Below are positions 1 to 64,000 of a DNA stretch of 64,000 nt, piece by piece (positions within the stretch are counted from its first letter, which is position 1; every line of letters starts with the position of its first letter). The position numbers were made by a program, and so were the translations under genes. Where the stretch lies: NCBI GenBank assembly GCA_945861275.1, contig CAMATZ010000012.1, positions 1-64,000 on the forward strand, given 5' to 3'. The notes under the pieces are model-generated. The model saw only the letters and a list, made by a program, of their open reading frames with translations, ran no database searches and was not told the origin of the DNA. Source of the DNA: Bordetella parapertussis. Lineage in GTDB: Bacteria; Pseudomonadota; Gammaproteobacteria; Burkholderiales; SG8-41.

Positions 1-683
<683 letters not shown>

Positions 684-838
684 TATAACTTTGAGTAACA
701 AGTCATAGCGAATTCAGGTTTGCCAGATACGATTTACCAAAATTAATCAATGCTTGATTCAAGCGTTGTTCAACCTTCTTCTTCCGGATTTTGTTTTTGG
801 CTTAAGGCGAATCGCTGAACGCCGGAAACACACAAGCT

Positions 839-955
839 ACGTCTGACGACCTTAGCGAGCTGGAACCACGCCTTCCCATTCCGAACAGGACCGTGAAACG
901 GCTCAGCGCCGATGATAGTGCGGATTACCCGTGCGAAAGTAGGACATCGTCAGGC
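839..955 (+). rRNA. 5S ribosomal RNA
   Basis: About 117 nt with the standard 5S landmarks: opening tctgacgacc pairing with the closing catcgtcaggc, the central cattccgaacagg-accgtgaaac loop region, and gccgatgatagtg. It lies 155 nt after the 23S end with no tRNA between them, so it is the last gene of the rRNA operon. Confidence 0.96.
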
Positions 956-975
956 ACCCTTTTGTAAGTTGCAGG

Positions 976-1009
976 AAAAAGCCCGGTTCTCGTAACCGGG
1001 CTTTTTTTT
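976..1009 (+). terminator. Intrinsic terminator of the rRNA operon
   Basis: An 8-bp GC-rich stem gcccggtt (981-988) / aaccgggc (994-1001) with a 5-nt loop is followed by eight T residues. A-run before and T-run after make it bidirectional in principle. It ends transcription 20-50 nt after 5S. Confidence 0.93.
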
Positions 1010-1052
1010 GCCCTTCGCTATACCGTCTATGCCGTCTTTGGGACGGCCGCAG

Positions 1053-1081
1053 TTGACGCCACCCGGCGCTCATACCATACT
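1053..1081 (+). promoter_or_regulatory. Candidate sigma70 promoter for the tct operon
   Basis: TTGACG (1053-1058), a 17-nt spacer, then CATACT (1076-1081), about 90 nt before the first receptor gene and after the rRNA terminator. The -35 is good and the -10 matches 4 of 6; weak support on its own. Confidence 0.3.
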
Positions 1082-1172
1082 CATAACCACCAGCGCGCAA
1101 CAGTGCCGTTTGTGAATTAAAGCGCGAACACACCGCTCAACACAAGCCGGGCTGCGCCATCCGGAGCAGAAC

Positions 1173-2135
1173 ATGAATAAGCATTTCCCCAGTATCGCGT
1201 TAACGCTGCTATGCGCCACCGGTGCAGTTGCGCAAAACTATCCCGTAAAGCCCGTGCGCATCGTGGTGCCGTTTGCCGCGGGCGGCCCTGCCGACATCTA
1301 CGCGCGTTTTCTTGGCCAGCGCCTGCAAGAGACGATGAACCAGTCCTTTGTGATCGAAAATCGCCCGGGCGCGGGATCCATAATTGGTACCGATCTTGTG
1401 GCGAAATCACCGGCCGACGGCTACACCTTGCTGCTGATGTCCAACACGCACACCATCAATGAATCGCTGATTCCGAAAAAACCGTTTGCGTTGATGAAGG
1501 ATTTTGTGCCGGTCGCGCCCGTCAATTATTCTGATTTACTGCTGGTGGTGCATCCGTCGTTGCCGACACGCTCGGTGAAGGAACTGGTGGCGCTTGCGAG
1601 ATCGAAGCCGAAAGGGCTGAATTACGCTTCCTCCGGCAACGGCACGCCGTACCATCTAGCAGGCGAGTTTTTTAAATCGCTGATCGCAGTGGATATCGTT
1701 CATGTGCCCCACAAAGGCAGTTCCGACGCGCGCACCAGCGTGATGAGCGGGCAGGTGGAAATGATGTTTGACGCGATCACCACCATGGCGCCGTTGGCGA
1801 AGGCGGGCCGCGTGCGCGCGCTGGGATCAACCGGACTCAGGCGTTCCGCCGTGACCCCCGATTTACCGACCGTGGCCGAAGCCGGCGTGCCCGGTTACGA
1901 AGCCACCATCTGGCTGGGCGTGATGGCGCCAACCGGTACCCCGCGCGCCGTACTGGATCGGCTAAATGGTGAAATCACCAGAATCAGCAGCCGTGCGGAC
2001 GTGCGCAAGACCTGGAATGAACAAGGCGCGGAGCCGCTCTCCATGAGCCTCGGCGAATTCGAAAAATATCTGACTGCCGACCTCGCCAAGTGGGCGAAAG
2101 TGGTTAAGGCGTCGGGCGCACGGGCGGATCAATGA
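1173..2135 (+). CDS. TctC/Bug-family periplasmic solute receptor
   Basis: Receptor of a tripartite tricarboxylate transporter: a periplasmic two-lobed protein that binds a carboxylated solute and delivers it to the TctAB membrane pair (family knowledge). Seen here: 320 aa; signal peptide of about 20 residues ending CATGAVAQ; then the family hallmarks VRIVVPFAAGGPAD, ENRPGAGS near residue 65, ADGYTLL near 85, HVPHKGSSDART (usually HVPYKG) and PTGTPRAV. It starts a +strand set receptor-receptor-TctB-TctA, 16 nt before the second receptor, so it probably serves the transporter encoded here. The ligand cannot be read from sequence. Confidence 0.93.
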   Translation: MNKHFPSIALTLLCATGAVAQNYPVKPVRIVVPFAAGGPADIYARFLGQRLQETMNQSFVIENRPGAGSIIGTDLVAKSPADGYTLLLMSNTHTINESLIPKKPFALMKDFVPVAPVNYSDLLLVVHPSLPTRSVKELVALARSKPKGLNYASSGNGTPYHLAGEFFKSLIAVDIVHVPHKGSSDARTSVMSGQVEMMFDAITTMAPLAKAGRVRALGSTGLRRSAVTPDLPTVAEAGVPGYEATIWLGVMAPTGTPRAVLDRLNGEITRISSRADVRKTWNEQGAEPLSMSLGEFEKYLTADLAKWAKVVKASGARADQ

Positions 2136-2151
2136 GGGCAGGAGAAAACTG

Positions 2152-3129
2152 ATGACTAAATTCCCGTTGAAGCTACTACTCGCCTCGGTGCTGCTCGCAA
2201 GCGCTGCGCAGGCGCAGGAAGCGTACCCCACGCGCGCAGTCACCTTGATCATTCCGTTTCCGCCCGGCGGCGTGGCCGAGATTACCGGTCGTCCTACCGG
2301 GATGGCGATGGAAAAAATTCTCAAGCAGCCGGTCGCACTGGTAAATCGCCCGGGCGCGGGCGGTGCGGTGGGCAACGCGGCTGTTGCGAACGCCAAACCG
2401 GATGGTTATACGTTGCTGATGGCGTTGTCGAGCATTTCGGTGATTCCCGCAGCCGATGCCTTGTTCGATCGCAAGCCGGCTTATTCGATGGACCAGTTTG
2501 CACCCATCGCGCTGATTTCGGCAGACCCGACGATACTGGTGTCGCATCCGTCGCTGCCGGTAAAAAATCTCAAGGAACTTCTTGCACTCGCGCGTTCGAA
2601 GCAGGGTCACATGTCGTTCTCGTCATCGGGCATTTACGGCGCTTTGCACATGCCGATGGAAATGTTTTTGCATCACTACAAATTGAAGATGCGCCACGTG
2701 CCGACCAACGGCGGCGGCCCGGCACTGACCACGCTATTGGGCGGTCATGTCGAGCTGACGGCGGGCGGCCCGGCGGCGATCACCGTCCACGTCAAATCCG
2801 GCAAGCTGCGCCCGCATGTGAGCTGGGGTGCGAAGCGCCATGAAAATTATCCCGATGTGCCAACGTTCAAGGAGCAGGGCGCGGACATCGAGTATTACAT
2901 CTGGTCGGGGCTGCTTGCGCCGCGCGCAACGCCCGAGCCGGTGCTGAAGGTATTGCGCGACACCGTGCGCAGGGCGGTCGAAGACGCCGATTTCAAAACC
3001 GCGATGTCGCGCGTCAACTCGCCGATTCAATACATGGATGCGCCGGAGTTCGCGAAATACTGGGACGCCGACGCCAAACGCCTTGCCGCCGCGGTAAAGG
3101 TCGTCGGCAAGGTTGACGACAAAAAATAG
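2152..3129 (+). CDS. TctC/Bug-family receptor, divergent second copy
   Basis: 325 aa with a clean signal peptide (ending LASAAQAQ). The first binding loop reads PPGGVAEITGR, Glu replacing the usual Asp after PGG, and the usual HVPYKG segment is HVPTNGGGPAL, so its pocket probably differs from that of the gene just upstream. Downstream parts (VPTFKEQGADIEYY, LLAPRATPEPV) are normal. SD-like aggagaaaact precedes the ATG. Sixteen nt separate it from the previous receptor, suggesting co-transcription; the downstream TctB follows a 143-nt gap that carries an inverted repeat. Confidence 0.9.
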   Translation: MTKFPLKLLLASVLLASAAQAQEAYPTRAVTLIIPFPPGGVAEITGRPTGMAMEKILKQPVALVNRPGAGGAVGNAAVANAKPDGYTLLMALSSISVIPAADALFDRKPAYSMDQFAPIALISADPTILVSHPSLPVKNLKELLALARSKQGHMSFSSSGIYGALHMPMEMFLHHYKLKMRHVPTNGGGPALTTLLGGHVELTAGGPAAITVHVKSGKLRPHVSWGAKRHENYPDVPTFKEQGADIEYYIWSGLLAPRATPEPVLKVLRDTVRRAVEDADFKTAMSRVNSPIQYMDAPEFAKYWDADAKRLAAAVKVVGKVDDKK

Positions 3130-3138
3130 TCAACCCCT

Positions 3139-3217
3139 GTCATTCCCGCGCAGGCGGGAATCCATGCGGTGTCTCAAAGGGCGCTACGTTATGGATTCCC
3201 GCCTGCGCAGGAATGAC
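3139..3217. repeat. Inverted repeat (REP-like) in the receptor-TctB gap
   Basis: Two 27-nt arms, gtcattcccgcgcaggcggg... (3139-3165) and its near-perfect reverse complement (3191-3217), separated by 25 nt. Each arm also has internal dyad symmetry (cccgcgcaggcggg). This 'cattcccgc-ggcgggaatcc' type is a common dispersed repeat in proteobacterial genomes. As RNA it would form a strong hairpin that may protect the receptor message or dampen TctAB expression. Confidence 0.85.
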
Positions 3218-3273
3218 GAGGGTGGTAGATATGACCCGCATGAAGCTCGGATACCTCTGAGTAGTAATCACCC

Positions 3274-3750
3274 ATGACCCAACACCCAGCACAGCCCAAC
3301 GCACGGCAACTGCGCAGCGACCAGGTTTCGGGGTTGCTACTGATCGCGCTTGCGCTTTATGTGTGGTGGATGAATCGCGTTTATCCGACCGGTACGCTAG
3401 CGGAGCCGGGACCGGGTTATATGCCGCTGCTGCTGGCAGTATTCATGGGCGTGATGGGATTGCTGGTGGCGCTTAGCGGCGGCAAGTCGACGCCGCTGGC
3501 GGCGCTGGAGTGGACAGAGACCAGGCGCGCCGTCGCACTGCTGATAGCCTGCGGTGTCGCGGCATACGCGCTGGAGCGGCTCGGCTATCGCATAACCATG
3601 GCGGCGTTGATCGTGTTTATTTTGGGTGTGATGGAACGCCGCAAGCCGATGATGGTGGTACTGGTAGGCGGCGGTTTTTCGTTGGTGACCTACTACCTGT
3701 TCGCGACGCTGCTCCGGGTGCCGTTGCCGGTGAGTGCGTGGGGCTTTTAG
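3274..3750 (+). CDS. TctB-family small transmembrane subunit
   Basis: 158 aa, the usual size for the four-helix TctB subunit of tripartite tricarboxylate transporters. Hydrophobic segments lie at about residues 18-35, 50-67, 85-103 and 108-150. The sequence YPTGTLAEPGPGYMPLLLAV carries the family pattern G-x-G-x-(F/Y)-P after helix 1. It sits directly before TctA, the diagnostic context. Its role is structural, supporting the TctA channel in the inner membrane. Confidence 0.88.
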   Translation: MTQHPAQPNARQLRSDQVSGLLLIALALYVWWMNRVYPTGTLAEPGPGYMPLLLAVFMGVMGLLVALSGGKSTPLAALEWTETRRAVALLIACGVAAYALERLGYRITMAALIVFILGVMERRKPMMVVLVGGGFSLVTYYLFATLLRVPLPVSAWGF

Positions 3751-3752
3751 TA

Positions 3753-3826
3753 CAGGATTGAGGACTTTGTAACACCGCGCGGGTTTTCACTCAGTCCTAA
3801 GGTCTTCCCTTCAATCCTCAGTCCTG
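3753..3826. repeat. Imperfect hairpin between tctB and tctA
   Basis: aggattga (3754-3761) pairs with tcaatcct (3811-3818), and the string ctcagtcct occurs twice (about 3790 and 3817). This low-complexity dyad fills the whole 84-nt gap. It may be a message hairpin; no T-run follows, so it is not a terminator. Confidence 0.45.
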
Positions 3827-3834
3827 GTCCTAAA

Positions 3835-5358
3835 ATGGCCGAAACGTTTAACAATCTGCTGCTCGGTTTCAGCGTCGCGTTACAGCCGCAGATCCTGATG
3901 TATGCATTTATCGGTTGCCTTATTGGCACACTGGTGGGCATGCTGCCGGGCGTGGGGCCGCTTGCGGGTATCAGTATGTTGCTGCCGGCAACATTCGGCT
4001 TGAATCCCATTGTTGCAATCGTGCTGCTGGCGGGTGTGTATTACGGCGCGATGTACGGCGGCTCCACCACATCGATACTGATACGCCTGCCGGGCGAAGC
4101 GGCGTCAGTGATGACCTGCATCGATGGTTACGCCATGACGCAGCAGGGGCGCGCCGGGCCGGCGCTGGCGATAGCGGCGATTGGTTCATTCGTGGCCGGC
4201 ACGCTGGGCGTGGTGGGGCTGATGCTGCTGGCGCCGACACTGGCGAACTTCGCGCTGCGCTTCGGCCCGCCGGAATACACGGCACTGTTGTTGATGGGCC
4301 TGCTGGTGCTGGCCTACATGACCGGCGGATCGATACCGAAAACGCTGGCGATGGCAGGATTTGGACTGCTACTGGGTATGATCGGCATCGACGCCATGAG
4401 TGGTTACACGCGCTTCAGTTTTGATGTGATTGAGTTGTCCGATGGCATCGGCATCGTGCCGGTGGCGGTGGGTTTGTTCGGCATCTCGGAAATTCTGTTG
4501 ACCGCCTCGCAGCAGATGCCGGCGCTGCCGAAAAACCCGACACTGCGCGAGTTGATGCCGTCGCGCACCGAACTCAAGCAGTCGATCGGCCCCATCGCAC
4601 GCGGCAGCGTGATCGGATTTCTGATCGGCATCATTCCCGGATCGGCGCATATTATTTCTTCGTTCGTGGCGTACGGCATTGAGCGGCGCATTTCGAGAAC
4701 GCCGGAGCGTTTCGGCAAAGGCGCCATCGAAGGCGTGGCGGGGCCCGAATCGGCCAACAATGCCGCCGCTACCGGCGCGTTCATTCCCATGATGGCGCTG
4801 GGCATCCCGACCAGTCCGGTGACCGCGGTGATGATCGCCGCCATCATGGTGCATGGCATTGCGCCGGGACCGATGCTGATCTCGCAGCGGCCTGATCTGT
4901 TTTGGGGTTTTGTCGCCAGCATGTATGTGGGCAACGTGGTGCTGCTGATACTCAATTTGCCGCTGGTGGGCCTGTTCGTGAGTTTGCTGCGCATACCGTA
5001 CGCGTACTTGTATCCGTGCATACTCGCCTTCTGCATACTGGGTTGTTATTCGGTGAGCAACTCGGTTGTCGATGTGTGGATCATGCTGGCGATGGGCGGC
5101 GTGGGCTACACCTTGCGAAAATTCGGATTTGACCTGGCGCCGGTGGCATTGGGGCTGGTGCTGGCGCCGATGCTCGAGTTGTCGCTGCGACAATCGCTGG
5201 CGATGAGCGCGGGTAGTTACGCAATCTTTATTGAGCGCCCAATTTCGACGCTGATGTTGGCGCTGGGCTTGGTGATGCTGCTGTTCAGTCTCAAGCCGCT
5301 GCTGTTTAGATCGAAAGATTGGCGTTCAACGGCCGGCTTGGATGACGCGAATCATTAA
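3835..5358 (+). CDS. TctA-family large transmembrane subunit
   Basis: 507 aa, typical for the TctA permease (about 12 helices), which moves carboxylates across the inner membrane using an ion gradient. Family signatures seen: GTLVGMLPGVGPLAGISMLLP near residues 30-50, YYGAMYGGSTTSILIRLPGEAASV near 70-95, and GPESANNAAATGAFIPMMALGIPTSPVTAVM in the second half. The start ATG follows the hairpin-filled gap after TctB. It is the only TctA visible in 64 kb, although 18 receptors are present. Confidence 0.95.
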   Translation: MAETFNNLLLGFSVALQPQILMYAFIGCLIGTLVGMLPGVGPLAGISMLLPATFGLNPIVAIVLLAGVYYGAMYGGSTTSILIRLPGEAASVMTCIDGYAMTQQGRAGPALAIAAIGSFVAGTLGVVGLMLLAPTLANFALRFGPPEYTALLLMGLLVLAYMTGGSIPKTLAMAGFGLLLGMIGIDAMSGYTRFSFDVIELSDGIGIVPVAVGLFGISEILLTASQQMPALPKNPTLRELMPSRTELKQSIGPIARGSVIGFLIGIIPGSAHIISSFVAYGIERRISRTPERFGKGAIEGVAGPESANNAAATGAFIPMMALGIPTSPVTAVMIAAIMVHGIAPGPMLISQRPDLFWGFVASMYVGNVVLLILNLPLVGLFVSLLRIPYAYLYPCILAFCILGCYSVSNSVVDVWIMLAMGGVGYTLRKFGFDLAPVALGLVLAPMLELSLRQSLAMSAGSYAIFIERPISTLMLALGLVMLLFSLKPLLFRSKDWRSTAGLDDANH

Positions 5359-5396
5359 TCCATGGTTTTGTTTAATTTTTGTCGAAAGGGGAAATT

Positions 5397-6623
5397 ATGG
5401 ATGCCGCTGGGAAATGGTTGTTTTTCGCGTCGCTATCGATGGTGACGCCCGTTAGTGTAGCGGCGCCGATGCTTTCGGATGCCGGCAAGACCGCAATCTC
5501 GGAATTCAGCGCGGCGGCGATCCAGCGCGGTGATGTGCCTGGCGCGGTGACGCTGATCGTGAATCGCGAAGGCGTGCTCTACCAAGGTGTCGCGGGTAAG
5601 CAGGACCTTGCGCGCAATGTGGATATGTCCGCCAACACCATCTTTCGCATAGCCTCGATGACCAAGCCGGTGACGTCGGTTGCCATCATGATGCTGGTAG
5701 ACGCAGGCAAGTTGAAATTGGATGATCCGGTATCCAAGTACTTGCCCGAATTCAAGGATCGCCCGGTCATTTCAAAATTTAACGCGGCCGATGCCACCTA
5801 TGAGACGCGGCCCGCCAAACGGGCCATCACGATTCGTCATCTATTGACGCATACCTCCGGACTTGGCTATGCCTTCACCGATCCGACGATAGCGCGCCTT
5901 TTGAAGGACACCAAGAAAACCGAGCCGGAGCTCCCTCTATTGCAGGATCCCGGCACCAGGTGGCAGTACAGCGCCAGCACGCGCGTTCTGGGCTGGGTGG
6001 TCGAAAAAGTGTCGGGCGAGAAGCTCGATGTGTTCCTACAAAAACAGATATTCGGACCGCTTAAAATGGTGGATACGGCACATGTCGTGCCTGCAGACAA
6101 GGTGTCGCGCGTGGTGACCGTACACAGCCGCAAGGACGGCAAACTGTCTGAGGAAGCAAACACGCCTGCGCAGGAATCAACCATCAGAGGTGACGGCGGA
6201 CTTTATTCCACGGCCAATGACTATGCCCTGTTTGTGCGTATGCTGCTTAACGGCGGCACCTTGAATGGGGTGAAAATACTGAGCACGAAGTCGGTGCGGA
6301 TGATGGGTGAAAATCCCGCCGCTGGCATCGTTATGCAAACACAGCCGGATGCGAATCCCGATCGCACCCGACCGTTTCCCGTGGGCGCGGGACGTGACAA
6401 GTTCGGGCTTGGATTTCAGATCACCGCGGCAGATCCCAAGTACGCGAAGTATCGCAGTCCGGGCAGCCTCAGCTGGGGCGGTATTTTTAACACCCATTTC
6501 TGGATTGATCCGAAACGGCAGATCGCCGGTATCGTGCTCATGCAAACGCTGCCCTTCTACGACGAGGCCAGCATGGGCGTGCTACGCGGTATCGAGGCAA
6601 TTACCTATCAACACCTCAAGTGA
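5397..6623 (+). CDS. Class C beta-lactamase-like serine hydrolase (EstB-type), secreted
   Basis: 408 aa from ATG 5397, chosen over an in-frame TTG at 5379 because gaaaggggaa provides a Shine-Dalgarno at the right distance. Signal peptide about residues 1-23 (ends VSVAA). The nucleophile motif is SMTK (SxxK) within IFRIASMTKPVTSV. The usual YxN triad member appears as YSAS (WQYSASTRVLGWVV), and the third motif is WGG in LSWGGIFNTHFWIDP, which resembles family VIII esterases more than true beta-lactamases. Probable periplasmic esterase or peptidase. It follows tctA by 38 nt and may be co-transcribed. Confidence 0.85.
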   Translation: MDAAGKWLFFASLSMVTPVSVAAPMLSDAGKTAISEFSAAAIQRGDVPGAVTLIVNREGVLYQGVAGKQDLARNVDMSANTIFRIASMTKPVTSVAIMMLVDAGKLKLDDPVSKYLPEFKDRPVISKFNAADATYETRPAKRAITIRHLLTHTSGLGYAFTDPTIARLLKDTKKTEPELPLLQDPGTRWQYSASTRVLGWVVEKVSGEKLDVFLQKQIFGPLKMVDTAHVVPADKVSRVVTVHSRKDGKLSEEANTPAQESTIRGDGGLYSTANDYALFVRMLLNGGTLNGVKILSTKSVRMMGENPAAGIVMQTQPDANPDRTRPFPVGAGRDKFGLGFQITAADPKYAKYRSPGSLSWGGIFNTHFWIDPKRQIAGIVLMQTLPFYDEASMGVLRGIEAITYQHLK

Positions 6624-6693
6624 CCGGCTGGATAGGGTTGAGGGGGGCGGGTCATACCCACCGCGGCTGGCGCCACAACCTGGCGTCAGCGTG

Positions 6694-7446
6694 TCAGCGG
6701 ATAAGCAGCGGCATATCCTGCGGCGCGATGCCCGGTCTGTCCGGGCCGCCCGGCCCGCTGGATAATCCCGGACTATCGGGGGTGCGGTAGCGGTCGTAGT
6801 GCGTGAGCACGCTGGGCACATACGCTTTAGTTTCGGCATAGTTCGGGATTTTGTTGCCGGCCTGCATCACCGCGCCTTCGCCGGCGTTATAGGCCGCCAG
6901 TACAAGATCGAGATTGTTTTTAAATAAGCCCAGCAAAAAGCGCAGGTAGCGCGCGCCGCCATGCAGATTTTCGAGCGGATCCCAGATATTCCTTACCGCG
7001 TAGCGCGCAGCGGTTTGCGGCATCAACTGCATCAGGCCGATGGCCCCGGCAGGCGATCTGGCCTGAGGGTTGTAACCCGATTCCACTGTCACAATCGCGT
7101 GCAGCAGTGAGGCATCGAGGTCGTATTCGCGCGCGACTTGCACGATCAGCGGTGCAACTTGCGCACGCAACGCGGCATTGACCCGAATCACTGTGCTGTT
7201 GGCCGCCGAGCGTTCGAACAGCGGCGGCGGATCGAACACCTCCAGGGCGGGGCGCGGCGCTTCCTTCTTGAACAACTGATAGCGCTCGCTGAGTTGATGC
7301 TCGCTCAGATGCGCTATGCCTTGTTCATCGACGTAGCCCCAGATGTCCGCCGCGCAGGGCGTGCATAGGATAAGCGCACTGATCGCCATCAGCCCTCTGA
7401 TCGCACCGGGCGCGGGCAGCAAACGCGGATTTCGCACGGGTCGCAT
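6694..7446 (-). CDS. SLT-type lytic transglycosylase with N-terminal DUF4124-like region
   Basis: 250 aa. After an N-terminal signal (MAISALILCTPCAADIW) comes the short DUF4124-like pattern WGYVDEQGIAHLSE. The lytic transglycosylase domain (about residues 95-225) has the catalytic Glu in HAIVTVESGYNPQARSPAGA, then GLMQLMPQTA, NLHGGARYLRFLL and VLAAYNAGEGAV. It cleaves peptidoglycan in the periplasm. An internal ATG at 7389 with an upstream agaggg is an alternative start giving a tidier signal peptide. It is divergent from the next gene. Confidence 0.92.
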   Translation of the reverse strand: MRPVRNPRLLPAPGAIRGLMAISALILCTPCAADIWGYVDEQGIAHLSEHQLSERYQLFKKEAPRPALEVFDPPPLFERSAANSTVIRVNAALRAQVAPLIVQVAREYDLDASLLHAIVTVESGYNPQARSPAGAIGLMQLMPQTAARYAVRNIWDPLENLHGGARYLRFLLGLFKNNLDLVLAAYNAGEGAVMQAGNKIPNYAETKAYVPSVLTHYDRYRTPDSPGLSSGPGGPDRPGIAPQDMPLLIR

Positions 7447-7520
7447 TAATTAAGATTCCACGGCATAGAGCGCGCATTTTACTACAGCACAAGCGATCCG
7501 GTAAGGTAAAATACTATGCC

Positions 7521-7832
7521 ATGAAGCAGGTTATTACTCTATTTCTTGTTGTTTTTAATGGGTTTTTTCCTTCAAATGCGAATGCCACTTTGAGTTGCCA
7601 ACAGTTGGTGGCGGTGTCGCAAACCACACTTACCCTGCGCGATCAGGGGCACTCACTGTCGGCGGTGCTGGCGGAAATCGAGCGTGCGGAGATGCGGGCG
7701 AATCTGGACGCTCAGGAAATAAATCTTTTGCGCCAGATTGTGCGCATCAGTTTCACCAGCGAGTTTTCGCCGCGCGAAGTTCACGAAGCCTGCCTCTCCG
7801 GCAGCCTTGGCATACCCAAACCCAAACCTTAG
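7521..7832 (+). CDS. Small secreted hypothetical protein
   Basis: 103 aa. Signal peptide MKQVITLFLVVFNGFFPSNANA, then a mostly helical mature part with two cysteines (SCQQLV and HEACLSG) that could form one disulfide. No family recognised. Its stop is 6 nt before the first methyltransferase ATG, and that gene's SD (taggag) overlaps the stop codon, so the two are probably translated from one message. Confidence 0.7.
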   Translation: MKQVITLFLVVFNGFFPSNANATLSCQQLVAVSQTTLTLRDQGHSLSAVLAEIERAEMRANLDAQEINLLRQIVRISFTSEFSPREVHEACLSGSLGIPKPKP

Positions 7833-7838
7833 GAGTTT

Positions 7839-8729
7839 ATGGCCATGATAAAACGCAGGGCACGTTTGACACGGTTGGCATTTCGAACGCTGGCGGCAAT
7901 GCTGGTGCTGGGTGCATGCGCGCAGACCGGCGCGCGCGCGCAAATCAAAGAAATCGATCGCACCGGCGGTCCGTATGTGCCGACGCCGCAGGTGGTGGTG
8001 GATCAGATGCTGCGCTTCGCCAGCGTGAATCAGGCAGATTACGTGATGGATCTCGGTTCCGGCGACGGTGTGATTGTGCTCACCGCTGCGCGCCAGATGA
8101 AAGCATCGGGCATGGGGTTGGAAATCGATCCCGCGCTGGTGCAGATCGCCAATAATACGGCGAAGAAATTCGGTGTCAGCGAACGCGCGACTTTTCAGGT
8201 GCAGGATGTGTTCAAGGCCGATTTGTCCAAAGCCACCGTGGTCACACTCTATCTGCTGCCTGGCATGATGATGAATCTGCGCAAAAAAATTTACGACGAG
8301 TTGCGACCCGGCGCGCGGGTGGTGTCGCACGATTATCATTTCGGTGATTGGGAAGCCGACGAGCGTATAACCTTCGACGCGCCGGAAAAAGAAGCCATCA
8401 ACGGCATACCCAGCGCGACACTTTATTTATGGACCATACCCGCCAAAGTCGGCGGTGTATGGCACATCAAGGTGGAGGGTTCGCCGCAACAGCGCGAAGT
8501 CGAATTCAGCCAGACTTTTCATGTTGCAAACGCCACCCTGCTCAACGCGCGCGGCAGCGGCATCTCGGAAGTGGCGGTCAAAGGTGAGGCGGTCACATTT
8601 TCCATCTGGAACGGCGCGCTGCGCCATCACTATCGCGGGCGCGTCAAAGGAAGCACCATGAGCGGCACGGTTAATCTCGATGGGCGTGAAGCCAAGTGGC
8701 AGGCGGCCCGTGCAAGCGTGTTTAAATAA
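7839..8729 (+). CDS. Exported class I SAM-dependent methyltransferase-like protein (paralogue 1)
   Basis: 296 aa. The N-terminus is a signal peptide with a possible lipobox (MLVLGAC) or an AxA cleavage site (GARAQ). The Rossmann methyltransferase core (about residues 45-190) opens with PYVPTPQVVVDQM and carries motif I DLGSGDGVIVL; the Arg found at GDGR in the six paralogues downstream is Val here. Later motifs: GLEIDPALVQ (motif II acidic residue), VQDVFKADLSKATVVTLYLLPG (motif IV region) and VVSHDYHFGDWEAD. A C-terminal beta-rich domain ends in W-x-A-x-R. Substrate unknown. Separated from its paralogues by an opposite-strand gene. Confidence 0.85.
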   Translation: MAMIKRRARLTRLAFRTLAAMLVLGACAQTGARAQIKEIDRTGGPYVPTPQVVVDQMLRFASVNQADYVMDLGSGDGVIVLTAARQMKASGMGLEIDPALVQIANNTAKKFGVSERATFQVQDVFKADLSKATVVTLYLLPGMMMNLRKKIYDELRPGARVVSHDYHFGDWEADERITFDAPEKEAINGIPSATLYLWTIPAKVGGVWHIKVEGSPQQREVEFSQTFHVANATLLNARGSGISEVAVKGEAVTFSIWNGALRHHYRGRVKGSTMSGTVNLDGREAKWQAARASVFK

Positions 8730-8730
8730 T

Positions 8731-8750
8731 CAATAAAAACAAATAGATAC
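8731..8750 (-). repeat. AT-rich dispersed 20-mer, copy 1
   Basis: On the minus strand this reads gtatctatttgtttttattg, identical over 20 nt to 14042-14061. It lies just after the methyltransferase stop, between convergent genes. Related copies are at 17352, 19721, 25582, 52600 and 58637. Confidence 0.7.
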
Positions 8751-8794
8751 GCTGCTCTTTCGGTGGGCGCTCATTGCAGCGCTCAGTGCGCCAC

Positions 8795-10390
8795 TTAGTT
8801 CAGTAAAAATTGCGCCGGCATAAAGCCGACAATGGTTTGACGGTACACGCTTTGCGTGTGCGCCAGATCCAAGGCGGCGCGATTGCGTGCGTCGGTGATG
8901 ATTTTTCCGCCGTCGAATAGCGCCGGCGCAAGCGCGACAGGCGCGGCCAGCATGTCCCACAGCGTGCTTTCGTGGCGTTGCGGCATATGATCCATGGTGA
9001 CGCGCGCGGGTGCTGCGAGCGGCTGCGCGCTCGCCACGATAAAACTGTTGGTGTGGGTAGCCCCTGGCGTGACGGGCCGGTAGAGCGCCAGATGCGGCAA
9101 CGCCGCGCGCAGGGTTACCAGCAGATGCGCATAACTCACCGGGTTTTGCAGATCGGCGAAGGTATTGAACACGGCAATGCCGTTGGGGCTCAGGCAGCGC
9201 CGCAGATCCTGAAAAAAATCGCGCGTGATCAAATAATCCGGCGTGCCGTCGCCATGAAACAGATCCACCACTACTACGTCGTAGGCGCGCGGACAGCGTT
9301 GCACGAAGGTGCGCGCGTCGGTTTGATGCACCGGCGTTATGGTTTCATCGAGCGCGAAAAAGCGCCGCGCGGCGTGCAGCGATGCAGGATCGATTTCGAC
9401 CACTTCGGTGTGGATGCCGCGTGCCGCCAGCCGCGCCGGCGTCATGCCCGCGCCCAGCCCCAGCGCCAGCGCATTGCGCGCATCGGGACGATAGGCCAGC
9501 GCCAGCGCTTCCAGAGCATAGTTGTAAAACGAACGCGCGCGGCCGTCGGATTCCACCGCGTTTTGGGTGAGGCCGTCCTGGAAATACAGCCGCGAGAAAC
9601 GGCCTTCGGCGTCGGGTTCCTGTTTGATGATTTTCACCGTGCCAAACAACGAACGATAGGTGGCTTCAACGCGCCACGGCTCACCTTGATACGTAATCAC
9701 GCCCGCGCGGCCGGTGTAAGCGTCGGCCTGCCACAGCAGAACGAGTGAGGCGAGCAGTCCCAACACCGACGATGCGGTGATGCGCGCACGGCGCTTGAGC
9801 GTCTTGGGCGCAAATACGCCCACCGCAATTCCCAGCGCCGCCAGCAGCGCGGCCACAATCAGCACCGCGTCGTAGTTGCTGACAAAGGGAATCAGGCCAA
9901 AGGCTGTTACCAGCACGCCCGCCACCGAACCTATGGTGCTGACAAAAAACACCTGTCCGGCGCCACCGTCGCCTTCATTTTTGCTATCGCGCCGCGTAAT
10001 CGCCACCAGCAGCGGGTTCATTGCCGAGGCCGCTATCAGCGGCGCTGCCAGCAGAATCAGGCATGCAACGAACGCGCCCGCCACCACGCTCCACGCCGCC
10101 AGCGGCGCAAACACAAACGGGTAAATCAGGCACGCAGCGACGATAAACAGTGCCGCCAGCGCCGGCATCAGGCCATACAGTTCGAGCAGACTTGCGGCCG
10201 GGATATTGCGGGAATTTGCGAGCTTGCCGCCACTCCAATAACCGACAGCAAGCGCCACCAGTGTGATCGAGAGTATGCCGGTCCAGATGTAAAGGCTGAC
10301 ACCGAAGTAGGGCGCCATGATGCGGGAGGCGAGTAACTCCAGTGCAAGTATGGCGCCGCCGGAAATGAATATTACCGCTTGTAGCAGCAT
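8795..10390 (-). CDS. Membrane-anchored spermidine-synthase-like protein (fused MFS/spermidine synthase type)
   Basis: 531 aa from ATG 10390 (an in-frame TTG lies 9 nt upstream). The first ~230 residues hold about six or seven hydrophobic helices (AVIFISGGAILALELLASRIMAPYFG, the family opening). The C-terminal half is a spermidine-synthase-like Rossmann domain: ALALGLGAGMTPARLAARG (motif I), VVEIDPASLHAARRFF and DVVVVDLFHGDGTPDYLITRDFF. Family members are often annotated as 'fused MFS/spermidine synthase' with untested activity. It splits the run of exported methyltransferases and is divergent from the main array, which suggests a functional link. Confidence 0.87.
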   Translation of the reverse strand: MLLQAVIFISGGAILALELLASRIMAPYFGVSLYIWTGILSITLVALAVGYWSGGKLANSRNIPAASLLELYGLMPALAALFIVAACLIYPFVFAPLAAWSVVAGAFVACLILLAAPLIAASAMNPLLVAITRRDSKNEGDGGAGQVFFVSTIGSVAGVLVTAFGLIPFVSNYDAVLIVAALLAALGIAVGVFAPKTLKRRARITASSVLGLLASLVLLWQADAYTGRAGVITYQGEPWRVEATYRSLFGTVKIIKQEPDAEGRFSRLYFQDGLTQNAVESDGRARSFYNYALEALALAYRPDARNALALGLGAGMTPARLAARGIHTEVVEIDPASLHAARRFFALDETITPVHQTDARTFVQRCPRAYDVVVVDLFHGDGTPDYLITRDFFQDLRRCLSPNGIAVFNTFADLQNPVSYAHLLVTLRAALPHLALYRPVTPGATHTNSFIVASAQPLAAPARVTMDHMPQRHESTLWDMLAAPVALAPALFDGGKIITDARNRAALDLAHTQSVYRQTIVGFMPAQFLLN

Positions 10391-10410
10391 GGAGAACAAG
10401 GTCAGTCGGG

Positions 10411-10416
10411 TATAAT
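10411..10416 (+). promoter_or_regulatory. Perfect -10 hexamer upstream of the methyltransferase operon
   Basis: TATAAT in the divergent gap, about 90 nt before the start of the first gene of the six-gene array. No good -35 is seen 17 nt upstream (catgga), so it would be a weak or activator-dependent promoter. Confidence 0.35.
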
Positions 10417-10504
10417 GTGTCGCGAATTTAACATAGGCGTGACGACGGTGGTGCGGTTCACAGCGGGCAGTGGCGTCACAAAGTCCGCAGCCAGGGAGAA
10501 TAGT

Positions 10505-11422
10505 GTGTCCGTTATGAGGTTATGGATGGCGCTGCTGATGGCGGTGCTCCCATTGTCAGCCACGCCGGCGCGGGCGCAGGAACCGCGCGTGCCCTACGTG
10601 CCGACGCCGCAGCTGGTGGTGGAAAAAATGCTGCAGATGGCGCGCGTGAGCGGCAGTGATTATCTGATTGATCTGGGTTCCGGCGACGGGCGCATAGTCG
10701 TTACCGCGGCAAAAAAGCACGGTGCGCGCGGCTTCGGCGTGGACATCAATCCCACGCGCGTGGCCGAGGCGGTGGCGAACGCGCAGAAAAACGGCGTGAC
10801 GGACAAGGTGGCGTTTTATCAGCGTGATTTGTTTCAGACTGATCTTACGCAGGCGACGGTAATCAGCATGTATTTGCTGCCGCGCGTGAATATGGAACTG
10901 CGTCCAAAGTTGCTTGACTTGAAACCCGGCACCCGCATTGTGTCGCATGATTTTGCGATGGACGACTGGAAGCCCGATGCGCATGTGCGCATGGACACCA
11001 AGGAAAAATATGGCGGCACCGGCGGCGACAGCGACGTTTATTTCTGGGTGGTGCCGGCCAGGGTCGCGGGCGCATGGCGCTGGGAAATGTCCTTCGGTGG
11101 CAAGCCGCAAGCGTATGCGATTACACTCCATCAAACGTTTCAGATGATCAGCGGCAACGCCTCGGTGAACAGCCGCAATGCGCCGCTGCAAAATGTAAAA
11201 CTCAGCGGCGATGAATTGAGTTTCACGTTTACCGCTGACCTCGGTGCGGGGCCGGTGAAACATGATTTCAGGGGCAAAGTCGCTGGCGACCGCTTAAGCG
11301 GCAGCGGCGCGTTATCGGGCAGCCGCACGCAGGGCCGGTTTGACTGGCACGCCGACCGTGCGGCGCGCGGCGCCGGTGTGTTTACGCCGGTGGTTTTGGC
11401 ACAATGGGAAAAGGTTCAGTGA
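10505..11422 (+). CDS. Exported class I methyltransferase-like protein (paralogue 2), first of operon
   Basis: 305 aa from GTG 10505 (agggagaa upstream); ATG 10514 is an alternative. Signal peptide MRLWMALLMAVLPLSATPARAQ. Core: PYVPTPQLVVEKM, motif I LIDLGSGDGRIVVTAAKKHGARGFGVDIN, then FYQRDLFQTDLTQATVISMYLLP and RIVSHDFAMDDWKPD. After YFWVVPARVAGAW begins a ~115-residue beta-rich C-terminal domain with the pattern LSGDELSFTF...HDFRGKVAGDRLSGSG...W-x-A. The motif I wording resembles that of FAM173/ATPSCKMT lysine methyltransferases, a family-level hint only. The stop overlaps the next ATG by one base (TGATG). Confidence 0.88.
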   Translation: MSVMRLWMALLMAVLPLSATPARAQEPRVPYVPTPQLVVEKMLQMARVSGSDYLIDLGSGDGRIVVTAAKKHGARGFGVDINPTRVAEAVANAQKNGVTDKVAFYQRDLFQTDLTQATVISMYLLPRVNMELRPKLLDLKPGTRIVSHDFAMDDWKPDAHVRMDTKEKYGGTGGDSDVYFWVVPARVAGAWRWEMSFGGKPQAYAITLHQTFQMISGNASVNSRNAPLQNVKLSGDELSFTFTADLGAGPVKHDFRGKVAGDRLSGSGALSGSRTQGRFDWHADRAARGAGVFTPVVLAQWEKVQ

Positions 11423-12324
11423 TGCGTGTTTCGGTTTCCGCAGTATCCACAGGGTTCGCCGCATTCATATTTAGCATGCTCGCGGCCACCGCGATGGCAC
11501 AGGATTATGGCGATACGCCCTATGTTCAAACACCGCAGGTGGTGGTGGACAAAATGCTGGAAATCGCCAAAGTCAGCAGCAAGGATTACCTGGTTGATCT
11601 CGGTTCCGGTGACGGCCGCATGATTATTACAGCGGCCAAACGTTATGGCGCGCGCGGCTTTGGCGTTGATTTGAACAAGAGCCTGGTGACGCTGAGCAAC
11701 CGTAACGCCGCCAAAATGGGCGTCGCGAATCGCGCCGTGTTTTATGAGCGCGATCTGCATGAAACCGATCTGGCGAAGGCGGACGTATTGACCCTTTATT
11801 TGCTGCCCGAAGTCAATCTGATGGTGCGCCCGCGAATCCTTGCGTTAAAGCCCGGCACGCGGCTGGTATCGCACGACTACGGCTTTGGTGAATGGCCGCC
11901 CGATGTCGAGCTCACGATGGACGCGCCGGGCAAACCCGTCGGGCGCGATCAAAAGAGCAAGGTGATGTTTTGGGTGGTGCCTTCCCGCGTGGCCGGCAAA
12001 TGGGTGTGGCAGGGTCCGGCAGGGCTGTATGAACTGCAGATCGAACAGGTGTTCCAGAAAATCACCGGCACCCTGAGCGCGGGTGGCCGCCGGGCAACGA
12101 TTGAAAAAGCCGTGCTTACTGGCGATCACATCAGTTTCGAGGCAGCGTTGGACAAGAGTGATAAGGGTGATAGGGGTCGTCAAGAATTCAGCGGTAAGGT
12201 GATTAACAATGCCATCGCGGGCAACATGCGTGTGGCGGGCGCCGCGCAGGCGTGGAACGCCACGCGCACGGAGTTGCGCGACGCGCGCTTCACCGATCTG
12301 ACGCCAGGCATAACGGCGAGGTAA
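11422..12324 (+). CDS. Exported class I methyltransferase-like protein (paralogue 3)
   Basis: 300 aa. ATG 11422 is preferred to ATG 11404 because it couples to the previous stop (TGATG) and lies behind aaaagg. Signal peptide ends in MLAATAMAQ. Motif I LVDLGSGDGRMIITAAKRYGARGFGVDLN; then YERDLHETDLAKADVLTLYLLPEVNLMVRP and RLVSHDYGFGEWPPD. The C-terminal domain starts at FWVVPSRVAGKWVW and includes LTGDHISFEAAL and EFSGKVINNAIAGNM. It differs from its neighbours by a DLHET for DLFxT substitution. Confidence 0.88.
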   Translation: MRVSVSAVSTGFAAFIFSMLAATAMAQDYGDTPYVQTPQVVVDKMLEIAKVSSKDYLVDLGSGDGRMIITAAKRYGARGFGVDLNKSLVTLSNRNAAKMGVANRAVFYERDLHETDLAKADVLTLYLLPEVNLMVRPRILALKPGTRLVSHDYGFGEWPPDVELTMDAPGKPVGRDQKSKVMFWVVPSRVAGKWVWQGPAGLYELQIEQVFQKITGTLSAGGRRATIEKAVLTGDHISFEAALDKSDKGDRGRQEFSGKVINNAIAGNMRVAGAAQAWNATRTELRDARFTDLTPGITAR

Positions 12325-12329
12325 GCGCG

Positions 12330-13157
12330 GTGCAACAGTTGATGCGCGCGGCGCTTGCGTTGCTGCTGGCAGTGCCATTCCATGCGGGTGCGGCAGTGCT
12401 GGATGTGCCTACGCCGTACATTCCTTCCACGCATGGCAATGTCGATGAAATGCTGCGTCTCGCGGCGGTGACGCCGCAGGATGTCGTATACGACCTGGGC
12501 TCCGGCGACGGACGTATCGTGATTTCTGCTGTGCGCGACTATGGCGCACGTGCTGTCGGCATTGACATTGATCCGGCGTTGGTGCGCGAGAGCACCGAGA
12601 ACGCGCGCCGTGCGGGTGTGCATGGGCGCGCCGAGTTTCGCGCCAGTGATATTTTCGCGGTTAATCTGGGCGAGGCAACGGTGGTGACGATGTATCTGCT
12701 GTCGGGGCTGGTGGCGAAACTGGAACCGAAGCTGCTGGCGGAACTGAAACCCGGCACTCGCATAGTCGCGCACGACTATGGGTTTGCGAAATGGCAACCG
12801 GATCGCAAGGTGCAGATATCCAAGACCTACATGCTTTATGTTGTGCCCGCCAAGGTTGCTGGTGGCTGGCGTATCGACGCTGTGCTGACGCGCGGGCGTG
12901 AGTTCACGCTCGATCTGCAACAACAGTATCAGGAAGTGCGCGGCGGCGTGCGGGTGCAAGGTGGATTTCTCCCGGCCTTCGAGGCGCGGCTCGATGGCGA
13001 GAAAATCAGTTTCGTGCTGGTGGAAGACGACGTGAGTTACCGCTTCGAAGGGTGGGTGCGCGGTGAGGTGATGGAGGGCCTGGTACATTATGGCTACGGC
13101 CCCAACACAAGTGAACAAACCTGGCGCGCGCGGCGTGTCGCGGCGGCTATTCGCTAA
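12330..13157 (+). CDS. Exported class I methyltransferase-like protein (paralogue 4), short form
   Basis: 275 aa from GTG 12330, chosen because gcgaggtaa gives an SD and the codon is 5 nt after the preceding stop; ATG 12342 is possible. Signal peptide LALLLAVPFHAGA. The leader segment is altered: PYIPSTHGNVDEMLRLAAV in place of PTPQVVVDxM. Motif I VYDLGSGDGRIVISAVRDYGARAVGIDID; FRASDIFAVNLGEATVVTMYLLSG; RIVAHDYGFAKWQPD. The C-terminal beta domain is shorter (FTLDLQQQYQEVRGG; EKISFVLVEDD; W-R-A-R-R). Confidence 0.86.
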   Translation: MQQLMRAALALLLAVPFHAGAAVLDVPTPYIPSTHGNVDEMLRLAAVTPQDVVYDLGSGDGRIVISAVRDYGARAVGIDIDPALVRESTENARRAGVHGRAEFRASDIFAVNLGEATVVTMYLLSGLVAKLEPKLLAELKPGTRIVAHDYGFAKWQPDRKVQISKTYMLYVVPAKVAGGWRIDAVLTRGREFTLDLQQQYQEVRGGVRVQGGFLPAFEARLDGEKISFVLVEDDVSYRFEGWVRGEVMEGLVHYGYGPNTSEQTWRARRVAAAIR

Positions 13158-13188
13158 CGGCTTCTATCGGATAGGTTTCTGTAACATT

Positions 13189-14031
13189 ATGATTTCATTT
13201 ATAAAAACATACACTCTCATTGCGCTGTTGCTGGCTTTCAGCGCTGTCCCGGCGCACGCGCAGTGGCCGTACGAGGTGCCATTCGTGCCGTCGCCCCAAG
13301 TCGTGGTTGACGAAATGCTGCGCCTGGCGAATGTCAAAAAAGACGATTTTGTAGTCGATCTGGGTTCCGGCGATGGGCGCATTCTGATCACCGCGGCCGT
13401 TAAATTCGGTGCGCGCGGTGTCGGCGTCGATCTTGACGAAAGCCTGATTTACCAAAGCGAAGCCAACGCGCAAACCGCAGGTGTGGCCGAGCGCGTGCAA
13501 TTCATCCGTCAGGATTTGTTCAAGACTGATCTGTCGCGCGCGACCGTCATCACCATGTATTTGTTGCCCGGCGTAAACATGCGTCTGCGTCCTCAGTTGC
13601 TGGCGTTGAAGCCGGGCACGCGCATCGTGGCGCATGATTTTGATCTTGGCGACTGGAAGCCCGATGCCAAACTCACTGTGCGCAAGAACGTCATGTTGTG
13701 GGTGGTGCCGGCGAAGATGGATGGACGCTGGCGTTTGCAGTTACCGCTGCCCGCCGGCGCGCAGACCTGGGACCTCGATATTCGCCAGAAGCATCAGGAA
13801 ATCGACGGCGTGGTGCGCGTTGCGGATCGTCCACCGGGGAGTATTTGGCAGGCCGCATTGCGCGGCGACCATGTGAGTTTTGTACTGGTCGATAACAGCG
13901 ACCGCGAAAACGAAGCCAACCTGTATTTCGAAGGCGTGGTGCGTGGCGGCCTGATGGAAGGCGAATTCCGCCGCGGCGTGGGCACCTCGCAAACGCGGCA
14001 CAACTGGCGCGCGGAGCGGGTGCGGCCTTGA
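13189..14031 (+). CDS. Exported class I methyltransferase-like protein (paralogue 5)
   Basis: 280 aa from ATG 13189, 31 nt after the previous stop; no strong SD is seen. Signal peptide TLIALLLAFSAVPAHAQ. Core PFVPSPQVVVDEMLRLANV; motif I VVDLGSGDGRILITAAVKFGARGVGVDLD; IRQDLFKTDLSRATVITMYLLPGVNMRLRP; RIVAHDFDLGDWKPD. The C-terminal domain (LRGDHVSFVLVDNSD; YFEGVVRGGLMEGEF; W-R-A-E-R) is closest to that of paralogue 4, suggesting those two are the most recent duplicates. The stop overlaps the next start. Confidence 0.87.
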   Translation: MISFIKTYTLIALLLAFSAVPAHAQWPYEVPFVPSPQVVVDEMLRLANVKKDDFVVDLGSGDGRILITAAVKFGARGVGVDLDESLIYQSEANAQTAGVAERVQFIRQDLFKTDLSRATVITMYLLPGVNMRLRPQLLALKPGTRIVAHDFDLGDWKPDAKLTVRKNVMLWVVPAKMDGRWRLQLPLPAGAQTWDLDIRQKHQEIDGVVRVADRPPGSIWQAALRGDHVSFVLVDNSDRENEANLYFEGVVRGGLMEGEFRRGVGTSQTRHNWRAERVRP

Positions 14032-14978
14032 GAGTGACAAGGTATCTATTTGTTTTTATTGTATATTTATTCGCAGTTTCCTATCCAGCGCGGGCGGCCG
14101 ATGCGCCCTATGTGCAGACGCCGTGGAACGTGGTTGATGCCCTGTTCAAAATCGGTGGCGTGGGGCCGAACGATTACCTGATTGATCTGGGGTCGGGTGA
14201 TGGCCGCATCGTTATCGCCGCTGCGAAGCGGCTGGGGGCGCGCGGCATGGGCGTGGAACTCGATGCCAATCTGGCGCGTGCCGCGCAGCGCGCAGCGCAG
14301 CACGAGGGCGTGAGTGACCGCGTGTCCTTTGTCGTGGAAGATTTGTTTTTCGTCGATATCAGCAAGGCCACCGTCATCACCGTATATATGAGCGAGGCCG
14401 TTAATTTGCGCCTGCGCCCCGCGTTCTTCAAATTAAAGCCGGGAACGCGCATCCTGTCGCACGATTTTGATATGGCGCAGTGGGCGCCCGATGCCAAACT
14501 CACCGTGGCCGTGCCCGACAAGCCCTATGGTGCACCCCAGAGCGATATATTCCTGTGGGTGGTGCCGGCGGATTTTTCGGGTACCTGGCAGTGGCGCATG
14601 ACCGTGGATGGTGCAATTCACGAGTCTGAAGCGGCTTTCGAGCAGACTTTTCAGAAAGCGCATGGCAAAGGCCGGATTGCGGCGCAAGCTGCGGCGCTCG
14701 GCAAACTGCAGATTCGTGGCAACAGCATCAGCTTCGTGATGGGGGCTGACACCGCCGGTAAGGCCATTTGGCATGAGTACAGCGGGCAGATATCCGGTGA
14801 CGCGATCAGTGGCAATGTCGTAACCATAATCGAGGCCGGCGCGGTGCGTAAAACCGGCGCATCCGTACCCTGGCGCGCGACGCGTACAATACGCGGGAAA
14901 ATGATCATCGATGCCGCGGCCGAGCCGGTTGCTGGCGACAAAGTAGTGGCAACATTTTTGACCAAGGAGCAGCAATGA
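14028..14978 (+). CDS. Exported class I methyltransferase-like protein (paralogue 6)
   Basis: 316 aa from TTG 14028, overlapping the previous stop by 4 nt; GTG 14034 is equally plausible. The signal peptide YLFVFIVYLFAVSYPARA is written by an AT-rich stretch that is identical over 20 nt to an intergenic repeat copy (8731-8750). Motif I LIDLGSGDGRIVIAAAKRLGARGMGVELD. The conserved YLLPEVN appears as YMSEAVNLRLRP, the most altered copy at that site. Then RILSHDFDMAQWAPD. The C-terminal domain includes IRGNSISFVMGAD and EYSGQISGDAISGNV. It overlaps the next gene by ATGA. Confidence 0.86.
   Translation: MRVTRYLFVFIVYLFAVSYPARAADAPYVQTPWNVVDALFKIGGVGPNDYLIDLGSGDGRIVIAAAKRLGARGMGVELDANLARAAQRAAQHEGVSDRVSFVVEDLFFVDISKATVITVYMSEAVNLRLRPAFFKLKPGTRILSHDFDMAQWAPDAKLTVAVPDKPYGAPQSDIFLWVVPADFSGTWQWRMTVDGAIHESEAAFEQTFQKAHGKGRIAAQAAALGKLQIRGNSISFVMGADTAGKAIWHEYSGQISGDAISGNVVTIIEAGAVRKTGASVPWRATRTIRGKMIIDAAAEPVAGDKVVATFLTKEQQ
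14042..14061 (+). repeat. AT-rich dispersed 20-mer, copy 2 (inside a coding region)
   Basis: gtatctatttgtttttattg, identical to the minus strand of 8731-8750. Here it encodes part of the hydrophobic core of the signal peptide of methyltransferase paralogue 6. Confidence 0.7.
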
Positions 14979-15877
14979 AATTTCTGAAGCAGGCAGCAGT
15001 GTTGTTAAGCGCGTTTATGTTGACAGCGTCCGCGCAAGCGCAATCCGGCGTGGGTGACGTGGTTTACGTGCCTACACCGCAAATCGTGGTGGACGAAATG
15101 CTGATGATGGCGAAGGTGAACAAGGCGGATTACCTGATCGATCTGGGATCCGGCGATGGGCGCTTTGTGATTACCGCCGCCAAAAAACACGGCGCGCGCG
15201 CGCTGGGTGTTGATCTCGACACCTATTTGCTCAAAGTCGCCAACGCGGCCGCGCTCAAGGAAAATGTCACCGACCGTGTGACCTTCCGCGAACAAAATCT
15301 GTTCGAGACCGATATTTCGGCGGCGACCGTGGTGTCCACGTATTTGCTGCCTGAAATGAATCTAAGGCTGCGCTCCAAAATCATGAAGTTAAAGCCCGGC
15401 ACACGCGTGGTGGCGCATGATTACAACATGGGAGACTGGTATCCGGATGAACAAAAAACGCTGGTGGTGCCGGAGAAAAAAGTCGGCAACCCCGGCATCA
15501 GTTACATCTTTTCATGGGTGGTGCCGGCGCTGGCGGCCGGCAAATGGCAGTCGCAAGTCAACATCGGTGGCAAGGATGTCGCTTATGAATTTGATGTGGT
15601 GCAGTTTTTCCAGAACCTCGACGGCGACGCCACAGCGGACGGCGCGCGCGGTGAAATACGCGGCAAAATGACTGGCGAGCAATTACGTTTTTCGCTCACC
15701 GGCAAGAGCGGGCAGAAGATTGAGCGCCATGAATTCAGCGGCCAGTTGGCCGGTGAAACCATCACCGGCACGGTGCGCATCGGCGAAGGCGCCACGCAGC
15801 GCCAGGCAGCGTGGACGGCCAAACGCGTCAAGCGCGGCGAACTCGCGCGCGCGCAAGACGAACCGGTGGCGAAATAG
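14975..15877 (+). CDS. Exported class I methyltransferase-like protein (paralogue 7), last of array
   Basis: 300 aa; ATGA overlap with the previous gene and a strong SD (aaggagcagca). Signal peptide FLKQAAVLLSAFMLTASAQAQ. Core VVYVPTPQIVVDEMLMMAKV; motif I LIDLGSGDGRFVITAAKKHGARALGVDLD; REQNLFETDISAATVVSTYLLPEMNLRLRS; RVVAHDYNMGDWYPD. C-terminal domain: MTGEQLRFSLTGKSG, HEFSGQLAGETITGTVRIG, W-T-A-K-R. The next gene (APC permease) starts one nt after the stop, so the array and the permease form one operon. Confidence 0.88.
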   Translation: MKFLKQAAVLLSAFMLTASAQAQSGVGDVVYVPTPQIVVDEMLMMAKVNKADYLIDLGSGDGRFVITAAKKHGARALGVDLDTYLLKVANAAALKENVTDRVTFREQNLFETDISAATVVSTYLLPEMNLRLRSKIMKLKPGTRVVAHDYNMGDWYPDEQKTLVVPEKKVGNPGISYIFSWVVPALAAGKWQSQVNIGGKDVAYEFDVVQFFQNLDGDATADGARGEIRGKMTGEQLRFSLTGKSGQKIERHEFSGQLAGETITGTVRIGEGATQRQAAWTAKRVKRGELARAQDEPVAK

Positions 15878-15878
15878 C

Positions 15879-17249
15879 ATGAGCAATACGCCAAACGCGG
15901 GTGCTGCGGTTGACGCCAAACCGAAGGCGTCGCTATCGATGTTCGACGCCTGCACATTGATTGTGGGGCTGATCGTGGGCGCGGGCGTGTTCGGCACACC
16001 CGCAATCGTCGCCGGCGCCATGGGCGAGGAAACGTTGGTGCTTCTCGTTTGGGTGGCGGGCGGGGTGTTTTCCATCATCGGCGCCTTGTGTTACGCCGAA
16101 CTGGTGACCGCATTTCCGTCGGCCGGCGGCGAATATCACTTCCTGCAACGCGCGTTTGGCCGCTCACTGGCGTTTTTGTATGGATGGGCGCGCATGACAG
16201 TGATCGTCGCCGGTTCCATCGCGGTGTTTGCCTATCTGTTTGGTGATTATTTGTCGCGCGTGATCAATCTCGGTGAATACTCATCGGCGATTTGGGCGGC
16301 GCTGGTGGTGTTCGTGCTGACCGCGATTAACTATCGCGGTATACAGGAAGGCAAAATCACACAGAATATTTTTACCGTGCTCGAAGTCGGCGGCTTGCTG
16401 CTGATTATTGTTGCAGGGCTTTTTCTGGCCGCGCCGCCGGCACCGCCGCCTGCAGCAGCAGCCGCAGCGAGCGGCGGCCCGTGGTATCTGGGTGCGGGCC
16501 TGGGCACGGCAATGCTGTTTGTGCTGTTCACCTACGGCGGCTGGAACGACGCCGCCTATATTTCCGCCGAAGTGCGCGGCGAGCGCAATGTGGCGATAGC
16601 ACTGCTGATCGCCATCAGCGTCGTCGCGGTGCTGTATGTATTGATCGCGCTGGCGTATATGAAGGGACTGGGTTTATATGCGATGGCGCGATCGGATGCG
16701 GTGGCGGCGGATTTGCTGAAGGCCGTGTGGGGATCGGGCGGCGAAAAAGTCATCTCCATCATGATCGCCATCGCTGCCCTGACCTCGGTGAACGGTTCCA
16801 TCATCGTCGGGGCGCGTTCGAACTATGCGCTGGGCAAGGATTGGCCGATCTTCGGGTATCTTGGCCGCTGGGACGAAGCCAGCGGTTCACCGCGCAATGC
16901 GATGCTGGTGCAGGGCGCAATTGCACTGGCGCTGGTGGGTCTGGGCGCGTTTCAAAAGGCCGGCTTCAAGGGCTTGGTGGAGTATTCGCTGCCGGTGTTC
17001 TGGGGATTTTTTCTCCTGATTGGCGTGGCGATTTTTGTGTTGCGCGCAAAAGAACCCGACGCACCGCGCCCGTTCCGGGTGCCGCTGTATCCGGTGCTGC
17101 CAGCGATTTTTGTCGCCATGTGCGGCTACCTTTTGTATTCCAGCCTGACCTATCATAAGGGTCACGCGCTGGTGGGCCTGGGCGTGCTGGCGATTGGCGG
17201 GGTGGTTCTGCTGGTCGCTCGCGCGCGTGAGGCGAGCAAGGCGGGGTAA
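15879..17249 (+). CDS. APC-superfamily amino acid permease
   Basis: 456 aa from ATG 15879, one nt after the preceding stop. About 12 hydrophobic helices. Helix 1 carries the APC glycine signature (GLIVGAGVFGTPAIVAG), helix 2-3 GALCYAELVTAFPSAGGEYHFLQRAFGRSLAFLYGWARM, later TYGGWNDAAYISAEVRGERNVAIALL. Members move amino acids, polyamines or related amines across the inner membrane; a few APC carriers in other organisms handle S-adenosylmethionine or S-methylmethionine. Its operon position behind six exported methyltransferases is the interesting point; the substrate is not predictable. An Ala-rich loop (PPPAAAAAA) lies between helices 5 and 6. Confidence 0.88.
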   Translation: MSNTPNAGAAVDAKPKASLSMFDACTLIVGLIVGAGVFGTPAIVAGAMGEETLVLLVWVAGGVFSIIGALCYAELVTAFPSAGGEYHFLQRAFGRSLAFLYGWARMTVIVAGSIAVFAYLFGDYLSRVINLGEYSSAIWAALVVFVLTAINYRGIQEGKITQNIFTVLEVGGLLLIIVAGLFLAAPPAPPPAAAAAASGGPWYLGAGLGTAMLFVLFTYGGWNDAAYISAEVRGERNVAIALLIAISVVAVLYVLIALAYMKGLGLYAMARSDAVAADLLKAVWGSGGEKVISIMIAIAALTSVNGSIIVGARSNYALGKDWPIFGYLGRWDEASGSPRNAMLVQGAIALALVGLGAFQKAGFKGLVEYSLPVFWGFFLLIGVAIFVLRAKEPDAPRPFRVPLYPVLPAIFVAMCGYLLYSSLTYHKGHALVGLGVLAIGGVVLLVARAREASKAG

Positions 17250-17312
17250 TACCGATGGGATGCGGCGCGCCGGCGGGTCATTCCGCCGATGCAATCCAGC
17301 GTGGCCGCTGCG

Positions 17313-17340
17313 CTTGAAATTCGGCGTACCGCCCCCACCT
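17313..17340 (+). promoter_or_regulatory. Sigma32 (heat-shock) promoter of htpG
   Basis: CTTGAAA (17313-17319), 13-nt spacer, CCCCACCT (17333-17340): the sigma32 -35 is perfect and the -10 differs by one base from CCCCATNT. It lies 40 nt before the htpG ATG and fits the known heat-shock control of htpG. Confidence 0.8.
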
Positions 17341-17351
17341 AATATTGCAAC

Positions 17352-17371
17352 GTAACTATTTGTTTTAATTG
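17352..17371 (+). repeat. AT-rich dispersed motif, copy 3
   Basis: gtaactatttgttttaattg, immediately followed by the htpG SD (ggag) and 9 nt before its ATG, hence in the htpG 5' leader. Confidence 0.55.
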
Positions 17372-17379
17372 GAGTTTTA

Positions 17380-19296
17380 ATGACCGAAACTGCCACGAAA
17401 GAAACCCACGGCTTCCAGGCCGAAGTCAAACAACTGCTCAACCTGATGATCCATTCCTTGTATAGCAACAAGGAGATTTTCCTGCGCGAACTGATTTCCA
17501 ATGCATCCGACGCCGCCGACAAACTGCGCTTTGAGGCACTGACCAACAACGCGCTGATGGAGAACGACAGCGAGTTAAAAATCCACGTGGCCTTCGATCC
17601 CAAGGCGCGCACAGTGAGCATCAGCGACAACGGCATCGGCATGTCGCGCGATGAAGTTATTGCCAACATCGGCACCATCGCCAAATCGGGTACGCGCGAA
17701 TTTCTCGACGCGCTCACCGGTGATCAGGCCAAAGACGCCAATCTCATCGGGCAATTCGGCGTGGGTTTTTATTCGTCGTTCGTGGTCGCCGATAAAGTGA
17801 CAGTAGTGACACGCCGTGCGGCGCAGCCCGCCGCCAGCGGCGTGCGTTGGGAATCCGACGGCGGTGGTGAATATACGCTCGAAGCGTTCGACAAGGAAAC
17901 GCGCGGCACCGAGGTCACGCTGCACCTGCGTGAAGGCGAAGATGATCTCGCCAATGGCAACCGTTTGCGCACCATCATCCGCAAATACTCCGACCACATC
18001 ATGCTGCCCATTCTGATGCAAGAGGAAGAATGGGACAAGGATAACTCGGTCTATCGCACCACCGGCAAGGATCAAACCGTCAATCAGGCGAGCGCGCTGT
18101 GGGCGCGCCCCAAGAACGACATTAGCGAAGAGCAGTATCACGAGTTTTACAAGCATGTGGCGCATGATTTCGAGGCGCCGCTCGCCTACTCGCACAATCG
18201 CGTCGAGGGCCGCAAGGAATACACGCAATTGCTGTACATACCGGCGCGTGCGCCGTTTGACCTGTGGGATCGCGAGCATCGCCGCGGCATCAAGCTCTAT
18301 GTGCGGCGCGTCTTCATCATGGACGATGCTGAGCAACTGCTGCCAGTGTATCTGCGTTTCGTGCGCGGCGTGATCGACTCTGCCGACTTGCCGCTGAACG
18401 TGTCGCGCGAAATTCTGCAGGAGTCGAAAGACATCGAAGCCATGCGCGCGGGCAACGTCAAGCGCGTGCTGACGATGATCGAAGACCTTGCCGAAAATAG
18501 TAAGGAAAAATTCGCCACCTTGTGGAAGGAATTCGGCAAGGTCATCAAGGAAGGCGTGGTCGAGGACTACGGCAACCGTGAGCGCATCGCAAAAATCATG
18601 CGCTTCGCCTCCACCCATACCGACACCGATGCGCAGGAGGTTTCAATCGCGGATTACATTGCGCGCATGAAACCGGAGCAGGAAAAAATCTACTTTGTTA
18701 CCGCCGAAACTTTCGCCGCCGCCAAGAACAGCCCGCACCTTGAAGTGTTCCGCAAGAAGGGCGTCGAAGTGCTGCTGATGGCGGATCGGGTGGACGAATG
18801 GGTGATGCAGCACCTCACCGAGTTTGAAGGCAAGCCGCTGCAATCCGTGGCCAAAGGCCGCCTGGAACTCGGCAAGCTGGAGGACGAAGCCGAGAAAAAG
18901 GCGCAGGAAAAGGAAGAAGGCGAATCCAAGCCGCTGCTTGAACGCATTAAAAAGTCCCTCGGTGAAACCGTCAAGGATGTGCGCGTCACATTGCGCCTCA
19001 CCGATTCACCCGCGTGCCTGGTCGCCGACGAACACGACATGGGCGCCAACTTCCAGCGCATGCTCAAGGCCGCCGGGCAAAATGCGCCACTGTCCAAACC
19101 GATACTGGAAATCAACCCGCATCACGCGCTGGTGCAGCGCCTGAAGGATGAATCCGACGACACGCGCTTCAGCGATCTGGCGAAAATACTGTTTGATCAA
19201 TCGCTGCTTGCCGAAGGCGGCCAGCTCGAAGACCCGGCGGGGTTTGTGAAACGGCTGAATCAGTTGATGTTGGCGCTGGGCGCAAAGACGGCGTAG
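17380..19296 (+). CDS. htpG: Molecular chaperone HtpG (Hsp90)
   Basis: 638 aa, normal length. The N-terminal GHKL ATPase shows [18 protein letters not shown] (Glu and Asn for ATP hydrolysis and Mg), [25 protein letters not shown] and [10 protein letters not shown]. The middle domain has [16 protein letters not shown], where the conserved Arg contacts the gamma-phosphate. The C-terminal dimerisation domain ends at [13 protein letters not shown]. Cytosolic ATP-dependent folding chaperone. SD ggag precedes the ATG and the gene is expected to be heat-induced from the promoter at 17313. Confidence 0.98.
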
Positions 19297-19422
19297 CCAC
19301 GCCGTATGTGCGTGCAGCTGGGGCAGGTTGAAGATCATTGTTGCCAACTCGAAGGTGCGGCGGAGCTCACGTAGCAGTTGAGCCGGTCGCTTCAGGCGCT
19401 CGGTACGAAGGCCGGCTGGAAG

Positions 19423-19719
19423 TTACAAGCGTTCGACGTAATCTTTAGCTTCCTTCAAGCCCAATCCTGTTTTCTGCCGCACGCGCTTGATGGCTTCGAT
19501 TTTTTCTCCAGCTGACATTAGCGCGCGAATCTCTTCATCTATATCGTTGAAGTCGGGCGTGAAGTTAGCGTGATTGCCCGCGCGCGGCGCCGCAGGCGCG
19601 TTGCCGTCATCAATGTTGCCGGTGAACGTTTTTTTGCTGGATTTTCGTTTTGCGAAATACCAGATCAACACCGCAGCGACTATCACAACGCCGATGGCGA
19701 TCACATAGATTCTGCTCAT
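19423..19719 (-). CDS. Membrane-anchored protein with ribosomal bL12 C-terminal-like domain
   Basis: 98 aa: a single N-terminal transmembrane helix (IYVIAIGVVIVAAVLIWYFA), a basic stop-transfer KRKSSKK, a linker, then about 40 residues (DIDEEIRALMSAGEKIEAIKRVR...) ending in TGLGLKEAKDYVERL, which matches the bL12 C-terminal signature TGLGLKEAKDLV. In bL12 this face contacts translation factors; here it is tethered to the membrane on the cytoplasmic side (positive-inside rule). Function unknown. It is 20 nt downstream of the Vgb-like gene and may be co-transcribed with it. Confidence 0.75.
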   Translation of the reverse strand: MSRIYVIAIGVVIVAAVLIWYFAKRKSSKKTFTGNIDDGNAPAAPRAGNHANFTPDFNDIDEEIRALMSAGEKIEAIKRVRQKTGLGLKEAKDYVERL

Positions 19720-19720
19720 A

Positions 19721-19737
19721 AGTATTTGTTTTTAATG
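19721..19737 (+). repeat. AT-rich dispersed motif, copy 4
   Basis: agtatttgtttttaatg, in the 20-nt gap between two minus-strand genes, touching the start codon of the bL12-like gene. Confidence 0.5.
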
Positions 19738-19739
19738 AA

Positions 19740-20729
19740 TTATTCTATAACACCCAAGCGGCCATTGTGGCTTCCCATGTACCACAACTTGCCTTGTGCA
19801 TCGACCACCATTTTGCGTATGCCGACTCCGGTTGAAGGCAGTTTCACTACGCGCATTTGTTCGGTTTTGGGATCGAAGCGCACCACAGTGTCGAGGTTGA
19901 TTTCATTGACCCACACTATGCCGGCACCGTCGGTGTTGACCGCATAAGCGCCGGCATCGCCACCCGGTAGCTGATACTCCTTCACGACTTTCATCGCCGC
20001 CGGATCGAGTTTCGCGAGCTTGCCATTGCCGTAATTGGCAATCCATAACATGCCATCGGGCGCGGTGGCCACGCGGCGCGGACGCGAGCCGCGGCCCATG
20101 TCCACTTCACTCATCTGCCCGGTCCTGGGATCGAGCTTCCCCATCTTGTTATCACCCATGCGGCAAAACCAGATGTTGCCGGCCTTGTCGATCGACAATC
20201 CATACGGGCCGCCGGACGACGCATACTCTTTGATCGCGCCGGTTTTGGTGTCGAGGCTCGCCACTTTGTTGCCGCTTTGCAGGGTGAACCAGATGGTGCT
20301 TTGATCATCGCTAATCACCAGCGTGTGCGGCCCGCCGCCGCCCGATGGCGTTTTGTATTCAACCACTTTGCCGCTCGCCGGATCGACCTTGCCGATAGTG
20401 CCGTTGCCGTTGCCGGTGCTCCACACCATGCCTTGTTTATCCACCAGCAGGCCGTGCGGGCGGTGGCCGGAAGGCATGTCCCATTCCTTGAAGGTTTGCG
20501 TCTGAGTGTCAAAGCGCGCGATCTTGTTGCCGTTCATTACCGTGATGAAGATGCTGCCGTCGGGCGCAATCGCCGGGTCGCGCGCGAAGCGTGGTGTGGG
20601 CACCGGCCATTCAGAAACTTTACCGGTGAAATTGGGGTTGGCGCCGGGCGCGATGCCGTAGTTCGAGCCACCGGCGTGGGCAGCGAGCGGCAGGGCCGCC
20701 AGAAATAGTGCGGTGAGAGCCATTTTCAT
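19740..20729 (-). CDS. Vgb/SMP-30-type beta-propeller protein, periplasmic
   Basis: 329 aa from the ATG at 20729, chosen because aaggagaca lies 3 nt upstream; the open frame extends further but without an SD. Signal peptide ALTALFLAALPLAAHAG. About six or seven blade repeats of the form G-x-(I/L)-W-(V/F/C)... can be followed: DGSIFITVMNGNKIARFD, QGMVWSTGNGNGTIGKVD, QSTIWFTLQSGNKVASLD, AGNIWFCRMGDNKMGKLD, DGMLWIANYGNGKLAKLD, AGIVWVNEINLDTVVRFD and QGKLWYMGSHNGRLGVIE. This is the virginiamycin-B-lyase-like propeller fold; few members are true lyases, so no enzymatic claim is made. Confidence 0.85.
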   Translation of the reverse strand: MKMALTALFLAALPLAAHAGGSNYGIAPGANPNFTGKVSEWPVPTPRFARDPAIAPDGSIFITVMNGNKIARFDTQTQTFKEWDMPSGHRPHGLLVDKQGMVWSTGNGNGTIGKVDPASGKVVEYKTPSGGGGPHTLVISDDQSTIWFTLQSGNKVASLDTKTGAIKEYASSGGPYGLSIDKAGNIWFCRMGDNKMGKLDPRTGQMSEVDMGRGSRPRRVATAPDGMLWIANYGNGKLAKLDPAAMKVVKEYQLPGGDAGAYAVNTDGAGIVWVNEINLDTVVRFDPKTEQMRVVKLPSTGVGIRKMVVDAQGKLWYMGSHNGRLGVIE

Positions 20730-20785
20730 GTTGTCTCCTTCAAAACGAAATTTCTCTGATAGTGCGAACTTCATAGGTTGTGGTG

Positions 20786-22762
20786 CTAGCCCTGCAACAG
20801 CTTGATCTCCGCTGCCGCGACGTGTTCCTCCGTGCCCAGTATAACCACCACATCGCCTTCTTCGACAATGGTATCGGGTCCAGGCGCCATGGTTCTGACA
20901 TTGTGGCGGCGCACTGCAGTCACTTCAACCTGCAGTGCGGCGAGGTCCAGTGCGGAAAAAGTTTTGCCGATGGCTGCCGCGCCCTGGCTGACCAATACCG
21001 AATGCAGGCGTGGATGCAAAGCGCTTTCGTCGCCATCATGACCATCGCGCTCGTCGGTGACCCCACGAAAGAAGCCGCGGAAAAGATGGTAATGATGTTC
21101 GCGTGTGTCGCGAATGCGGCGCAATACGCGATTTAAGGGTGTGCCTATCAGCATCAGCGTGGTCGAGGCGAGCATCAGGCTGCCTTCCATGATTTCCGAC
21201 ACCACTTCGGCGGCGCCGGCGGCTTTGAGTTTGTCGATATCGGTGTCATCGTAGGTGCGCACCACCACCGGCAGGCCCGGCCGCTGCACCTGCACCTGGG
21301 CGAGGATGCGCAACGCCGAAGCCGTGTCGGCGTAGGCGATGACCAGCGCGCGTGCGCGCATCAAGCCGGCGGCGGTCAGTACTTCGTGCCGCGCGGCATC
21401 GCCGAACACCACGCTCTCTCCCGCAGCAGCGGCTTCGCGGATGCGTTGCGGATCGATGTCGAGTGCAATCACCGCGATTTTTTCCTGCTCCAGAAATCGC
21501 GCAAGGTTCTGGCCGCTGCGTCCGTAGCCGCAGATCACCACATGTTCTGTCGCCGCCATCGACTGCACGGCGATATTGTGAAGCTGCATCGCGCGCAGCA
21601 TCCATTCGTTGGTGTTCAGACGCCGCACGATCATTTCGCTGCGCTGGATAATAAACGGTGCTGCCAGCATTGACAGCACCATCGCGGCCAGCACCGGTTG
21701 CAGAAACTCCGGACTGATCAAGCGTGTGCTGTTGGCATGGGCGAGCAGCACAAAGCCGAATTCGCCGCAGGCGCCCAGTGCCAGTCCTGAGCGTAGCGCT
21801 GTGCTGGTCGCGGTGCCAGACAGCCGGGCGATGCCGAATATCAGAAATGTCTTTGCCATCACCAACACCACCAATATCACAAACACCCAGGCGTTCTGCA
21901 TGGCCACGCGCGCATCGAGCAACATACCGATGGTGACAAAAAACAATCCCAGCAACACATCGCGAAACGGCTTGATGTCTTCTTCGACCTGATGGCGGTA
22001 TTCGGTTTCCGAAATCAGTATGCCGGCGATAAACGCCCCCAGCGCCAGCGACAGGCCCGCCAGATCGGTGACGTACGCCACGCCCAGCGTCACCAGCAAC
22101 ACGTTGAGTACGAACAGCTCGGACGATTTGGCGCGTGCCACCACGTGAAACCAGGAGCGCATCACGCGCTGGCCCGCGAATAAGAGCACGGTGAGCACCG
22201 CGGCCGCCTTCAGCAGCGCCCAGCCGATACTCACCGCCATATCGCCCGCGGGTGCGGCCAGCGCCGGGATGATGATCAGCAGCGGCACGACGGCGAGATC
22301 CTGAAACAGCAGGATGCCGATGATTTGCCGGCCGTGCTCTGTATTGAGTTCGTAACGCTCGGCCAGCAGCTTGGCCAGTATCGCGGTCGACGACATGGCG
22401 AGCGCGCCGCCCAGCACCAATGCACCCTGCCACGACAGGCCGAGCAACAGACACACACCCATCACCACCAGCATCGTGATAGCCACCTGCGCGGAGCCGA
22501 GCCCCAGCACCGTGCGGCGCATGGTGCGAAGCTTGGGCAGGCTGAATTCAAGGCCGATGCTGAACATCAGGAAAACCACGCCGATTTCGGCCAGATCACT
22601 CACCTGCTGCGTCTGGCTCACCCAGCCAAACGCGTGCGGGCCGATGATCGCGCCAACGATCAAATAGCCGAGCAGCGGCGGCTGTTTGAGATGGCGAAAC
22701 ACCACCACTACCAGCACAGCGGTAGCCAGCAGCACCAGAACGGGTTGTAGAGTGGCGTGCAT
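20786..22762 (-). CDS. CPA2-family cation:proton antiporter with RCK domains (KefB/KefC-like)
   Basis: 658 aa from ATG 22762. The N-terminal ~390 residues form the Na+/H+ exchanger fold with about 12 helices (FRHLKQPPLLGYLIVGAIIGP; LGLSWQGALVLGGALAMSSTAILAKLL; LSLALGAFIAGILISETEYRHQVEEDIKPFRDVLLGLFFVTIGM). A TrkA-N/RCK domain begins at EHVVICGYGRSGQNLARFLEQ (nucleotide-binding Rossmann), and a TrkA-C domain closes the protein (HSVLVSQGAAAIGKTFSALDL...EEGDVVVILGTEEHVAAAE). Inner-membrane K+ or Na+/H+ exchange gated by nucleotides. Another potassium gene (kup) is close by. Confidence 0.93.
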   Translation of the reverse strand: MHATLQPVLVLLATAVLVVVVFRHLKQPPLLGYLIVGAIIGPHAFGWVSQTQQVSDLAEIGVVFLMFSIGLEFSLPKLRTMRRTVLGLGSAQVAITMLVVMGVCLLLGLSWQGALVLGGALAMSSTAILAKLLAERYELNTEHGRQIIGILLFQDLAVVPLLIIIPALAAPAGDMAVSIGWALLKAAAVLTVLLFAGQRVMRSWFHVVARAKSSELFVLNVLLVTLGVAYVTDLAGLSLALGAFIAGILISETEYRHQVEEDIKPFRDVLLGLFFVTIGMLLDARVAMQNAWVFVILVVLVMAKTFLIFGIARLSGTATSTALRSGLALGACGEFGFVLLAHANSTRLISPEFLQPVLAAMVLSMLAAPFIIQRSEMIVRRLNTNEWMLRAMQLHNIAVQSMAATEHVVICGYGRSGQNLARFLEQEKIAVIALDIDPQRIREAAAAGESVVFGDAARHEVLTAAGLMRARALVIAYADTASALRILAQVQVQRPGLPVVVRTYDDTDIDKLKAAGAAEVVSEIMEGSLMLASTTLMLIGTPLNRVLRRIRDTREHHYHLFRGFFRGVTDERDGHDGDESALHPRLHSVLVSQGAAAIGKTFSALDLAALQVEVTAVRRHNVRTMAPGPDTIVEEGDVVVILGTEEHVAAAEIKLLQG

Positions 22763-22868
22763 CGATTCGGTCCGGCAATATTTTCCGAATCGATAATGCC
22801 CTATCGCGCGCAAATTGCAAGCGCGTTCAGGTGTGCTGCCATCCCGGCAGCGGTGACAAGATGAGCGA

Positions 22869-23417
22869 CTAAAACCTGGGCTTGGTCTTCGCGCCCTTAT
22901 AGCGCTTGATGCCGGCGAGAATTTCCGCCTTCGCTGCTTTGGCTTCCCGCCAGCCGATGACTTTTACCCACTTGCCGGGCTCAAGGTCTTTGTAGTGCTG
23001 AAAAAAATGCGTGATCTGCGCGGTGACGGCTTCGGGTAGATCGCGCGGCGAATGAATCGTGCGATACAGCGGCGTGAGTTTATCCACCGGCACCGCCAGC
23101 AGCTTGGTGTCGTCGCCGGCGTCGTCTTCCATTTTCAGCATGCCCACCGGCCGGCAGCGCACCACCACGCCGGTAATCAGTGGCACCGGGGAGAGCACCA
23201 GCACATCGACCGGATCGCCGTCGCCCGCGAGCGTGCGCGGAATGTAGCCGTAGTTGCACGGATAATGCATCGCCGTCCACATGAAGCGGTCGACAAACAT
23301 CGCACCGGTTTTCTTGTCGACTTCATATTTGATCGGCGGCGCGTGCATCGGGATTTCGATGATCACGTTGACGTCGTTGGGAATATCGCTGCCGGAGGGA
23401 ACGCGGTCGAGGTTCAT
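22869..23417 (-). CDS. ppa: Inorganic pyrophosphatase
   Basis: 182 aa, standard for family I soluble pyrophosphatase. Active-site signature [10 protein letters not shown] with its three metal-binding Asp residues, preceded by [16 protein letters not shown]; substrate and metal ligands appear in [18 protein letters not shown]. Hydrolyses PPi in the cytoplasm, driving biosynthetic reactions. SD caggag lies 7 nt before the ATG. Divergent from kup. Confidence 0.97.
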
Positions 23418-23607
23418 AATTCAACTCCTGCTTCAGGTCAATTCAAAATATAACATCAGCATTTGTTTTCAAACAGTTTTAAAATCAAACCGAACGCTGC
23501 TGCAACAGGGCATGTGGTGGTGGTTGTTGAGCTGCAAAATTAGCATCCTTGCAGCGGGTGTAGTACATTCCTGTTTGCGGCATCGCAGCAAAAAGGGAAG
23601 TTACTTC

Positions 23608-25500
23608 GTGAATCAAATTGCATCGCATGGGGACGCCAACCACGACCGTAGATTGGCTGCGCTGTCGCTAGGCGCGCTAGGCGTGGTGTTCGGCGACATC
23701 GGCACCAGTCCGTTGTATGCCTTCAAGGAAGCGTTCGGCGGCGCGCATCCGCTGCCGTTGAACGAAACCAATGTGTTTGGCGTGCTGTCGCTGATATTCT
23801 GGGCGGTGATGCTGATTGTGTCGGTGAAATACGTGCTGTTTGTGCTGCGCTTTGACAACAAGGGCGAAGGCGGTGTGCTGGCGTTGCTGGCGCTGGCGTC
23901 ACGCTTGTTTCGCAACAATCGAAAATTGTCGGGGGCAGCGACAGTGATCGCGGTATTCGCAGCTTCGCTGTTTTATGGCGATGCGGTGATCACACCCGCG
24001 ATTTCGGTGCTCTCCGCGGTGGAAGGCATTTCTGTCGCCACACCAGCGCTTGAGCACTGGGTGGTGCCCATAACCATTGTGGTTATTGTCGGCGTGTTTG
24101 CGCTGCAACCGTACGGCACCGGAAAAATCGGCCGCTGGTTCGGGCCCATCACCATGATCTGGTTTTTTGTCATCGGCGCGCTGGGTGTGATGAGCATCAT
24201 GGCGACTCCGGCGATCTTGAAGGCGCTTGATCCCGGCTATGCGTTGCGCTTCGCGCTGAATTCACCGGGGCTGGCGTTCATCGCATTGGGCGCCGTGTTC
24301 CTGGCGTTGACGGGGGGTGAAGCGCTGTATGCCGATATGGGCCATTTTGGACGCAAGCCGATACGCATCGCCTGGTTTGGCCTGGTGCTGCCGGCGCTGA
24401 TGCTGAACTATCTGGGGCAGGGCGCGCTGGTGCTGCGCAATCCCGCGGCGGTGAAGAATCCGTTTTATTTGCTGGCGCCGGCTGAACTGCTGTTGCCGCT
24501 GGTGGCGCTGGCAACCATTGCCACTGTAATCGCATCACAAGCCACCATCTCCGGCGCGTTTTCGGTAACGCAGCAGGCTTCGCGTCTGGGCTATCTGCCG
24601 CGCATGCCGGTGACCCACACCTCCGAGACCGAGCGCGGGCAAATCTATATTGGCCGCATGAATTGGCTGATGCTGGTGATTGTAGTGCTGCTGGTGCTGG
24701 GATTTGGTTCATCGAGCAATCTTGCGGCGGCTTACGGCATTGCGGTGTCGGCGACCATGGCGCTGGAGACGGCGCTGGTAGCGCTGGTGGTGATCGCGAT
24801 GAAAGGGCGCTGGCGGGTGCTGGTGCTGGGACTATTGCTGCTGGTGTTCGCGGTTGAATTGATGTTCTTCGCGTCGAACACCACCAAGATCGCCGCCGGC
24901 GGCTGGTTTCCGATATTGTGCGGGCTGACGATTTTTACGCTGCTCACCACCTGGAAGCGTGGCGCCGAAGTGTTAGCCGCCAGCGCAGCGGGCAGGCATG
25001 AGCCGCTCAAAGGTTTCTGCGAACACCTGGGTTCGGTGACGCGCGTGCCCGGAACCGCAGTGTTTTTTTCCGCCAACACCGAGATTGTGCCGACCACGCT
25101 GTTGCACAACCTCAAGCACAACAAAGTGATGCATGAACGTGTAGTGTTTCTGACCATGACCACCGAAGACGTGCCCAAGGTCACAGACGATGAGCGCATT
25201 GAAGTCGAAATGCTGGCGCCGCAAAGCATCTATCAGGTGGTGGTGCGTTACGGCTTCATGGAAGACCCCGACGCCATGCATGTGCTTAAGTTGCTGGGCC
25301 AGCGCGGTCTGCGCTTCGACCTTCAGGAAACCACGTTTTTCCTCGGCAAATCGACCATCGCGCGCGCTGAGCAGCCGGGCCTGTTCACCTGGCGGCGCGA
25401 AGTTTTCCGCTGGATGCAGCGCAATGCGCCGTCGGCGGTCGAGTACTTCAAGCTGCCGCCGGATCGCGTGATTGAGTTGGGGACGCAGCTAAGGTTGTAG
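23608..25500 (+). CDS. kup: Potassium uptake protein Kup
   Basis: 630 aa from GTG 23608 (SD agggaag); the open frame extends to 23281 but overlaps ppa and has no SD, and E. coli Kup is of similar length to the form chosen. Family opening LGALGVVFGDIGTSPLYAFKEAF, then FDNKGEGGVLALLALASR, FYGDAVITPAISVLSAVEG, GGEALYADMGHFGRKPI and QATISGAFSVTQQASRLGYLPRM. Twelve helices followed by a cytoplasmic C-terminal domain. H+-coupled K+ import across the inner membrane. Confidence 0.97.
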   Translation: MNQIASHGDANHDRRLAALSLGALGVVFGDIGTSPLYAFKEAFGGAHPLPLNETNVFGVLSLIFWAVMLIVSVKYVLFVLRFDNKGEGGVLALLALASRLFRNNRKLSGAATVIAVFAASLFYGDAVITPAISVLSAVEGISVATPALEHWVVPITIVVIVGVFALQPYGTGKIGRWFGPITMIWFFVIGALGVMSIMATPAILKALDPGYALRFALNSPGLAFIALGAVFLALTGGEALYADMGHFGRKPIRIAWFGLVLPALMLNYLGQGALVLRNPAAVKNPFYLLAPAELLLPLVALATIATVIASQATISGAFSVTQQASRLGYLPRMPVTHTSETERGQIYIGRMNWLMLVIVVLLVLGFGSSSNLAAAYGIAVSATMALETALVALVVIAMKGRWRVLVLGLLLLVFAVELMFFASNTTKIAAGGWFPILCGLTIFTLLTTWKRGAEVLAASAAGRHEPLKGFCEHLGSVTRVPGTAVFFSANTEIVPTTLLHNLKHNKVMHERVVFLTMTTEDVPKVTDDERIEVEMLAPQSIYQVVVRYGFMEDPDAMHVLKLLGQRGLRFDLQETTFFLGKSTIARAEQPGLFTWRREVFRWMQRNAPSAVEYFKLPPDRVIELGTQLRL

Positions 25501-25532
25501 GCCAGCAAGCGCCATGCGCTGCCACTTAAAAC

Positions 25533-25626
25533 GGGGTCAGAGTGGAATTAAATATTTTTCTTATTGAATTATTAAAATTATTCAATAAAAACAATAAGTT
25601 ATGTATATAATTCGAGTCTGACCCCA
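25533..25626. repeat. Small AT-rich element bounded by ggggtcag / ctgacccc
   Basis: ggggtcagagt at the left and its inverted partner gagtctgacccc at the right enclose ~70 nt of very AT-rich sequence, itself partly palindromic (ttattgaattattaaaattattcaataa). This type of 'ggggtcaga' ended element is a common intergenic repeat in beta- and gammaproteobacteria. It fills the gap between convergent kup and a Bug gene and may act as a bidirectional transcription end. Confidence 0.75.
25582..25602 (-). repeat. AT-rich dispersed motif, copy 5
   Basis: On the minus strand this matches 52600-52620 base for base over 21 nt (core taacttattgtttttattg). It lies inside the bounded element at 25533-25626. 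Confidence 0.65.
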
Positions 25627-25635
25627 ATTTGTAAA

Positions 25636-26613
25636 TCACTGCATCGGGATGTTCGCTGCGCGCACCACTTTTCGCCACTTCTCTGTTTCGGCGCGCACAT
25701 GGGCGACAAACTCCTCGGGCGTAGTCACCCTCACGTCAACCCCTTGTTCGGAGAGGCTATTGGCGGTGAGCGGCAGCTTCAGCGCCTTGGTGAGGTCGGC
25801 TTGCAGTTTGGAGAGGATGGGTTTGGGCACTGCGGCCTGGGTGCAAATCCCGTACCAGGAGGATACGTCGTAGCCGGGCAGGCCGGCTTCGGCAACCGTA
25901 GGCACATTCGGAATGCGCGGGTTGCGCGTGGCCGAGGTTACTGCCATGCCACGCAATCTGCCAGACGTGATATGGCCCAGCGCACTGGGTAAATTGTTGA
26001 CCACCAGCTCCATTTCGCCGGACATCACATCGATAAGCGCCGGCGCGGCGCCCCGGTATGACACGTGCACTATGTTGATGCCGGCGCTGAGCTTGATCAG
26101 TTCCATGGACAGTTGGGGGGATGATCCCACACCGGCTGTTCCGTAGTTGAGCTTGCCCGGGTTCGCCTTGGCGTAGGTGATTACCTCACGCAGATTCTTC
26201 ATCGGCAGCGACGGATGACCTACGACCGTATTCGGCGTTGTTCCCACCATCGATATGAAAGCGAAATCGTTGATGTGATCGTACGGCAGCTTGTGCGAGC
26301 GCGCCGGTGTGATGGCGTGCGAGGCAATCTGACACAGCATCAGGGTGTAGCCGTCGGGGGCGGCAGCGGCCGTTATCTCGGTGCCGATACCACCTGCGGC
26401 GCCGCCCCGGTTATCGACCAGCGCGTTCTGGTTGCCCCACACCGTGGTAAGGCCCTGTGCCACGATGCGCGCGGCAATGTCAACGCCGCCGCCCGGCGGA
26501 AAGCCGACAATGATGCGCACCGGACGCGCAGGGTAATTCTGCGCGTGGACGGGGGCGAGTGCCGTCGCAAACCCGATTACCAAGACTGCAGACACAGCGC
26601 TCAGACTATTCAT
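25636..26613 (-). CDS. Bug-family receptor (first of the orphan array)
   Basis: 325 aa from ATG 26613, which has a strong SD (gaggaggac); the longer open frame is rejected. Signal peptide VLVIGFATALAPVHAQ. Hallmarks: IIVGFPPGGGVD, LVDNRGGAAGG, APDGYTLML; the usual YKG is YRG (HVSYRGAAPALIDVM). A Cys in YGICTQAAVPKPIL replaces the usual APAGTP loop. Orphan: no TctA/TctB gene within 20 kb. Confidence 0.92.
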   Translation of the reverse strand: MNSLSAVSAVLVIGFATALAPVHAQNYPARPVRIIVGFPPGGGVDIAARIVAQGLTTVWGNQNALVDNRGGAAGGIGTEITAAAAPDGYTLMLCQIASHAITPARSHKLPYDHINDFAFISMVGTTPNTVVGHPSLPMKNLREVITYAKANPGKLNYGTAGVGSSPQLSMELIKLSAGINIVHVSYRGAAPALIDVMSGEMELVVNNLPSALGHITSGRLRGMAVTSATRNPRIPNVPTVAEAGLPGYDVSSWYGICTQAAVPKPILSKLQADLTKALKLPLTANSLSEQGVDVRVTTPEEFVAHVRAETEKWRKVVRAANIPMQ

Positions 26614-27027
26614 GCTGTCCTCCTCACAAAGATTTTCGTCGCTGCGCGCGACGCACCTGATCCAGCCCTCCTTTATACCTGAGCTCAATGAAATATTCAG
26701 CACGACACGATGGCTTCACCGGATTGCGGACGCTGCGAAGTTGAGTTTCTCAAGCACGCACCATTAGCCTACGGTTTATAATTATCAACTTCTCGTGCGT
26801 CAAATTGAATGACGGAAATTAACTACGCATAATTACGGATTGCGCCGCCTCGGCCCGCTCTGTAGCGTTGGCCTCAGCCGCAAATCCTGCAAATACCTAA
26901 ACTTGGCGCGGCACGGCCCTGCGCGCTTGCCACGAGGGTTAGCAATGGGAATGTAGCAGAGGTGTCCGCGGACCCGGATTTCGGAGTTTGATGTACCCGC
27001 AAACAGACAGATAACGGAGCAGAAATC
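26614..27027. other. Intergenic gap of 414 nt, no gene seen
   Basis: Divergent gap between two Bug genes. It is AT-richer than the genes around it, especially 26770-26840 (cggtttataattatcaacttc; cataattacgg), so it probably holds promoters and regulator sites for both directions. No convincing ORF, RNA gene or clean palindrome was found. The only track-length frame here lacks signal peptide, SD and family features. Confidence 0.5.
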
Positions 27028-28014
27028 ATGAAAAGTCCCGGTACTCGCAGTCGTTTTGGTTCATTGCGCATCGGCATGCTCTGCGCAGTAGTGGTAGTTG
27101 GGGGATACGCGCAGGCGCAAACTTATCCTTCGAGGCCGGTCGAGTTCGTCGCGCAGTCGTCGCCGGGTGGTGGCACCGACCTTTTCTCGCGCAGCATCAC
27201 CGATCTCCTCACCAAGCAGAAGAGCTTTTCGCAGCCGCTCATCAATGCCAACCGCGTCGGCGCGGGTGGCGTGGTCGCCTACAACTACATCAAGGGCAAA
27301 CGCGGCGATCCACACGTCATCATGGCGATTGCGACCGGCGGGGTGCTCAACTCGGCGAGCCGGCCGGAACTGGATCTGCCGCTCGACATTTTTACCCCGC
27401 TCGCGATGTTCGCGACAGATCCTCAGGTCGTCGCGGTGCGCGCCGAATCTCAGTTCAAGACATTCAAGGAACTTGTCGATGCGGCCAAACGCGAGCCCGG
27501 CACGGTGGCGGTGGGCATAACAGGGCCGACCGGGACTGCGCGCCTCGCGTTCCACATCATCGAACGCGAGACCGGAACGAAGTTCAAATACGTGAGCTTC
27601 AAGGGCGGCGGCGAAGCCGTGCTCGCCACGCTCGGCGGGCACGTCGAGACCACCGGGGAGAATATGAGCGAGATGCTGCCACTGGTCGAGTCGAAGAAGA
27701 TGCGCGTGCTGGCGGTGACCGGCGAGCGGCGCTTGGTCCAGGCGCCCGATATCCCGACGGCGAAGGAGTTGGGCTACAACATCATCGCCGCCACCGGGCG
27801 CGGCTTTTCGATGCCCGCGGCGGTGCCGAAGGAAGCTGCGGTGGCGATGGAGGCTGCATTGAAGCGCGTCTATGACAGTGCGGCCTACAAAGAGTATTCC
27901 CACCGCAACATGTTCGATAACGGGTATCTTGACAGCGCTGCGTTCGGAAAATATCTCATCGCAAACCGCGCCGTGCATGAGGAATTTCTCAAAGCAATCG
28001 GCGTGGTGAAATAG
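27028..28014 (+). CDS. Bug-family receptor, divergent subfamily
   Basis: 328 aa; SD acggagcagaaatc before ATG. Signal peptide region AVVVVGGYAQAQ. It departs from the standard receptor: FVAQSSPGGGTDLFSRS, NANRVGAGGVVAYNYIKGKRGDPHVIMAIATG (no DGYTLL), FKGGGEAVLATLGGHVETTGENMSEMLP. A second protein of this divergent style is at 52643. It may bind a different ligand class. It leads a three-gene +strand run (7 nt to the next gene). Confidence 0.88.
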   Translation: MKSPGTRSRFGSLRIGMLCAVVVVGGYAQAQTYPSRPVEFVAQSSPGGGTDLFSRSITDLLTKQKSFSQPLINANRVGAGGVVAYNYIKGKRGDPHVIMAIATGGVLNSASRPELDLPLDIFTPLAMFATDPQVVAVRAESQFKTFKELVDAAKREPGTVAVGITGPTGTARLAFHIIERETGTKFKYVSFKGGGEAVLATLGGHVETTGENMSEMLPLVESKKMRVLAVTGERRLVQAPDIPTAKELGYNIIAATGRGFSMPAAVPKEAAVAMEAALKRVYDSAAYKEYSHRNMFDNGYLDSAAFGKYLIANRAVHEEFLKAIGVVK

Positions 28015-28020
28015 CATGAG

Positions 28021-28980
28021 GTGAATGTGCGTAAGAAAATTTGGCTGTTGCTGGTGTCCATCGCCGCCGCCGGCATCGCTGCAGCGCAGGATTATCCCTC
28101 CAAGCCGGTGCGTCTGATGGTGCCTTATCCGCCCGGCGGGCCGGTTGACATCATCGCGCGCATACTCACGCAGCACCTTGCACTCGGCAAAAACGTCATA
28201 GTAGACAGCCGTTCTGGTGCGGGCGGCAGCATCGGCGCGGAAGTGGTGGCACGGGCGGCGCCTGACGGTTACACGCTGCTGATCGGGAACTCCGGCCCGA
28301 TGACCATCAATCCCGTGCTGCGCCGCGACCTGGGATATGACCCGCAAAAGGATTTTTCTCCGGTTGCGTGGCTATCGTCGGCACAGATGGTCCTCATCGT
28401 ACATCCGTCGTTGCCGGTACGCTCGGTGACAGACCTCGTCGCGTTGGCGCGTGCTCGTCCTGACAGCCTGAACTATGGATCGGCCGGCGTGGGTAATCTG
28501 ACGCATCTCGGCATGGAGTTATTCAAGTCGGTGGCAAAGATAAAACTCGTTCACGTACCGTACAAGGGCGTCGCACCGGCATACATCGACCTGATATCAG
28601 GACAGATCGTCGTCATGTTCGGGAATGTTTCCGGCCCATTGGAGCATATTCAGGCAGGCCGGCTGCGTGCGATCGCGGTGACGTCATCGAAGCCTTCGCC
28701 GGTACTGCCGGCGTTGCCCAAAATGGCGGATTTTTATCCAGGCTTCGACCTCGTGACCTGGATGGGCATCTTCCTCCCTGGCGGCGCCCCGGAGGTCATA
28801 CGCGCCAAACTTCAGGGCGAAATTCAGAAAGCCCTGCATATTCCGGAGGCGCGGGAGCGCATCGTCGCGCTGGGCAACGAGGTGGTCGCCGGCAGCGGCG
28901 AGGCGCTGGCCGCTCTGATCAGCCGGGAACTGAAGCTGTATGCCAGGATCATCGAATCCGCCGGGATCCAGCCGCAATAA
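28021..28980 (+). CDS. Bug-family receptor
   Basis: 319 aa from GTG 28021 (GTG 28027 also possible), 6 nt after the previous stop. Short signal peptide IWLLLVSIAAAGIAAAQ. Hallmarks: LMVPYPPGGPVDIIARIL, DSRSGAGGSIGAEVV, APDGYTLLIGNSG, HVPYKGVAPAYIDLISGQIVVMFGNV, MGIFLPGGAPEVI. The C-terminus AGIQPQ is typical. Probably co-transcribed with the divergent receptor upstream. Confidence 0.92.
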   Translation: MNVRKKIWLLLVSIAAAGIAAAQDYPSKPVRLMVPYPPGGPVDIIARILTQHLALGKNVIVDSRSGAGGSIGAEVVARAAPDGYTLLIGNSGPMTINPVLRRDLGYDPQKDFSPVAWLSSAQMVLIVHPSLPVRSVTDLVALARARPDSLNYGSAGVGNLTHLGMELFKSVAKIKLVHVPYKGVAPAYIDLISGQIVVMFGNVSGPLEHIQAGRLRAIAVTSSKPSPVLPALPKMADFYPGFDLVTWMGIFLPGGAPEVIRAKLQGEIQKALHIPEARERIVALGNEVVAGSGEALAALISRELKLYARIIESAGIQPQ

Positions 28981-29095
28981 TTGAACCGTTGACGCGTAAC
29001 GGGCACGCGACCGCTACATTTCTCAAGGATGCTAGAGTCGCGCTTAGCGGCCTTGCGGCCGCGCAGGATTGTCTCGCCATAACCCGGAGGTCCTC

Positions 29096-30064
29096 ATGAG
29101 AATTTATTTTCATTGCGCGGCAATGGCATGCACACTGGCGTTCAATGCTGCAGGCGTGCATGCCCAGGGCACATATCCGACACAGCCGATCCGCTTGCTT
29201 ACCCCCTTCGCTCCCGGCGGCGGCTCGGACATTCTTGCACGCATCATCGGACCGCAGGTGTCCGAGTCCCTCGGGCAGCAGATCATCGTGGACAACCGGC
29301 CGGGCGGCGGCGGCACGCTGGGCGCCGGGATCGCGGTGCGCGCCGACCCCGACGGCCATACGCTGATACTGGTCTCAGGCAGCTACGGCGCCAATGCCGC
29401 GCTGCATGATCTGCCGTACGATTCGATCACCGATATCACACCAATCATCCTGATCGGAACAACCGGGCTGCTGGTGTCGATGCACCCTTCGGTCCCGATC
29501 AAGTCCATCAAGGAGCTCATCGCTCACGCGCGGGCGAACCCTGACAAACTCAATTTCGGCAGTGCCGGCACCGGCGGTCTCGGACATCTTGCGGGAGAAC
29601 TTTTCAAGCTGGAAACGCGAGTGACTTTTACTCACATTCCATACAAAGGAAGCGGTCCGGTGATGAACGCCCTGTTGAGCGGGGAAGTCGATTCGAGCTT
29701 CAGCAGCCTGGTGCCCAGCATTCCGCACGTGAAGTCGGGGCGGCTGCGTGCCATCGCCCTCACCACCCCCAAGCGCTCGCGCGCGATTCCGGATGTGCCT
29801 ACCATCAGCGAGACGGTTGCCGGTTACGAGGTGACTCACTGGTACGGCATGTGGGGCCCCAAGGGCATACCCAGGGCAATCGCGACACGATGGAACCAGG
29901 AAGTTGCAAAAGTACTGAACACCGCCGCAATGAAAAAGTGGCTGGCAACGGAAGGACTGGAACCCGCCGGCGGCCCGCCTGAGGAGTTTCTCGATCGCAT
30001 CAGAAGCGACATCGGAAAATGGAAGAAAGTGGTCAAAGAGGCGAAGATCGTCATCAACAGGTAA
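29096..30064 (+). CDS. Bug-family receptor
   Basis: 322 aa from ATG 29096 behind ggaggtcctc; a GTG-type start at 29069 is rejected for lack of SD. Signal peptide MACTLAFNAAGVHAQ. Hallmarks: LLTPFAPGGGSDILARII, VDNRPGGGGTLGAGI, DPDGHTLIL (His for Tyr), HIPYKGSGPVMNALLSGEVDSSF, YGMWGPKGIPRAI. It ends 25 nt before a convergent Bug gene. Confidence 0.93.
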   Translation: MRIYFHCAAMACTLAFNAAGVHAQGTYPTQPIRLLTPFAPGGGSDILARIIGPQVSESLGQQIIVDNRPGGGGTLGAGIAVRADPDGHTLILVSGSYGANAALHDLPYDSITDITPIILIGTTGLLVSMHPSVPIKSIKELIAHARANPDKLNFGSAGTGGLGHLAGELFKLETRVTFTHIPYKGSGPVMNALLSGEVDSSFSSLVPSIPHVKSGRLRAIALTTPKRSRAIPDVPTISETVAGYEVTHWYGMWGPKGIPRAIATRWNQEVAKVLNTAAMKKWLATEGLEPAGGPPEEFLDRIRSDIGKWKKVVKEAKIVINR

Positions 30065-30089
30065 AGCGGTCAAGGAACGGCTGGAGAAG

Positions 30090-31070
30090 CTAGAATTTAA
30101 TGCCGAGTTGCTTCACCGAGCGTTCGACCTCAGCATACTCGAGCGCAACGATGGCCTTAAGTTCCGCAGGGGTCATGCGCTCGGCGGGTTCACCGCCTTC
30201 GGCTGCGAGCCGCGGAATCATCTGCGGGGAATGCATACCGTCGGCTGCGACGCGATTGATCGCTGCGATGATGGCGCGGGGCGTTCCCGCCGGCACCCAA
30301 AGGTTGTAGCGATTGGTAAGCTTGAAACCGGATATACCCTGCTCGACTATCGTCGGCAGATCAGGCAGCGTCGCAAGGCGCGTAAGGCCCAGTGTAGCCA
30401 GTCCGCGCACCTTACCGGTTCGGATGGCGGCGCTCGCAGCCATCGCACTGGCGGTAGCCATATTGATCTCGCCTCCCATGAGCGCAAGGATGCTGGGGGC
30501 GCTGCCTTTGTATGCGACGTATTTCAATTTCATGCCCGAAAGCGACGCCAGCCGTTCCATGCCCAAATGGACGGTGGCGCCTACCCCGCCTCCGCCGCCG
30601 TAGGTCCAGGGTTTGGTGGCTGAAAGTGCGACAAGCTCCTTGATCGACTTGGCAGCAACATTGTGGTGGACGAGAATAATGTAAGGTTGGGTGCTCAAGC
30701 CGACAACGGGGTCGAACGCCTTGAGCACGTCGAAGGGCACGCGTTTGGTCGCGCCTAACAATATCATCCCATCCCCGTACTGGAAAATCGTGTAGCCGTC
30801 AGGCGCCGCTTTGGCCGCCAAATCCGCGGCGATTACGCCGCCGCCGCCCGGCCGGGGATCGACCACGACATTCTGGCCCCAGCGATCGCTCAACATTTGA
30901 GCGGTTGCGCGTGCGATAAAGTCAGCGCCCGCGCCGGCCGCCACACCAATGATGATGCGGATCGGTCGCACCGGATAGCCGGGTGGTTTGTCCTGCGCCA
31001 GCGCCGTCGTGCAGCACGCGAGCACGCCCGGCGTTAGCCAACAACCCCATTTCCTGATCATGGTATTCAT
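30090..31070 (-). CDS. Bug-family receptor with altered first loop
   Basis: 326 aa; strong SD (gaggaggag) before ATG 31070. Signal peptide LTPGVLACCTTALAQ. The first binding loop is IGVAAGAGADFIARA instead of the common PFxPGGxxD, so the ligand contacts may differ. Also VDPRPGGGGVIAAD, APDGYTIFQYGDG, YVAYKGSAPSILALMGGEINM, WVPAGTPRAII. First of six receptor genes on the minus strand up to 36.6 kb, each with its own good SD. Confidence 0.92.
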   Translation of the reverse strand: MNTMIRKWGCWLTPGVLACCTTALAQDKPPGYPVRPIRIIIGVAAGAGADFIARATAQMLSDRWGQNVVVDPRPGGGGVIAADLAAKAAPDGYTIFQYGDGMILLGATKRVPFDVLKAFDPVVGLSTQPYIILVHHNVAAKSIKELVALSATKPWTYGGGGGVGATVHLGMERLASLSGMKLKYVAYKGSAPSILALMGGEINMATASAMAASAAIRTGKVRGLATLGLTRLATLPDLPTIVEQGISGFKLTNRYNLWVPAGTPRAIIAAINRVAADGMHSPQMIPRLAAEGGEPAERMTPAELKAIVALEYAEVERSVKQLGIKF

Positions 31071-31147
31071 GGGTACTCCTCCTCAGATGAAAGTCTCAGT
31101 TTGAATCCTGTTCACAGGGGTTTAGCTGAACGACGGCGAGCGCCGCG

Positions 31148-32134
31148 CTACTGGGTCTTGATGCCCACGTCCTTGATGATCTTCGCCCAGAATGCGACTT
31201 GTTCCTTCATGAAGGCGGCAAATTCCTGCAGCGAGCTGCTGGTGATCTGCTGCGCGCTCGCCTTTTCGTAATGCGCACCGACCCACGGGTCTTGAACCAC
31301 CTTCTTCACAACCGCAAACAACTTGTTGATGACCGCTTGTGGTGTTCCTTTAGGCACGAAAATCCCTTGCCAGGAACCCAGATCCAGTTCCGGGAACCCC
31401 GACTCGATCATGGTCGGGATATTCGGCAGTGCCGGGACTCTTTGTTTTGAGACTACCGCGAGGATTTTGATTTTTCCCGAACTGGCGTGCGGCACGAGTG
31501 ATGCCGTGGTCACCATCGTGGCCGCGACTTCTCCCGAGAGTACTGCAATGGTGGCGGCGCCCGCGCCGCCTTTGTAGGGCACATGCAAAAGCTTGATCCC
31601 CGCCTTATGCATGAAGAATTCAAATGCCATGCGCTGCGCGCTGCCGTACCCGGCAGAGCCGTATGCGAGCTTGCCCGATTGGTTCTTCGCATATGCGATG
31701 AATTCCTTGAGGTTTCCGGCGGGTAGGCCGCCATGCGCACCCAGCGCACCGGGGACATCCACCACCAGCGTGATGCCGATAAAATCGCGCAGCGCCCGCA
31801 CCGGGAAATTAGGAAACATGCTGGGGTTGATGCCCATGGAACTGACATTGCCGAGCAAAAACGTGTGGCCATCGGGAACTGAATCGGCGGTGACCTGGAT
31901 CCCAATGTTTCCCGAAGCGCCCGGCCGGTTGTCAACCACCACCTGCTGGCCCAGCACTTCGCTCAGTTTCGGCTGAAGTATGCGGCCAACAAAGTCTGAC
32001 GCACCGCCGGGCGCAAACGGGATTATCATGCGCAGCGGGCGGCTGGGATACTGCTCGCCGGGCTGCGCGAGCGCCGTTGCCGAACTGGCGAGAGCAAACA
32101 CCACAAGACCGCGCGAAATTGTTACGAACTTCAT
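31148..32134 (-). CDS. Bug-family receptor; parent-like copy of the decayed remnant at 34.4 kb
   Basis: 328 aa from ATG 32134 (SD gaggag); an in-frame GTG at 32143 is possible. Signal peptide GLVVFALASSATALAQ. Hallmarks: MIIPFAPGGASDFVGRIL, VDNRPGASGNIGIQV, VPDGHTFLLGNVSSMGINPSM, HVPYKGGAGAATIAVLSGEVAATM, GIFVPKGTPQAV. Parts of this gene (31168-31271 and 31828-31859) have close relatives in the pseudogene at 34396-34537. Confidence 0.93.
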   Translation of the reverse strand: MKFVTISRGLVVFALASSATALAQPGEQYPSRPLRMIIPFAPGGASDFVGRILQPKLSEVLGQQVVVDNRPGASGNIGIQVTADSVPDGHTFLLGNVSSMGINPSMFPNFPVRALRDFIGITLVVDVPGALGAHGGLPAGNLKEFIAYAKNQSGKLAYGSAGYGSAQRMAFEFFMHKAGIKLLHVPYKGGAGAATIAVLSGEVAATMVTTASLVPHASSGKIKILAVVSKQRVPALPNIPTMIESGFPELDLGSWQGIFVPKGTPQAVINKLFAVVKKVVQDPWVGAHYEKASAQQITSSSLQEFAAFMKEQVAFWAKIIKDVGIKTQ

Positions 32135-32244
32135 ACTATTCACTCCTCAAAGCCAAAGTCTGACCAATTTGCTGATCTTCATCGTGATTGACCTCATATA
32201 CTCGTACTCGAGAGGATGTCGTGCTCGTCCATGGCTGCTGCCTT

Positions 32245-33231
32245 TCACTCGAGGCCACCAGACTCGCGCAACAGTGAAATGATCTTCTGCCACTTTGCCG
32301 CCTCCATCCGGCGAAACTCCGTAAGCGCCTGCGGTCCGTTGACCGCCAGCAGCTGGCCCTCCTGGTCGAGAATCGCCGTCGTGCCCGGCTTATCCACCGC
32401 CACGCGTACTTCCTTGTAGAACTTTTCCCTGATGGCTCCCGGCGTGTTCCTGGGCGTGAAGATTCCGAACCACTGGTGAGACTCGAATCCCGGCACGCCC
32501 GACTCCGCGACAGTCGGGACATCGGGATACACGCTCGTGCGCTTTGCGCTGGTGACGGCAATCGCCCGTAGACGCGCAGACTTTATATGAGGCGCAACCG
32601 GGATAACGGTGGTAATGACGAGTTGCACGCGGCCGGCTATCGTGTCTATCACCGCCGGCGGCCCGCCCTTGTAGGGAACGTGCATCAGGCTGATGCCAGC
32701 GGCGCGGTTCAACATCTCGATCGTGAGATGGTGGATCCCACCGGTGCCAGGTGTGCCATAGAGCAGGACTTTGGGCTTCGCCTTGGAGAGGCTGATCAGC
32801 TCCTGGACCGTTTTGACGGGCAGCGAAGGATTGCTCGCCAACACGAGCGGCGCGAGCGTGACGAGCGTCACGGGAGTGAAATCCGCGACCGGGTCGTAGG
32901 GAGGCGTTTTCGTGAGGAATGGAACGATCACGAGGCTGCCGCCACCAACGATGAGCACGGTGTAACCGTCGGGAGCGGCGGCGGCGGTGATCTGCGCCCC
33001 AAGGAGTCCGGCCCCGCCCCCGCGATTGTCGAGGATGAGGGACTGCCCCATAGACTCCGACATGCCTGGGGAAATGAGGCGTGCTATGACATCGGGCGCC
33101 GTCCCCGGCAACCCCCCGATAATGAGCCTGATGGGTTTGACGGGATAAGTCTGACCCCACGCAGACGCGCCCGCGACGAGCGCGATCGATGCGGTGAGAA
33201 GTACGGCCATTTGAGACAATGTCGTTTTCAT
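32245..33231 (-). CDS. Bug-family receptor with variant PGTAPD loop
   Basis: 328 aa from ATG 33231 (SD tggaggag); the open frame extends 15 codons upstream. Signal peptide VLLTASIALVAGASAWGQ. The first loop is LIIGGLPGTAPDVIARLI, unlike the PPGG/APGG of its neighbours. Also LDNRGGGAGLLGAQI, APDGYTVLIVGGGSLVIVPF, HVPYKGGPPAVIDTIAGRVQLVI, GIFTPRNTPGAI. A Gly-rich stretch near the start of domain 2 is notable. Confidence 0.92.
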   Translation of the reverse strand: MKTTLSQMAVLLTASIALVAGASAWGQTYPVKPIRLIIGGLPGTAPDVIARLISPGMSESMGQSLILDNRGGGAGLLGAQITAAAAPDGYTVLIVGGGSLVIVPFLTKTPPYDPVADFTPVTLVTLAPLVLASNPSLPVKTVQELISLSKAKPKVLLYGTPGTGGIHHLTIEMLNRAAGISLMHVPYKGGPPAVIDTIAGRVQLVITTVIPVAPHIKSARLRAIAVTSAKRTSVYPDVPTVAESGVPGFESHQWFGIFTPRNTPGAIREKFYKEVRVAVDKPGTTAILDQEGQLLAVNGPQALTEFRRMEAAKWQKIISLLRESGGLE

Positions 33232-33357
33232 GCGCAACTCCTCCATGTGATTCATCCTGCACTCAACAATCCGCACCCTTCACTGAAGGCGCTCGCTGTG
33301 GCTCGAACGCATTGACGCCTCACGCCGGCGTGGCGGTAATCTTCGCCTGAATGGCCG

Positions 33358-34326
33358 TCACTCGATCTTGATGCCGGCCGCCTTGACTACCTTGGCCCAC
33401 ATCACGATTTCGCGGCGTACCTTCGCGCGGCTTTGCTCTGTGGAAATGCCGGAGGTCTCCGAACCGCCCGCGAGCACATATTCCTTAACTTCCGGCATCT
33501 GAAGAACTTTCACTGCTTCGGCATAAAGGCGTTCGATGATACGGGGAGGCGTGCCGGCCGGTGCGAAGAGCCCTACCCAGCCGTCCACGTGAAAGCCGGG
33601 AACCCCCGCTTCTACAAACGTCGGCAGATCGGGCAGCGGCGCCGCGCGCTTGGCCGTGGTCTGGGCAAGCGCTTTCAGCCGGCCGCTTTTCACGTGGGGG
33701 AGGGACGAAGGCGGCGTGGCGAACGATATTTGGGCCTCGTTGCCCACCACGCTCACCATCGCCGGCCCGCCGCCCTTGTAGGGCACGCTGATGATGTTCA
33801 CTCCCACTGTCATATTGAACAGTTCCCCCGCGAGGTGTATGCCGGTGCCTATGCCCGGATGCGCATAGCGGAGCTTCCCCGGCTGCGCTTTCGCAAGCGC
33901 AATCAATTCCTTCAGCGAAGCTACCGGCACCGCGGCGTTCACCACCGCGACATACGGGTAGTTGATCAACTCCGTAATCATTGGAACATCGCGTGGCGGG
34001 TCGTATGGCAGCTTCGGGTAGATGCTCGGGGCGATGGAGACCGGCGGGTCGGCCGTGACGAGCAGCGTGTAGCCGTCGGGCGCGGCCTTGGCAACGATGT
34101 CGGTGCCGATGGTGCCGGCGGCGCCACCCCGGTTGTCGACAACCAGCGTCTGGCCAAGCCCTGCAGGCATATGCTGCGCCAGCACGCGCGCCATGAAGTC
34201 CGTCGACCCGCCGGGCGGAAAGGAAACGACGACGCGGATGGATCGTTGGGGATAGGCCTGTGACAGCGCGGCAGACGGTATTCCAAGCGTGACAGCAAGT
34301 GCGACAGCGCAGCCAATCGACTTCAT
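33358..34326 (-). CDS. Bug-family receptor
   Basis: 322 aa from ATG 34326 (SD aaggagaaagcg). Signal peptide CAVALAVTLGIPSAALSQ. Hallmarks: VVVSFPPGGSTDFMARVL, VDNRGGAAGTIGTDIV, APDGYTLLVTADPPVSIAPSI, SVPYKGGGPAMVSVVGNEAQISF, GLFAPAGTPPRI. The insertion GGSETSGISTEQSR near the C-terminus is longer than in most copies. Confidence 0.93.
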   Translation of the reverse strand: MKSIGCAVALAVTLGIPSAALSQAYPQRSIRVVVSFPPGGSTDFMARVLAQHMPAGLGQTLVVDNRGGAAGTIGTDIVAKAAPDGYTLLVTADPPVSIAPSIYPKLPYDPPRDVPMITELINYPYVAVVNAAVPVASLKELIALAKAQPGKLRYAHPGIGTGIHLAGELFNMTVGVNIISVPYKGGGPAMVSVVGNEAQISFATPPSSLPHVKSGRLKALAQTTAKRAAPLPDLPTFVEAGVPGFHVDGWVGLFAPAGTPPRIIERLYAEAVKVLQMPEVKEYVLAGGSETSGISTEQSRAKVRREIVMWAKVVKAAGIKIE

Positions 34327-34395
34327 CGCTTTCTCCTTCAAGGCAACCTCGTGGACGGTCGCTTATTCGATTACGTTCGGCGCGACAATGAAAAC

Positions 34396-34537
34396 TCAAT
34401 TATCTTCGCCCAGAATGCAACTTGTTTCCTCATGAATGAGGCAAATTCTTGCAGCGAATTGCTGGTGATCTGCTGAGCGCTCGCCTTTTCGACCTGCTCA
34501 GATTGATTCCCATGGAACTGACATTGCCCAACAAATC
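34396..34537 (-). pseudogene. Remnant of a Bug receptor gene with a large internal deletion
   Basis: Between two intact receptor genes, 34399-34495 closely follows 31168-31271 (the C-terminal coding end of the receptor at 31148), and 34505-34535 follows 31828-31859 (the segment coding MGINPSM... near residue 100). The ~560 nt that separate these in the intact gene are missing. No start codon or signal peptide remains. Confidence 0.8.
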
Positions 34538-34546
34538 AACCACCCA

Positions 34547-35542
34547 TCACTTGGCTATCAAGCCGGCGACCTTGACCACGCTGGAAAAGGTCGCGATGTC
34601 GGCACGCAGTATCCTGTCGTGCTCTTCCGGTGTGGTCGGCGCCGAAACAAAGTCGAAGTTTCCCAGCCGTTCCTTGACATCGGGCAGCTCGAAGATGCGT
34701 CTGACCTCTCTACTGATCTGGTTCAGGATGGGACGCGGCGTCCCGGCCGGCGCCAGCAATGAATGCGATCCATCCCTCGCGTAGCCGGGTAGCGCCTCTG
34801 CAATGGTCGGCACGTCCGGCAAGAGTGATGAGCGCTCCGGCGTACCCACTGCCAACGCAACCAACCGCCCATCCTTGATGGGTGCCAGAGAGCTTGACAG
34901 CGCCACGATGGCATACTGGGCGCGTCCGGCCATGACTTCGATCATGGCATCCGACGCGCCTTTGTACCCCACGTGCTTCACTTTGATGCCGGCGGCCAGC
35001 CTGAACCTCTCGCCGTTCAGGTGGGTCGAGCTGCCGAATCCGGCGGAACTGAAGATGAGCTGCCCCGGTTTCTCCAGGGCAAGTGCGACGAAGTCTTTGG
35101 TGGTCTTGACGCCCAGTGCAGGCGGCACGATCAGCGTTGTCGTGGAAAAGCCGAGCCGGCTGATGCCGGAGAAGTCCTTGATCGGGTCGTAGGGAAGGTT
35201 CTGGCTTATCGCCGCGCTGATTGTAAATGCAGCGGAAGAGATCAGGAGTGTATGGCCGTCGGGCGTGGCCTTCGCGGCGATGGCCGCGCCGATCGTGCCG
35301 CCCGCTCCGGTGCGGGTTTCGATCACCACCGGCTGCCCCCAGCTTTCGCTCATCTTCGGGGTGATCAAGCGCGCCAGGAAGTCGGAGGTGCCCCCGGGCG
35401 TGAACGGCACTATCAGGCGAACCGGCTTGCTGGGGAACTTCGGCTGTGCGTGTGCAAAACCTGGCGCGGCCGCGACAGCAACACTAAGCGCAATTACGAT
35501 GGAAATCGAAACGCGTTGTAACGCCGGGATATGCTTGCTCAT
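34547..35542 (-). CDS. Bug-family receptor
   Basis: 331 aa; SD gaggaggg before ATG 35542. Signal peptide VSISIVIALSVAVAAAPGFAHAQ. Hallmarks: LIVPFTPGGTSDFLARLI, IETRTGAGGTIGAAIAAK (Thr replaces the usual Asn/Pro pattern of DNRPGAGG), TPDGHTLLISSAAFTI, HVGYKGASDAMIEVMAGRAQYAI, LLAPAGTPRPIL. Stop codon lies directly next to the remnant at 34396-34537. Confidence 0.92.
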   Translation of the reverse strand: MSKHIPALQRVSISIVIALSVAVAAAPGFAHAQPKFPSKPVRLIVPFTPGGTSDFLARLITPKMSESWGQPVVIETRTGAGGTIGAAIAAKATPDGHTLLISSAAFTISAAISQNLPYDPIKDFSGISRLGFSTTTLIVPPALGVKTTKDFVALALEKPGQLIFSSAGFGSSTHLNGERFRLAAGIKVKHVGYKGASDAMIEVMAGRAQYAIVALSSSLAPIKDGRLVALAVGTPERSSLLPDVPTIAEALPGYARDGSHSLLAPAGTPRPILNQISREVRRIFELPDVKERLGNFDFVSAPTTPEEHDRILRADIATFSSVVKVAGLIAK

Positions 35543-35677
35543 AAACCCTCCTCAACCTGCTCAACGTCGTGCAGCGCGCACCCAATGCTTCGTCATCGCA
35601 TGCCGCCCCGGCAAACGCGCGCGTAAAAACTCGCATGGCGGATGTGATAACGCAAGACCGCGGCAGGTTGCGCGCTT

Positions 35678-36646
35678 TCACTGCGGTTTCAGGCCGATCT
35701 GCCTGACTATCTTGCCGAACTCCGTTGACTCTTGCCTGATCAGTGCGCTCACTTGCTCCGGCGTCGAGCCCACGGGTGTGAGCCCCTGCCCCAGAAAACG
35801 CTCTTTCATGTCGGGCAGGTTGACAATTTTGACCAATTCTCTGTTGAGCCGCATGACGATGGGTCTGGGGGTACCGGCGGACACCAGAATGCTGTGCCAG
35901 GTGATGTTCTGGAAACCGGGCATGCCCGATTCGTCGACGGTCGGCATGTCGGGCAAGGCCGGATTGCGGGTGAGGGAAGTCACCGCCAGCCCACGCAGCT
36001 TGCCCGAATTAACGTTGGTGATGGCGACCAGCGGGTTCATGAAAAAAAACTGCACGTGCCCGCCGACCAGGTCGATCACCGCTTGTCCCGTGCCCTTATA
36101 GGCGACGGCGACCATGTCAATACCCGCTGCCAGCTTGAAATTCGCGATGCCGAGCAGATTGCCGGTGCCGGTGGTGGCATAGTTTATTTTCCCCGGCATG
36201 GATTTGGCCAGCGCGATGAATTCTTTTATCGACTTGGCCGCTACCGAAGGATGCACCACCACCACGTTGCCGCCGGTGGTGAGCTGGGTGATCGGCTGCA
36301 AGTCTCGCTGCGGGTCATACGGCAGTTTCAGGAATACATGCGGGTTGATGGTGAGCAGGCTGTTGGCAGACATCAGCAGGGTGTAGCCGTCCGGCGGCGA
36401 TTTCGCGCCGATTTCGAAGCCGACCACGCCACCCACGCTGCCGCGGTTATCGATGACGATCGTCTGCCCCAGGCTTTCGCCGAGTTTCTGGCCCACCAGT
36501 CGCGACAGCACATCGCTGGGCCCGCCGGGCGCGAACGGCACCACGAATCTGATCGAGCGGCTGGGATAATTCGCCTCTGCCGCGTTCGCGCCCGGCACCG
36601 TACACGCCAAAATCAACCCCGCTGCCATCGCGCTTGCATGTTTCAT
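35678..36646 (-). CDS. Bug-family receptor
   Basis: 322 aa; SD cgaggaggatgca before ATG 36646. Signal peptide MAAGLILACTVPGANAAE; a Cys in LILAC lies inside the hydrophobic core, but cleavage at GANAAE is more likely than lipidation. Hallmarks: FVVPFAPGGPSDVLSRLV, IDNRGSVGGVVGFEI, PPDGYTLLMSANS, AVAYKGTGQAVIDLVGGHVQFFF, SILVSAGTPRPIV. Divergent from the next receptor; the 194-nt gap probably holds both promoters. Confidence 0.93.
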   Translation of the reverse strand: MKHASAMAAGLILACTVPGANAAEANYPSRSIRFVVPFAPGGPSDVLSRLVGQKLGESLGQTIVIDNRGSVGGVVGFEIGAKSPPDGYTLLMSANSLLTINPHVFLKLPYDPQRDLQPITQLTTGGNVVVVHPSVAAKSIKEFIALAKSMPGKINYATTGTGNLLGIANFKLAAGIDMVAVAYKGTGQAVIDLVGGHVQFFFMNPLVAITNVNSGKLRGLAVTSLTRNPALPDMPTVDESGMPGFQNITWHSILVSAGTPRPIVMRLNRELVKIVNLPDMKERFLGQGLTPVGSTPEQVSALIRQESTEFGKIVRQIGLKPQ

Positions 36647-36840
36647 TGCATCCTCCTCGTGGTGTGGTTGTTCAATTACGCTGTAGTGAATTCCTTGGTT
36701 GAATAATGTCTGCTATGTGATACGATAGTCCACAATTACGCCGAACGCAAAGGAAATATCCTTCTGCAGTAAGTACCGTCTGCGGTCCCATTTCGAAGAA
36801 TGTTCTCAGACTGGACGCAATCACCAAGGAGCGCGCGGCA

Positions 36841-37815
36841 ATGAATCAATATACCCGCATTATGCTTGCGATGGCAGTTGTAGCGAGCGGCCTGTCGGCG
36901 CAGGCGTTTGCAGCCGCGCCGTTGTATCCCACCAAGTCCGTGCGCATCATCGTTCCCTTTCCCGCCGGCGGCAGCAACGACATGCTGGCGCGCTACTTTG
37001 GCGACAAGTTGACCGAGCGCCTGGGACAGCAAAGCGTGATTGACAATCGCGGTGGCGCCAACGGCATTATCGGCACCGAGATGGCGGCGAACGCGCCGGC
37101 CGACGGTTACACGTTGCTGATAGTTTCCACCTCGTACACCATGAACGCGGCCCTACGCAAGCTGCCCTATGATGTGAACAAATCGTTTGATCCGATCAGC
37201 ATGTTTGGAGCCTCTCCGAATACAATAGTCGTGCATCCAAGCGGGGGAATGAACACGCTAAAGGAAATCGTCAGCCGCGCCAGGTCCAATCCCGGTTCGG
37301 TGCTCTACGCATCTACCGGCGTGGGCGGATTCAATCATTTCGGCGGAGAGTTGTTCAAGAAGTTGGCGGGTATCGATCTGGTCCACGTGCCGTACAAGGG
37401 CGGCGGTCCTGCCATGATCGACGTGATGGCCGGACAGATTCCGATAATGTTCAGTTCCCTCACCCAGGTGCTGCCGCATGTGCGTAATGACAAGCTCAAG
37501 CTGGTTGTGATTGGCGCCGACAAGCGCAGCCCAGTGGTTCCGGATATTCCCACCTTCGCCGAAGCCGGCTATCCGGGATATGAAGTCTCGGTGTGGTGGG
37601 GCATCGCGGCGCCGGCGGGCGTACCCAAGGGCATCGGGCAAAAACTTATCAAGGCGTTCGACAGCATTCTGGCGGATCCTGCCACCCGCAAGCGGCTCGA
37701 TGCCGAGGCCGCGGAGCCCCGTCACGCCACGCCCGACGCGTTTCGCAAGATCATTCGTGAGGAAGTCGTAAAATGGCAAGCGGTGGCGAAGTCCGCGGGG
37801 ATTCAGTTGCAGTGA
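36841..37815 (+). CDS. Bug-family receptor
   Basis: 324 aa; SD aaggagcgcg before ATG. Signal peptide MLAMAVVASGLSAQAFAA. Hallmarks: IIVPFPAGGSNDMLARYF, IDNRGGANGIIGTEM, PADGYTLLIVSTSYTMNAAL, HVPYKGGGPAMIDVMAGQIPIMF, GIAAPAGVPKGI. Followed after 52 nt by another receptor in the same direction. Confidence 0.93.
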   Translation: MNQYTRIMLAMAVVASGLSAQAFAAAPLYPTKSVRIIVPFPAGGSNDMLARYFGDKLTERLGQQSVIDNRGGANGIIGTEMAANAPADGYTLLIVSTSYTMNAALRKLPYDVNKSFDPISMFGASPNTIVVHPSGGMNTLKEIVSRARSNPGSVLYASTGVGGFNHFGGELFKKLAGIDLVHVPYKGGGPAMIDVMAGQIPIMFSSLTQVLPHVRNDKLKLVVIGADKRSPVVPDIPTFAEAGYPGYEVSVWWGIAAPAGVPKGIGQKLIKAFDSILADPATRKRLDAEAAEPRHATPDAFRKIIREEVVKWQAVAKSAGIQLQ

Positions 37816-37867
37816 CACGGCCATTCTCCAGCCTCTTCCCTCAAAACCTGCTGTGACGTGGAAAAAA

Positions 37868-38839
37868 ATGAAAATTCACACCCATACAATCGCGGCAGTC
37901 GTAGCCATAGGCATTGCTGTTCCGCTGCAGTCGCTTGCGCAGCAGTGGCCCGACAGGAATGTGCGCATACTGGTGCCCTTTCCGCCGGGCGGCGGCACCG
38001 ATATACAAGCGCGCTTGCTCTCCAGCGCATTCCAGAAGCGCATGGGCCAGAATTTCATCATCGACAATCGCACCGGCGCCAGCGGCATCATCGCCAGCCA
38101 GCTTGCGGTGGAGTCGCCCGCTGACGGCAACACCATTCTTTTCACGTCAGGCAGCATATCGGTGGTGGCAACACTTTTCGCGAAGCAGATCAAGTTCGAT
38201 GTGCACAAGGATTTGCAGCCAGTCAGCTGGATTTCCTCGACGCCACTGGTGTTGTCGCTGCACCCCAGCGTTCCTGCGAAATCGGTCAAAGAACTGGTAG
38301 CGCTCGCCAAACGCACGAAGGTGGGTATGAACGCGGGCGGCAACGCCTCGGCGAGTACCGCCCATCTCTCCGCGGAGATGTTGAATCAGGCCGCCGGCAT
38401 CAAGACGACGGTGTTGCACTACCGCGGCGGCGGGCCGGCGGTAATCGCGCTGTTGTCGGGGGAGATTGATTACATTTTTGCCACCGCCCCATCCGTCATG
38501 CCTTACCTGAAGGCGGGCAAGGCCAATGCAATCGCCGTCACCACGGCGAAGCGCTCATCGATGCTCCCGGACCTGCCGACCATGAACTCGATTTACCCCG
38601 GCTTTGAATCCGACAACTGGTACGCGATGTTCTTTCCGGCGGGAACGCCGCCGGAGATCGTGAATAAGTTGAATTCGGAAATCCGTACCGCGCTCGCTAC
38701 CGAGGAGATGAAGAAGTTTTTCCAGCGGGAAGCGCTGGAACCGGTGGCCAGCAGCCCGGCCGAGCTGGCAGCGCTGCTCAAGCGGGAGGTCGAGAAATAC
38801 GCCAAGGTTATTCGAGCAGCTAATATCACGGCACAATAA
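37868..38839 (+). CDS. Bug-family receptor
   Basis: 323 aa from ATG 37868; GTG 37853 in frame is an alternative. Signal peptide TIAAVVAIGIAVPLQSLAQQ. Hallmarks: ILVPFPPGGGTDIQARLL, IDNRTGASGIIASQL, PADGNTILFTSGSI (Asn for Tyr), VLHYRGGGPAVIALLSGEIDYIF, MFFPAGTPPEIV. It ends at ANITAQ. Confidence 0.92.
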   Translation: MKIHTHTIAAVVAIGIAVPLQSLAQQWPDRNVRILVPFPPGGGTDIQARLLSSAFQKRMGQNFIIDNRTGASGIIASQLAVESPADGNTILFTSGSISVVATLFAKQIKFDVHKDLQPVSWISSTPLVLSLHPSVPAKSVKELVALAKRTKVGMNAGGNASASTAHLSAEMLNQAAGIKTTVLHYRGGGPAVIALLSGEIDYIFATAPSVMPYLKAGKANAIAVTTAKRSSMLPDLPTMNSIYPGFESDNWYAMFFPAGTPPEIVNKLNSEIRTALATEEMKKFFQREALEPVASSPAELAALLKREVEKYAKVIRAANITAQ

Positions 38840-38911
38840 AGGCAGCTCGACGCCTTTCAGGGAGTTCAGGCGCCAAAAGGTATTGCCCGTCAGAGGGGAA
38901 AACGCTTCGAA

Positions 38912-39043
38912 TCAGGGATCATTAATCCCCATCGGTTGGCGCTCCATCCATTCCATCGCGCTTTCATGTATCACGGTGTGGCATGCGGACAGTGTTATCG
39001 CCACAACTATCGCCGCTAGTATTCTGTAAGCGATTGTTTTCAT
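38912..39043 (-). CDS. Small lipoprotein of 43 residues
   Basis: ATG at 39043 reads MKTIAYRILAAIVVAITLSAC followed by a 22-residue mature part HTVIHESAMEWMERQPMGIND-P. The lipobox LSAC with a basic n-region and a 13-residue hydrophobic core is a good lipoprotein signal. No strong SD (ggaaaaacacc). No family recognised. It is the only gene seen in the 344-nt gap between two receptors, convergent with the first and upstream of the second. Confidence 0.6.
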   Translation of the reverse strand: MKTIAYRILAAIVVAITLSACHTVIHESAMEWMERQPMGINDP

Positions 39044-39183
39044 GGTGTTTTTCCTATATGTCTACGGTTTCGACAATACCCGTTTAAAGCTTGCCTGCGA
39101 TCCTAGTATAAACACTTATTGCGCCAGGAAATTACGTGACCGGCGAAATAGGACATTACCGTTTCGAGGTAACGCTGCATTTC

Positions 39184-40239
39184 CTACTCAAACTTCAAGC
39201 CAAGCTGGTCCACGATTTTGCGCCACTTGGCGAGTTCTGCCTTGCGAATACCGTCAAGCTGATCGGGCGTGGCGTTGGCGGGGTCGAGGTCTTCGGCGTT
39301 CAAACGCTCCTTGATTTCCTGTGCTTGCAGCGCGCGTTGCGATTCGGCGTGCAGTGTGGCGGCGATGTGTGACGGCAGGCGCGCGGGCGCGAGAATGCCG
39401 TACCAGGCGCTGAATTCATAACCGGTGGCGCCGGCTTCCGCGAGTGTGGGCAATTCGGGCAGCACACGCGAGCGCCTGGCGCTGGTAACGCCGAGCGCGC
39501 GCAGGCGCCCGGCCTGCACGTGTTGCGCGACGGCGAGCGTGGGGGCGAACATCAGTTGCACTCTTCCCCCCATCAGATCAGTGGTCGCCTGAGCGGTGCC
39601 TTTGTAGGGAATGTGAACGAGATCCACACCCGTCACGTAGCGAAACAGCTCACCGGCGAGATGACCGCCGGTGCCGGCGCCCGGCGAAGCGAAATTGATC
39701 TGTCCCGGTTTTGCTTTTCCCAGCGCGATCAGGTCGCGCACCGTCGGCGCTGCGACCGCCGGGTGCATGACCATCACCGAGCGGTAATGCACCAGTTGCG
39801 CGACGCTGCTGAAATCGCGAATCGGATCGTACGGTAAATGTTTTTTGAGTAAACCCTGTATCGGGTGGCTGCTGGAAATCATCAGCAGCGTGTAGCCATC
39901 CGGCGCGGTTTTGGCCACCAGTTCCGCCGCCAGATTGCCGCCGGCGCCGGGGCGGTTGTCGATCACCACCGATTGCCCAAAGCGCTCGGCGTAGCGTTGG
40001 CCGAACAGGCGCGCCATCGCGTCATTGCCGCCGCCGGGCGGGAAGCCGACCACGAGGCGGATGGATTTGGCGGGGTAGGGGGTGGGTTGGGCGGTTACGA
40101 CGGCTGGATGTAAAAACATCACCGCAGTGGCGCAGAGGCGCAGAGAACAACACGCAGAGAACTTCAATACCGGCTTGCTTTTCTGTGCGCTGCCTCTGCG
40201 CCTTTGCGCCTCTGCGGTGATGCAGTTGAATTTTTGCAT
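39184..40239 (-). CDS. Bug-family receptor whose 5' end is built from an inverted repeat
   Basis: Up to 351 aa. The mature part is ordinary: LVVGFPPGGGNDAMARLF, IDNRPGAGGNLAAELV, APDGYTLLMISSSHP, HIPYKGTAQATTDLMGGRVQLMF, GILAPARLPSHI. The first ~40 codons (40117-40222) are two arms of a dispersed repeat (caccgcagaggcgcag type), which code for ITAEAQRRRGSAQ and FSACCSLRLCATAVMFLHPAVVTAQ; the latter serves as an odd Cys-rich signal peptide. The start at 40239 abuts the stop of capA-like upstream. The true start is uncertain. Confidence 0.82.
   Translation of the reverse strand: MQKFNCITAEAQRRRGSAQKSKPVLKFSACCSLRLCATAVMFLHPAVVTAQPTPYPAKSIRLVVGFPPGGGNDAMARLFGQRYAERFGQSVVIDNRPGAGGNLAAELVAKTAPDGYTLLMISSSHPIQGLLKKHLPYDPIRDFSSVAQLVHYRSVMVMHPAVAAPTVRDLIALGKAKPGQINFASPGAGTGGHLAGELFRYVTGVDLVHIPYKGTAQATTDLMGGRVQLMFAPTLAVAQHVQAGRLRALGVTSARRSRVLPELPTLAEAGATGYEFSAWYGILAPARLPSHIAATLHAESQRALQAQEIKERLNAEDLDPANATPDQLDGIRKAELAKWRKIVDQLGLKFE
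40117..40222. repeat. Inverted repeat of the 'caccgcagaggcgcagag' type
   Basis: Arms 40117-40145 and 40194-40222 (29 nt, 27 complementary) around a 48-nt centre. This sequence type occurs widely between genes in proteobacteria. Here the open frame of a Bug gene reads straight through it. Confidence 0.85.
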
Positions 40240-40240
40240 A

Positions 40241-41287
40241 TCAACTCACCAGTACTCGCGCGCCCTCGACACGCAATTTCGTGCCGAACGACTGACACAG
40301 CTTTTCAATGCGCATGATTGCTGCGGCCTCATCCTGTGTCGGCGACAGCAGCACTTCCCCTGCGTCATTCTGCCGCACAATGGAAAATGCGGTTTCGGTC
40401 AGTGTGGTGTTTTCAAAGGTGAGATGCGCGGCCATGCCGGTCCAGCCGCGATGCGCTTTTTTGTTGCTGCGGATGAAGCAAAACATGCCGAGGCCGTAGT
40501 AGATCGGTTTGGTCTTGTAAAACGCAATCGCCAGCGGGAAGTGCGGGCCGTGGCCCATGATGATGTCCGCGCCGGCATCGATGGCCGCGTGCGCGAGCTG
40601 CGTTTGATACTGCAACACCTCTTCGGCGTAACCCCAGTGATGCGACGAAATCACGATGTCGCACCGGCTTTTCAGTGATGCGACATCGGCTTTGAGTTCG
40701 GCGAGATAGTCCGGGTCGGTCCAGGTAATCACCTTCGCCGGCGCGCCCGGGCGATTGGGTGGAATCTGGTTGTCTTTGTAGTACGGCGGCTGGTAGGCAG
40801 TGTACGCTTTCATCGCGGCCACACCGGTAGAGCGCTCGCCGGCTTCATGGTTGTTCGGCCAATACTGCGAAGTGCGCTGAATGAAACCGATTTTCAGCCC
40901 GTTGCGCTCGATGACCACCGGCGCGCGCGCGGCGTTCTTGTTTGCCCCAGTGCCTGCGTGCGCGATGCCAAGATCGTCGAGAGTGCGGTTGGAGGCGAGT
41001 ATCGCTTCCGCGCCGTAATTCTGATTGTTGGCGTTGCCGATTACCTGCACACCCGCAACACGCAGCGACTCGCCGCTGGGCGGCGGCGCGTAAATGCCTT
41101 CAAAGCCCGACTGATCGTCGCGCATCATCTCGCGCTTTTCATGCGGGTTGAATAAACAGCATTCAAGATTAGCGAATACGGCGTCGGCCGCTTTTAAGGT
41201 GGGCGCGACTTTGCGAAACGGGACGGCAGGGTCTTCGACACCGAGCAGATTGATATCACCGGCGAGAATGATGCGGGTAGCAGACAT
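40241..41287 (-). CDS. CapA-family (PgsA/CapA-like) metallophosphoesterase-fold protein
   Basis: 348 aa. N-terminal IILAGDINLLG matches the metal-binding GDxx opening of the CapA family; FANLECCLFNP (NLE), GVQVIGNANNQNYGAEAI (NNH-type motif changed to NNQN), VISSHHWGYAEE (H-x-G) and IIMGHGPHFPLAIAFYKTKPIYYGLGMFCF (GHGPH) follow. No signal peptide, so it may act in the cytoplasm. Members are linked to poly-gamma-glutamate capsules, but stand-alone copies such as this one have no proven role. Located between two Bug genes with gaps of 6 and 1 nt: one operon. Confidence 0.85.
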   Translation of the reverse strand: MSATRIILAGDINLLGVEDPAVPFRKVAPTLKAADAVFANLECCLFNPHEKREMMRDDQSGFEGIYAPPPSGESLRVAGVQVIGNANNQNYGAEAILASNRTLDDLGIAHAGTGANKNAARAPVVIERNGLKIGFIQRTSQYWPNNHEAGERSTGVAAMKAYTAYQPPYYKDNQIPPNRPGAPAKVITWTDPDYLAELKADVASLKSRCDIVISSHHWGYAEEVLQYQTQLAHAAIDAGADIIMGHGPHFPLAIAFYKTKPIYYGLGMFCFIRSNKKAHRGWTGMAAHLTFENTTLTETAFSIVRQNDAGEVLLSPTQDEAAAIMRIEKLCQSFGTKLRVEGARVLVS

Positions 41288-41293
41288 GGTTTC

Positions 41294-42274
41294 TCAGTTC
41301 GTTTGTATTCCTGCCGTTTGGATGACTTTTTCCCATTTGACCATTTCGGCACGGATGAAGGTGTCGAATTCCTGCGGCGTACTGGTCAGCACTTCGGCGC
41401 CGAGTCCGGCGAAGCGTTCGCGCATCTCAGGCAGTTTGAGTTGCTGCACGGTAATACTGTTGAGCCGTGTGATGATGGCGCGCGGTGTGGCGCCGGGCGC
41501 GATGAGTCCGTTCCAGATATTTGCCTGATAGCCCGGCACGGATTCGGCGATGGCAGGCACCTCTGGCGCCAGCGCGGAACGTTGCGCGCCGGTGGTGCCC
41601 AGCGCTTTCAGTTTCGCCGCGCGCACGTGCGGCAGCACCGAAGTCAGACTCGCCATTGCGGATTGCACGTGGCCCGCGATGGCGTCGGTTGTGGCTTGCG
41701 GCGTGCTCTTGTAGGCGACGTGGACGAGCTTGATGCCCGCCATCATATTGAGCAGCTCGCCAGCGAGATTGTTGGGCGAGCCGTTGCCGGAAGTCGCGTA
41801 GTTGATCTGGCCGGGCCGCGTTTTCGCATGCGCGATGAAACTTTTCATGTTGTCCACCGGCAAGCCGTTATACGTCACCAGCAACATCGGCGTCGAACTG
41901 GTGAGGCTGATGGATGCGAGGTCTTTGAGCGGATCGAACGGCATTTTCTTGATCACAATCGGATTGGTGGCGTGACCATTGGCCACCCACAGCAGGGTAT
42001 GTCCGTCGGGCGCCGAACGCGCAACCATCTCGGAACCGAGCAGGCCGCTGGCGCCGGGCCGGTTGTCGATGATGACCGGCTGACCCAGCAGCTCCGCGAA
42101 CCGCGCCCCGACTATGCGCGCTAGGATATCGGCATTGCCGCCCGCGCCGTAGGGCACGATCAAGCGTATCGGGCGCGTGGGATAAGCCTGTCCCGAGCTT
42201 GTCGAAGCGGCGCCGGCGGCGAGGGCAGGCAAGGCGCCGGTCAGGAGTAATAACGCCATGGCCACATAGCGCAT
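41294..42274 (-). CDS. Bug-family receptor with a repeat inserted at the signal-peptide junction
   Basis: 326 aa from ATG 42274. Signal peptide MALLLLTGALPALAAGA, then the unusual ASTSSGQA before YPTRPIRL. Those codons come from a copy of the dispersed sequence cttcgacaagctcgggaca (42189-42209, minus strand). Hallmarks: LIVPYGAGGNADILARIV, IDNRPGASGLLGSEMV, APDGHTLLWVANGHATNPIV, HVAYKSTPQATTDAIAGHVQSAM (Ser replaces the Gly of YKG), GLIAPGATPRAI. First gene of the three-gene operon with the CapA-like protein. Confidence 0.9.
   Translation of the reverse strand: MRYVAMALLLLTGALPALAAGAASTSSGQAYPTRPIRLIVPYGAGGNADILARIVGARFAELLGQPVIIDNRPGASGLLGSEMVARSAPDGHTLLWVANGHATNPIVIKKMPFDPLKDLASISLTSSTPMLLVTYNGLPVDNMKSFIAHAKTRPGQINYATSGNGSPNNLAGELLNMMAGIKLVHVAYKSTPQATTDAIAGHVQSAMASLTSVLPHVRAAKLKALGTTGAQRSALAPEVPAIAESVPGYQANIWNGLIAPGATPRAIITRLNSITVQQLKLPEMRERFAGLGAEVLTSTPQEFDTFIRAEMVKWEKVIQTAGIQTN
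42189..42209 (-). repeat. Dispersed 'cttcgacaagctcggga' element inside a coding region
   Basis: The minus strand reads cttcgacaagctcgggaca, a widespread bacterial repeat motif. It is in frame and adds about seven residues between the signal peptide and the mature receptor. Confidence 0.6.
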
Positions 42275-42306
42275 CACTATTTGAAAATAAAAGTTTCGCA
42301 GCCGCT

Positions 42307-42516
42307 TCAACGCCGAACGCGCTCCAGCGTGTCGCGGACCTGCTGGGCGGTGAGTGCGGGCAGCGCAGAATCCGGCACCGCAACCACGCCTTTCCCGCGC
42401 TTTTTCAGTGGCATAGGTGTCGGCGCAATCTCAATCTCAAGGTGTCCGTCGCCTGCCCGGATACCCAGCGGCCTAGGCACGACGATCCGGCCCGCAGCAT
42501 CAATGGTGGCTTTCAT
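42307..42516 (-). CDS. Orphan AbrB/MazE-type antitoxin-like protein, probably degenerate
   Basis: 69 aa from ATG 42516: MKATIDAAGRIVVPRPLGIR then GDGHLEIEIAPTPMPLKKRG and a C-terminal toxin-binding-like tail (LTAQQVRDTLERVRR). The opening is the SpoVT-AbrB DNA-binding fold used by VapB antitoxins, but the usual ~14 residues between VVP-(K/R) and the second strand seem to be missing. No PIN toxin follows; the next gene is a Bug receptor 32 nt on. Confidence 0.7.
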   Translation of the reverse strand: MKATIDAAGRIVVPRPLGIRAGDGHLEIEIAPTPMPLKKRGKGVVAVPDSALPALTAQQVRDTLERVRR

Positions 42517-42641
42517 AGGCCACAGAATGGCATAAAAATGGCGCACGCTCAACCATGCCTTGCGCTGCGCATTGACGGTGCCTACCCGCTCCGCGATACT
42601 CTGGGCAACGCCGTTTAATTTCTCAGGAAAAAGGTGAGGTG

Positions 42642-43358
42642 ATGACTGATCTGGAACTGCTGGAAGCGTTGAAGAAGATTGATACGCCGACCGTTACCAA
42701 CGTGGTTGCGACCTATCCCGGACGGCCGCTGTGTCTGGAGATCTACAATCCGTGGAGTGAAAACTGGTACACCAACAACGCGCTCTCGTGCTGGTATCCA
42801 GAGATGGGGCCCATCGCGGGTTACGCGGTGACTTGCACTTACGGTCTGCCCGATCCAACCTTCAAGAGTCTCTCCCTGATGAATGTGCTGGAGGCCATGG
42901 ACAAGCTGGGCAAGCCGTCCATATTCTGTTTTCAGCAGAAGTTTCCCGGTGACATCGCCGACAAGGTGGGACTGTCCGGCGGCAACATGACTTCGTCGAT
43001 GCGCGCCTGCGGCGCCATCGGTGCGGTATCGAATGGCCCGTCGCGCGACATACACGAAATCCGGCCGATGAATTTTCAGTATCTGACGCGCGGAATTTGC
43101 GCAGGCCATGGCCCGCAGGCGGTGCACGCGGTGCAGGTGCCGGTAAGCCTCGCCGGCATGGATGTGGCGCCCGGCGAGATCATTCATATGGACGAGAACG
43201 GCGCGGTGAAATTTCCCGCCGACCGGCTGGAAGAGGTGGTGCGCAATGCGCAAGCCCTGCTCGCCGAGGAAGATGAGCGTGTCGGGCAGCTGCTCAAAGC
43301 ACGGGGGCTGCAAGCGGTCAAGGCCATCATGAGCGGTCATCAGTACATGAAGAAGTGA
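42642..43358 (+). CDS. RraA-family protein (HMG/oxaloacetate aldolase-like)
   Basis: 238 aa from ATG 42642 (SD aaaaggtgagg; an overlapping GTG is one codon upstream). The RraA/demethylmenaquinone-methyltransferase-like fold is recognised from LEALKKIDTPTVTNVV at the start, and GGNMTSSMRACGAIGAVSNGPSRDIHEI, which fits the family pattern G-x(n)-A-x-x-x-G-(A/x)-x-G-x-V-x-(D/N)-G-x-x-R-D with Arg-Asp for metal and substrate binding. Members are aldolases/decarboxylases of 4-hydroxy-4-methyl-2-oxoglutarate or, in E. coli, an RNase E inhibitor. Amid carboxylate receptors an enzymatic role is more likely. Confidence 0.83.
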   Translation: MTDLELLEALKKIDTPTVTNVVATYPGRPLCLEIYNPWSENWYTNNALSCWYPEMGPIAGYAVTCTYGLPDPTFKSLSLMNVLEAMDKLGKPSIFCFQQKFPGDIADKVGLSGGNMTSSMRACGAIGAVSNGPSRDIHEIRPMNFQYLTRGICAGHGPQAVHAVQVPVSLAGMDVAPGEIIHMDENGAVKFPADRLEEVVRNAQALLAEEDERVGQLLKARGLQAVKAIMSGHQYMKK

Positions 43359-43480
43359 CGCCTGGCGGTTCCGGTCACCCGGGGCCGGTTTCTTGTGGCG
43401 TTCAATTCGATCCTGAGCCGCCGCCGAAATCTCCGGAACGCTGACATTCCGAATCATGTTGCCGCGTCTTGATTTTGATA

Positions 43481-43496
43481 CATTACCGTGGTAATG
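43481..43496. promoter_or_regulatory. Palindromic operator of the VapBC module
   Basis: CATTACCGTGGTAATG: 7-nt arms around a 2-nt centre, ending 8 nt before the antitoxin ATG. Size, symmetry and place fit autorepression by a VapB-VapC complex. Confidence 0.65.
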
Positions 43497-43504
43497 TTCT
43501 CACT

Positions 43505-43777
43505 ATGCCGCTCGCACATTCCAAACTGACAGCCCAAGGCCAAATCTCCGTGCCCTCTGAAATTCGCAGGAAGCTCGGGGTCGGGCCCGGGTCTGTACTC
43601 GAATGGGACGAGAAGAACGAAGAGGTTATAGTGCGAAAAGCGGGGCGGCACACCCTGGCGGATGTGCATGAAGCGCTATTTCCCGACGGCAGCCCCAAAC
43701 GAAATTCGCGGAGAAAACCGGCAAACGTGAGAGAGGGCATCCGAAAGCACATCCAGCAGAAGTATGCGCGCGATTGA
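43505..43777 (+). CDS. vapB: VapB-type antitoxin (SpoVT-AbrB domain)
   Basis: 90 aa from ATG 43505. N-terminal AbrB fold: HSKLTAQGQISVPSEIRRKLGVGPGSVLEWDEKNEEVIVRK, about residues 4-45. A basic C-terminal tail (SPKRNSRRKPANVREGIRKHIQQKYARD) likely wraps the toxin. It overlaps the PIN gene by 14 nt, the usual TA layout, and has a palindromic operator just upstream. Confidence 0.88.
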   Translation: MPLAHSKLTAQGQISVPSEIRRKLGVGPGSVLEWDEKNEEVIVRKAGRHTLADVHEALFPDGSPKRNSRRKPANVREGIRKHIQQKYARD

Positions 43778-44144
43778 TACCAATGTATTGGTGCGACTAC
43801 TGGTGCGTGACGATGCAGGTCAGGTAACGGCTGCGGAAGCGTTTGTCGCAAAAGGGAGCTGGGTGTCTAACCTGGTACTGGCAGAAACGCTGTGGGTGCT
43901 CGACGCGGTTTACAATCGCTCTCCAGCGCAGATCGCGAACGCGGTCGACATCATGCTCAACCACAAGGAATTGACGCTCCAGGATCCAGATGTCGTCAAA
44001 AGGGCGTTGATACAGTTCCGCTCTCGTCCATCACTGGGCTTCTCCGATTGTCTCGTTTTGGAAATTGCCCGCAAAGCCGGTCATCTGCCGCTTGGCACCT
44101 TTGATCGGAATCTTGCAAAACTTGACGGTGCACAACGTCTGTAG
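43764..44144 (+). CDS. vapC: VapC-type PIN-domain toxin
   Basis: 126 aa. The PIN acidic residues are all present: Asp5 in AIDTNVLVRLLV, Glu in VLAETLWVLDAVY, Asp in GFSDCLVLEIARKAG and Asp in LGTFDRNLAKLDGA. An Mg-dependent ribonuclease that blocks translation when free of its antitoxin (family knowledge). It should be active, as no catalytic residue is missing. Confidence 0.9.
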   Translation: MRAIDTNVLVRLLVRDDAGQVTAAEAFVAKGSWVSNLVLAETLWVLDAVYNRSPAQIANAVDIMLNHKELTLQDPDVVKRALIQFRSRPSLGFSDCLVLEIARKAGHLPLGTFDRNLAKLDGAQRL

Positions 44145-44259
44145 TGCGTGCCTGTAGCGCGCTCGATTTCTCAGAGAGACATACCTCGCTGCTGCCAAAG
44201 CGATGCGGCAGGCCAGTCCGCTGCAGCGCCTCGTTAGGCCACACCTGCACCATGTCTGC

Positions 44260-44598
44260 CTACGCTGCCTTCAGCGTGAAATCTACATGCACAGCCGCAT
44301 ACGGAAACTCGATACCGTCCTTGGTGCGGTTGAGCACGCCCGCGTTGATGAGCGCGGTCACATCGGAATGCACCGCACGCACGTCGCGGTTTACGCGCCG
44401 CGCTGCCTCGCGGATGGACACGACCCCCGCGCCGGTCAGGGCGCGCACCAGCGCCATGCGGTTGGGCGCCAGCACCTTCCACAGCAATTCCATGGTCGGG
44501 AAAGTAATATGCGCACCCTGCCGCTTGCCTTTGGAGGCCACCAGGAATCGTTGCCTGGTTTCGTCCATCGAGGAAACCGAAATCGTCACTGTTTTCAT
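44260..44598 (-). CDS. Winged-HTH regulator of the HVO_A0114 type (antitoxin-like), without partner
   Basis: 112 aa from ATG 44598. N-terminal MKTVTISVSSMDETRQRFL, then FPTMELLWKVLAPNRMALVRALTGAGVVSIREAARRVNRDVRAVHSDVTALINAGVLNRTKDG, a winged helix with the recognition helix around RDVRAVHSDVTAL. Close relatives are usually paired with a small DUF6516 toxin gene, placed next to them; no such gene is present here. A promoter with an overlapping palindrome lies at 44599-44634. Confidence 0.75.
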   Translation of the reverse strand: MKTVTISVSSMDETRQRFLVASKGKRQGAHITFPTMELLWKVLAPNRMALVRALTGAGVVSIREAARRVNRDVRAVHSDVTALINAGVLNRTKDGIEFPYAAVHVDFTLKAA

Positions 44599-44634
44599 GT
44601 TGCTTACGATAGCAACACACGCCAGCGTTGTCAA
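44599..44634 (-). promoter_or_regulatory. Promoter with overlapping operator for the HTH gene; leaderless transcript likely
   Basis: On the minus strand: TTGACA (44634-44629, perfect -35), 17-nt spacer, TATCGT (44611-44606), then the ATG only 7 nt later. gttgct (44599-44604) and agcaac (44611-44616) form a palindrome across the -10, directly before the start codon. The transcript would begin at or next to the ATG, and the regulator would block its own promoter. Confidence 0.65.
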
Positions 44635-44682
44635 CGCGAGCAACCTTCGCGTGCCGCGGATTTATTTTCAGATCAGGCTGCA

Positions 44683-44984
44683 CTGCCCGATCTGAGATTT
44701 AAGAGCCTGTCCTTGATGAATGTGCTGGAAGCCACGGCCCTCAGGCCGTGCATGCCGTGCAGGCACCGGTGAGCATCGCGGGCATGGACGTGGCGCCCGG
44801 CGAGATCATTCACATGGACGAGAACGGCGCAGTGAAATTTCCCGCGGACCGGCGGGAAGAGGTGGTGCGCAATGCCCAGGCCCTGCTCGCCGAGGAAGAT
44901 GAACGTGTCGGGCAACTGCTCAAAGCGCGGGGGCTGCAAGCGGTCAAGGCCATCATGAGCGGTCATCAGTACATGAAGAAGTAA
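44683..44984 (+). pseudogene. Second, internally deleted copy of the RraA-family gene
   Basis: 44685-44735 matches the intact gene around 42850-42898, then jumps to 43107 and continues to the stop; the ~240-nt C-terminal part is about 95 percent identical. The lost ~210 nt lie between two ggccatgg sequences of the intact gene (about 42893 and 43107), and the junction is at their counterpart (agccacgg). The 5' third is also missing. A 78-codon reading frame remains, but without the RD active-site segment. Confidence 0.9.
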
Positions 44985-45033
44985 AGCCGCCCTCTAATCT
45001 GTGTTCACCTGGGGCAAAAAAGCTGTTCCGGGT

Positions 45034-45999
45034 TCAGTTAATCCGCGCCCCAGTCGCCTTCACCACCTTCGCCCATTTTTCAAGATCAGCGGCGAGCAGC
45101 TTCACCATCTCCTGCGGTGTGCTGGTGTGCGCATCGACGCCCTGATCGGCTAGTTTGTCTTTGATCTCGGTCTGCGCGAGTATCGCGCCGACTTCGCGGT
45201 TCAGGCGATGGATGATTTCCGCCGGGGTGTGGGCGGGCGCAAACAGCGCGTACCACAGTTCCGCTGAAAAGCCGGGCACGGTCTCGGCGATGGCCGGCAC
45301 CTCGGGTAACGCCGTGGAACGTTTCGGACCAGTGACGCCAACTGCGCGCAAGCGGCCGGAGCGGATGTGCGGCACCACGGTCAGCGCCGAGGCGAACGAC
45401 AGCACGATCTGGCCGCCGATCAATTCGGTGATCACCAGCGCGGTGCCTTTGTACGGCACATGCACCAGCGCCGTTCCGGTCATCACCCCCAGCAGCGCGC
45501 CCGAGAGATGGCCGAGCGAGCCATTGCCCGACGAGCCATTGGTCAGTTGATTGGGCTTGGCGCGTGCCAGCGTCAGAAAATCCCTGGTGGTGCGCACCGG
45601 CAGCGAGGGATGCACGACGAGGATCAGCGGACTGGTTCCGATTTGCGTGACCGGCGCCAGATCTTTGGTAACGTCAAACGGCATTTTGCGATACAGATGG
45701 GGATTGATGGCGATTGCGTTCGGCAGCACGATCAAGGTATAGCCGTCGGCTGCGGATTTCACCACCAGTTCGGTGCCAACGATGGTGTTCGCGCCGGGGC
45801 GGTTTTCCACCACCACTTGCTGCGTTAGCCGCGGGGTCAGTGAGGCGGCGAGGATGCGTGCCAGTGTGTCGTTGCCGCCGCCGGGCGCGAAAGGCGACAC
45901 GATACGCACCGTTTTGGCCGGCCACGATTGCGCAGCCGTTGGGGTAGCGACCGCGGACACTGACAATAGTGACAATACGATGAAAATAGGGGGCGGCAT
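45034..45999 (-). CDS. Bug-family receptor
   Basis: 321 aa. Signal peptide IFIVLSLLSVSAVATPTAAQ. Hallmarks: IVSPFAPGGGNDTLARIL, VENRPGANTIVGTELV, AADGYTLIVLPNAIAINPHL, HVPYKGTALVITELIGGQIVLSF, ALFAPAHTPAEII. It ends 50 nt from the rraA remnant in convergent orientation. No clear SD precedes ATG 45999. Confidence 0.92.
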   Translation of the reverse strand: MPPPIFIVLSLLSVSAVATPTAAQSWPAKTVRIVSPFAPGGGNDTLARILAASLTPRLTQQVVVENRPGANTIVGTELVVKSAADGYTLIVLPNAIAINPHLYRKMPFDVTKDLAPVTQIGTSPLILVVHPSLPVRTTRDFLTLARAKPNQLTNGSSGNGSLGHLSGALLGVMTGTALVHVPYKGTALVITELIGGQIVLSFASALTVVPHIRSGRLRAVGVTGPKRSTALPEVPAIAETVPGFSAELWYALFAPAHTPAEIIHRLNREVGAILAQTEIKDKLADQGVDAHTSTPQEMVKLLAADLEKWAKVVKATGARIN

Positions 46000-46156
46000 G
46001 GTGAGCGTAGTTTGAAAGAATTAGATTGCATTGTCTCAGGAAGTGTAGAGAATATAACGCGTTTTAACTTTTGTGGCGCGCGCGGCATGCACCAACCGAG
46101 TACGGTGCCGGGCACGCAAACGATCACACACCCATAACCCGGAAATCGAGCACAAC

Positions 46157-46708
46157 ATGAGCGTAAAACAACCCATTGCACGGCGCAGAAAAGGCGATAT
46201 GCTGCGGCCGCTGCCGCGCTGGATATTCATGAGCCGCTGGTTGCAGGCGCCGCTGTACATCGGCCTGATTGTGGCGCAGGCGCTCTACGTGTGGCAGTTC
46301 TGGCGCGAGTTGGTGCATCTCATCCAGGAGATGACCGTCAATAATCTTACCGAAGCGCAGGTCATGCTGATCACACTCGGATTGATCGACGTGGTGATGA
46401 TTTCAAATTTGCTGGTGATGGTGATCGTCGGCGGCTGGGAAACTTTTGTGTCGCGTCTCGATCTGGAACATCATCCGGATCAGCCGGAGTGGCTGTCGCA
46501 CGTGAATGCCGGCGTGCTGAAGGTGAAGCTCGCGACCGCCATCATTGGCATTTCATCGATCCATCTGCTGCAGACCTTCATCAATGCGGCAAAGCTCGAT
46601 CAAAATACGATGATGTGGCAGACCATCATTCATCTCGCCTTCGTGTTGTCGGCAATCGCCATTGCGTTCACCGAGCGGCTCACCCACCCGCCGGCAGCCG
46701 CGCATTAA
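46157..46708 (+). CDS. UPF0114 family membrane protein (YqhA-like)
   Basis: 183 aa from ATG 46157. Three or four hydrophobic helices: APLYIGLIVAQALYVWQFW, VMLITLGLIDVVMISNLLVMVIVGGWE, VKLATAIIGISSIHLLQTFI and TIIHLAFVLSAIAIAFTERL. GGWETFVSRL and HPEWLSHVN-like segments (here QPEWLSHVNAGVLKVKLA) are typical of the family. Inner membrane, function unknown. Confidence 0.88.
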   Translation: MSVKQPIARRRKGDMLRPLPRWIFMSRWLQAPLYIGLIVAQALYVWQFWRELVHLIQEMTVNNLTEAQVMLITLGLIDVVMISNLLVMVIVGGWETFVSRLDLEHHPDQPEWLSHVNAGVLKVKLATAIIGISSIHLLQTFINAAKLDQNTMMWQTIIHLAFVLSAIAIAFTERLTHPPAAAH

Positions 46709-46743
46709 GCGCCCGGGATAAGACCCGCGCGCGCGGACGGCGC

Positions 46744-49305
46744 TTATTTTTTGGGTGCGAGCTGTTGCTTCAGGGCGCGCTGCAGCGCCAGTGCTTCACC
46801 CACGCTTTCGCCCATCATCTGCGCGATTTCGGCGACCCGCGTGCTGGCAAATGCGCCGGCGTTATCGGCGGACGCGGCCTGCTGTTGAATTTCTTCAACC
46901 AGACCGTGCATCCACAATAGCCGTTCGCCCAGGTCAGCCAGCGTCTGTTCAAGTGCGGGCGGGGCGGGCGGCGGCGGGATGATCCGCGTTGCCGTGCCCT
47001 CAATAATGCTGACGTCTGGCCGCGGTGGTGCTGACTTTGCGCTACGCCGGAGTTGCGGCATCGTATGCGTGCCAAGCCTCGGCGGCGCGGCGGCAGGGGT
47101 TGATGCAGCGGCTTTCGCGGGTTCGCCACGTAGTGCGCGAGCACGGCTGTCGATGACGCCGGCGTCTATGGCGGGCGCCGCTTCGCCTTGCAGCGCATGC
47201 GCCCATTCCGCTAGCAGCACACGCGCGTCGTCCGCCAGCGCGAGCAGTTCCGGCGTGGCGCCGTGGCCCTGTGCCAGCCAGTGATTCATCAACTGCTCCA
47301 TCTCCCAGCCGCACTCCCCGAACGCGGCCAGGCCCACCATGCGCGCGCTGCCTTTGAGAGTATGAAAGGCGCGGCGGATGTTGATCAGCGCGTCGTGATC
47401 GCCCGCGTGATTGCGCGCCTGCGAAATACTCGTTTCCATGGCGGTGAGCACGGCGCTCGCTTCTTCGAGGAAGATTTCGAGCATTTCGCGATCCGCGCCC
47501 TCGGGCCTGGGTGCAGGCGCTGCGGTGATGGCCGCAGCCGGCGTTGCGGCGGAGGGTGCAAGTACAGGTGGCGCTACATCGAGCAAGGCTTCAAAACCCG
47601 GCTGATTTTCGTGGCGCGTGAAAAATAGATTGATCGCGCGTTCAGCGGGTTCCTTGCCGTTCAGACACGGCTCCAGGTAAAAGCCGAGGCTGCCGAGCGC
47701 TTCCGCCAGCCATTCGACGTGGCGCCGGGACTCTTCGGACGCGGTGGTGGATGCGGCAAGGCAGCGCTCAACCCAGTGTTGGCACGCGGTGGCGAGCCGC
47801 GCCGCGCGTTTTTGATTGGAGATGTCAAACACGCCGCGCACCTGGCGCAGTACGCTGGCCTGCGGTTCGAGTCCGATGCGTTGGGCGGGATCGTTGGCGT
47901 AGGCGTCAACGGCGCGTTCAACTTGTTGCAGACTTTTCAGAATTTCACGCGCGATGACGATGCGCAGTTTTTCGTCATTGGCCTGTTGCACGATATCGGC
48001 GCGCAGGCCGGGCGGCGGACTGCTGGCGACCTTGCCTTCGACGGCAGTGGCGAGCCAGTTTGTCATGATCGCTACTTGCTGGTCGAGATCAGAGGGTAAA
48101 TTATTGAAATGATAGATTATGTTTTCAACCATCAACAGCGCCGAAGCCATTTCCAGCGACATCACCTGGCCATCGAGCGGATACGGATCGGGCAGTTGCG
48201 GCGTGGCGGCGCTGATGGCGAGCAGCAGTTGCAGCAGCGGCACGTTGCCCAGATCACGTGTTTTTTGTGTGAGCGGATCGAGCAGCTCGCGAAAGCGTGC
48301 CAGCCGCTTGGGTTCACCGGCGATGTAATCGGTCCACACTTGCTTGATGTTTTCAAGGCGTATGCGCGCATCGTCGAGCTGCGGCTGGTGGCGTTGCGTG
48401 GCGCCGGCGGCTTGCGCCTCGGGGATGAGCCCCACGAGCCCAAGTACTTGTTGCGCGTGCTGCAGGCGCGGGTTCGTCACACGGCAACTGGCGATGGCGT
48501 AGAACACATCGCGTTGCGCGGGCATGGTGTCGGCAGTGCCTTTGGCAGCGAGATCGCGCAGCAGAAAATCGATACGGCTGAACACCGGCTTGACGCGCGC
48601 CACCCACTCCGCCGCTTGCGCATCGGCAAGCAATTCAATCACCGCTTCGGTCAGGTTTGCCGACGCCCACCACACGCCACGCGGTTGCGGCAGCTGCGCG
48701 GCGATCTGGTGCAGCGCGTCGAGCACATCGCGCATTTGTTTGAGGCCGTCCGCTTTGGCGCTGTCCTTGAGCCAGCCCAGCAAGCCGCGTTGATAACGCG
48801 AGCGCAGGTCTTTCACCAGCGCCGGCAGCACCGCCGGCGTGATCGCGCGCGGCTGGGCGTGGGCAGGTGCGTTGTCCTGCGCATCCGGAAAAAACAGGTC
48901 TTTTTCCGAGACCGTCGCATTGCCGCTGATACGCGCGAGTTCGCGGTATGCCGCAAACAATTGCAGGGGCGTATAGGCGCCACCCGCCGCGACAGCGTTA
49001 ACGAATTCGCGCAACGTATCGGCGCCACGCCCGGCGAGTGCAGCTTCGGCTTTGTCGGCGGGCGTGGCGCGCAGCGCGGTGCGCACCGCGCTTTCGATTT
49101 CAGCGCAAAAACGCGCGGCGCCGTGATACTGAATCATGCGCAGCGCGCCGCTGACCTGATGCAATGGCGCCACGCAGGCCGCCAGCGCACTGTTGTCGGT
49201 ACCTGCGGCGGCGTGCCGCGTGGCGGCGTCAGCCAGTTGACACAGGTTGATTTCAATCGGCTGACGCACAACCGCCAGCAGGCTCACGCGCTGATCGGTG
49301 GTCAC
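46744..49305 (-). CDS. Hpt-domain protein related to the N-terminal half of ChpA/PilL (FimL-like)
   Basis: 853 aa. Residues 1-120 form an Hpt-like helical bundle without the phosphorylatable His (LHQVSGALRMIQYHGAARF), as in ChpA/FimL N-termini. A long helical middle region follows. A true Hpt domain lies at about 600-710 with INIRRAFHTLKGSARMVGL (phospho-acceptor His), then a Pro/Ala-rich linker and a C-terminal helix. No CheA dimerisation, ATPase or CheW part is present. It overlaps the PilG-like gene by 4 nt, so the two should form one type IV pilus/twitching-type or cyclic-AMP signalling pair. Confidence 0.8.
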   Translation of the reverse strand: MTTDQRVSLLAVVRQPIEINLCQLADAATRHAAAGTDNSALAACVAPLHQVSGALRMIQYHGAARFCAEIESAVRTALRATPADKAEAALAGRGADTLREFVNAVAAGGAYTPLQLFAAYRELARISGNATVSEKDLFFPDAQDNAPAHAQPRAITPAVLPALVKDLRSRYQRGLLGWLKDSAKADGLKQMRDVLDALHQIAAQLPQPRGVWWASANLTEAVIELLADAQAAEWVARVKPVFSRIDFLLRDLAAKGTADTMPAQRDVFYAIASCRVTNPRLQHAQQVLGLVGLIPEAQAAGATQRHQPQLDDARIRLENIKQVWTDYIAGEPKRLARFRELLDPLTQKTRDLGNVPLLQLLLAISAATPQLPDPYPLDGQVMSLEMASALLMVENIIYHFNNLPSDLDQQVAIMTNWLATAVEGKVASSPPPGLRADIVQQANDEKLRIVIAREILKSLQQVERAVDAYANDPAQRIGLEPQASVLRQVRGVFDISNQKRAARLATACQHWVERCLAASTTASEESRRHVEWLAEALGSLGFYLEPCLNGKEPAERAINLFFTRHENQPGFEALLDVAPPVLAPSAATPAAAITAAPAPRPEGADREMLEIFLEEASAVLTAMETSISQARNHAGDHDALINIRRAFHTLKGSARMVGLAAFGECGWEMEQLMNHWLAQGHGATPELLALADDARVLLAEWAHALQGEAAPAIDAGVIDSRARALRGEPAKAAASTPAAAPPRLGTHTMPQLRRSAKSAPPRPDVSIIEGTATRIIPPPPAPPALEQTLADLGERLLWMHGLVEEIQQQAASADNAGAFASTRVAEIAQMMGESVGEALALQRALKQQLAPKK

Positions 49306-49775
49306 CCTTTACCCGCCGCGTTCAATTGCGCATTAACCGCGCCGAGCAAGCCGTCGCGCGTGAACGGTTTGGTCAGATATTGGTCAGAACCCGCGATACG
49401 GGCGCGCGCGCGATCGAATACGCCGTCTTTGCTGGACAGCATGATCATCGGCGTTTTGGCGTAGGCGGGATTTTGTCTGACCATTTGGCACATCTGGTAG
49501 CCGTCGAGCTTGGGCATCATGATGTCCACCAGAATCAGGTCGGGATTGAAGTCGCAGATTTTCGACAGCGCATCAAAGCCGTCGCTCGCCAGAATGACCT
49601 CAAGGCCGGTCAGGCGCAAAAAAGTCTCGGCGCTGCGGCGTATGGTTTCACTGTCGTCCACAACCAGCACGCGGCGAGCGCTGACTTTGGCGGTGACGGG
49701 TGAAGGATCGGTCAAGGTGGCATCCGTAAAGAACTGCGGTCCGACGGTATTTTTTGTATCATAGCCATTATTCAC
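49302..49775 (-). CDS. PilG-like CheY-type response regulator
   Basis: 157 aa from GTG 49775 (aaggtta upstream). The longer frame to 49805 is less likely since it would overlap the divergent FIST gene start. Receiver domain about 35-150: VLVVDDSETIRRSAETFLR, acidic pocket DD, phospho-Asp in LILVDIMMPKLDGYQMC, IMLSSKDGVFDRARARIAGSDQYLTKPF with the conserved Lys. SSKDG-FD-ARA-R--GSDQYLTKPF is nearly the Pseudomonas PilG wording. It lacks an output domain. Confidence 0.87.
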   Translation of the reverse strand: MNNGYDTKNTVGPQFFTDATLTDPSPVTAKVSARRVLVVDDSETIRRSAETFLRLTGLEVILASDGFDALSKICDFNPDLILVDIMMPKLDGYQMCQMVRQNPAYAKTPMIMLSSKDGVFDRARARIAGSDQYLTKPFTRDGLLGAVNAQLNAAGKG

Positions 49776-49803
49776 TAACCTTACCAATAGGCTTGAACAC
49801 CTC

Positions 49804-50916
49804 ATGAGCGATTTTCGCTACGGACATGCGTCGGGTGCTGATTGGCGCGAAGCGGTAAGTGCTTGCCTGCAACAAATCGGCGCCAGCGCCGGTGCCGGCA
49901 CGCTGGGTTTTTTGTATGTGACCGACGTTATCGCCGATCACTATGACGAGATTTTGAGCGAGATGCGCAGCCAGACCGGGATCGCGCACTGGGTGGGCGC
50001 TACCGGCATCGGTGTGTGCGCGACCGGCGTTGAGTATCTCGATCAACCGGCGGTGGTGGCGCTGGTGGGCGACTTTGATGCGGACAGCTTTCGTGTGTTT
50101 TCCGGCGTGGCCAATGAAAAAGACGCCGCCAAGGTCGCCTTGGAATGTGGTGGATCATCACCCAACTTCGCCATCGTGCACGCCGACCCGCACACCGAAA
50201 ACATGGACAAGCTGGTGGCGGCACTCGCCAAGCGCGTGGAAAGCGGATTTCTCGTCGGCGGGTTGGTGAGCTCGCGTAACCGCGTCGCGCAGGCTGCAGA
50301 TGCGGTAATCGAGGGCGGCGTGTCGGGCGTGGCGTTTTCCGACAGTGTGATTGTCGCTACACGGCTCACGCAGGGCTGCTCGCCGATCGGCCCGCGGCGC
50401 GTGGTCACCGGCTGCCAGCGCAATGTGTTGATCAGCCTTGATGGCAAGCCGGCGTTTGATGTGTTTCTCGAAGATATCGGCGAGAAACTGGCGGGGGATC
50501 TTAATCGCATCGGCGGCCATGTTTTCGCCGGCCTGTCGGTGCCCGGCAGCGACACCGGCGATTATCTCGCGCGCAATCTTGTGGGCATCGACACCCAGAG
50601 CAAACTCATCGCCGTCGGCGACTATCTGAAAAAGGGCGATGGCTTGATGTTTTGCCGGCGCGACGCCAAGACTGCGCGCGACGACATGGTGCGCATGCTC
50701 GAAAGCATACAACAGGGTTTATACAGCCGCCCGAAAGCCGGCGTGTATTACTCGTGCCTCGGCCGCGGCGAAGCACTGTTCGGCAAGGGTAAAGGTGAGT
50801 TGAAAATGATTAAAGATGTGTTTGGCGATATTCCGCTGGTGGGGTTTTTTTGCAACGGCGAGATCTCGCATAACCGCCTCTACGGGTATACCGGTGTGCT
50901 GACCTTGTTTATATAA
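49804..50916 (+). CDS. FIST-domain sensory protein
   Basis: 370 aa. N-terminal FIST_N: GTLGFLYVTDVIADHYDEILSEM...HWVGATGIGVCATGVEY; C-terminal FIST_C: GLMFCRRDAKTARDDMVRMLESIQQGLYSRPKAGVYYSCLGRGEALFG...VPLVGFFCNGEISHNRLYGYTGVLTLF-like ending. The domain is predicted to sense small ligands such as amino acids. Cytoplasmic, no signal peptide. Divergent from pilG-like with only ~28 nt between them, so the two are likely linked in signalling. Confidence 0.88.
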   Translation: MSDFRYGHASGADWREAVSACLQQIGASAGAGTLGFLYVTDVIADHYDEILSEMRSQTGIAHWVGATGIGVCATGVEYLDQPAVVALVGDFDADSFRVFSGVANEKDAAKVALECGGSSPNFAIVHADPHTENMDKLVAALAKRVESGFLVGGLVSSRNRVAQAADAVIEGGVSGVAFSDSVIVATRLTQGCSPIGPRRVVTGCQRNVLISLDGKPAFDVFLEDIGEKLAGDLNRIGGHVFAGLSVPGSDTGDYLARNLVGIDTQSKLIAVGDYLKKGDGLMFCRRDAKTARDDMVRMLESIQQGLYSRPKAGVYYSCLGRGEALFGKGKGELKMIKDVFGDIPLVGFFCNGEISHNRLYGYTGVLTLFI

Positions 50917-50932
50917 CCGCGCGAACAAAAAT

Positions 50933-51490
50933 TTAGATTTTTTTTACCTTGCCCGCCAGCACCGCCAGCTCAATCCCGGTGAGCAGTGAAAGCGGCTTGC
51001 CCGTCACAAATTCCCGCGCTTTGGGTGACACCATGGCGGCGGTAATGCAAATGCCCTTGTACGCATCCTCGCTGCTGACGGCGCGCGCCAGTTCTTCCAG
51101 CGGCCCGGCGCCGAGTTGATTCACTTTCCAGCGGCGGCATTGCAGCAGGGTGACGCGGCCTTGTTGCGTCAGCGTGTAGTCGTAAGCGGATTTTTGCACC
51201 GCTTCGACGGTGTAGCCCTGACGTTGGTACGCAGCCACGATGATCGCGCTGAATTGATCCCACGAAAGCTCGCGCAAGGTTTTAAGGCGTTCATCGACTT
51301 TGCCGGGTGAGACAGTGCGCATTTGACGATAGCCTACGTACAGCGCGATGACCACGAACGGCAGCGCGACGAATGGCGCCACCGGTGGAAACGCCAGTTG
51401 CGCAATACCAAACAGCCCCACGCCCACCAGCGCGGAAATCCACCACGGCTGTTCGAGCAGTATGGAAAAGAGGGTGCGGGATTGGGCCAT
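50933..51490 (-). CDS. Membrane-anchored Mrr-like nuclease-fold protein
   Basis: 185 aa: two N-terminal hydrophobic helices (WWISALVGVGLFGIAQLAF; VAPFVALPFVVIALYVGY), then an Mrr_cat-like domain: LRELSWDQFSAIIVAAYQRQGYTVE, YDYTLTQQGRVTLLQCRRWK, AYKGICITAAMVSPKAREF. The usual D-x(n)-QxK catalytic motif reads D...QCR, Lys replaced by Arg, so nuclease activity is doubtful. Such membrane-tethered Mrr-like proteins are common and uncharacterised. Confidence 0.8.
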   Translation of the reverse strand: MAQSRTLFSILLEQPWWISALVGVGLFGIAQLAFPPVAPFVALPFVVIALYVGYRQMRTVSPGKVDERLKTLRELSWDQFSAIIVAAYQRQGYTVEAVQKSAYDYTLTQQGRVTLLQCRRWKVNQLGAGPLEELARAVSSEDAYKGICITAAMVSPKAREFVTGKPLSLLTGIELAVLAGKVKKI

Positions 51491-51556
51491 GCGGGTGCCT
51501 TGATGTGAAGTGTGGCATTGTAGTGGCTCGCTTCACATTGTGTAAGTGGGGCTTAA

Positions 51557-51660
51557 ATTGCGTTGGGTGAACGGTGAACGGTGAACGGTGAAGGGGTGAA
51601 TGGGGTACCCCCTTCACTCATTCACTCATTCACTCCTTCACGGCTTCACTCCTTCACGGA
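51557..51660. repeat. Tandem-repeat hairpin of gtgaa / ttcac units around ggggtacccc
   Basis: Left arm has ggtgaac repeated three times then ggtgaaggggtgaatgg; right arm has ttcactca repeated, then ttcactccttcacgg. They face each other across the palindrome ggggtacccc (51602-51611). The whole gap before the CoA-transferase pseudogene can fold into one long imperfect hairpin. Confidence 0.75.
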
Positions 51661-51673
51661 AAAGGATGCATCT

Positions 51674-52593
51674 GTGACATCAGAAAACAAAGGCCCATTG
51701 GCGGGCATTAAGGTCATCGAACTGGGCACGCTGATTGCGGGACCGTTTTGTGCGCGCATGCTCGCCGAGTTTGGCGCGGAGGTGATCAAAATCGAAGCGC
51801 CCGAGGGCGGCGATCAGTTGCGGCAGTGGCGCAAGATGTATCAGGGCACCTCGCTGTGGTGGTATGTGCAGGCGCGCAACAAGAAGTCGGTGACGGTGAA
51901 TCTGCGTGCGCCCGAAGGGCAGGCGATAGTGCGTGAACTCGCGCGTGATGCCGATATCGTGGTGGAAAACTTTCGTCCCGGCGCGCTGGAAAAATGGAAT
52001 ATCGGCTGGGAACAGTTGTCGAAATGGAAAGCTTTATCCCGGAATACGACGTGCTGGGCTACAAGCGCGAACGCGCGGGCAATGCGCTGCCGGGGATTAC
52101 GCCGTCGAATACCTACGCCACGCGCGACGGAAAATATGTGATCGTCGGCGCCAATAATGACAGCCTGTTCAAGCGCATGATGATGGCGGTGGGCCGCGCC
52201 GATCTGGCGCATGATGCTACGCTGGCCACCAACAGCGGTCGCGTGCCGCGCGCGGCGGAACTGGACAAAGCCATTGAGGACTGGACGCGCACGCAGGATC
52301 TGGCGGCGGTGCTCAAAGCCCTGGAACAAGCCGAGATTCCCGCCGGCCGTGTCTACGATCCCGAAGACATTATCAACGACGTGCATTACGCCGCGCGCAA
52401 AATGATCGAGCAATGGAAGCTGCCCGACGGCAGGCCGATGCGCATACCCGCGGTGACGCCGAAGCTGATGGATACGCCGGGCGGCACGCGCTGGCTGGGG
52501 CCCAAACTCGGCGAGCATACGGCTGAGGTTTTGTCCGCGCTCGGTTATAGTGATGTCAGGCAAGCGGAATTACGCAGCAAGAAGATTACCTGA
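51674..52593 (+). pseudogene. CaiB/BaiF-type CoA-transferase (family III), broken by deletion and frameshift
   Basis: From GTG 51674 (SD aaaagga) the N-terminal part is clear: LAGIKVIELGTLIAGPFCARMLAEFGAEVIKIEAPEGGDQLR ... ADIVVENFRPGALEKWNIGWEQL. At about 52020 the frame changes, and the C-terminal part goes on in another frame from MESFIPEYDVLGYKRERAGNALPG to RSKKIT. Normal family members have about 400 aa; some 150 residues between the two parts, including the catalytic Asp region, are gone. Not functional. Family III transferases often act with Bug-linked carboxylate uptake. Confidence 0.9.
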
Positions 52594-52599
52594 TTAAAG

Positions 52600-52620
52600 A
52601 TAACTTATTGTTTTTATTGA
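52600..52620 (+). repeat. AT-rich dispersed motif, copy 6
   Basis: Core taacttattgtttttattg, identical over 21 nt to the minus strand of 25582-25602. It lies 22 nt before the ATG of the next gene, upstream of its SD (ggagagg). Confidence 0.65.
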
Positions 52621-52642
52621 GTAATATTTGGAGAGGTAAAGT

Positions 52643-53596
52643 ATGAAACTCAAACATAGAATGACCCTATTGAGCGCGCTGATGTTGGCGGGCGCAACCA
52701 TGACAGTAGACGCAGCGTATCCCGAAAAAAACATTCAGTACATTATTCCGTTTGTCCCAGGCGGCGAATCCGACATCATGGCGCGCTGGCAGCAGACGGT
52801 GTTTCGCAAGAAAAATAAGACCGAACTCATCGTCGTCAACAAACCCGGCGCGGGCGGCGGCGTCGCGTGGGCGCAATTGAACAGCCTGTCGGCGGATGGT
52901 TATTCCATCGTCGGCTGCAACCTGCCGCATATCGTATTGCAGCCGCTGGAAGGCATTGTGCAGTACAAGACCACCGATATCACGCCGGCGTACTGGTTTC
53001 ACTACACCGCCGATGCGCTGATCGTTGCCTCCGACAGCCCCTATAAAACGTTTGCCGATCTGGTGAAAGCGGTAAAGGCGCAGCCGGGAAAACTGACGTT
53101 CGCAGGCTCAGCGACATTTTCCGCCAATCACGTGGCGCATGAAAAGTTCAATCTCTACACCGATTCCAAAAGCACCTACGTGCCGTTCAAGGGCACCGGC
53201 GAGATGATTCAGTCGATCATTGGCAAACATGTCACCGGCGCCCTGTCGTATGTGCCGCTGGCGATGCAGCAGCGCAGCCGCATGCGCATGCTGGCGGTGG
53301 CGCTCGACAAACGCCATCCGGCGTTCCCCGAAGTGCCAACCTTCAAGGAGCTCGGCTTCAAATGGGTGGACGGCGCGTATCGCGGCGTCGCGGTGCCGAA
53401 ATCAACGCCGCGCGATGTCCAGAAGCGCGTGTCCGACATGATGGCCGAACTCAACAAAGATCCCGATATCCTCAAGTGGATGGCCGATGGCGGCTTCGAA
53501 GTGGTCGATATACCCTTCGACAAAAGTGCCGCGTTCATCAAAGAGCGCAGCAAGGATTACCTGGAAGCCGCCAGGGCCATGGGCCTGGTCAAATAG
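52643..53596 (+). CDS. Bug-family receptor, divergent subfamily
   Basis: 317 aa; SD ggagaggtaaag before ATG. Signal peptide LSALMLAGATMTVDAA. YIIPFVPGGESDIMARWQQ and NKPGAGGGVAWAQL are recognisable, but the DGYTLL segment is ADGYSIVGCNLPHIVLQPL, and YKG is replaced by YVPFKGTGEMIQSIIGKHVTGALSY. Aromatic-rich YWFHYTADALIVASD is not seen in the others. The pocket likely suits another ligand. It follows a broken CoA-transferase, perhaps its former metabolic partner. Confidence 0.87.
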   Translation: MKLKHRMTLLSALMLAGATMTVDAAYPEKNIQYIIPFVPGGESDIMARWQQTVFRKKNKTELIVVNKPGAGGGVAWAQLNSLSADGYSIVGCNLPHIVLQPLEGIVQYKTTDITPAYWFHYTADALIVASDSPYKTFADLVKAVKAQPGKLTFAGSATFSANHVAHEKFNLYTDSKSTYVPFKGTGEMIQSIIGKHVTGALSYVPLAMQQRSRMRMLAVALDKRHPAFPEVPTFKELGFKWVDGAYRGVAVPKSTPRDVQKRVSDMMAELNKDPDILKWMADGGFEVVDIPFDKSAAFIKERSKDYLEAARAMGLVK

Positions 53597-53688
53597 CGCT
53601 GCCGGGCATGCGTTTGGCGCTCAGGCATCAACAGCGCTACACTATGCCGCGATTTCCACAATTATTTTGACTCACGAGGAAGACCATT

Positions 53689-54366
53689 ATGCCCAAGCCT
53701 GCCGCTACAACCCAACTGCAAATCGATATCGTTTCTGACGTGGTTTGACCCTGGTGTTACATCGGGCAGCGCCGGCTTGAAGCGGCGTTAAAGCTGCTGC
53801 AGCAGCAGTTGCCCGATGTGAAGCCCGCCGTGCGCTGGCTGCCTTTTCAGTTGAATCCCGATCTGCCGGCGGAAGGTATTCCGCGCGTGGATTACATCGC
53901 TCGCAAATTCGGCACGCGCGGCAAGGGTAATTATGAGCGCGTGGCCAAGGTGGGCGAGAGCGTGGGCATTCCGTTTGCGTTCGACAAGATAGAGGTGCAG
54001 CCCAACACGCTGAACGCGCATCGCCTGCTGCATTATGCCGGGCAGCACCAACGGCAGGAAGCAGTGGCTGAAGTGTTGTTCAACGCCTATTTCATCGAAG
54101 GCGCCAATCTCACCGACGTTGATACGCTGGCGGGCATTGCGAAAAAAGCCGGGCTCGATGGTGACGCCGCCAAAACCTATCTGGCGAGCGATACCGACCG
54201 TGACACGGTCGCCGGCGCGGATGTGGATGCGCGCAACGCCGGCATCGGTGGCGTGCCGTTTTTTATTTTCAATCACGCGGTCGGCGTGTCGGGCGCGCAG
54301 GAGCCGGAGCAGTTGTTGCAGGCCATGTTGCAGGCGATGCAGCCGCCGGTGGCACGCACCGGTTAA
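53689..54366 (+). CDS. FrnE/DsbA-family oxidoreductase, probable selenoprotein (TGA at codon 20)
   Basis: 225 aa if TGA 53746-53748 is read as selenocysteine. ATG 53689 with SD gaggaag. The frame gives LQIDIVSDVV-U-PWCYIGQRRLEAAL, exactly where FrnE-family proteins have CPWCYIG; the second Cys is kept. After the TGA the frame is open for 206 codons and fully FrnE-like: VRWLPFQLNPDLPAEGIPR, NTLNAHRLLHYA, VLFNAYFIEGANLTDVDTLAGIA, and the cis-Pro loop GIGGVPFFIFN near residue 185. A hairpin fitting a bacterial SECIS lies 19 nt after the TGA. The other reading is a nonsense mutation; exact placement at the catalytic Cys, an undamaged frame, and the hairpin argue against it. Cytoplasmic thiol/selenol redox enzyme by family. 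Confidence 0.75.
53768..53789 (+). promoter_or_regulatory. Candidate bacterial SECIS hairpin
   Basis: Stem CGCCG (53770-53774) / CGGCG (53783-53787), extended by G-U and A-U pairs (53769:53788, 53768:53789), closes an 8-nt loop gcttgaag that begins with G. The loop begins 26 nt after the TGA, inside the range known for bacterial SECIS elements. A second possible stem (ctggtg / cgccgg) nearer the TGA competes with it. Confidence 0.55.
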
Positions 54367-54384
54367 TAGCGCTGTGTCAGAATT

Positions 54385-54536
54385 TGTAGCCCGGAAGAAG
54401 CGCAGCGTATTCCGGGAGAGTGTCGAACAATGACCGACATTGCGCTTCAACGGATGCGAATATCCGCGCGCAATTGCAGGCGATGATTACTGTGGCCAGG
54501 GTTCCCCGGAATACGCTGCGCTTCTTCCGGGCTACA
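54385..54536. repeat. Inverted repeat of the 'gtagcccggaagaagcgcagc' type
   Basis: Arms 54385-54416 (tgtagcccggaagaagcgca...) and 54504-54536 are reverse complements over ~32 nt, 87 nt apart. Similar gtagcccgg-type repeats are widespread intergenic elements. It sits between the FrnE gene and the convergent mfd end and could stop transcription from both sides. Confidence 0.85.
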
Positions 54537-54586
54537 GGCTGCGCTTGTGCCGCGCCAGTTTCTCGGCCACCTTCTGAATTAAAGCG

Positions 54587-57500
54587 TTATTTCAAAAGTT
54601 TAAAGACATTCTTAATGAACGAAACACGTGCCGTAACATCCGCCGTGGCGGCTGTGATGCGCAGTTTGTCCTGCCCTGCCAGTTTGTAATTGCGCTGGGT
54701 CTGTATGAGTTTGATGATCTTCATCGGATCAATCGGCGGCTGCGGTATGAACTGCAACTGTATCGCGGCGTCGCTCGCGTCAATTCGCGCGATGCCCAGT
54801 GGCTTGGCTGCGAGACGCAGCCGGTGGCTGTCGATCAGCGCGCGCGCCGCACCCGGTAATTCGCCGAAGCGGTCGATTAACTCTTCGCGCAGGCGTTCGA
54901 GTTCCTCGTCGTTATCGCAATGGGCGAGGCGTTTGTAAAGCACCAGGCGCTCGTGCACGTCGCTGCAATAATCCGGCGGCAGCAACGCGGGCACATGCAG
55001 ATTGATTTCGGTGGTGACGCCCAAAGGGGCTGCGAGATCGGGCACTTTGCCCAGCTTCAGTGCGCGCACCGCGGTGTCGAGCATGGCGGCGTACATATTG
55101 AAGCCGACTTCCTGCATCTCGCCGCTTTGCGATTCGCCGAGCACTTCACCCGCGCCGCGAATTTCAAGGTCGTGCATGGCGAGAAAAAAGCCGGAACCGA
55201 GTTCTTCCATCATCTGTATCGCTTCCAGACGCTTTTTGGCCTGGGTGGTGATGTTGCCTTCATCGGGCAGCAGCAGATAGGCATACGCCTGATGGTGCGA
55301 ACGTCCGACGCGCCCGCGCAACTGGTGCAGTTGGGCGAGGCCAAAGCGGTCGGCGCGGTTGATGATGATGGTGTTGGCGGTGGGAATGTCGATGCCGGTC
55401 TCGATGATGGTGGTGCATAACAGCACATTGAAGCGTTGCTGATAAAAATCGCGCATCGCCAGTTCCAGATCGCGCTCGCGCATCTGTCCGTGCGCGACGC
55501 GTATGCTCGCTTCCGGCAGCAGTTGTGTGAGTGTTTCTTCGAGGTGGCGTATGGTATTTATTTCATTGTGCAGAAAATAAATCTGCCCGCCGCGCTTTAA
55601 CTCGCGCAACACGGCCTCGCGGATTTGCGCCTTCGAGTAGCGTGTGACGAAGGTCTTGATCGCCAGGCGCCGCTGCGGAGCGGTGGCAATCACCGAAAAA
55701 TCACGCAGGCCTTCCATCGACAACGCCAGTGTGCGCGGAATCGGCGTGGCGGTGAGCGTCAGCACATCCACCTCGGCGCGCAGCGCCTTCAGCTGCTCTT
55801 TGTGGCGCACACCGAAGCGGTGTTCTTCGTCGATGATGACCAGGCCGAGATTTTTGAATTTAACACCGCGTTGCACCAGCTTGTGCGTGCCGATGGCGAT
55901 ATCGACGCTGCCGGCGGCGAGGCCCGCGAGCGCTGTGGTTTGTTCCTGCGCAGAACGAAAGCGCGACAGCTCGGCGATCTTTACCGGCCACTCGGCAAAA
56001 CGATCGCTGAAGGTGTTGTAGTGCTGCTCCGCCAGCAGCGTGGTGGGAACGAGTACCGCGACCTGCTTGCCGTCTGCCACCGCAACGTAGGCGGCACGCA
56101 GCGCAACTTCGGTTTTGCCAAAGCCCACATCGCCGCAGATCAGGCGATCCATCGGCTTGCCGCTGGTCAGATCATCGAGCGTGGCCTTGATGGCAGCGGC
56201 CTGATCGGGCGTTTCCTCGAACGGAAAGCCCTCGGCAAACGCTTCGTAATCATGGTGTTTGAGCGTGAATGCATGTCCCATGCGCAGGGCGCGTTGCGCG
56301 TAAAGATTCAGCAATTCGGCCGCAGTGTCGTGGGCCTGCGCCGCGGCTTTCTTTTTGGCTTTTTCCCATTGCCCGCTGCCCAGCATATGCAGCGGCGCCT
56401 GATCGGCCGCAGCACCACTGTAGCGGCTGATCAGATGCAGACTCGATACCGGCACATACAGCTTGTCACCGTTGGCGTATTCGAGGGTGAGGAATTCGCA
56501 CAGTTGATCGGTCAGGCCTTCGCCCAGATCCATGCTGTGCAAGCCGAGGTAACGCCCGATGCCGTGCTGCTCATGTACCACCGGATCGCCGATTTTGACT
56601 TCGGACAGATCGCGCAGCATGCCCTCAACGGTGGTCTTGCGTGTTTCGCGCGCACCGCGGTTGCGTGCCTGCGTGGCGTAGAGTTCGTTTTCGGTGACGA
56701 CGGCAAAGCGCGCATCCGCCATGGAAAAACCGCTGTTTAGCGGCCCCACGCCCAGCATGAAGCGCGCAGGCGAGGTGCGGAAATCCTCAAAGCTGGCAGC
56801 AGGCACGGGGCGCAAATCATACTCAGCCAGATAATCCTGCATGGTTTCGCGCCGGCCAGGACTGTCGGCGAGCAGCAGCACGCGGCCACTGTAGCCCTGC
56901 AGAAACTGGCTCAGGTGGTGCAACGGGTTTTCAGCACGACGTTCAACGGCAAGCAGCGGCAACGCCACGGTTGAGAGTTGAGCGTTGGCAGTTGGCAGGG
57001 GAGGGAGGTGTTGCTCCGAACTCTCAACGCCCAACGCCGCACTCGAAGTCACGATTTCCACTCGTGCAAACGGCTTGATCGAGCCAAAAAATTCATCCGG
57101 CGCGAGAAACAAATCGTGCGGCGGCATCACCGGGTTGGCGCGATCGCCGCGCAGCATGGCGTAGCGGCTGTGCGTGTCCTGCCAGAAGGCGTCTACAGCT
57201 GCTTGCAGGCCGTGCGCCGCGCAGATGACGGTGCCTGCGGGAAGATAGTCGGTGAAGCGCGCGGTGTTTTCATAAAACAGCGGCAGGTAATATTCGATGC
57301 CGGCGCTGGGCACGCCTTTGGAAATGTCTTTGTAAATGCGGCTCTTCGAGGGATCACCTTCGAAGTGGATGCGAAAATTCTGCCTGAAGCGAGCCTGCGC
57401 GGCTTCGTCCATCGGAAATTCGCGCGCCGGCAGCAGGCGCACTTCATTCACCTTGTAGATGGAGCGTTGCGAGTCAACATCGAAGCTGCGTATCGAATCA

Positions 57501-58051
57501 ATGTCTTCGTCAAACAAATCAATGCGATACGGCAGTGCGCTGCCCATCGGAAAAATATCGATCAGCCCGCCGCGGAAACTGTATTCGCCTGGCGCGACGA
57601 CCTGTGTCACGTGGGTGTAACCAGCGATGGTGCACTGGCGGCGCAGTTCCTCGGGCGAAAGTTTGCCGCCTTGCTTGAAGAAAAACGTATTGGCGGCCAG
57701 ATACGCCACCGGCATCAGGCGCGTAAGCGCCGTGGTGACGGGCACGATGGCGACATCGAAGGTGGCACGCATCATTTCGTAGAGCGTGGCGAGGCGCTCC
57801 GACACCAGATCATTGTGCGGCGAAAACTGATCGTAGGGCAGGGTTTCCCAGTCAGGGAAGACGCAGGTTTTTAACGCCGGCGCGAAGAACGCGAGTTCCG
57901 ACTGCAGGCGTTGTGCGGCGGATGCGTCAGCGGTAATCACCAGCAGCGGACGCACCAATCCCGCCAGTTCCGCGATGGCCAGGGCATCGGATGAACCGTG
58001 AAACGGGCCAGCCCGCACGCGTTCGCCGGGCCGAGGCGCTACCGCCAACAT
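54587..58051 (-). CDS. mfd: Transcription-repair coupling factor Mfd
   Basis: 1154 aa, normal length. N-terminal UvrB-homology part; RNA polymerase-interaction (CarD/Tudor-like) region with DPVVHEQHGIGRYLGLHSMD near 480; then the superfamily 2 translocase: DRLICGDVGFGKTEVALRAAYVA (Walker A), GLVIIDEEHRFGVRHKEQL (DEEH box), LTLTATPIPRTL, and RVGRSHHQAYAYLL (motif VI). The C-terminal TRCF domain closes it. Removes stalled RNA polymerase and recruits UvrA. Starts at ATG 58051, divergent from the next small ORF. Confidence 0.98.
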   Translation of the reverse strand: MLAVAPRPGERVRAGPFHGSSDALAIAELAGLVRPLLVITADASAAQRLQSELAFFAPALKTCVFPDWETLPYDQFSPHNDLVSERLATLYEMMRATFDVAIVPVTTALTRLMPVAYLAANTFFFKQGGKLSPEELRRQCTIAGYTHVTQVVAPGEYSFRGGLIDIFPMGSALPYRIDLFDEDIDSIRSFDVDSQRSIYKVNEVRLLPAREFPMDEAAQARFRQNFRIHFEGDPSKSRIYKDISKGVPSAGIEYYLPLFYENTARFTDYLPAGTVICAAHGLQAAVDAFWQDTHSRYAMLRGDRANPVMPPHDLFLAPDEFFGSIKPFARVEIVTSSAALGVESSEQHLPPLPTANAQLSTVALPLLAVERRAENPLHHLSQFLQGYSGRVLLLADSPGRRETMQDYLAEYDLRPVPAASFEDFRTSPARFMLGVGPLNSGFSMADARFAVVTENELYATQARNRGARETRKTTVEGMLRDLSEVKIGDPVVHEQHGIGRYLGLHSMDLGEGLTDQLCEFLTLEYANGDKLYVPVSSLHLISRYSGAAADQAPLHMLGSGQWEKAKKKAAAQAHDTAAELLNLYAQRALRMGHAFTLKHHDYEAFAEGFPFEETPDQAAAIKATLDDLTSGKPMDRLICGDVGFGKTEVALRAAYVAVADGKQVAVLVPTTLLAEQHYNTFSDRFAEWPVKIAELSRFRSAQEQTTALAGLAAGSVDIAIGTHKLVQRGVKFKNLGLVIIDEEHRFGVRHKEQLKALRAEVDVLTLTATPIPRTLALSMEGLRDFSVIATAPQRRLAIKTFVTRYSKAQIREAVLRELKRGGQIYFLHNEINTIRHLEETLTQLLPEASIRVAHGQMRERDLELAMRDFYQQRFNVLLCTTIIETGIDIPTANTIIINRADRFGLAQLHQLRGRVGRSHHQAYAYLLLPDEGNITTQAKKRLEAIQMMEELGSGFFLAMHDLEIRGAGEVLGESQSGEMQEVGFNMYAAMLDTAVRALKLGKVPDLAAPLGVTTEINLHVPALLPPDYCSDVHERLVLYKRLAHCDNDEELERLREELIDRFGELPGAARALIDSHRLRLAAKPLGIARIDASDAAIQLQFIPQPPIDPMKIIKLIQTQRNYKLAGQDKLRITAATADVTARVSFIKNVFKLLK

Positions 58052-58115
58052 GGTTGCTGCATCAAAAAAGCTTTATTATACCGGCACTTAATGCAGGTAA
58101 GCAGATGGAGGCGAG

Positions 58116-58235
58116 ATGAGCGTCGTGTTTGCAGTAGTGACGCTGGCGCTGGTTTTGGCGACTTGGGGTTCTCCACCAGCAATGCGGGCGGGGACAGCGG
58201 CAGTAGCTGCGGGGGCGGCGGTGGGAATTGAATAA
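58116..58235 (+). CDS. Small hydrophobic ORF, possibly frameshifted Gly/Ser/Cys-tailed peptide
   Basis: ATG 58116 has a strong SD (ggagg, 58107-58111). It reads a hydrophobic N-terminus MSVVFAVVTLALVLAT and then WGSPPAM... to a stop after 39 codons. In the -1 frame the same DNA gives LGFSTSNAGGDSGSSCGGGGGN and a stop at 58231, a tail typical of small membrane-associated Gly/Cys-rich peptides. A one-base indel near 58160 could have split one gene of about 38 codons. No family named; could also be chance. Confidence 0.4.
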   Translation: MSVVFAVVTLALVLATWGSPPAMRAGTAAVAAGAAVGIE

Positions 58236-58632
58236 TTCTCAGAATGCCGTCGTGCCTAATTGGTTAAGGCGTTTCTGGAGCGGTGTAGGCTGGTTCGGAG
58301 TGGCCTTGCTCATTTATCTGTCGTTTGCCCCGAAGCCGCCCACGATTGATATGGAGCTAGGCGACAAGATCGGGCACCTGCTCGCCTACGGTACACTTAT
58401 GTTTTGGTGGGCACAGCACTTCGGTACCACACGTAAGCGTTTCGAATTGGCGGCAGCATTGATAGCGCTGGGTATTGCTATTGAGTTCGTGCAAGGATGG
58501 ACCGGATGGCGAGCCTTCGAAGTTGTGGACATGGTGGCAGATGCCGCGGGTGTTCTTTTGGGTGGTGTAATCGCCTCACTTACGCCGAATTTATTGCGTG
58601 CGTTGGCGTATCGTCTTAGTGCTAAGACGTGA
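58228..58632 (+). CDS. VanZ-like small membrane protein
   Basis: 134 aa from TTG 58228; GTG 58252 is another possible start. Four hydrophobic helices with the VanZ-like landmarks: LLIYLSFAPKPP, LGDKIGHLLAYGTLMFWWAQ (the D-K-(I/L)-x-H motif), AALIALGIAIEFVQGWTGWRAFEVVDMVADAAGVLLG (E-x-x-Q...D-x-x-D/N). Inner membrane; the fold is related to VanZ, whose bacterial roles are mostly unproven. It ends 28 nt before a convergent gene. Confidence 0.85.
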   Translation: MNNSQNAVVPNWLRRFWSGVGWFGVALLIYLSFAPKPPTIDMELGDKIGHLLAYGTLMFWWAQHFGTTRKRFELAAALIALGIAIEFVQGWTGWRAFEVVDMVADAAGVLLGGVIASLTPNLLRALAYRLSAKT

Positions 58633-58636
58633 TTTC

Positions 58637-58655
58637 GTAACTGTTTGTTTTTAAT
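58637..58655 (+). repeat. AT-rich dispersed motif, copy 7
   Basis: gtaactgtttgtttttaat, in the 28-nt gap between convergent genes; 17 of 19 bases like the copy before htpG when one T is skipped. Confidence 0.5.
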
Positions 58656-58660
58656 AAATA

Positions 58661-59758
58661 TTATCGTGTCCCTACCTGCGCCCGGTTAATCGCTACCGGA
58701 ATTCGCCTCGGCCCGAACGGCGTGCCAAACTTTTCCGCATAACGCCCGGCGATGGCCGTGCCGCAATCGGGGCAGTTTCCGTGCGCAGTCACGCGGTATG
58801 CGCCGATGCGATACCAGTCGCGCACGATCAGCGCTTTATTGCAACCGGGGCAGTAGGTTGAGCCGCCGCGCTCATCATGCACATTGCCGGTGTAGACGTA
58901 ATTCAAGCCTTCGTTTAATGCGATGTTGCGCGCGCGCGTGAGTGTGGCGGGCGGCGTGGCGGGAATGTCGCGCATTTTGTGGTCGGGATGAAACGCGGTG
59001 AAATGCAGCGGCACATCAGAGCCGAGTTCTTTTTTGATCCACTGGCATTCGGCGGTGAGTTCTTCGTCTGAATCATTTTTGCCGGGGATCAGCAGCGTGG
59101 TGATTTCAAACCATACGCGGGTTTCGTGCCTGAGGTAGACCAGGGTATCGAGCACCGGCTGCAAGTGTGAAGCGCATTGCTTGAAATAGAATTCGTCGGT
59201 AAAGGCTTTCAGGTCAACGTTGGCCGCGTCCATTTTGGCGTAGAACTCGCGTCGTGGCGCGGCGTGCATATAACCAGCGGTAACCGCCACGGTTTGCACT
59301 CCTGCCGCGTGGCAGGCGTCGGCGATGTCCATCGCGTATTCGGCGAAAATTACCGGGTCGTTGTAGGTGAACGCCACGCTCTTGCAGCCTGCTGCTTTGG
59401 CGGCATTGGCGATGGCTTGGGGCGTCGCTTGATCGGCAAGCTTATCCATGTCGCGCGATTTGCTGATGTCCCAGTTCTGGCAGAACTTGCAGGCGAGATT
59501 GCAGCCGGCGGTGCCAAACGACAGTACGCTCGACCCCGGGTAAAAATGATTGAGTGGCTTTTTTTCGATGGGATCGATGCAAAAACCCGATGAGCGGCCA
59601 TAGGTGGTGAGCACCATTTCATCACCTGCACGCTGGCGCACAAAACACGCGCCGCGCTGGCCTTCATGCAGCCTGCAATCGCGCGGACACAAATCGCATT
59701 GCATGCGCCCGTCGTCGAGCAGGTGCCACCAGCGTGCCGGGTAGGCTTGCGCGTTCAT
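58661..59758 (-). CDS. AmmeMemoRadiSam system radical SAM enzyme
   Basis: 365 aa from ATG 59758. Radical SAM cluster motif CNLACKFC (CxxxCxxC) inside SFGTAGCNLACKFCQNWDISKS. An N-terminal CDLCPRDCRLHEGQRGACF four-Cys segment and a C-terminal zinc-ribbon-like pair (YCPGCNKAL ... GNCPDCGTAI) are typical for the family, which resembles pyruvate-formate-lyase activases. It starts 2 nt after the AMMECR1 stop; the three subunit genes form one operon. The role of the system in bacteria is not established. Confidence 0.93.
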   Translation of the reverse strand: MNAQAYPARWWHLLDDGRMQCDLCPRDCRLHEGQRGACFVRQRAGDEMVLTTYGRSSGFCIDPIEKKPLNHFYPGSSVLSFGTAGCNLACKFCQNWDISKSRDMDKLADQATPQAIANAAKAAGCKSVAFTYNDPVIFAEYAMDIADACHAAGVQTVAVTAGYMHAAPRREFYAKMDAANVDLKAFTDEFYFKQCASHLQPVLDTLVYLRHETRVWFEITTLLIPGKNDSDEELTAECQWIKKELGSDVPLHFTAFHPDHKMRDIPATPPATLTRARNIALNEGLNYVYTGNVHDERGGSTYCPGCNKALIVRDWYRIGAYRVTAHGNCPDCGTAIAGRYAEKFGTPFGPRRIPVAINRAQVGTR

Positions 59759-59760
59759 GG

Positions 59761-60333
59761 TCAGGGCTGCTGCTGCGGCTCGCGCAGTTTTGCCACGGTG
59801 TAGGTGTGGATGCGGATGCCGGGCTCCCAAAAATTCGGCGGCAGTCCGGCTTTTTGCTTGAGCGTGGCCATGAACATGGCGGGGTCGGAAAAGTTGTCCC
59901 ACACTTGCGGCAGGTAGGTGCTGCGATGATGGCCGTATTCGAATATGACGCCATGCACATGGGGCTGCAGTTGCGAAAGTGCTGTGGCTTCGTCGGTGAA
60001 ATGCAATGCGCTCAGCGCCGACAGCAGCGAAATTTCAAGGCTGATGTTTTCAAACTCGGCAGCCGTCAGTGGCTTGAAGCGCGGATCTTTAAACGCGGCC
60101 GCCAGTGCGTTGGCTTTCACATCATCGAGCAGCGGACGGTGCGCCCGCAGCGAGCCGATGCAGCCGCGCAGTTTTTGTTGCAAATTGAGCGTGATGAACG
60201 ATGCACCCTGCGCGCGCAGCCACGGCGCACTTTCGTCGGCGGCGTGCGTTTTGCCGAGTTGGCCGGCAATCGATGCGCGCGCTATAGGCAGCAGCGTGCC
60301 TGCGGCTTCAATGAGCGGTACGGGGTTGTTCAT
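59761..60333 (-). CDS. AmmeMemoRadiSam system protein A (AMMECR1 domain)
   Basis: 190 aa from ATG 60333. AMMECR1 signature LRGCIGSLRAHRPLLDDVKANALAAAFKDPRF, with LEISLLSAL and GHHRSTYLPQVWDNF following. It overlaps the end of the Memo gene by 26 nt, showing translational coupling. Cytoplasmic; function unknown. Confidence 0.93.
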   Translation of the reverse strand: MNNPVPLIEAAGTLLPIARASIAGQLGKTHAADESAPWLRAQGASFITLNLQQKLRGCIGSLRAHRPLLDDVKANALAAAFKDPRFKPLTAAEFENISLEISLLSALSALHFTDEATALSQLQPHVHGVIFEYGHHRSTYLPQVWDNFSDPAMFMATLKQKAGLPPNFWEPGIRIHTYTVAKLREPQQQP

Positions 60334-61117
60334 AATAGGCAAATGAACCGTAGCCGACCACGCGCATTTTGTCGCCGGCAGTGTCGCCGGAATTGCGCAC
60401 ATCGATCATCACGGGCTTCAGCCGGCGCTGTTGCGCCAGCAGGTTAAGCCCGTTGACGGGCGTGGCGCCACAGGCTTGCTGGTGACTGATGTCCGTGCGC
60501 AAACCGAGTATCGCCTGTGCGGTGCCATTATCCATGGTTTGCGCGTCTGCGTAAGGCAGGTAGTGCGACAGATCTGAACTGATCACAATCAGCGTTTCGT
60601 CGCCGCCCCACAGCATATCGATTACCGCCGCAACCTGTTGCGCCGAGGCGCGTCCCACAGCCAGCGGCAGCAGGGAGAATTCGTCGATGACTTTCTGCAG
60701 AAACGGCAGCTGCACTTCAAGAGAATGTTCCAGCCGGTGCGCCTCTGCGTTGGCGCCCACGTAGGACAGCGCCATGAGTTTTTTTACCGCATCGGCAGCG
60801 ATGGGTACTGTGCCCAGTGGCGTGGTAAATGCATCCACGCCGGGCAGCGCCATGCCGTGTATGGTGACGCGGTGTGTCGGCCCCAGCAGCACCACGCGCT
60901 TGATACGCGCCCGCGCGGGAGTGATCAACGCATAGATGCTCGCCGCTACCGGCCCCGAATAAACAAATCCAGCGTGCGGCGCGATGATAGCCTTGGGCAC
61001 TGGCGCCATGGTTGCAGGCGTGGCTGCAACCAGCATCGCATCGACAGCGCGCGCAAGTTCTACTGGCTTGCCGGGGTAGAACATACCGGCGATGGCGGCG
61101 GGGCGCACGGATGACAT
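60308..61117 (-). CDS. AmmeMemoRadiSam system protein B (Memo family)
   Basis: 269 aa from ATG 61117 (SD gagga). Memo fold (related to class III extradiol dioxygenases): RPAAIAGMFYPG at the start, IIAPHAGFVYSGPVAASIY (His ligand), VVLLGPTHRV (second His), EHSLEVQLPFLQ, LIVISSDLSHYLPY (third His). Human MEMO1 binds iron or copper at these His residues. First of the three-gene set on the minus strand, after yidB-like. Confidence 0.93.
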   Translation of the reverse strand: MSSVRPAAIAGMFYPGKPVELARAVDAMLVAATPATMAPVPKAIIAPHAGFVYSGPVAASIYALITPARARIKRVVLLGPTHRVTIHGMALPGVDAFTTPLGTVPIAADAVKKLMALSYVGANAEAHRLEHSLEVQLPFLQKVIDEFSLLPLAVGRASAQQVAAVIDMLWGGDETLIVISSDLSHYLPYADAQTMDNGTAQAILGLRTDISHQQACGATPVNGLNLLAQQRRLKPVMIDVRNSGDTAGDKMRVVGYGSFAYYEQPRTAH

Positions 61118-61137
61118 GGGATTCCTCTTCAGGTTCA

Positions 61138-61569
61138 CTACTTGCCTATATTGAACGCCCCCAGCATTTTTTCAAGCGTATCCAGCTGCGGGATTTGCCC
61201 GTCCGGCGTGAGCTTATCGACCAGGTCCGGCAGGATTTGCGACAGTCCCGACGCCGCATCACCGTGTGACAAACCGGCTGACTTTGCCAGTTGTGCGAGC
61301 AAGCCGCCGCCACCGAGGGCGCTGCTGATCTGATGCGCGGAAACGGGAAGATTCTGTCCGGTGCCCACCCATGAACTCGCGACATTGCCGAGGCCGCCTT
61401 GCGTCAACGCGCCGACCAGTGCGCCCAAGCCACCACCCGCGCCGCCAGCGCCTTTGTTCACAATCATCTGCATCACCGCGTTAATCAGCGCCGCTTGGCC
61501 GGAACCTTGAGCTTGAGATGAGCCTCGGCCGCCCAGCACGGAACCCAGTATCGAGTCGAGTAAACCCAT
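61138..61569 (-). CDS. YidB-family (DUF937) protein
   Basis: 143 aa. MGLLDSILGSVLGG start, Gly-rich middle (GAGGAGGGLGALVGALTQGGLGNVASSWVGTGQNLPVSA) and the ending SGLSQILPDLVDKLTPDGQIP are characteristic of YidB/DUF937. No signal peptide. It is 20 nt before the Memo gene in the same direction. Function not known. Confidence 0.92.
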   Translation of the reverse strand: MGLLDSILGSVLGGRGSSQAQGSGQAALINAVMQMIVNKGAGGAGGGLGALVGALTQGGLGNVASSWVGTGQNLPVSAHQISSALGGGGLLAQLAKSAGLSHGDAASGLSQILPDLVDKLTPDGQIPQLDTLEKMLGAFNIGK

Positions 61570-61692
61570 GGCACTTCCTTTGATAGTGGTGTTGTTTTAC
61601 ATGGGCATTATAGGGGATGAAACGGCGGAATTTTGAGTCAGGACTGCTAGAATCGCGCCGATGAAACCCATTTCACCCAAACGGCCGGGGCG

Positions 61693-62385
61693 ATGCCTGA
61701 TATTCACGCGCTGATTCCTGCCGCCGGCACCGGCAGTCGCATGGGCGCTGAAATTCCCAAGCAATATCAAATGCTTGCTGGGCGGCCGTTAATCCGCCAT
61801 GCGATCGAGGTGATGTGCGCGTGCGCGCGAGTGCAGCAGGTTTTCGTGGTGTTGTCGCCCACGGACACGCATTTCCGGCAGCAGGATTGGTCGGCTTTTA
61901 AGGGGCGAATGGAGCCGCTGTATTGCGGCGGCGTCACGCGCGCGGCGAGCGTACTGAACGGATTGATGGCGATGGCCGACGCGGTGGATGCGGACGATTG
62001 GGTGATGGTGCATGACGCCGCGCGGCCGTGTTTGACTGCGCGGTTGATTGAGCGACTGATCAATGAAATCGCGGACGACAATGTGGGCGGTGTGCTCGCT
62101 GTGCCGGTAGCTGATACTTTAAAGCGCAGCGATTCGACGCAGCGTATTGTGAGCACCGAGCCGCGTGATAATTTGTGGCAGGCGCAAACGCCGCAGATGT
62201 TTCGTTACCGCTTGTTGCTGGAGGCATTGCGTGCTGCCAAGTCCGGCACCGTGACCGACGAAGCCAGCGCCATAGAGCAACTGGGCCTAAAGCCACGCCT
62301 GGTAATGGGCAGCCCCGGCAACCTCAAGGTTACCTGGCCTGAAGATATTCATTTTGCGGAAATCAGTTTAAAATCAAACCTGTAA
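61693..62385 (+). CDS. ispD: 2-C-methyl-D-erythritol 4-phosphate cytidylyltransferase
   Basis: 230 aa. Nucleotidyltransferase signature IPAAGTGSRMGAEIPKQYQMLAGRPLIRHAIE, then GGVTRAASVLNGL, WVMVHDAARPCLT (metal Asp), AVPVADTLKR, WQAQTPQMFRYRLL, TDEASAIEQLG, NLKVTWPEDI. Transfers CMP to methylerythritol phosphate in the non-mevalonate isoprenoid pathway. ispF, which commonly follows ispD, is not next to it here. Confidence 0.96.
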   Translation: MPDIHALIPAAGTGSRMGAEIPKQYQMLAGRPLIRHAIEVMCACARVQQVFVVLSPTDTHFRQQDWSAFKGRMEPLYCGGVTRAASVLNGLMAMADAVDADDWVMVHDAARPCLTARLIERLINEIADDNVGGVLAVPVADTLKRSDSTQRIVSTEPRDNLWQAQTPQMFRYRLLLEALRAAKSGTVTDEASAIEQLGLKPRLVMGSPGNLKVTWPEDIHFAEISLKSNL

Positions 62386-62432
62386 CAATCCCATAGACTA
62401 TTGAAATGACTGCACGCGGAGAGCCGAAGGTA

Positions 62433-63035
62433 ATGAAGCGCTGGCGCAATTTTGCGCTGGCCTGCGGGATAGCGATAGCGATAGCGATAGCGTGCGCGCC
62501 TGCGCCGGTGCCGGCACAGCCGGCACTGAAACCCGCGGCGAAAATGGCGCCCAAAGCGGCCGCCAAAGGCCCGCCGCGCGGCCCGGTGGAAAAGTACGAT
62601 TGCAAGATTGGCACCGAAGATGAACACGCGCGCATCGCGTTGCTCGCGCAGGGCGGTGAAGTGCAAAGCGTGGCGTATTACAGCAAATGGAAACCGCGCA
62701 CCTGCTCTGTCCACTTACAGCGCGGCGACGCCTACAGCAAGTGGAAGGATACCGGAGATGCCACTACGGTGACCACCGATTACGGCGATTTTTTGATTCA
62801 GACCAGCCGCAGCGAATTTCAACTTTTTTTTCGTGAAGTCGATCGCATGCATTATTGCGGCATGATGGGCAAGCTCAATGGATCGATGACCGTGACGCGA
62901 GGGCCGCGGCGCCAGTGCTCCGTGGAGGGCATCATGCAACGCAACGAGACGGAAGCCCTGAACGAGACCGACGTGAGCGGCAAGACGGCTGGCGCCGCAA
63001 ATGACGCCATACCAAAGTCTAGCCCGTCGGACTGA
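62433..63035 (+). CDS. Secreted hypothetical protein with hexamer repeat in its signal peptide
   Basis: 200 aa from ATG 62433 (gaagg upstream); ATG 62406 is an alternative. Signal peptide NFALACGIAIAIAIACAPAPVPAQ, whose AIAIAIA is written by four gatagc units. An Ala/Pro/Lys-rich linker (KPAAKMAPKAAAKGPP) precedes a compact domain of about 110 residues with four Cys (YDCKIGTED, PRTCSVHLQ, MHYCGMMG, RRQCSVEG). No family recognised; probably periplasmic. Follows ispD by 47 nt. Confidence 0.75.
   Translation: MKRWRNFALACGIAIAIAIACAPAPVPAQPALKPAAKMAPKAAAKGPPRGPVEKYDCKIGTEDEHARIALLAQGGEVQSVAYYSKWKPRTCSVHLQRGDAYSKWKDTGDATTVTTDYGDFLIQTSRSEFQLFFREVDRMHYCGMMGKLNGSMTVTRGPRRQCSVEGIMQRNETEALNETDVSGKTAGAANDAIPKSSPSD
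62468..62491 (+). repeat. gatagc hexamer microsatellite, four units
   Basis: Four exact copies of gatagc inside the signal-peptide core of the secreted protein at 62433. Slippage would change the signal length by two residues per unit without breaking the frame. Confidence 0.85.
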
Positions 63036-63049
63036 TCGCAGACGATTTT

Positions 63050-63937
63050 CTATGGGGCGGATTGCGCGACGAATCCCGCGGTCATCATCACCGCATCGGC
63101 CGCGCCGAGTCCATTGCGCGAGGCCTGGTCAAAACATTCCAGCGCCTTGGCGGTCAGGGGTAATTCGCGTCCCAGCGAACGGCCCTCTTCAAGCATGGTG
63201 CGTAAATCCTTGCGGATGGAATCGATGTCGAACGTCACCGGATCAGGCGCTATGCCGCCCAGTGCAGCGGCCAGTGACGCACCGCGCGACTTCAGAACAT
63301 TGGGGCCGCCGGAAGTCTCAGTAAAAATTTCGATCAGTTTCGACGGCTCAAGTCCCAGCGGCTTGCATAACGCCAACGCCTCGCCAAACGCCTGCCAATA
63401 GACCGCCAGCGGCAGATTAATCGCCAGCTTCATACTCGCGCCCGCACCGATAGCGCCGCAGTGTTCAACGCGCCGGCACAATTGATCCAGCACCGGCTTC
63501 GCGCGCGCAAAGTGCGTGTCAGCGCCCCCCACGAACCCCAATAATTTGCCGTCACGCGCGGGGCCGGTGGTTCCACCGACCGGGCAATCGATAAGAAACG
63601 CGCCTTTGGCGTTGATCGATTTCGCCAGATTGCGCTCGACCTCGGGGCGCACCGTGCTCATTTCCACGAACAACTTGCCGCTAACGGCGCCTTCCAGCAA
63701 CCCGTCCTTGCCGAGGTAAATTGCGTTAATCGCTGCGGCATCGGTGAGTATCGTCAGGATCAACTCACTGCGTGTGGCGAGTTCGGCAGGCGTTGCAGCC
63801 ACCTTCGCGCCGGCATCGGCCAGCAGTTTGGTTTTGGCGGCAGTACGATTCCATACGGTTACCTCGTGTCCCTGTTTCAGCAAGCGGCCCGCCATCTCGG
63901 TGCCCATGCGCCCCATGCCCGCGAATCCAATTTTCAA
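63050..63937 (-). CDS. NAD(P)-dependent beta-hydroxyacid dehydrogenase family protein
   Basis: 295 aa; the start codon is TTG 63937 (SD aaagga). N-terminal Rossmann GFAGMGRMGTEMAGRLLKQGHEVTVWNR; substrate loop DCPVGGTTGPARDGKL (usual D-A-P-V-S-G-G changed to CPVGGTTG); catalytic Lys in GAGASMKLAINLPLAVYWQAFGEAL. Belongs to the 3-hydroxyisobutyrate/tartronate-semialdehyde reductase group; the substrate is unclear. The last 63 nt of the window upstream hold no further feature. Confidence 0.92.
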   Translation of the reverse strand: MKIGFAGMGRMGTEMAGRLLKQGHEVTVWNRTAAKTKLLADAGAKVAATPAELATRSELILTILTDAAAINAIYLGKDGLLEGAVSGKLFVEMSTVRPEVERNLAKSINAKGAFLIDCPVGGTTGPARDGKLLGFVGGADTHFARAKPVLDQLCRRVEHCGAIGAGASMKLAINLPLAVYWQAFGEALALCKPLGLEPSKLIEIFTETSGGPNVLKSRGASLAAALGGIAPDPVTFDIDSIRKDLRTMLEEGRSLGRELPLTAKALECFDQASRNGLGAADAVMMTAGFVAQSAP

Positions 63938-64000
63938 TTTGTTGTCCTTTTTAGGCCACGATTTTCCGGACGAAATGCTAGCACGCGAAGCACTCCCGCA

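Follow-up and report, generated by a model that had tools for sequence, protein, structure and literature searches.

The closest described relatives of the gene discussed in this article are the Sec-containing DsbA-like proteins (COG2761/PF01323, with a UxxC motif) described in the Sargasso Sea and GOS metagenomic surveys (PMC1088965, PMC2398784), and a 2026 review lists a DsbA-like selenoprotein form 1 (PMC13188914). PMC1088965 describes the SECIS elements of its new families as stem-loops that follow the TGA and look like bacterial SECIS, and they are compared here by that description only. The consensus for the bacterial element, as given in the Figure 2 legend of the review, asks for a G in the first two loop positions, a loop of 3-9 nt, a stem of at least 4 bp, 16-37 nt from the UGA to the apical loop and an MFE of at most -7.5 kcal/mol (PMC13188914); in the E. 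coli element, as described in PMC8659212, U17, G23 and U24 are fixed, with U17 and G23 binding SelB, and some bacterial SECIS are noted to lie outside the consensus (PMC13188914, PMC12013277). The gene presented here shares with form 1 the Pfam family, the UxxC motif and Sec as the first residue of the active site, and it carries Sec where FrnE (the Cys form; PDB 5cnw and others) has its first Cys; however, form 1 comes from marine metagenomes, whereas the FrnE-type gene belongs to a Burkholderiales lineage and is found in 66 of the 74 genomes of one family. It is a new branch of a published kind of selenoprotein (DsbA-like/COG2761, UxxC), and in the titles and abstract openings of the papers that searches of the open-licence PMC literature brought up I found no report of an FrnE-type Sec gene in Burkholderiales or of the split architecture proposed below.

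The window, by which I mean the whole stretch of 64,000 nucleotides that was analyzed, comes from a genome of 5.5 Mb in 95 contigs (96.65% complete), and the features that define the gene within it are the following.

53676-53680, + strand: Shine-Dalgarno-like GAGGA, 8 nt 5' of the ATG at 53689 (direct reading)
53689-54366, + strand: frnE-type selenoprotein gene, 225 residues with Sec at 20 (direct reading, PF01323 and the match to FrnE 5cnw)
53746-53748, + strand: UGA at codon 20, taken as the selenocysteine codon, UPWC being residues 20-23 (family conservation and Sec machinery)
54256-54258, + strand: codon of Pro190 within GVPFF (alignment to the GVPFF of FrnE 5cnw)

Direct reading bears out what a sequence-only reading of this DNA had described, namely a good Shine-Dalgarno sequence (it reads GAGGA), a start at ATG 53689 and an in-frame TGA at the first active-site Cys of an FrnE/DsbA-family protein (U-P-W-C-Y-I-G), followed by an intact frame, although this frame has 205 sense codons before the TAA at 54364-54366 and not the 206 that had been counted. 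That reading also foresaw that annotation would truncate the gene, and a table-11 call indeed returns a 185-aa ORF beginning exactly at TTG 53809, with the active site lost. The protein matches the DSBA domain PF01323 at 143 bits (cut-off 25.6) and FrnE 5cnw aligns at residues 4-216 (E 3.1e-41), the CPWC and GVPFF motifs being common to both; Pro190 is presumably the cis-Pro that faces the active site. By homology the product should be an FrnE-type dithiol-disulfide oxidoreductase, acting as a disulfide oxidoreductase or isomerase in which Sec20 would attack and Cys23 would resolve, and, since no signal peptide was seen by eye, it is probably cytosolic. Just 3' of the gene lies a perfect 30-bp inverted repeat, TAGCCCGGAAGAAGCGCAGCGTATTCCGGG, at 54387-54416 (+) and 54505-54534 (-), which has these 2 matches in the window and looks like an interspersed palindromic repeat.

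The gene was sought in the window's own genome and in 148 relatives (149 genomes in all), matches were obtained in 103, and 89 loci were read from them: codon 20 is TGA in 69 (the window's included) and TGT or TGC in 19, with one locus set apart. This last one (L106, genome G131), a DsbA-like protein of 30% identity, likewise has TGA at codon 20; its contig is 3.2 kb long, and its genome shows no SelB above the cut-off. The 69 TGA loci come from 68 genomes, 67 of the loci from the window's family and 2 from a second family, and the remaining genomes of the window's family have no match (7) or only a short Cys fragment (G058). Most of the named relatives are uncultured Betaproteobacteria/Burkholderiales (SG8_41, for example), and 67 of the 80 loci from these relatives carry TGA. 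In an enlarged set, 73 sequences with TGA (the window's included) stand against 31 with TGT or TGC at codon 20, L106 again set apart, so that the Cys/Sec alternation is clear; the homologues more distant than the Sec forms have Cys there, and the UGA aligns with the conserved redox Cys of homologues, which is the mark of a bacterial selenoprotein. The tree places all 73 Sec forms in one clade of 77 (support 0.90) together with four Cys forms, three of which (L098, L099 and L101) are paralogues in genomes that also hold a Sec copy. The fourth, L175, comes from a MAG labelled Sterolibacterium and has TGT in place of the Sec codon, Val at residue 47 and a long branch; nested among Sec forms within a group of six (support 0.99), it is likely to be a Sec-to-Cys reversion. 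Several public MAG records titled Bordetella parapertussis carry the gene (L139, L140, L148, L149, L152, L174, L186 and L191), and by this gene they fall among the uncultured Betaproteobacteria, so they have probably been given the wrong species name.

For the part of the frame that follows the TGA, nine pairs give dN/dS values of 0.09-0.27, which means that it is under purifying selection, and further stops inside the matches occur only at the C-terminal end, in four sequences. The machinery is likewise in place: profile searches of the window's own genome return SelB (455 bits against a cut-off of 242, on contig C6), SelA adjoining it (586 bits), tRNA-Sec (74.5 bits, with the anticodon tca, i.e., UCA, by ARAGORN) and SelD (427 bits), the last with its own in-frame TGA. 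Among the genomes with the TGA form, SelB exceeds the cut-off in 62 of 68, compared with 5 of the 16 read genomes that have the Cys form only; the 6 TGA-form genomes without it include the 99%-complete G013. The sequence-only reading had proposed three checks of a Sec-containing FrnE/DsbA protein with UPWC, and two of them upheld it (selA, selB, selC and selD are present, and Cys and Sec alternate among homologues), while the third, a SECIS within 53740-53800, lent no support, as described below; where it had named decay of the gene in relatives as a ground for refutation, conservation was found; its argument that the TGA was unlikely to be a random nonsense mutation also holds up, the same codon and motif being shared by 69 of the 89 loci read. 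Since the Sec machinery is present, the TGA is conserved at codon 20 and more distant homologues have Cys, it is near certain that the FrnE-type gene encodes a genuine selenoprotein.

Other genes of the same genome also belong to this picture. In one row and on one strand of contig C6 (L047, 7545-12220) stand selA, selB, a thioredoxin-reductase-like FAD gene and tRNA-Sec; the product of the FAD gene, between selB and selC, scores 222 bits, below its model's cut-off, and a link between it and the FrnE-type protein would be speculation. A formate-dehydrogenase-like gene on contig C22 (L254) has an in-frame TGA and a hairpin with the triloop GUC at 19 nt and is probably another selenoprotein gene. 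The selD of the lineage has an ordinary SECIS: in all 16 selD loci that contain TGA the loop position at 20 nt is GUU, in all 14 Cys selD loci it has other letters, and the hairpin is present in the MFE fold of 6 of the 8 Sec selD loci displayed.

The recoding signal of the FrnE-type gene itself is less ordinary. RNAalifold on 69 Sec sequences returns the helices P1 (7-10 with 97-100), P2 (offsets 14-19 with 67-72, extending to 9 bp in the window) and P5 (alignment columns 80-85 with 91-96, loop CGUGC), in which the 3' strand of P5 runs straight into the 3' strand of P1 while the 5' strand is interrupted by P2, and P2 in turn encloses a hairpin P3 and a variable P4. In the window these lie as follows.

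53753-53756, + strand: 5' strand of P1 (GGUG) of the proposed split SECIS; 98.8% of cells paired, three of four pairs never varying
53759-53767, + strand: 5' strand of the P2 arm, ACAUCGGGC, complementary to 53811-53819; codons 24-25 are among the least synonymously variable in Sec forms
53768-53789, + strand: P3 hairpin of 7 bp with loop GCUUGAAG, inside the P2 arm; present, not beyond synonymous recodings and not Sec-specific
53811-53819, + strand: 3' strand of the P2 arm, GCCCGAUGU, holding codon 43
53823-53839, + strand: P5 hairpin, GCC n GC [CGUGC] GC U GGC, the proposed SelB-recognized SECIS hairpin; codons 47-49 nearly invariant, and found in MFE folds
53840-53843, + strand: 3' strand of P1 (UGCC), directly continuing the P5 3' strand (RNAalifold and pair counts)

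Evidence that these helices matter comes from synonymous changes counted on the tree (140 codons scored, median 0.21 per sequence). In the 73 Sec forms the least variable codons are 43, 48, 49, 47, 24, 25 and 42, followed by 27 and 17, and the first seven of these are the strands of P2 and P5. No synonymous change is seen at codon 43 in 69 sequences or at codon 48 in 73; codon 43 is GAT in 69 of 69 sequences with Asp although GAC makes up 60% of Asp codons beyond codon 52, and codon 47 is GCC in 70 of 71 with Ala against 50% GCG, a residue that is Ala in only 2 of the 31 Cys forms. Where the Cys forms can be scored, codon 25 is as invariant as in the Sec forms (1 change in 29), codons 48 (4 in 25) and 49 (3 in 21) change more than in the Sec forms but still little, and codon 42 changes 6 times in 20. 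Most of P1 is dictated by the protein sequence and so gives little test of pairing; one base, at the third position of the Leu51 codon, is freer, and it is G or A in 68 of 73 compared with 68% of Leu codons beyond codon 52.

Folding agrees with this picture. In unconstrained single-sequence MFE folds, P2 appears in 66 and P5 in 64 of the 73 Sec forms and both in 61 (12 fold without both helices), compared with P2 in 2, P5 in 1 and both in 1 of the 27 Cys forms that could be scored (4 of the 31 were dropped as gapped), while synonymously recoded Sec forms keep the two together in 3.9% of cases; the helices had been chosen on 69 of the 73 Sec sequences, leaving four outside the discovery set. 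P2 is more stable than its recodings (mean z -2.15 in Sec forms vs. -0.58 in Cys forms) and P5 weakly so (-0.87 vs. -0.29), while the window's own P5 is no more stable than its recodings (p 0.68). P2 and P5 are constrained at the RNA level, and this constraint is largely confined to the Sec forms. In 41 non-redundant rows, 98.8% of P2 cells and 99.0% of P5 cells are paired, and compensatory changes (columns numbered from 1) are seen at P5 80-96 (G-C/A-U), P5 84-92 (G-C/A-U) and P2 17-69 (C-G/U-A). For the five-helix structure as a whole, 7 pairs have changed on both sides, against a mean of 3.5 in shuffles, of which 1 in 500 is as high; when the partners are shifted by 2 columns, 6 such pairs and 15 cells are counted, vs. 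7 pairs and 15 cells for the structure, and pair types are not unusually numerous. Pairwise covariation against a tree-based null across 11175 column pairs brings no helix pair to E<0.05, with 80-96 ranking second (E 3.0), 49-61 third (E 3.5) and the top pair, 51-73 (E 0.1), in no helix.

How could a hairpin so far from the UGA serve as a SECIS? As the consensus asks, P5 has a stem of 4 bp or more and a 5-nt loop whose second letter is G, with U next, but it lies 80 nt from the UGA in the window, and 83 nt in 54 of 69 sequences, instead of 16-37 nt, and the 5' strand of P5/P1 is broken by an arm (P2 and what it encloses) of 59 nt. With this arm left out, the distance becomes 21 or 24 nt and the MFE in the window -8.7 kcal/mol, set against the -7.5 of the consensus (P5 alone gives -6.2 to -7.7 depending on the flank). 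The published criteria as coded here are then passed by 71 of 73 Sec forms and 15 of 31 Cys forms, a test that is permissive by itself because 76% of Sec recodings pass too. P5 also resembles the SECIS of selD and of the formate-dehydrogenase-like gene in its GUN triloop, short stem, unpaired base and further stem, although those stand 19-20 nt from their UGA and have no inserted arm. A SECIS split by an inserted arm is favored because P5 shares this plan and, once the arm is out, lies at a usual distance and passes the coded criteria in nearly all Sec forms, and on the sequence evidence I hold such a split to be reasonably likely. The mechanism would be that SelB and tRNA-Sec recode the UGA to Sec20 in UPWC under the direction of a bacterial SECIS of unusual build. 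P5, with its CGUGC loop, would be the apical hairpin of this element; it stands 80 nt downstream of the UGA and would come to a normal distance because the 5' strand of the P1/P5 stem is interrupted by the 59-nt arm formed by P2 and all that lies inside it. P1 would close the junction, and P5, by analogy, would be the hairpin that SelB contacts. The displacement is perhaps explained by residues 21-28 (PWCFIGKR), which may leave no room for a hairpin sequence.

A simpler proposal is that the signal is an ordinary SECIS, with P3 binding SelB 26 nt after the UGA and P2 and P5 serving as accessory enhancers or stabilizers. This hairpin is the one that the sequence-only reading had put forward, and it exists as described, 53768-53774 pairing with 53783-53789 around an 8-nt loop that begins with G; in the window a hairpin at this usual distance satisfies the published criteria at -14.8 kcal/mol, and the P3 pair 28-37 stands 18th among 11175 for covariation (E 39). 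The further claim that it is a SECIS found no support. The fold z-score of 53740-53800 is -0.16, and when the window is recoded synonymously, 26 of 100 recodings give an equally good or better fold at the same distance (p 0.26); hairpin strength at that distance is alike in 69 Sec forms (mean z -0.37) and 19 Cys forms (-0.49), and a qualifying hairpin at the usual distance is found in only 33 of 73 Sec forms, compared with 22 of 31 Cys forms and 59% of Sec recodings. The P3 pair 24-41 forms in 46 of 69 sequences, and RNAalifold restricted to the first 60 nt yielded nothing convincing that was specific to the Sec forms. Given the recoding p, the like z-scores and criteria that are satisfied less often in Sec forms than in Cys forms or recodings, P3 does not look like a selected feature; as the sole SECIS it was rejected, and I regard the proposal with P3 as the SelB site as unlikely.

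It could also be argued that the constraint on P2 and P5 has nothing to do with recoding, since a regulatory RNA, an antisense or overlapping gene or a DNA site can produce the like, and that the true SECIS is too degenerate to see. Cys forms often have GTG at codon 48 (19 of 31) and CGC at codon 49 (18 of 31), and L098, the Cys paralogue nested in the Sec clade, has kept a stable P5 (-10.6 kcal/mol). Against this, P2 and P5 are nearly absent from the MFE folds of Cys forms, P5 is weak in the other three of the four nested Cys copies (L099, L101 and L175, -0.6 to -4.3 kcal/mol, compared with a Sec mean of -9.1), and the strong matches to a covariance model of the element in the 74 family genomes are the FrnE-type gene and two Cys paralogues, which makes a cause outside recoding improbable. 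That the gene is a pseudogene, that the TGA is a sequencing error or that it is read as another amino acid is suggested by nothing more specific than the in-frame stop itself, and such explanations are already largely contradicted by a TGA shared across 68 genomes, by other stops confined to the C-terminal end, by the low dN/dS and by a full Sec machinery in the window's genome, leaving them hardly any credence. The account that I prefer, of an FrnE-type Sec20 oxidoreductase whose UGA would be recoded by SelB through a SECIS split by an inserted arm, is in full a likely one.

Searches were also made beyond the gene. Weaker matches to the covariance model (28 listed, E 8e-4 to 0.05) were read in 19 cases: five are one coding sequence, which I take from its protein sequence to be glutamyl-tRNA-reductase-like, and were rejected as another user of the element; L248 in G058 is a truncated copy of the FrnE-type gene with TGC; and the other 13 bear no likeness to selenoprotein genes. 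Among 321 genomes of the class, 26 have a match to the protein at E<=1e-20, and the 25 besides the window's own have no stop inside the match. Across 398 genomes of the phylum a DNA pattern gave matches in 13, counting the window's own; of the other 12 three were read through and have no open frame, the rest being judged by their matched letters alone. Rfam gives nothing above threshold at the site, and the five microRNA families and Vault that appear at E up to 10 were judged to be chance.

The spacing between the UGA and its hairpin is a basic rule both of bacterial Sec insertion and of the programs that find selenoproteins. I lean toward the view that the element represents a new structural class of bacterial SECIS, in which a hairpin displaced by about 80 nt would be returned to working distance by a three-way junction; if true, searches that assume 16-37 nt would misplace or miss the signal. 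An element that obeys the spacing rule in space but not in sequence would show how a recoding signal can be reconciled with the constraints of the protein, would lend itself to testing how SelB and the ribosome come together, and would point to a reason why certain known selenoproteins do not fit the consensus model. Within its family the gene is common, 66 of 74 genomes carrying it, and ORF callers easily truncate it.
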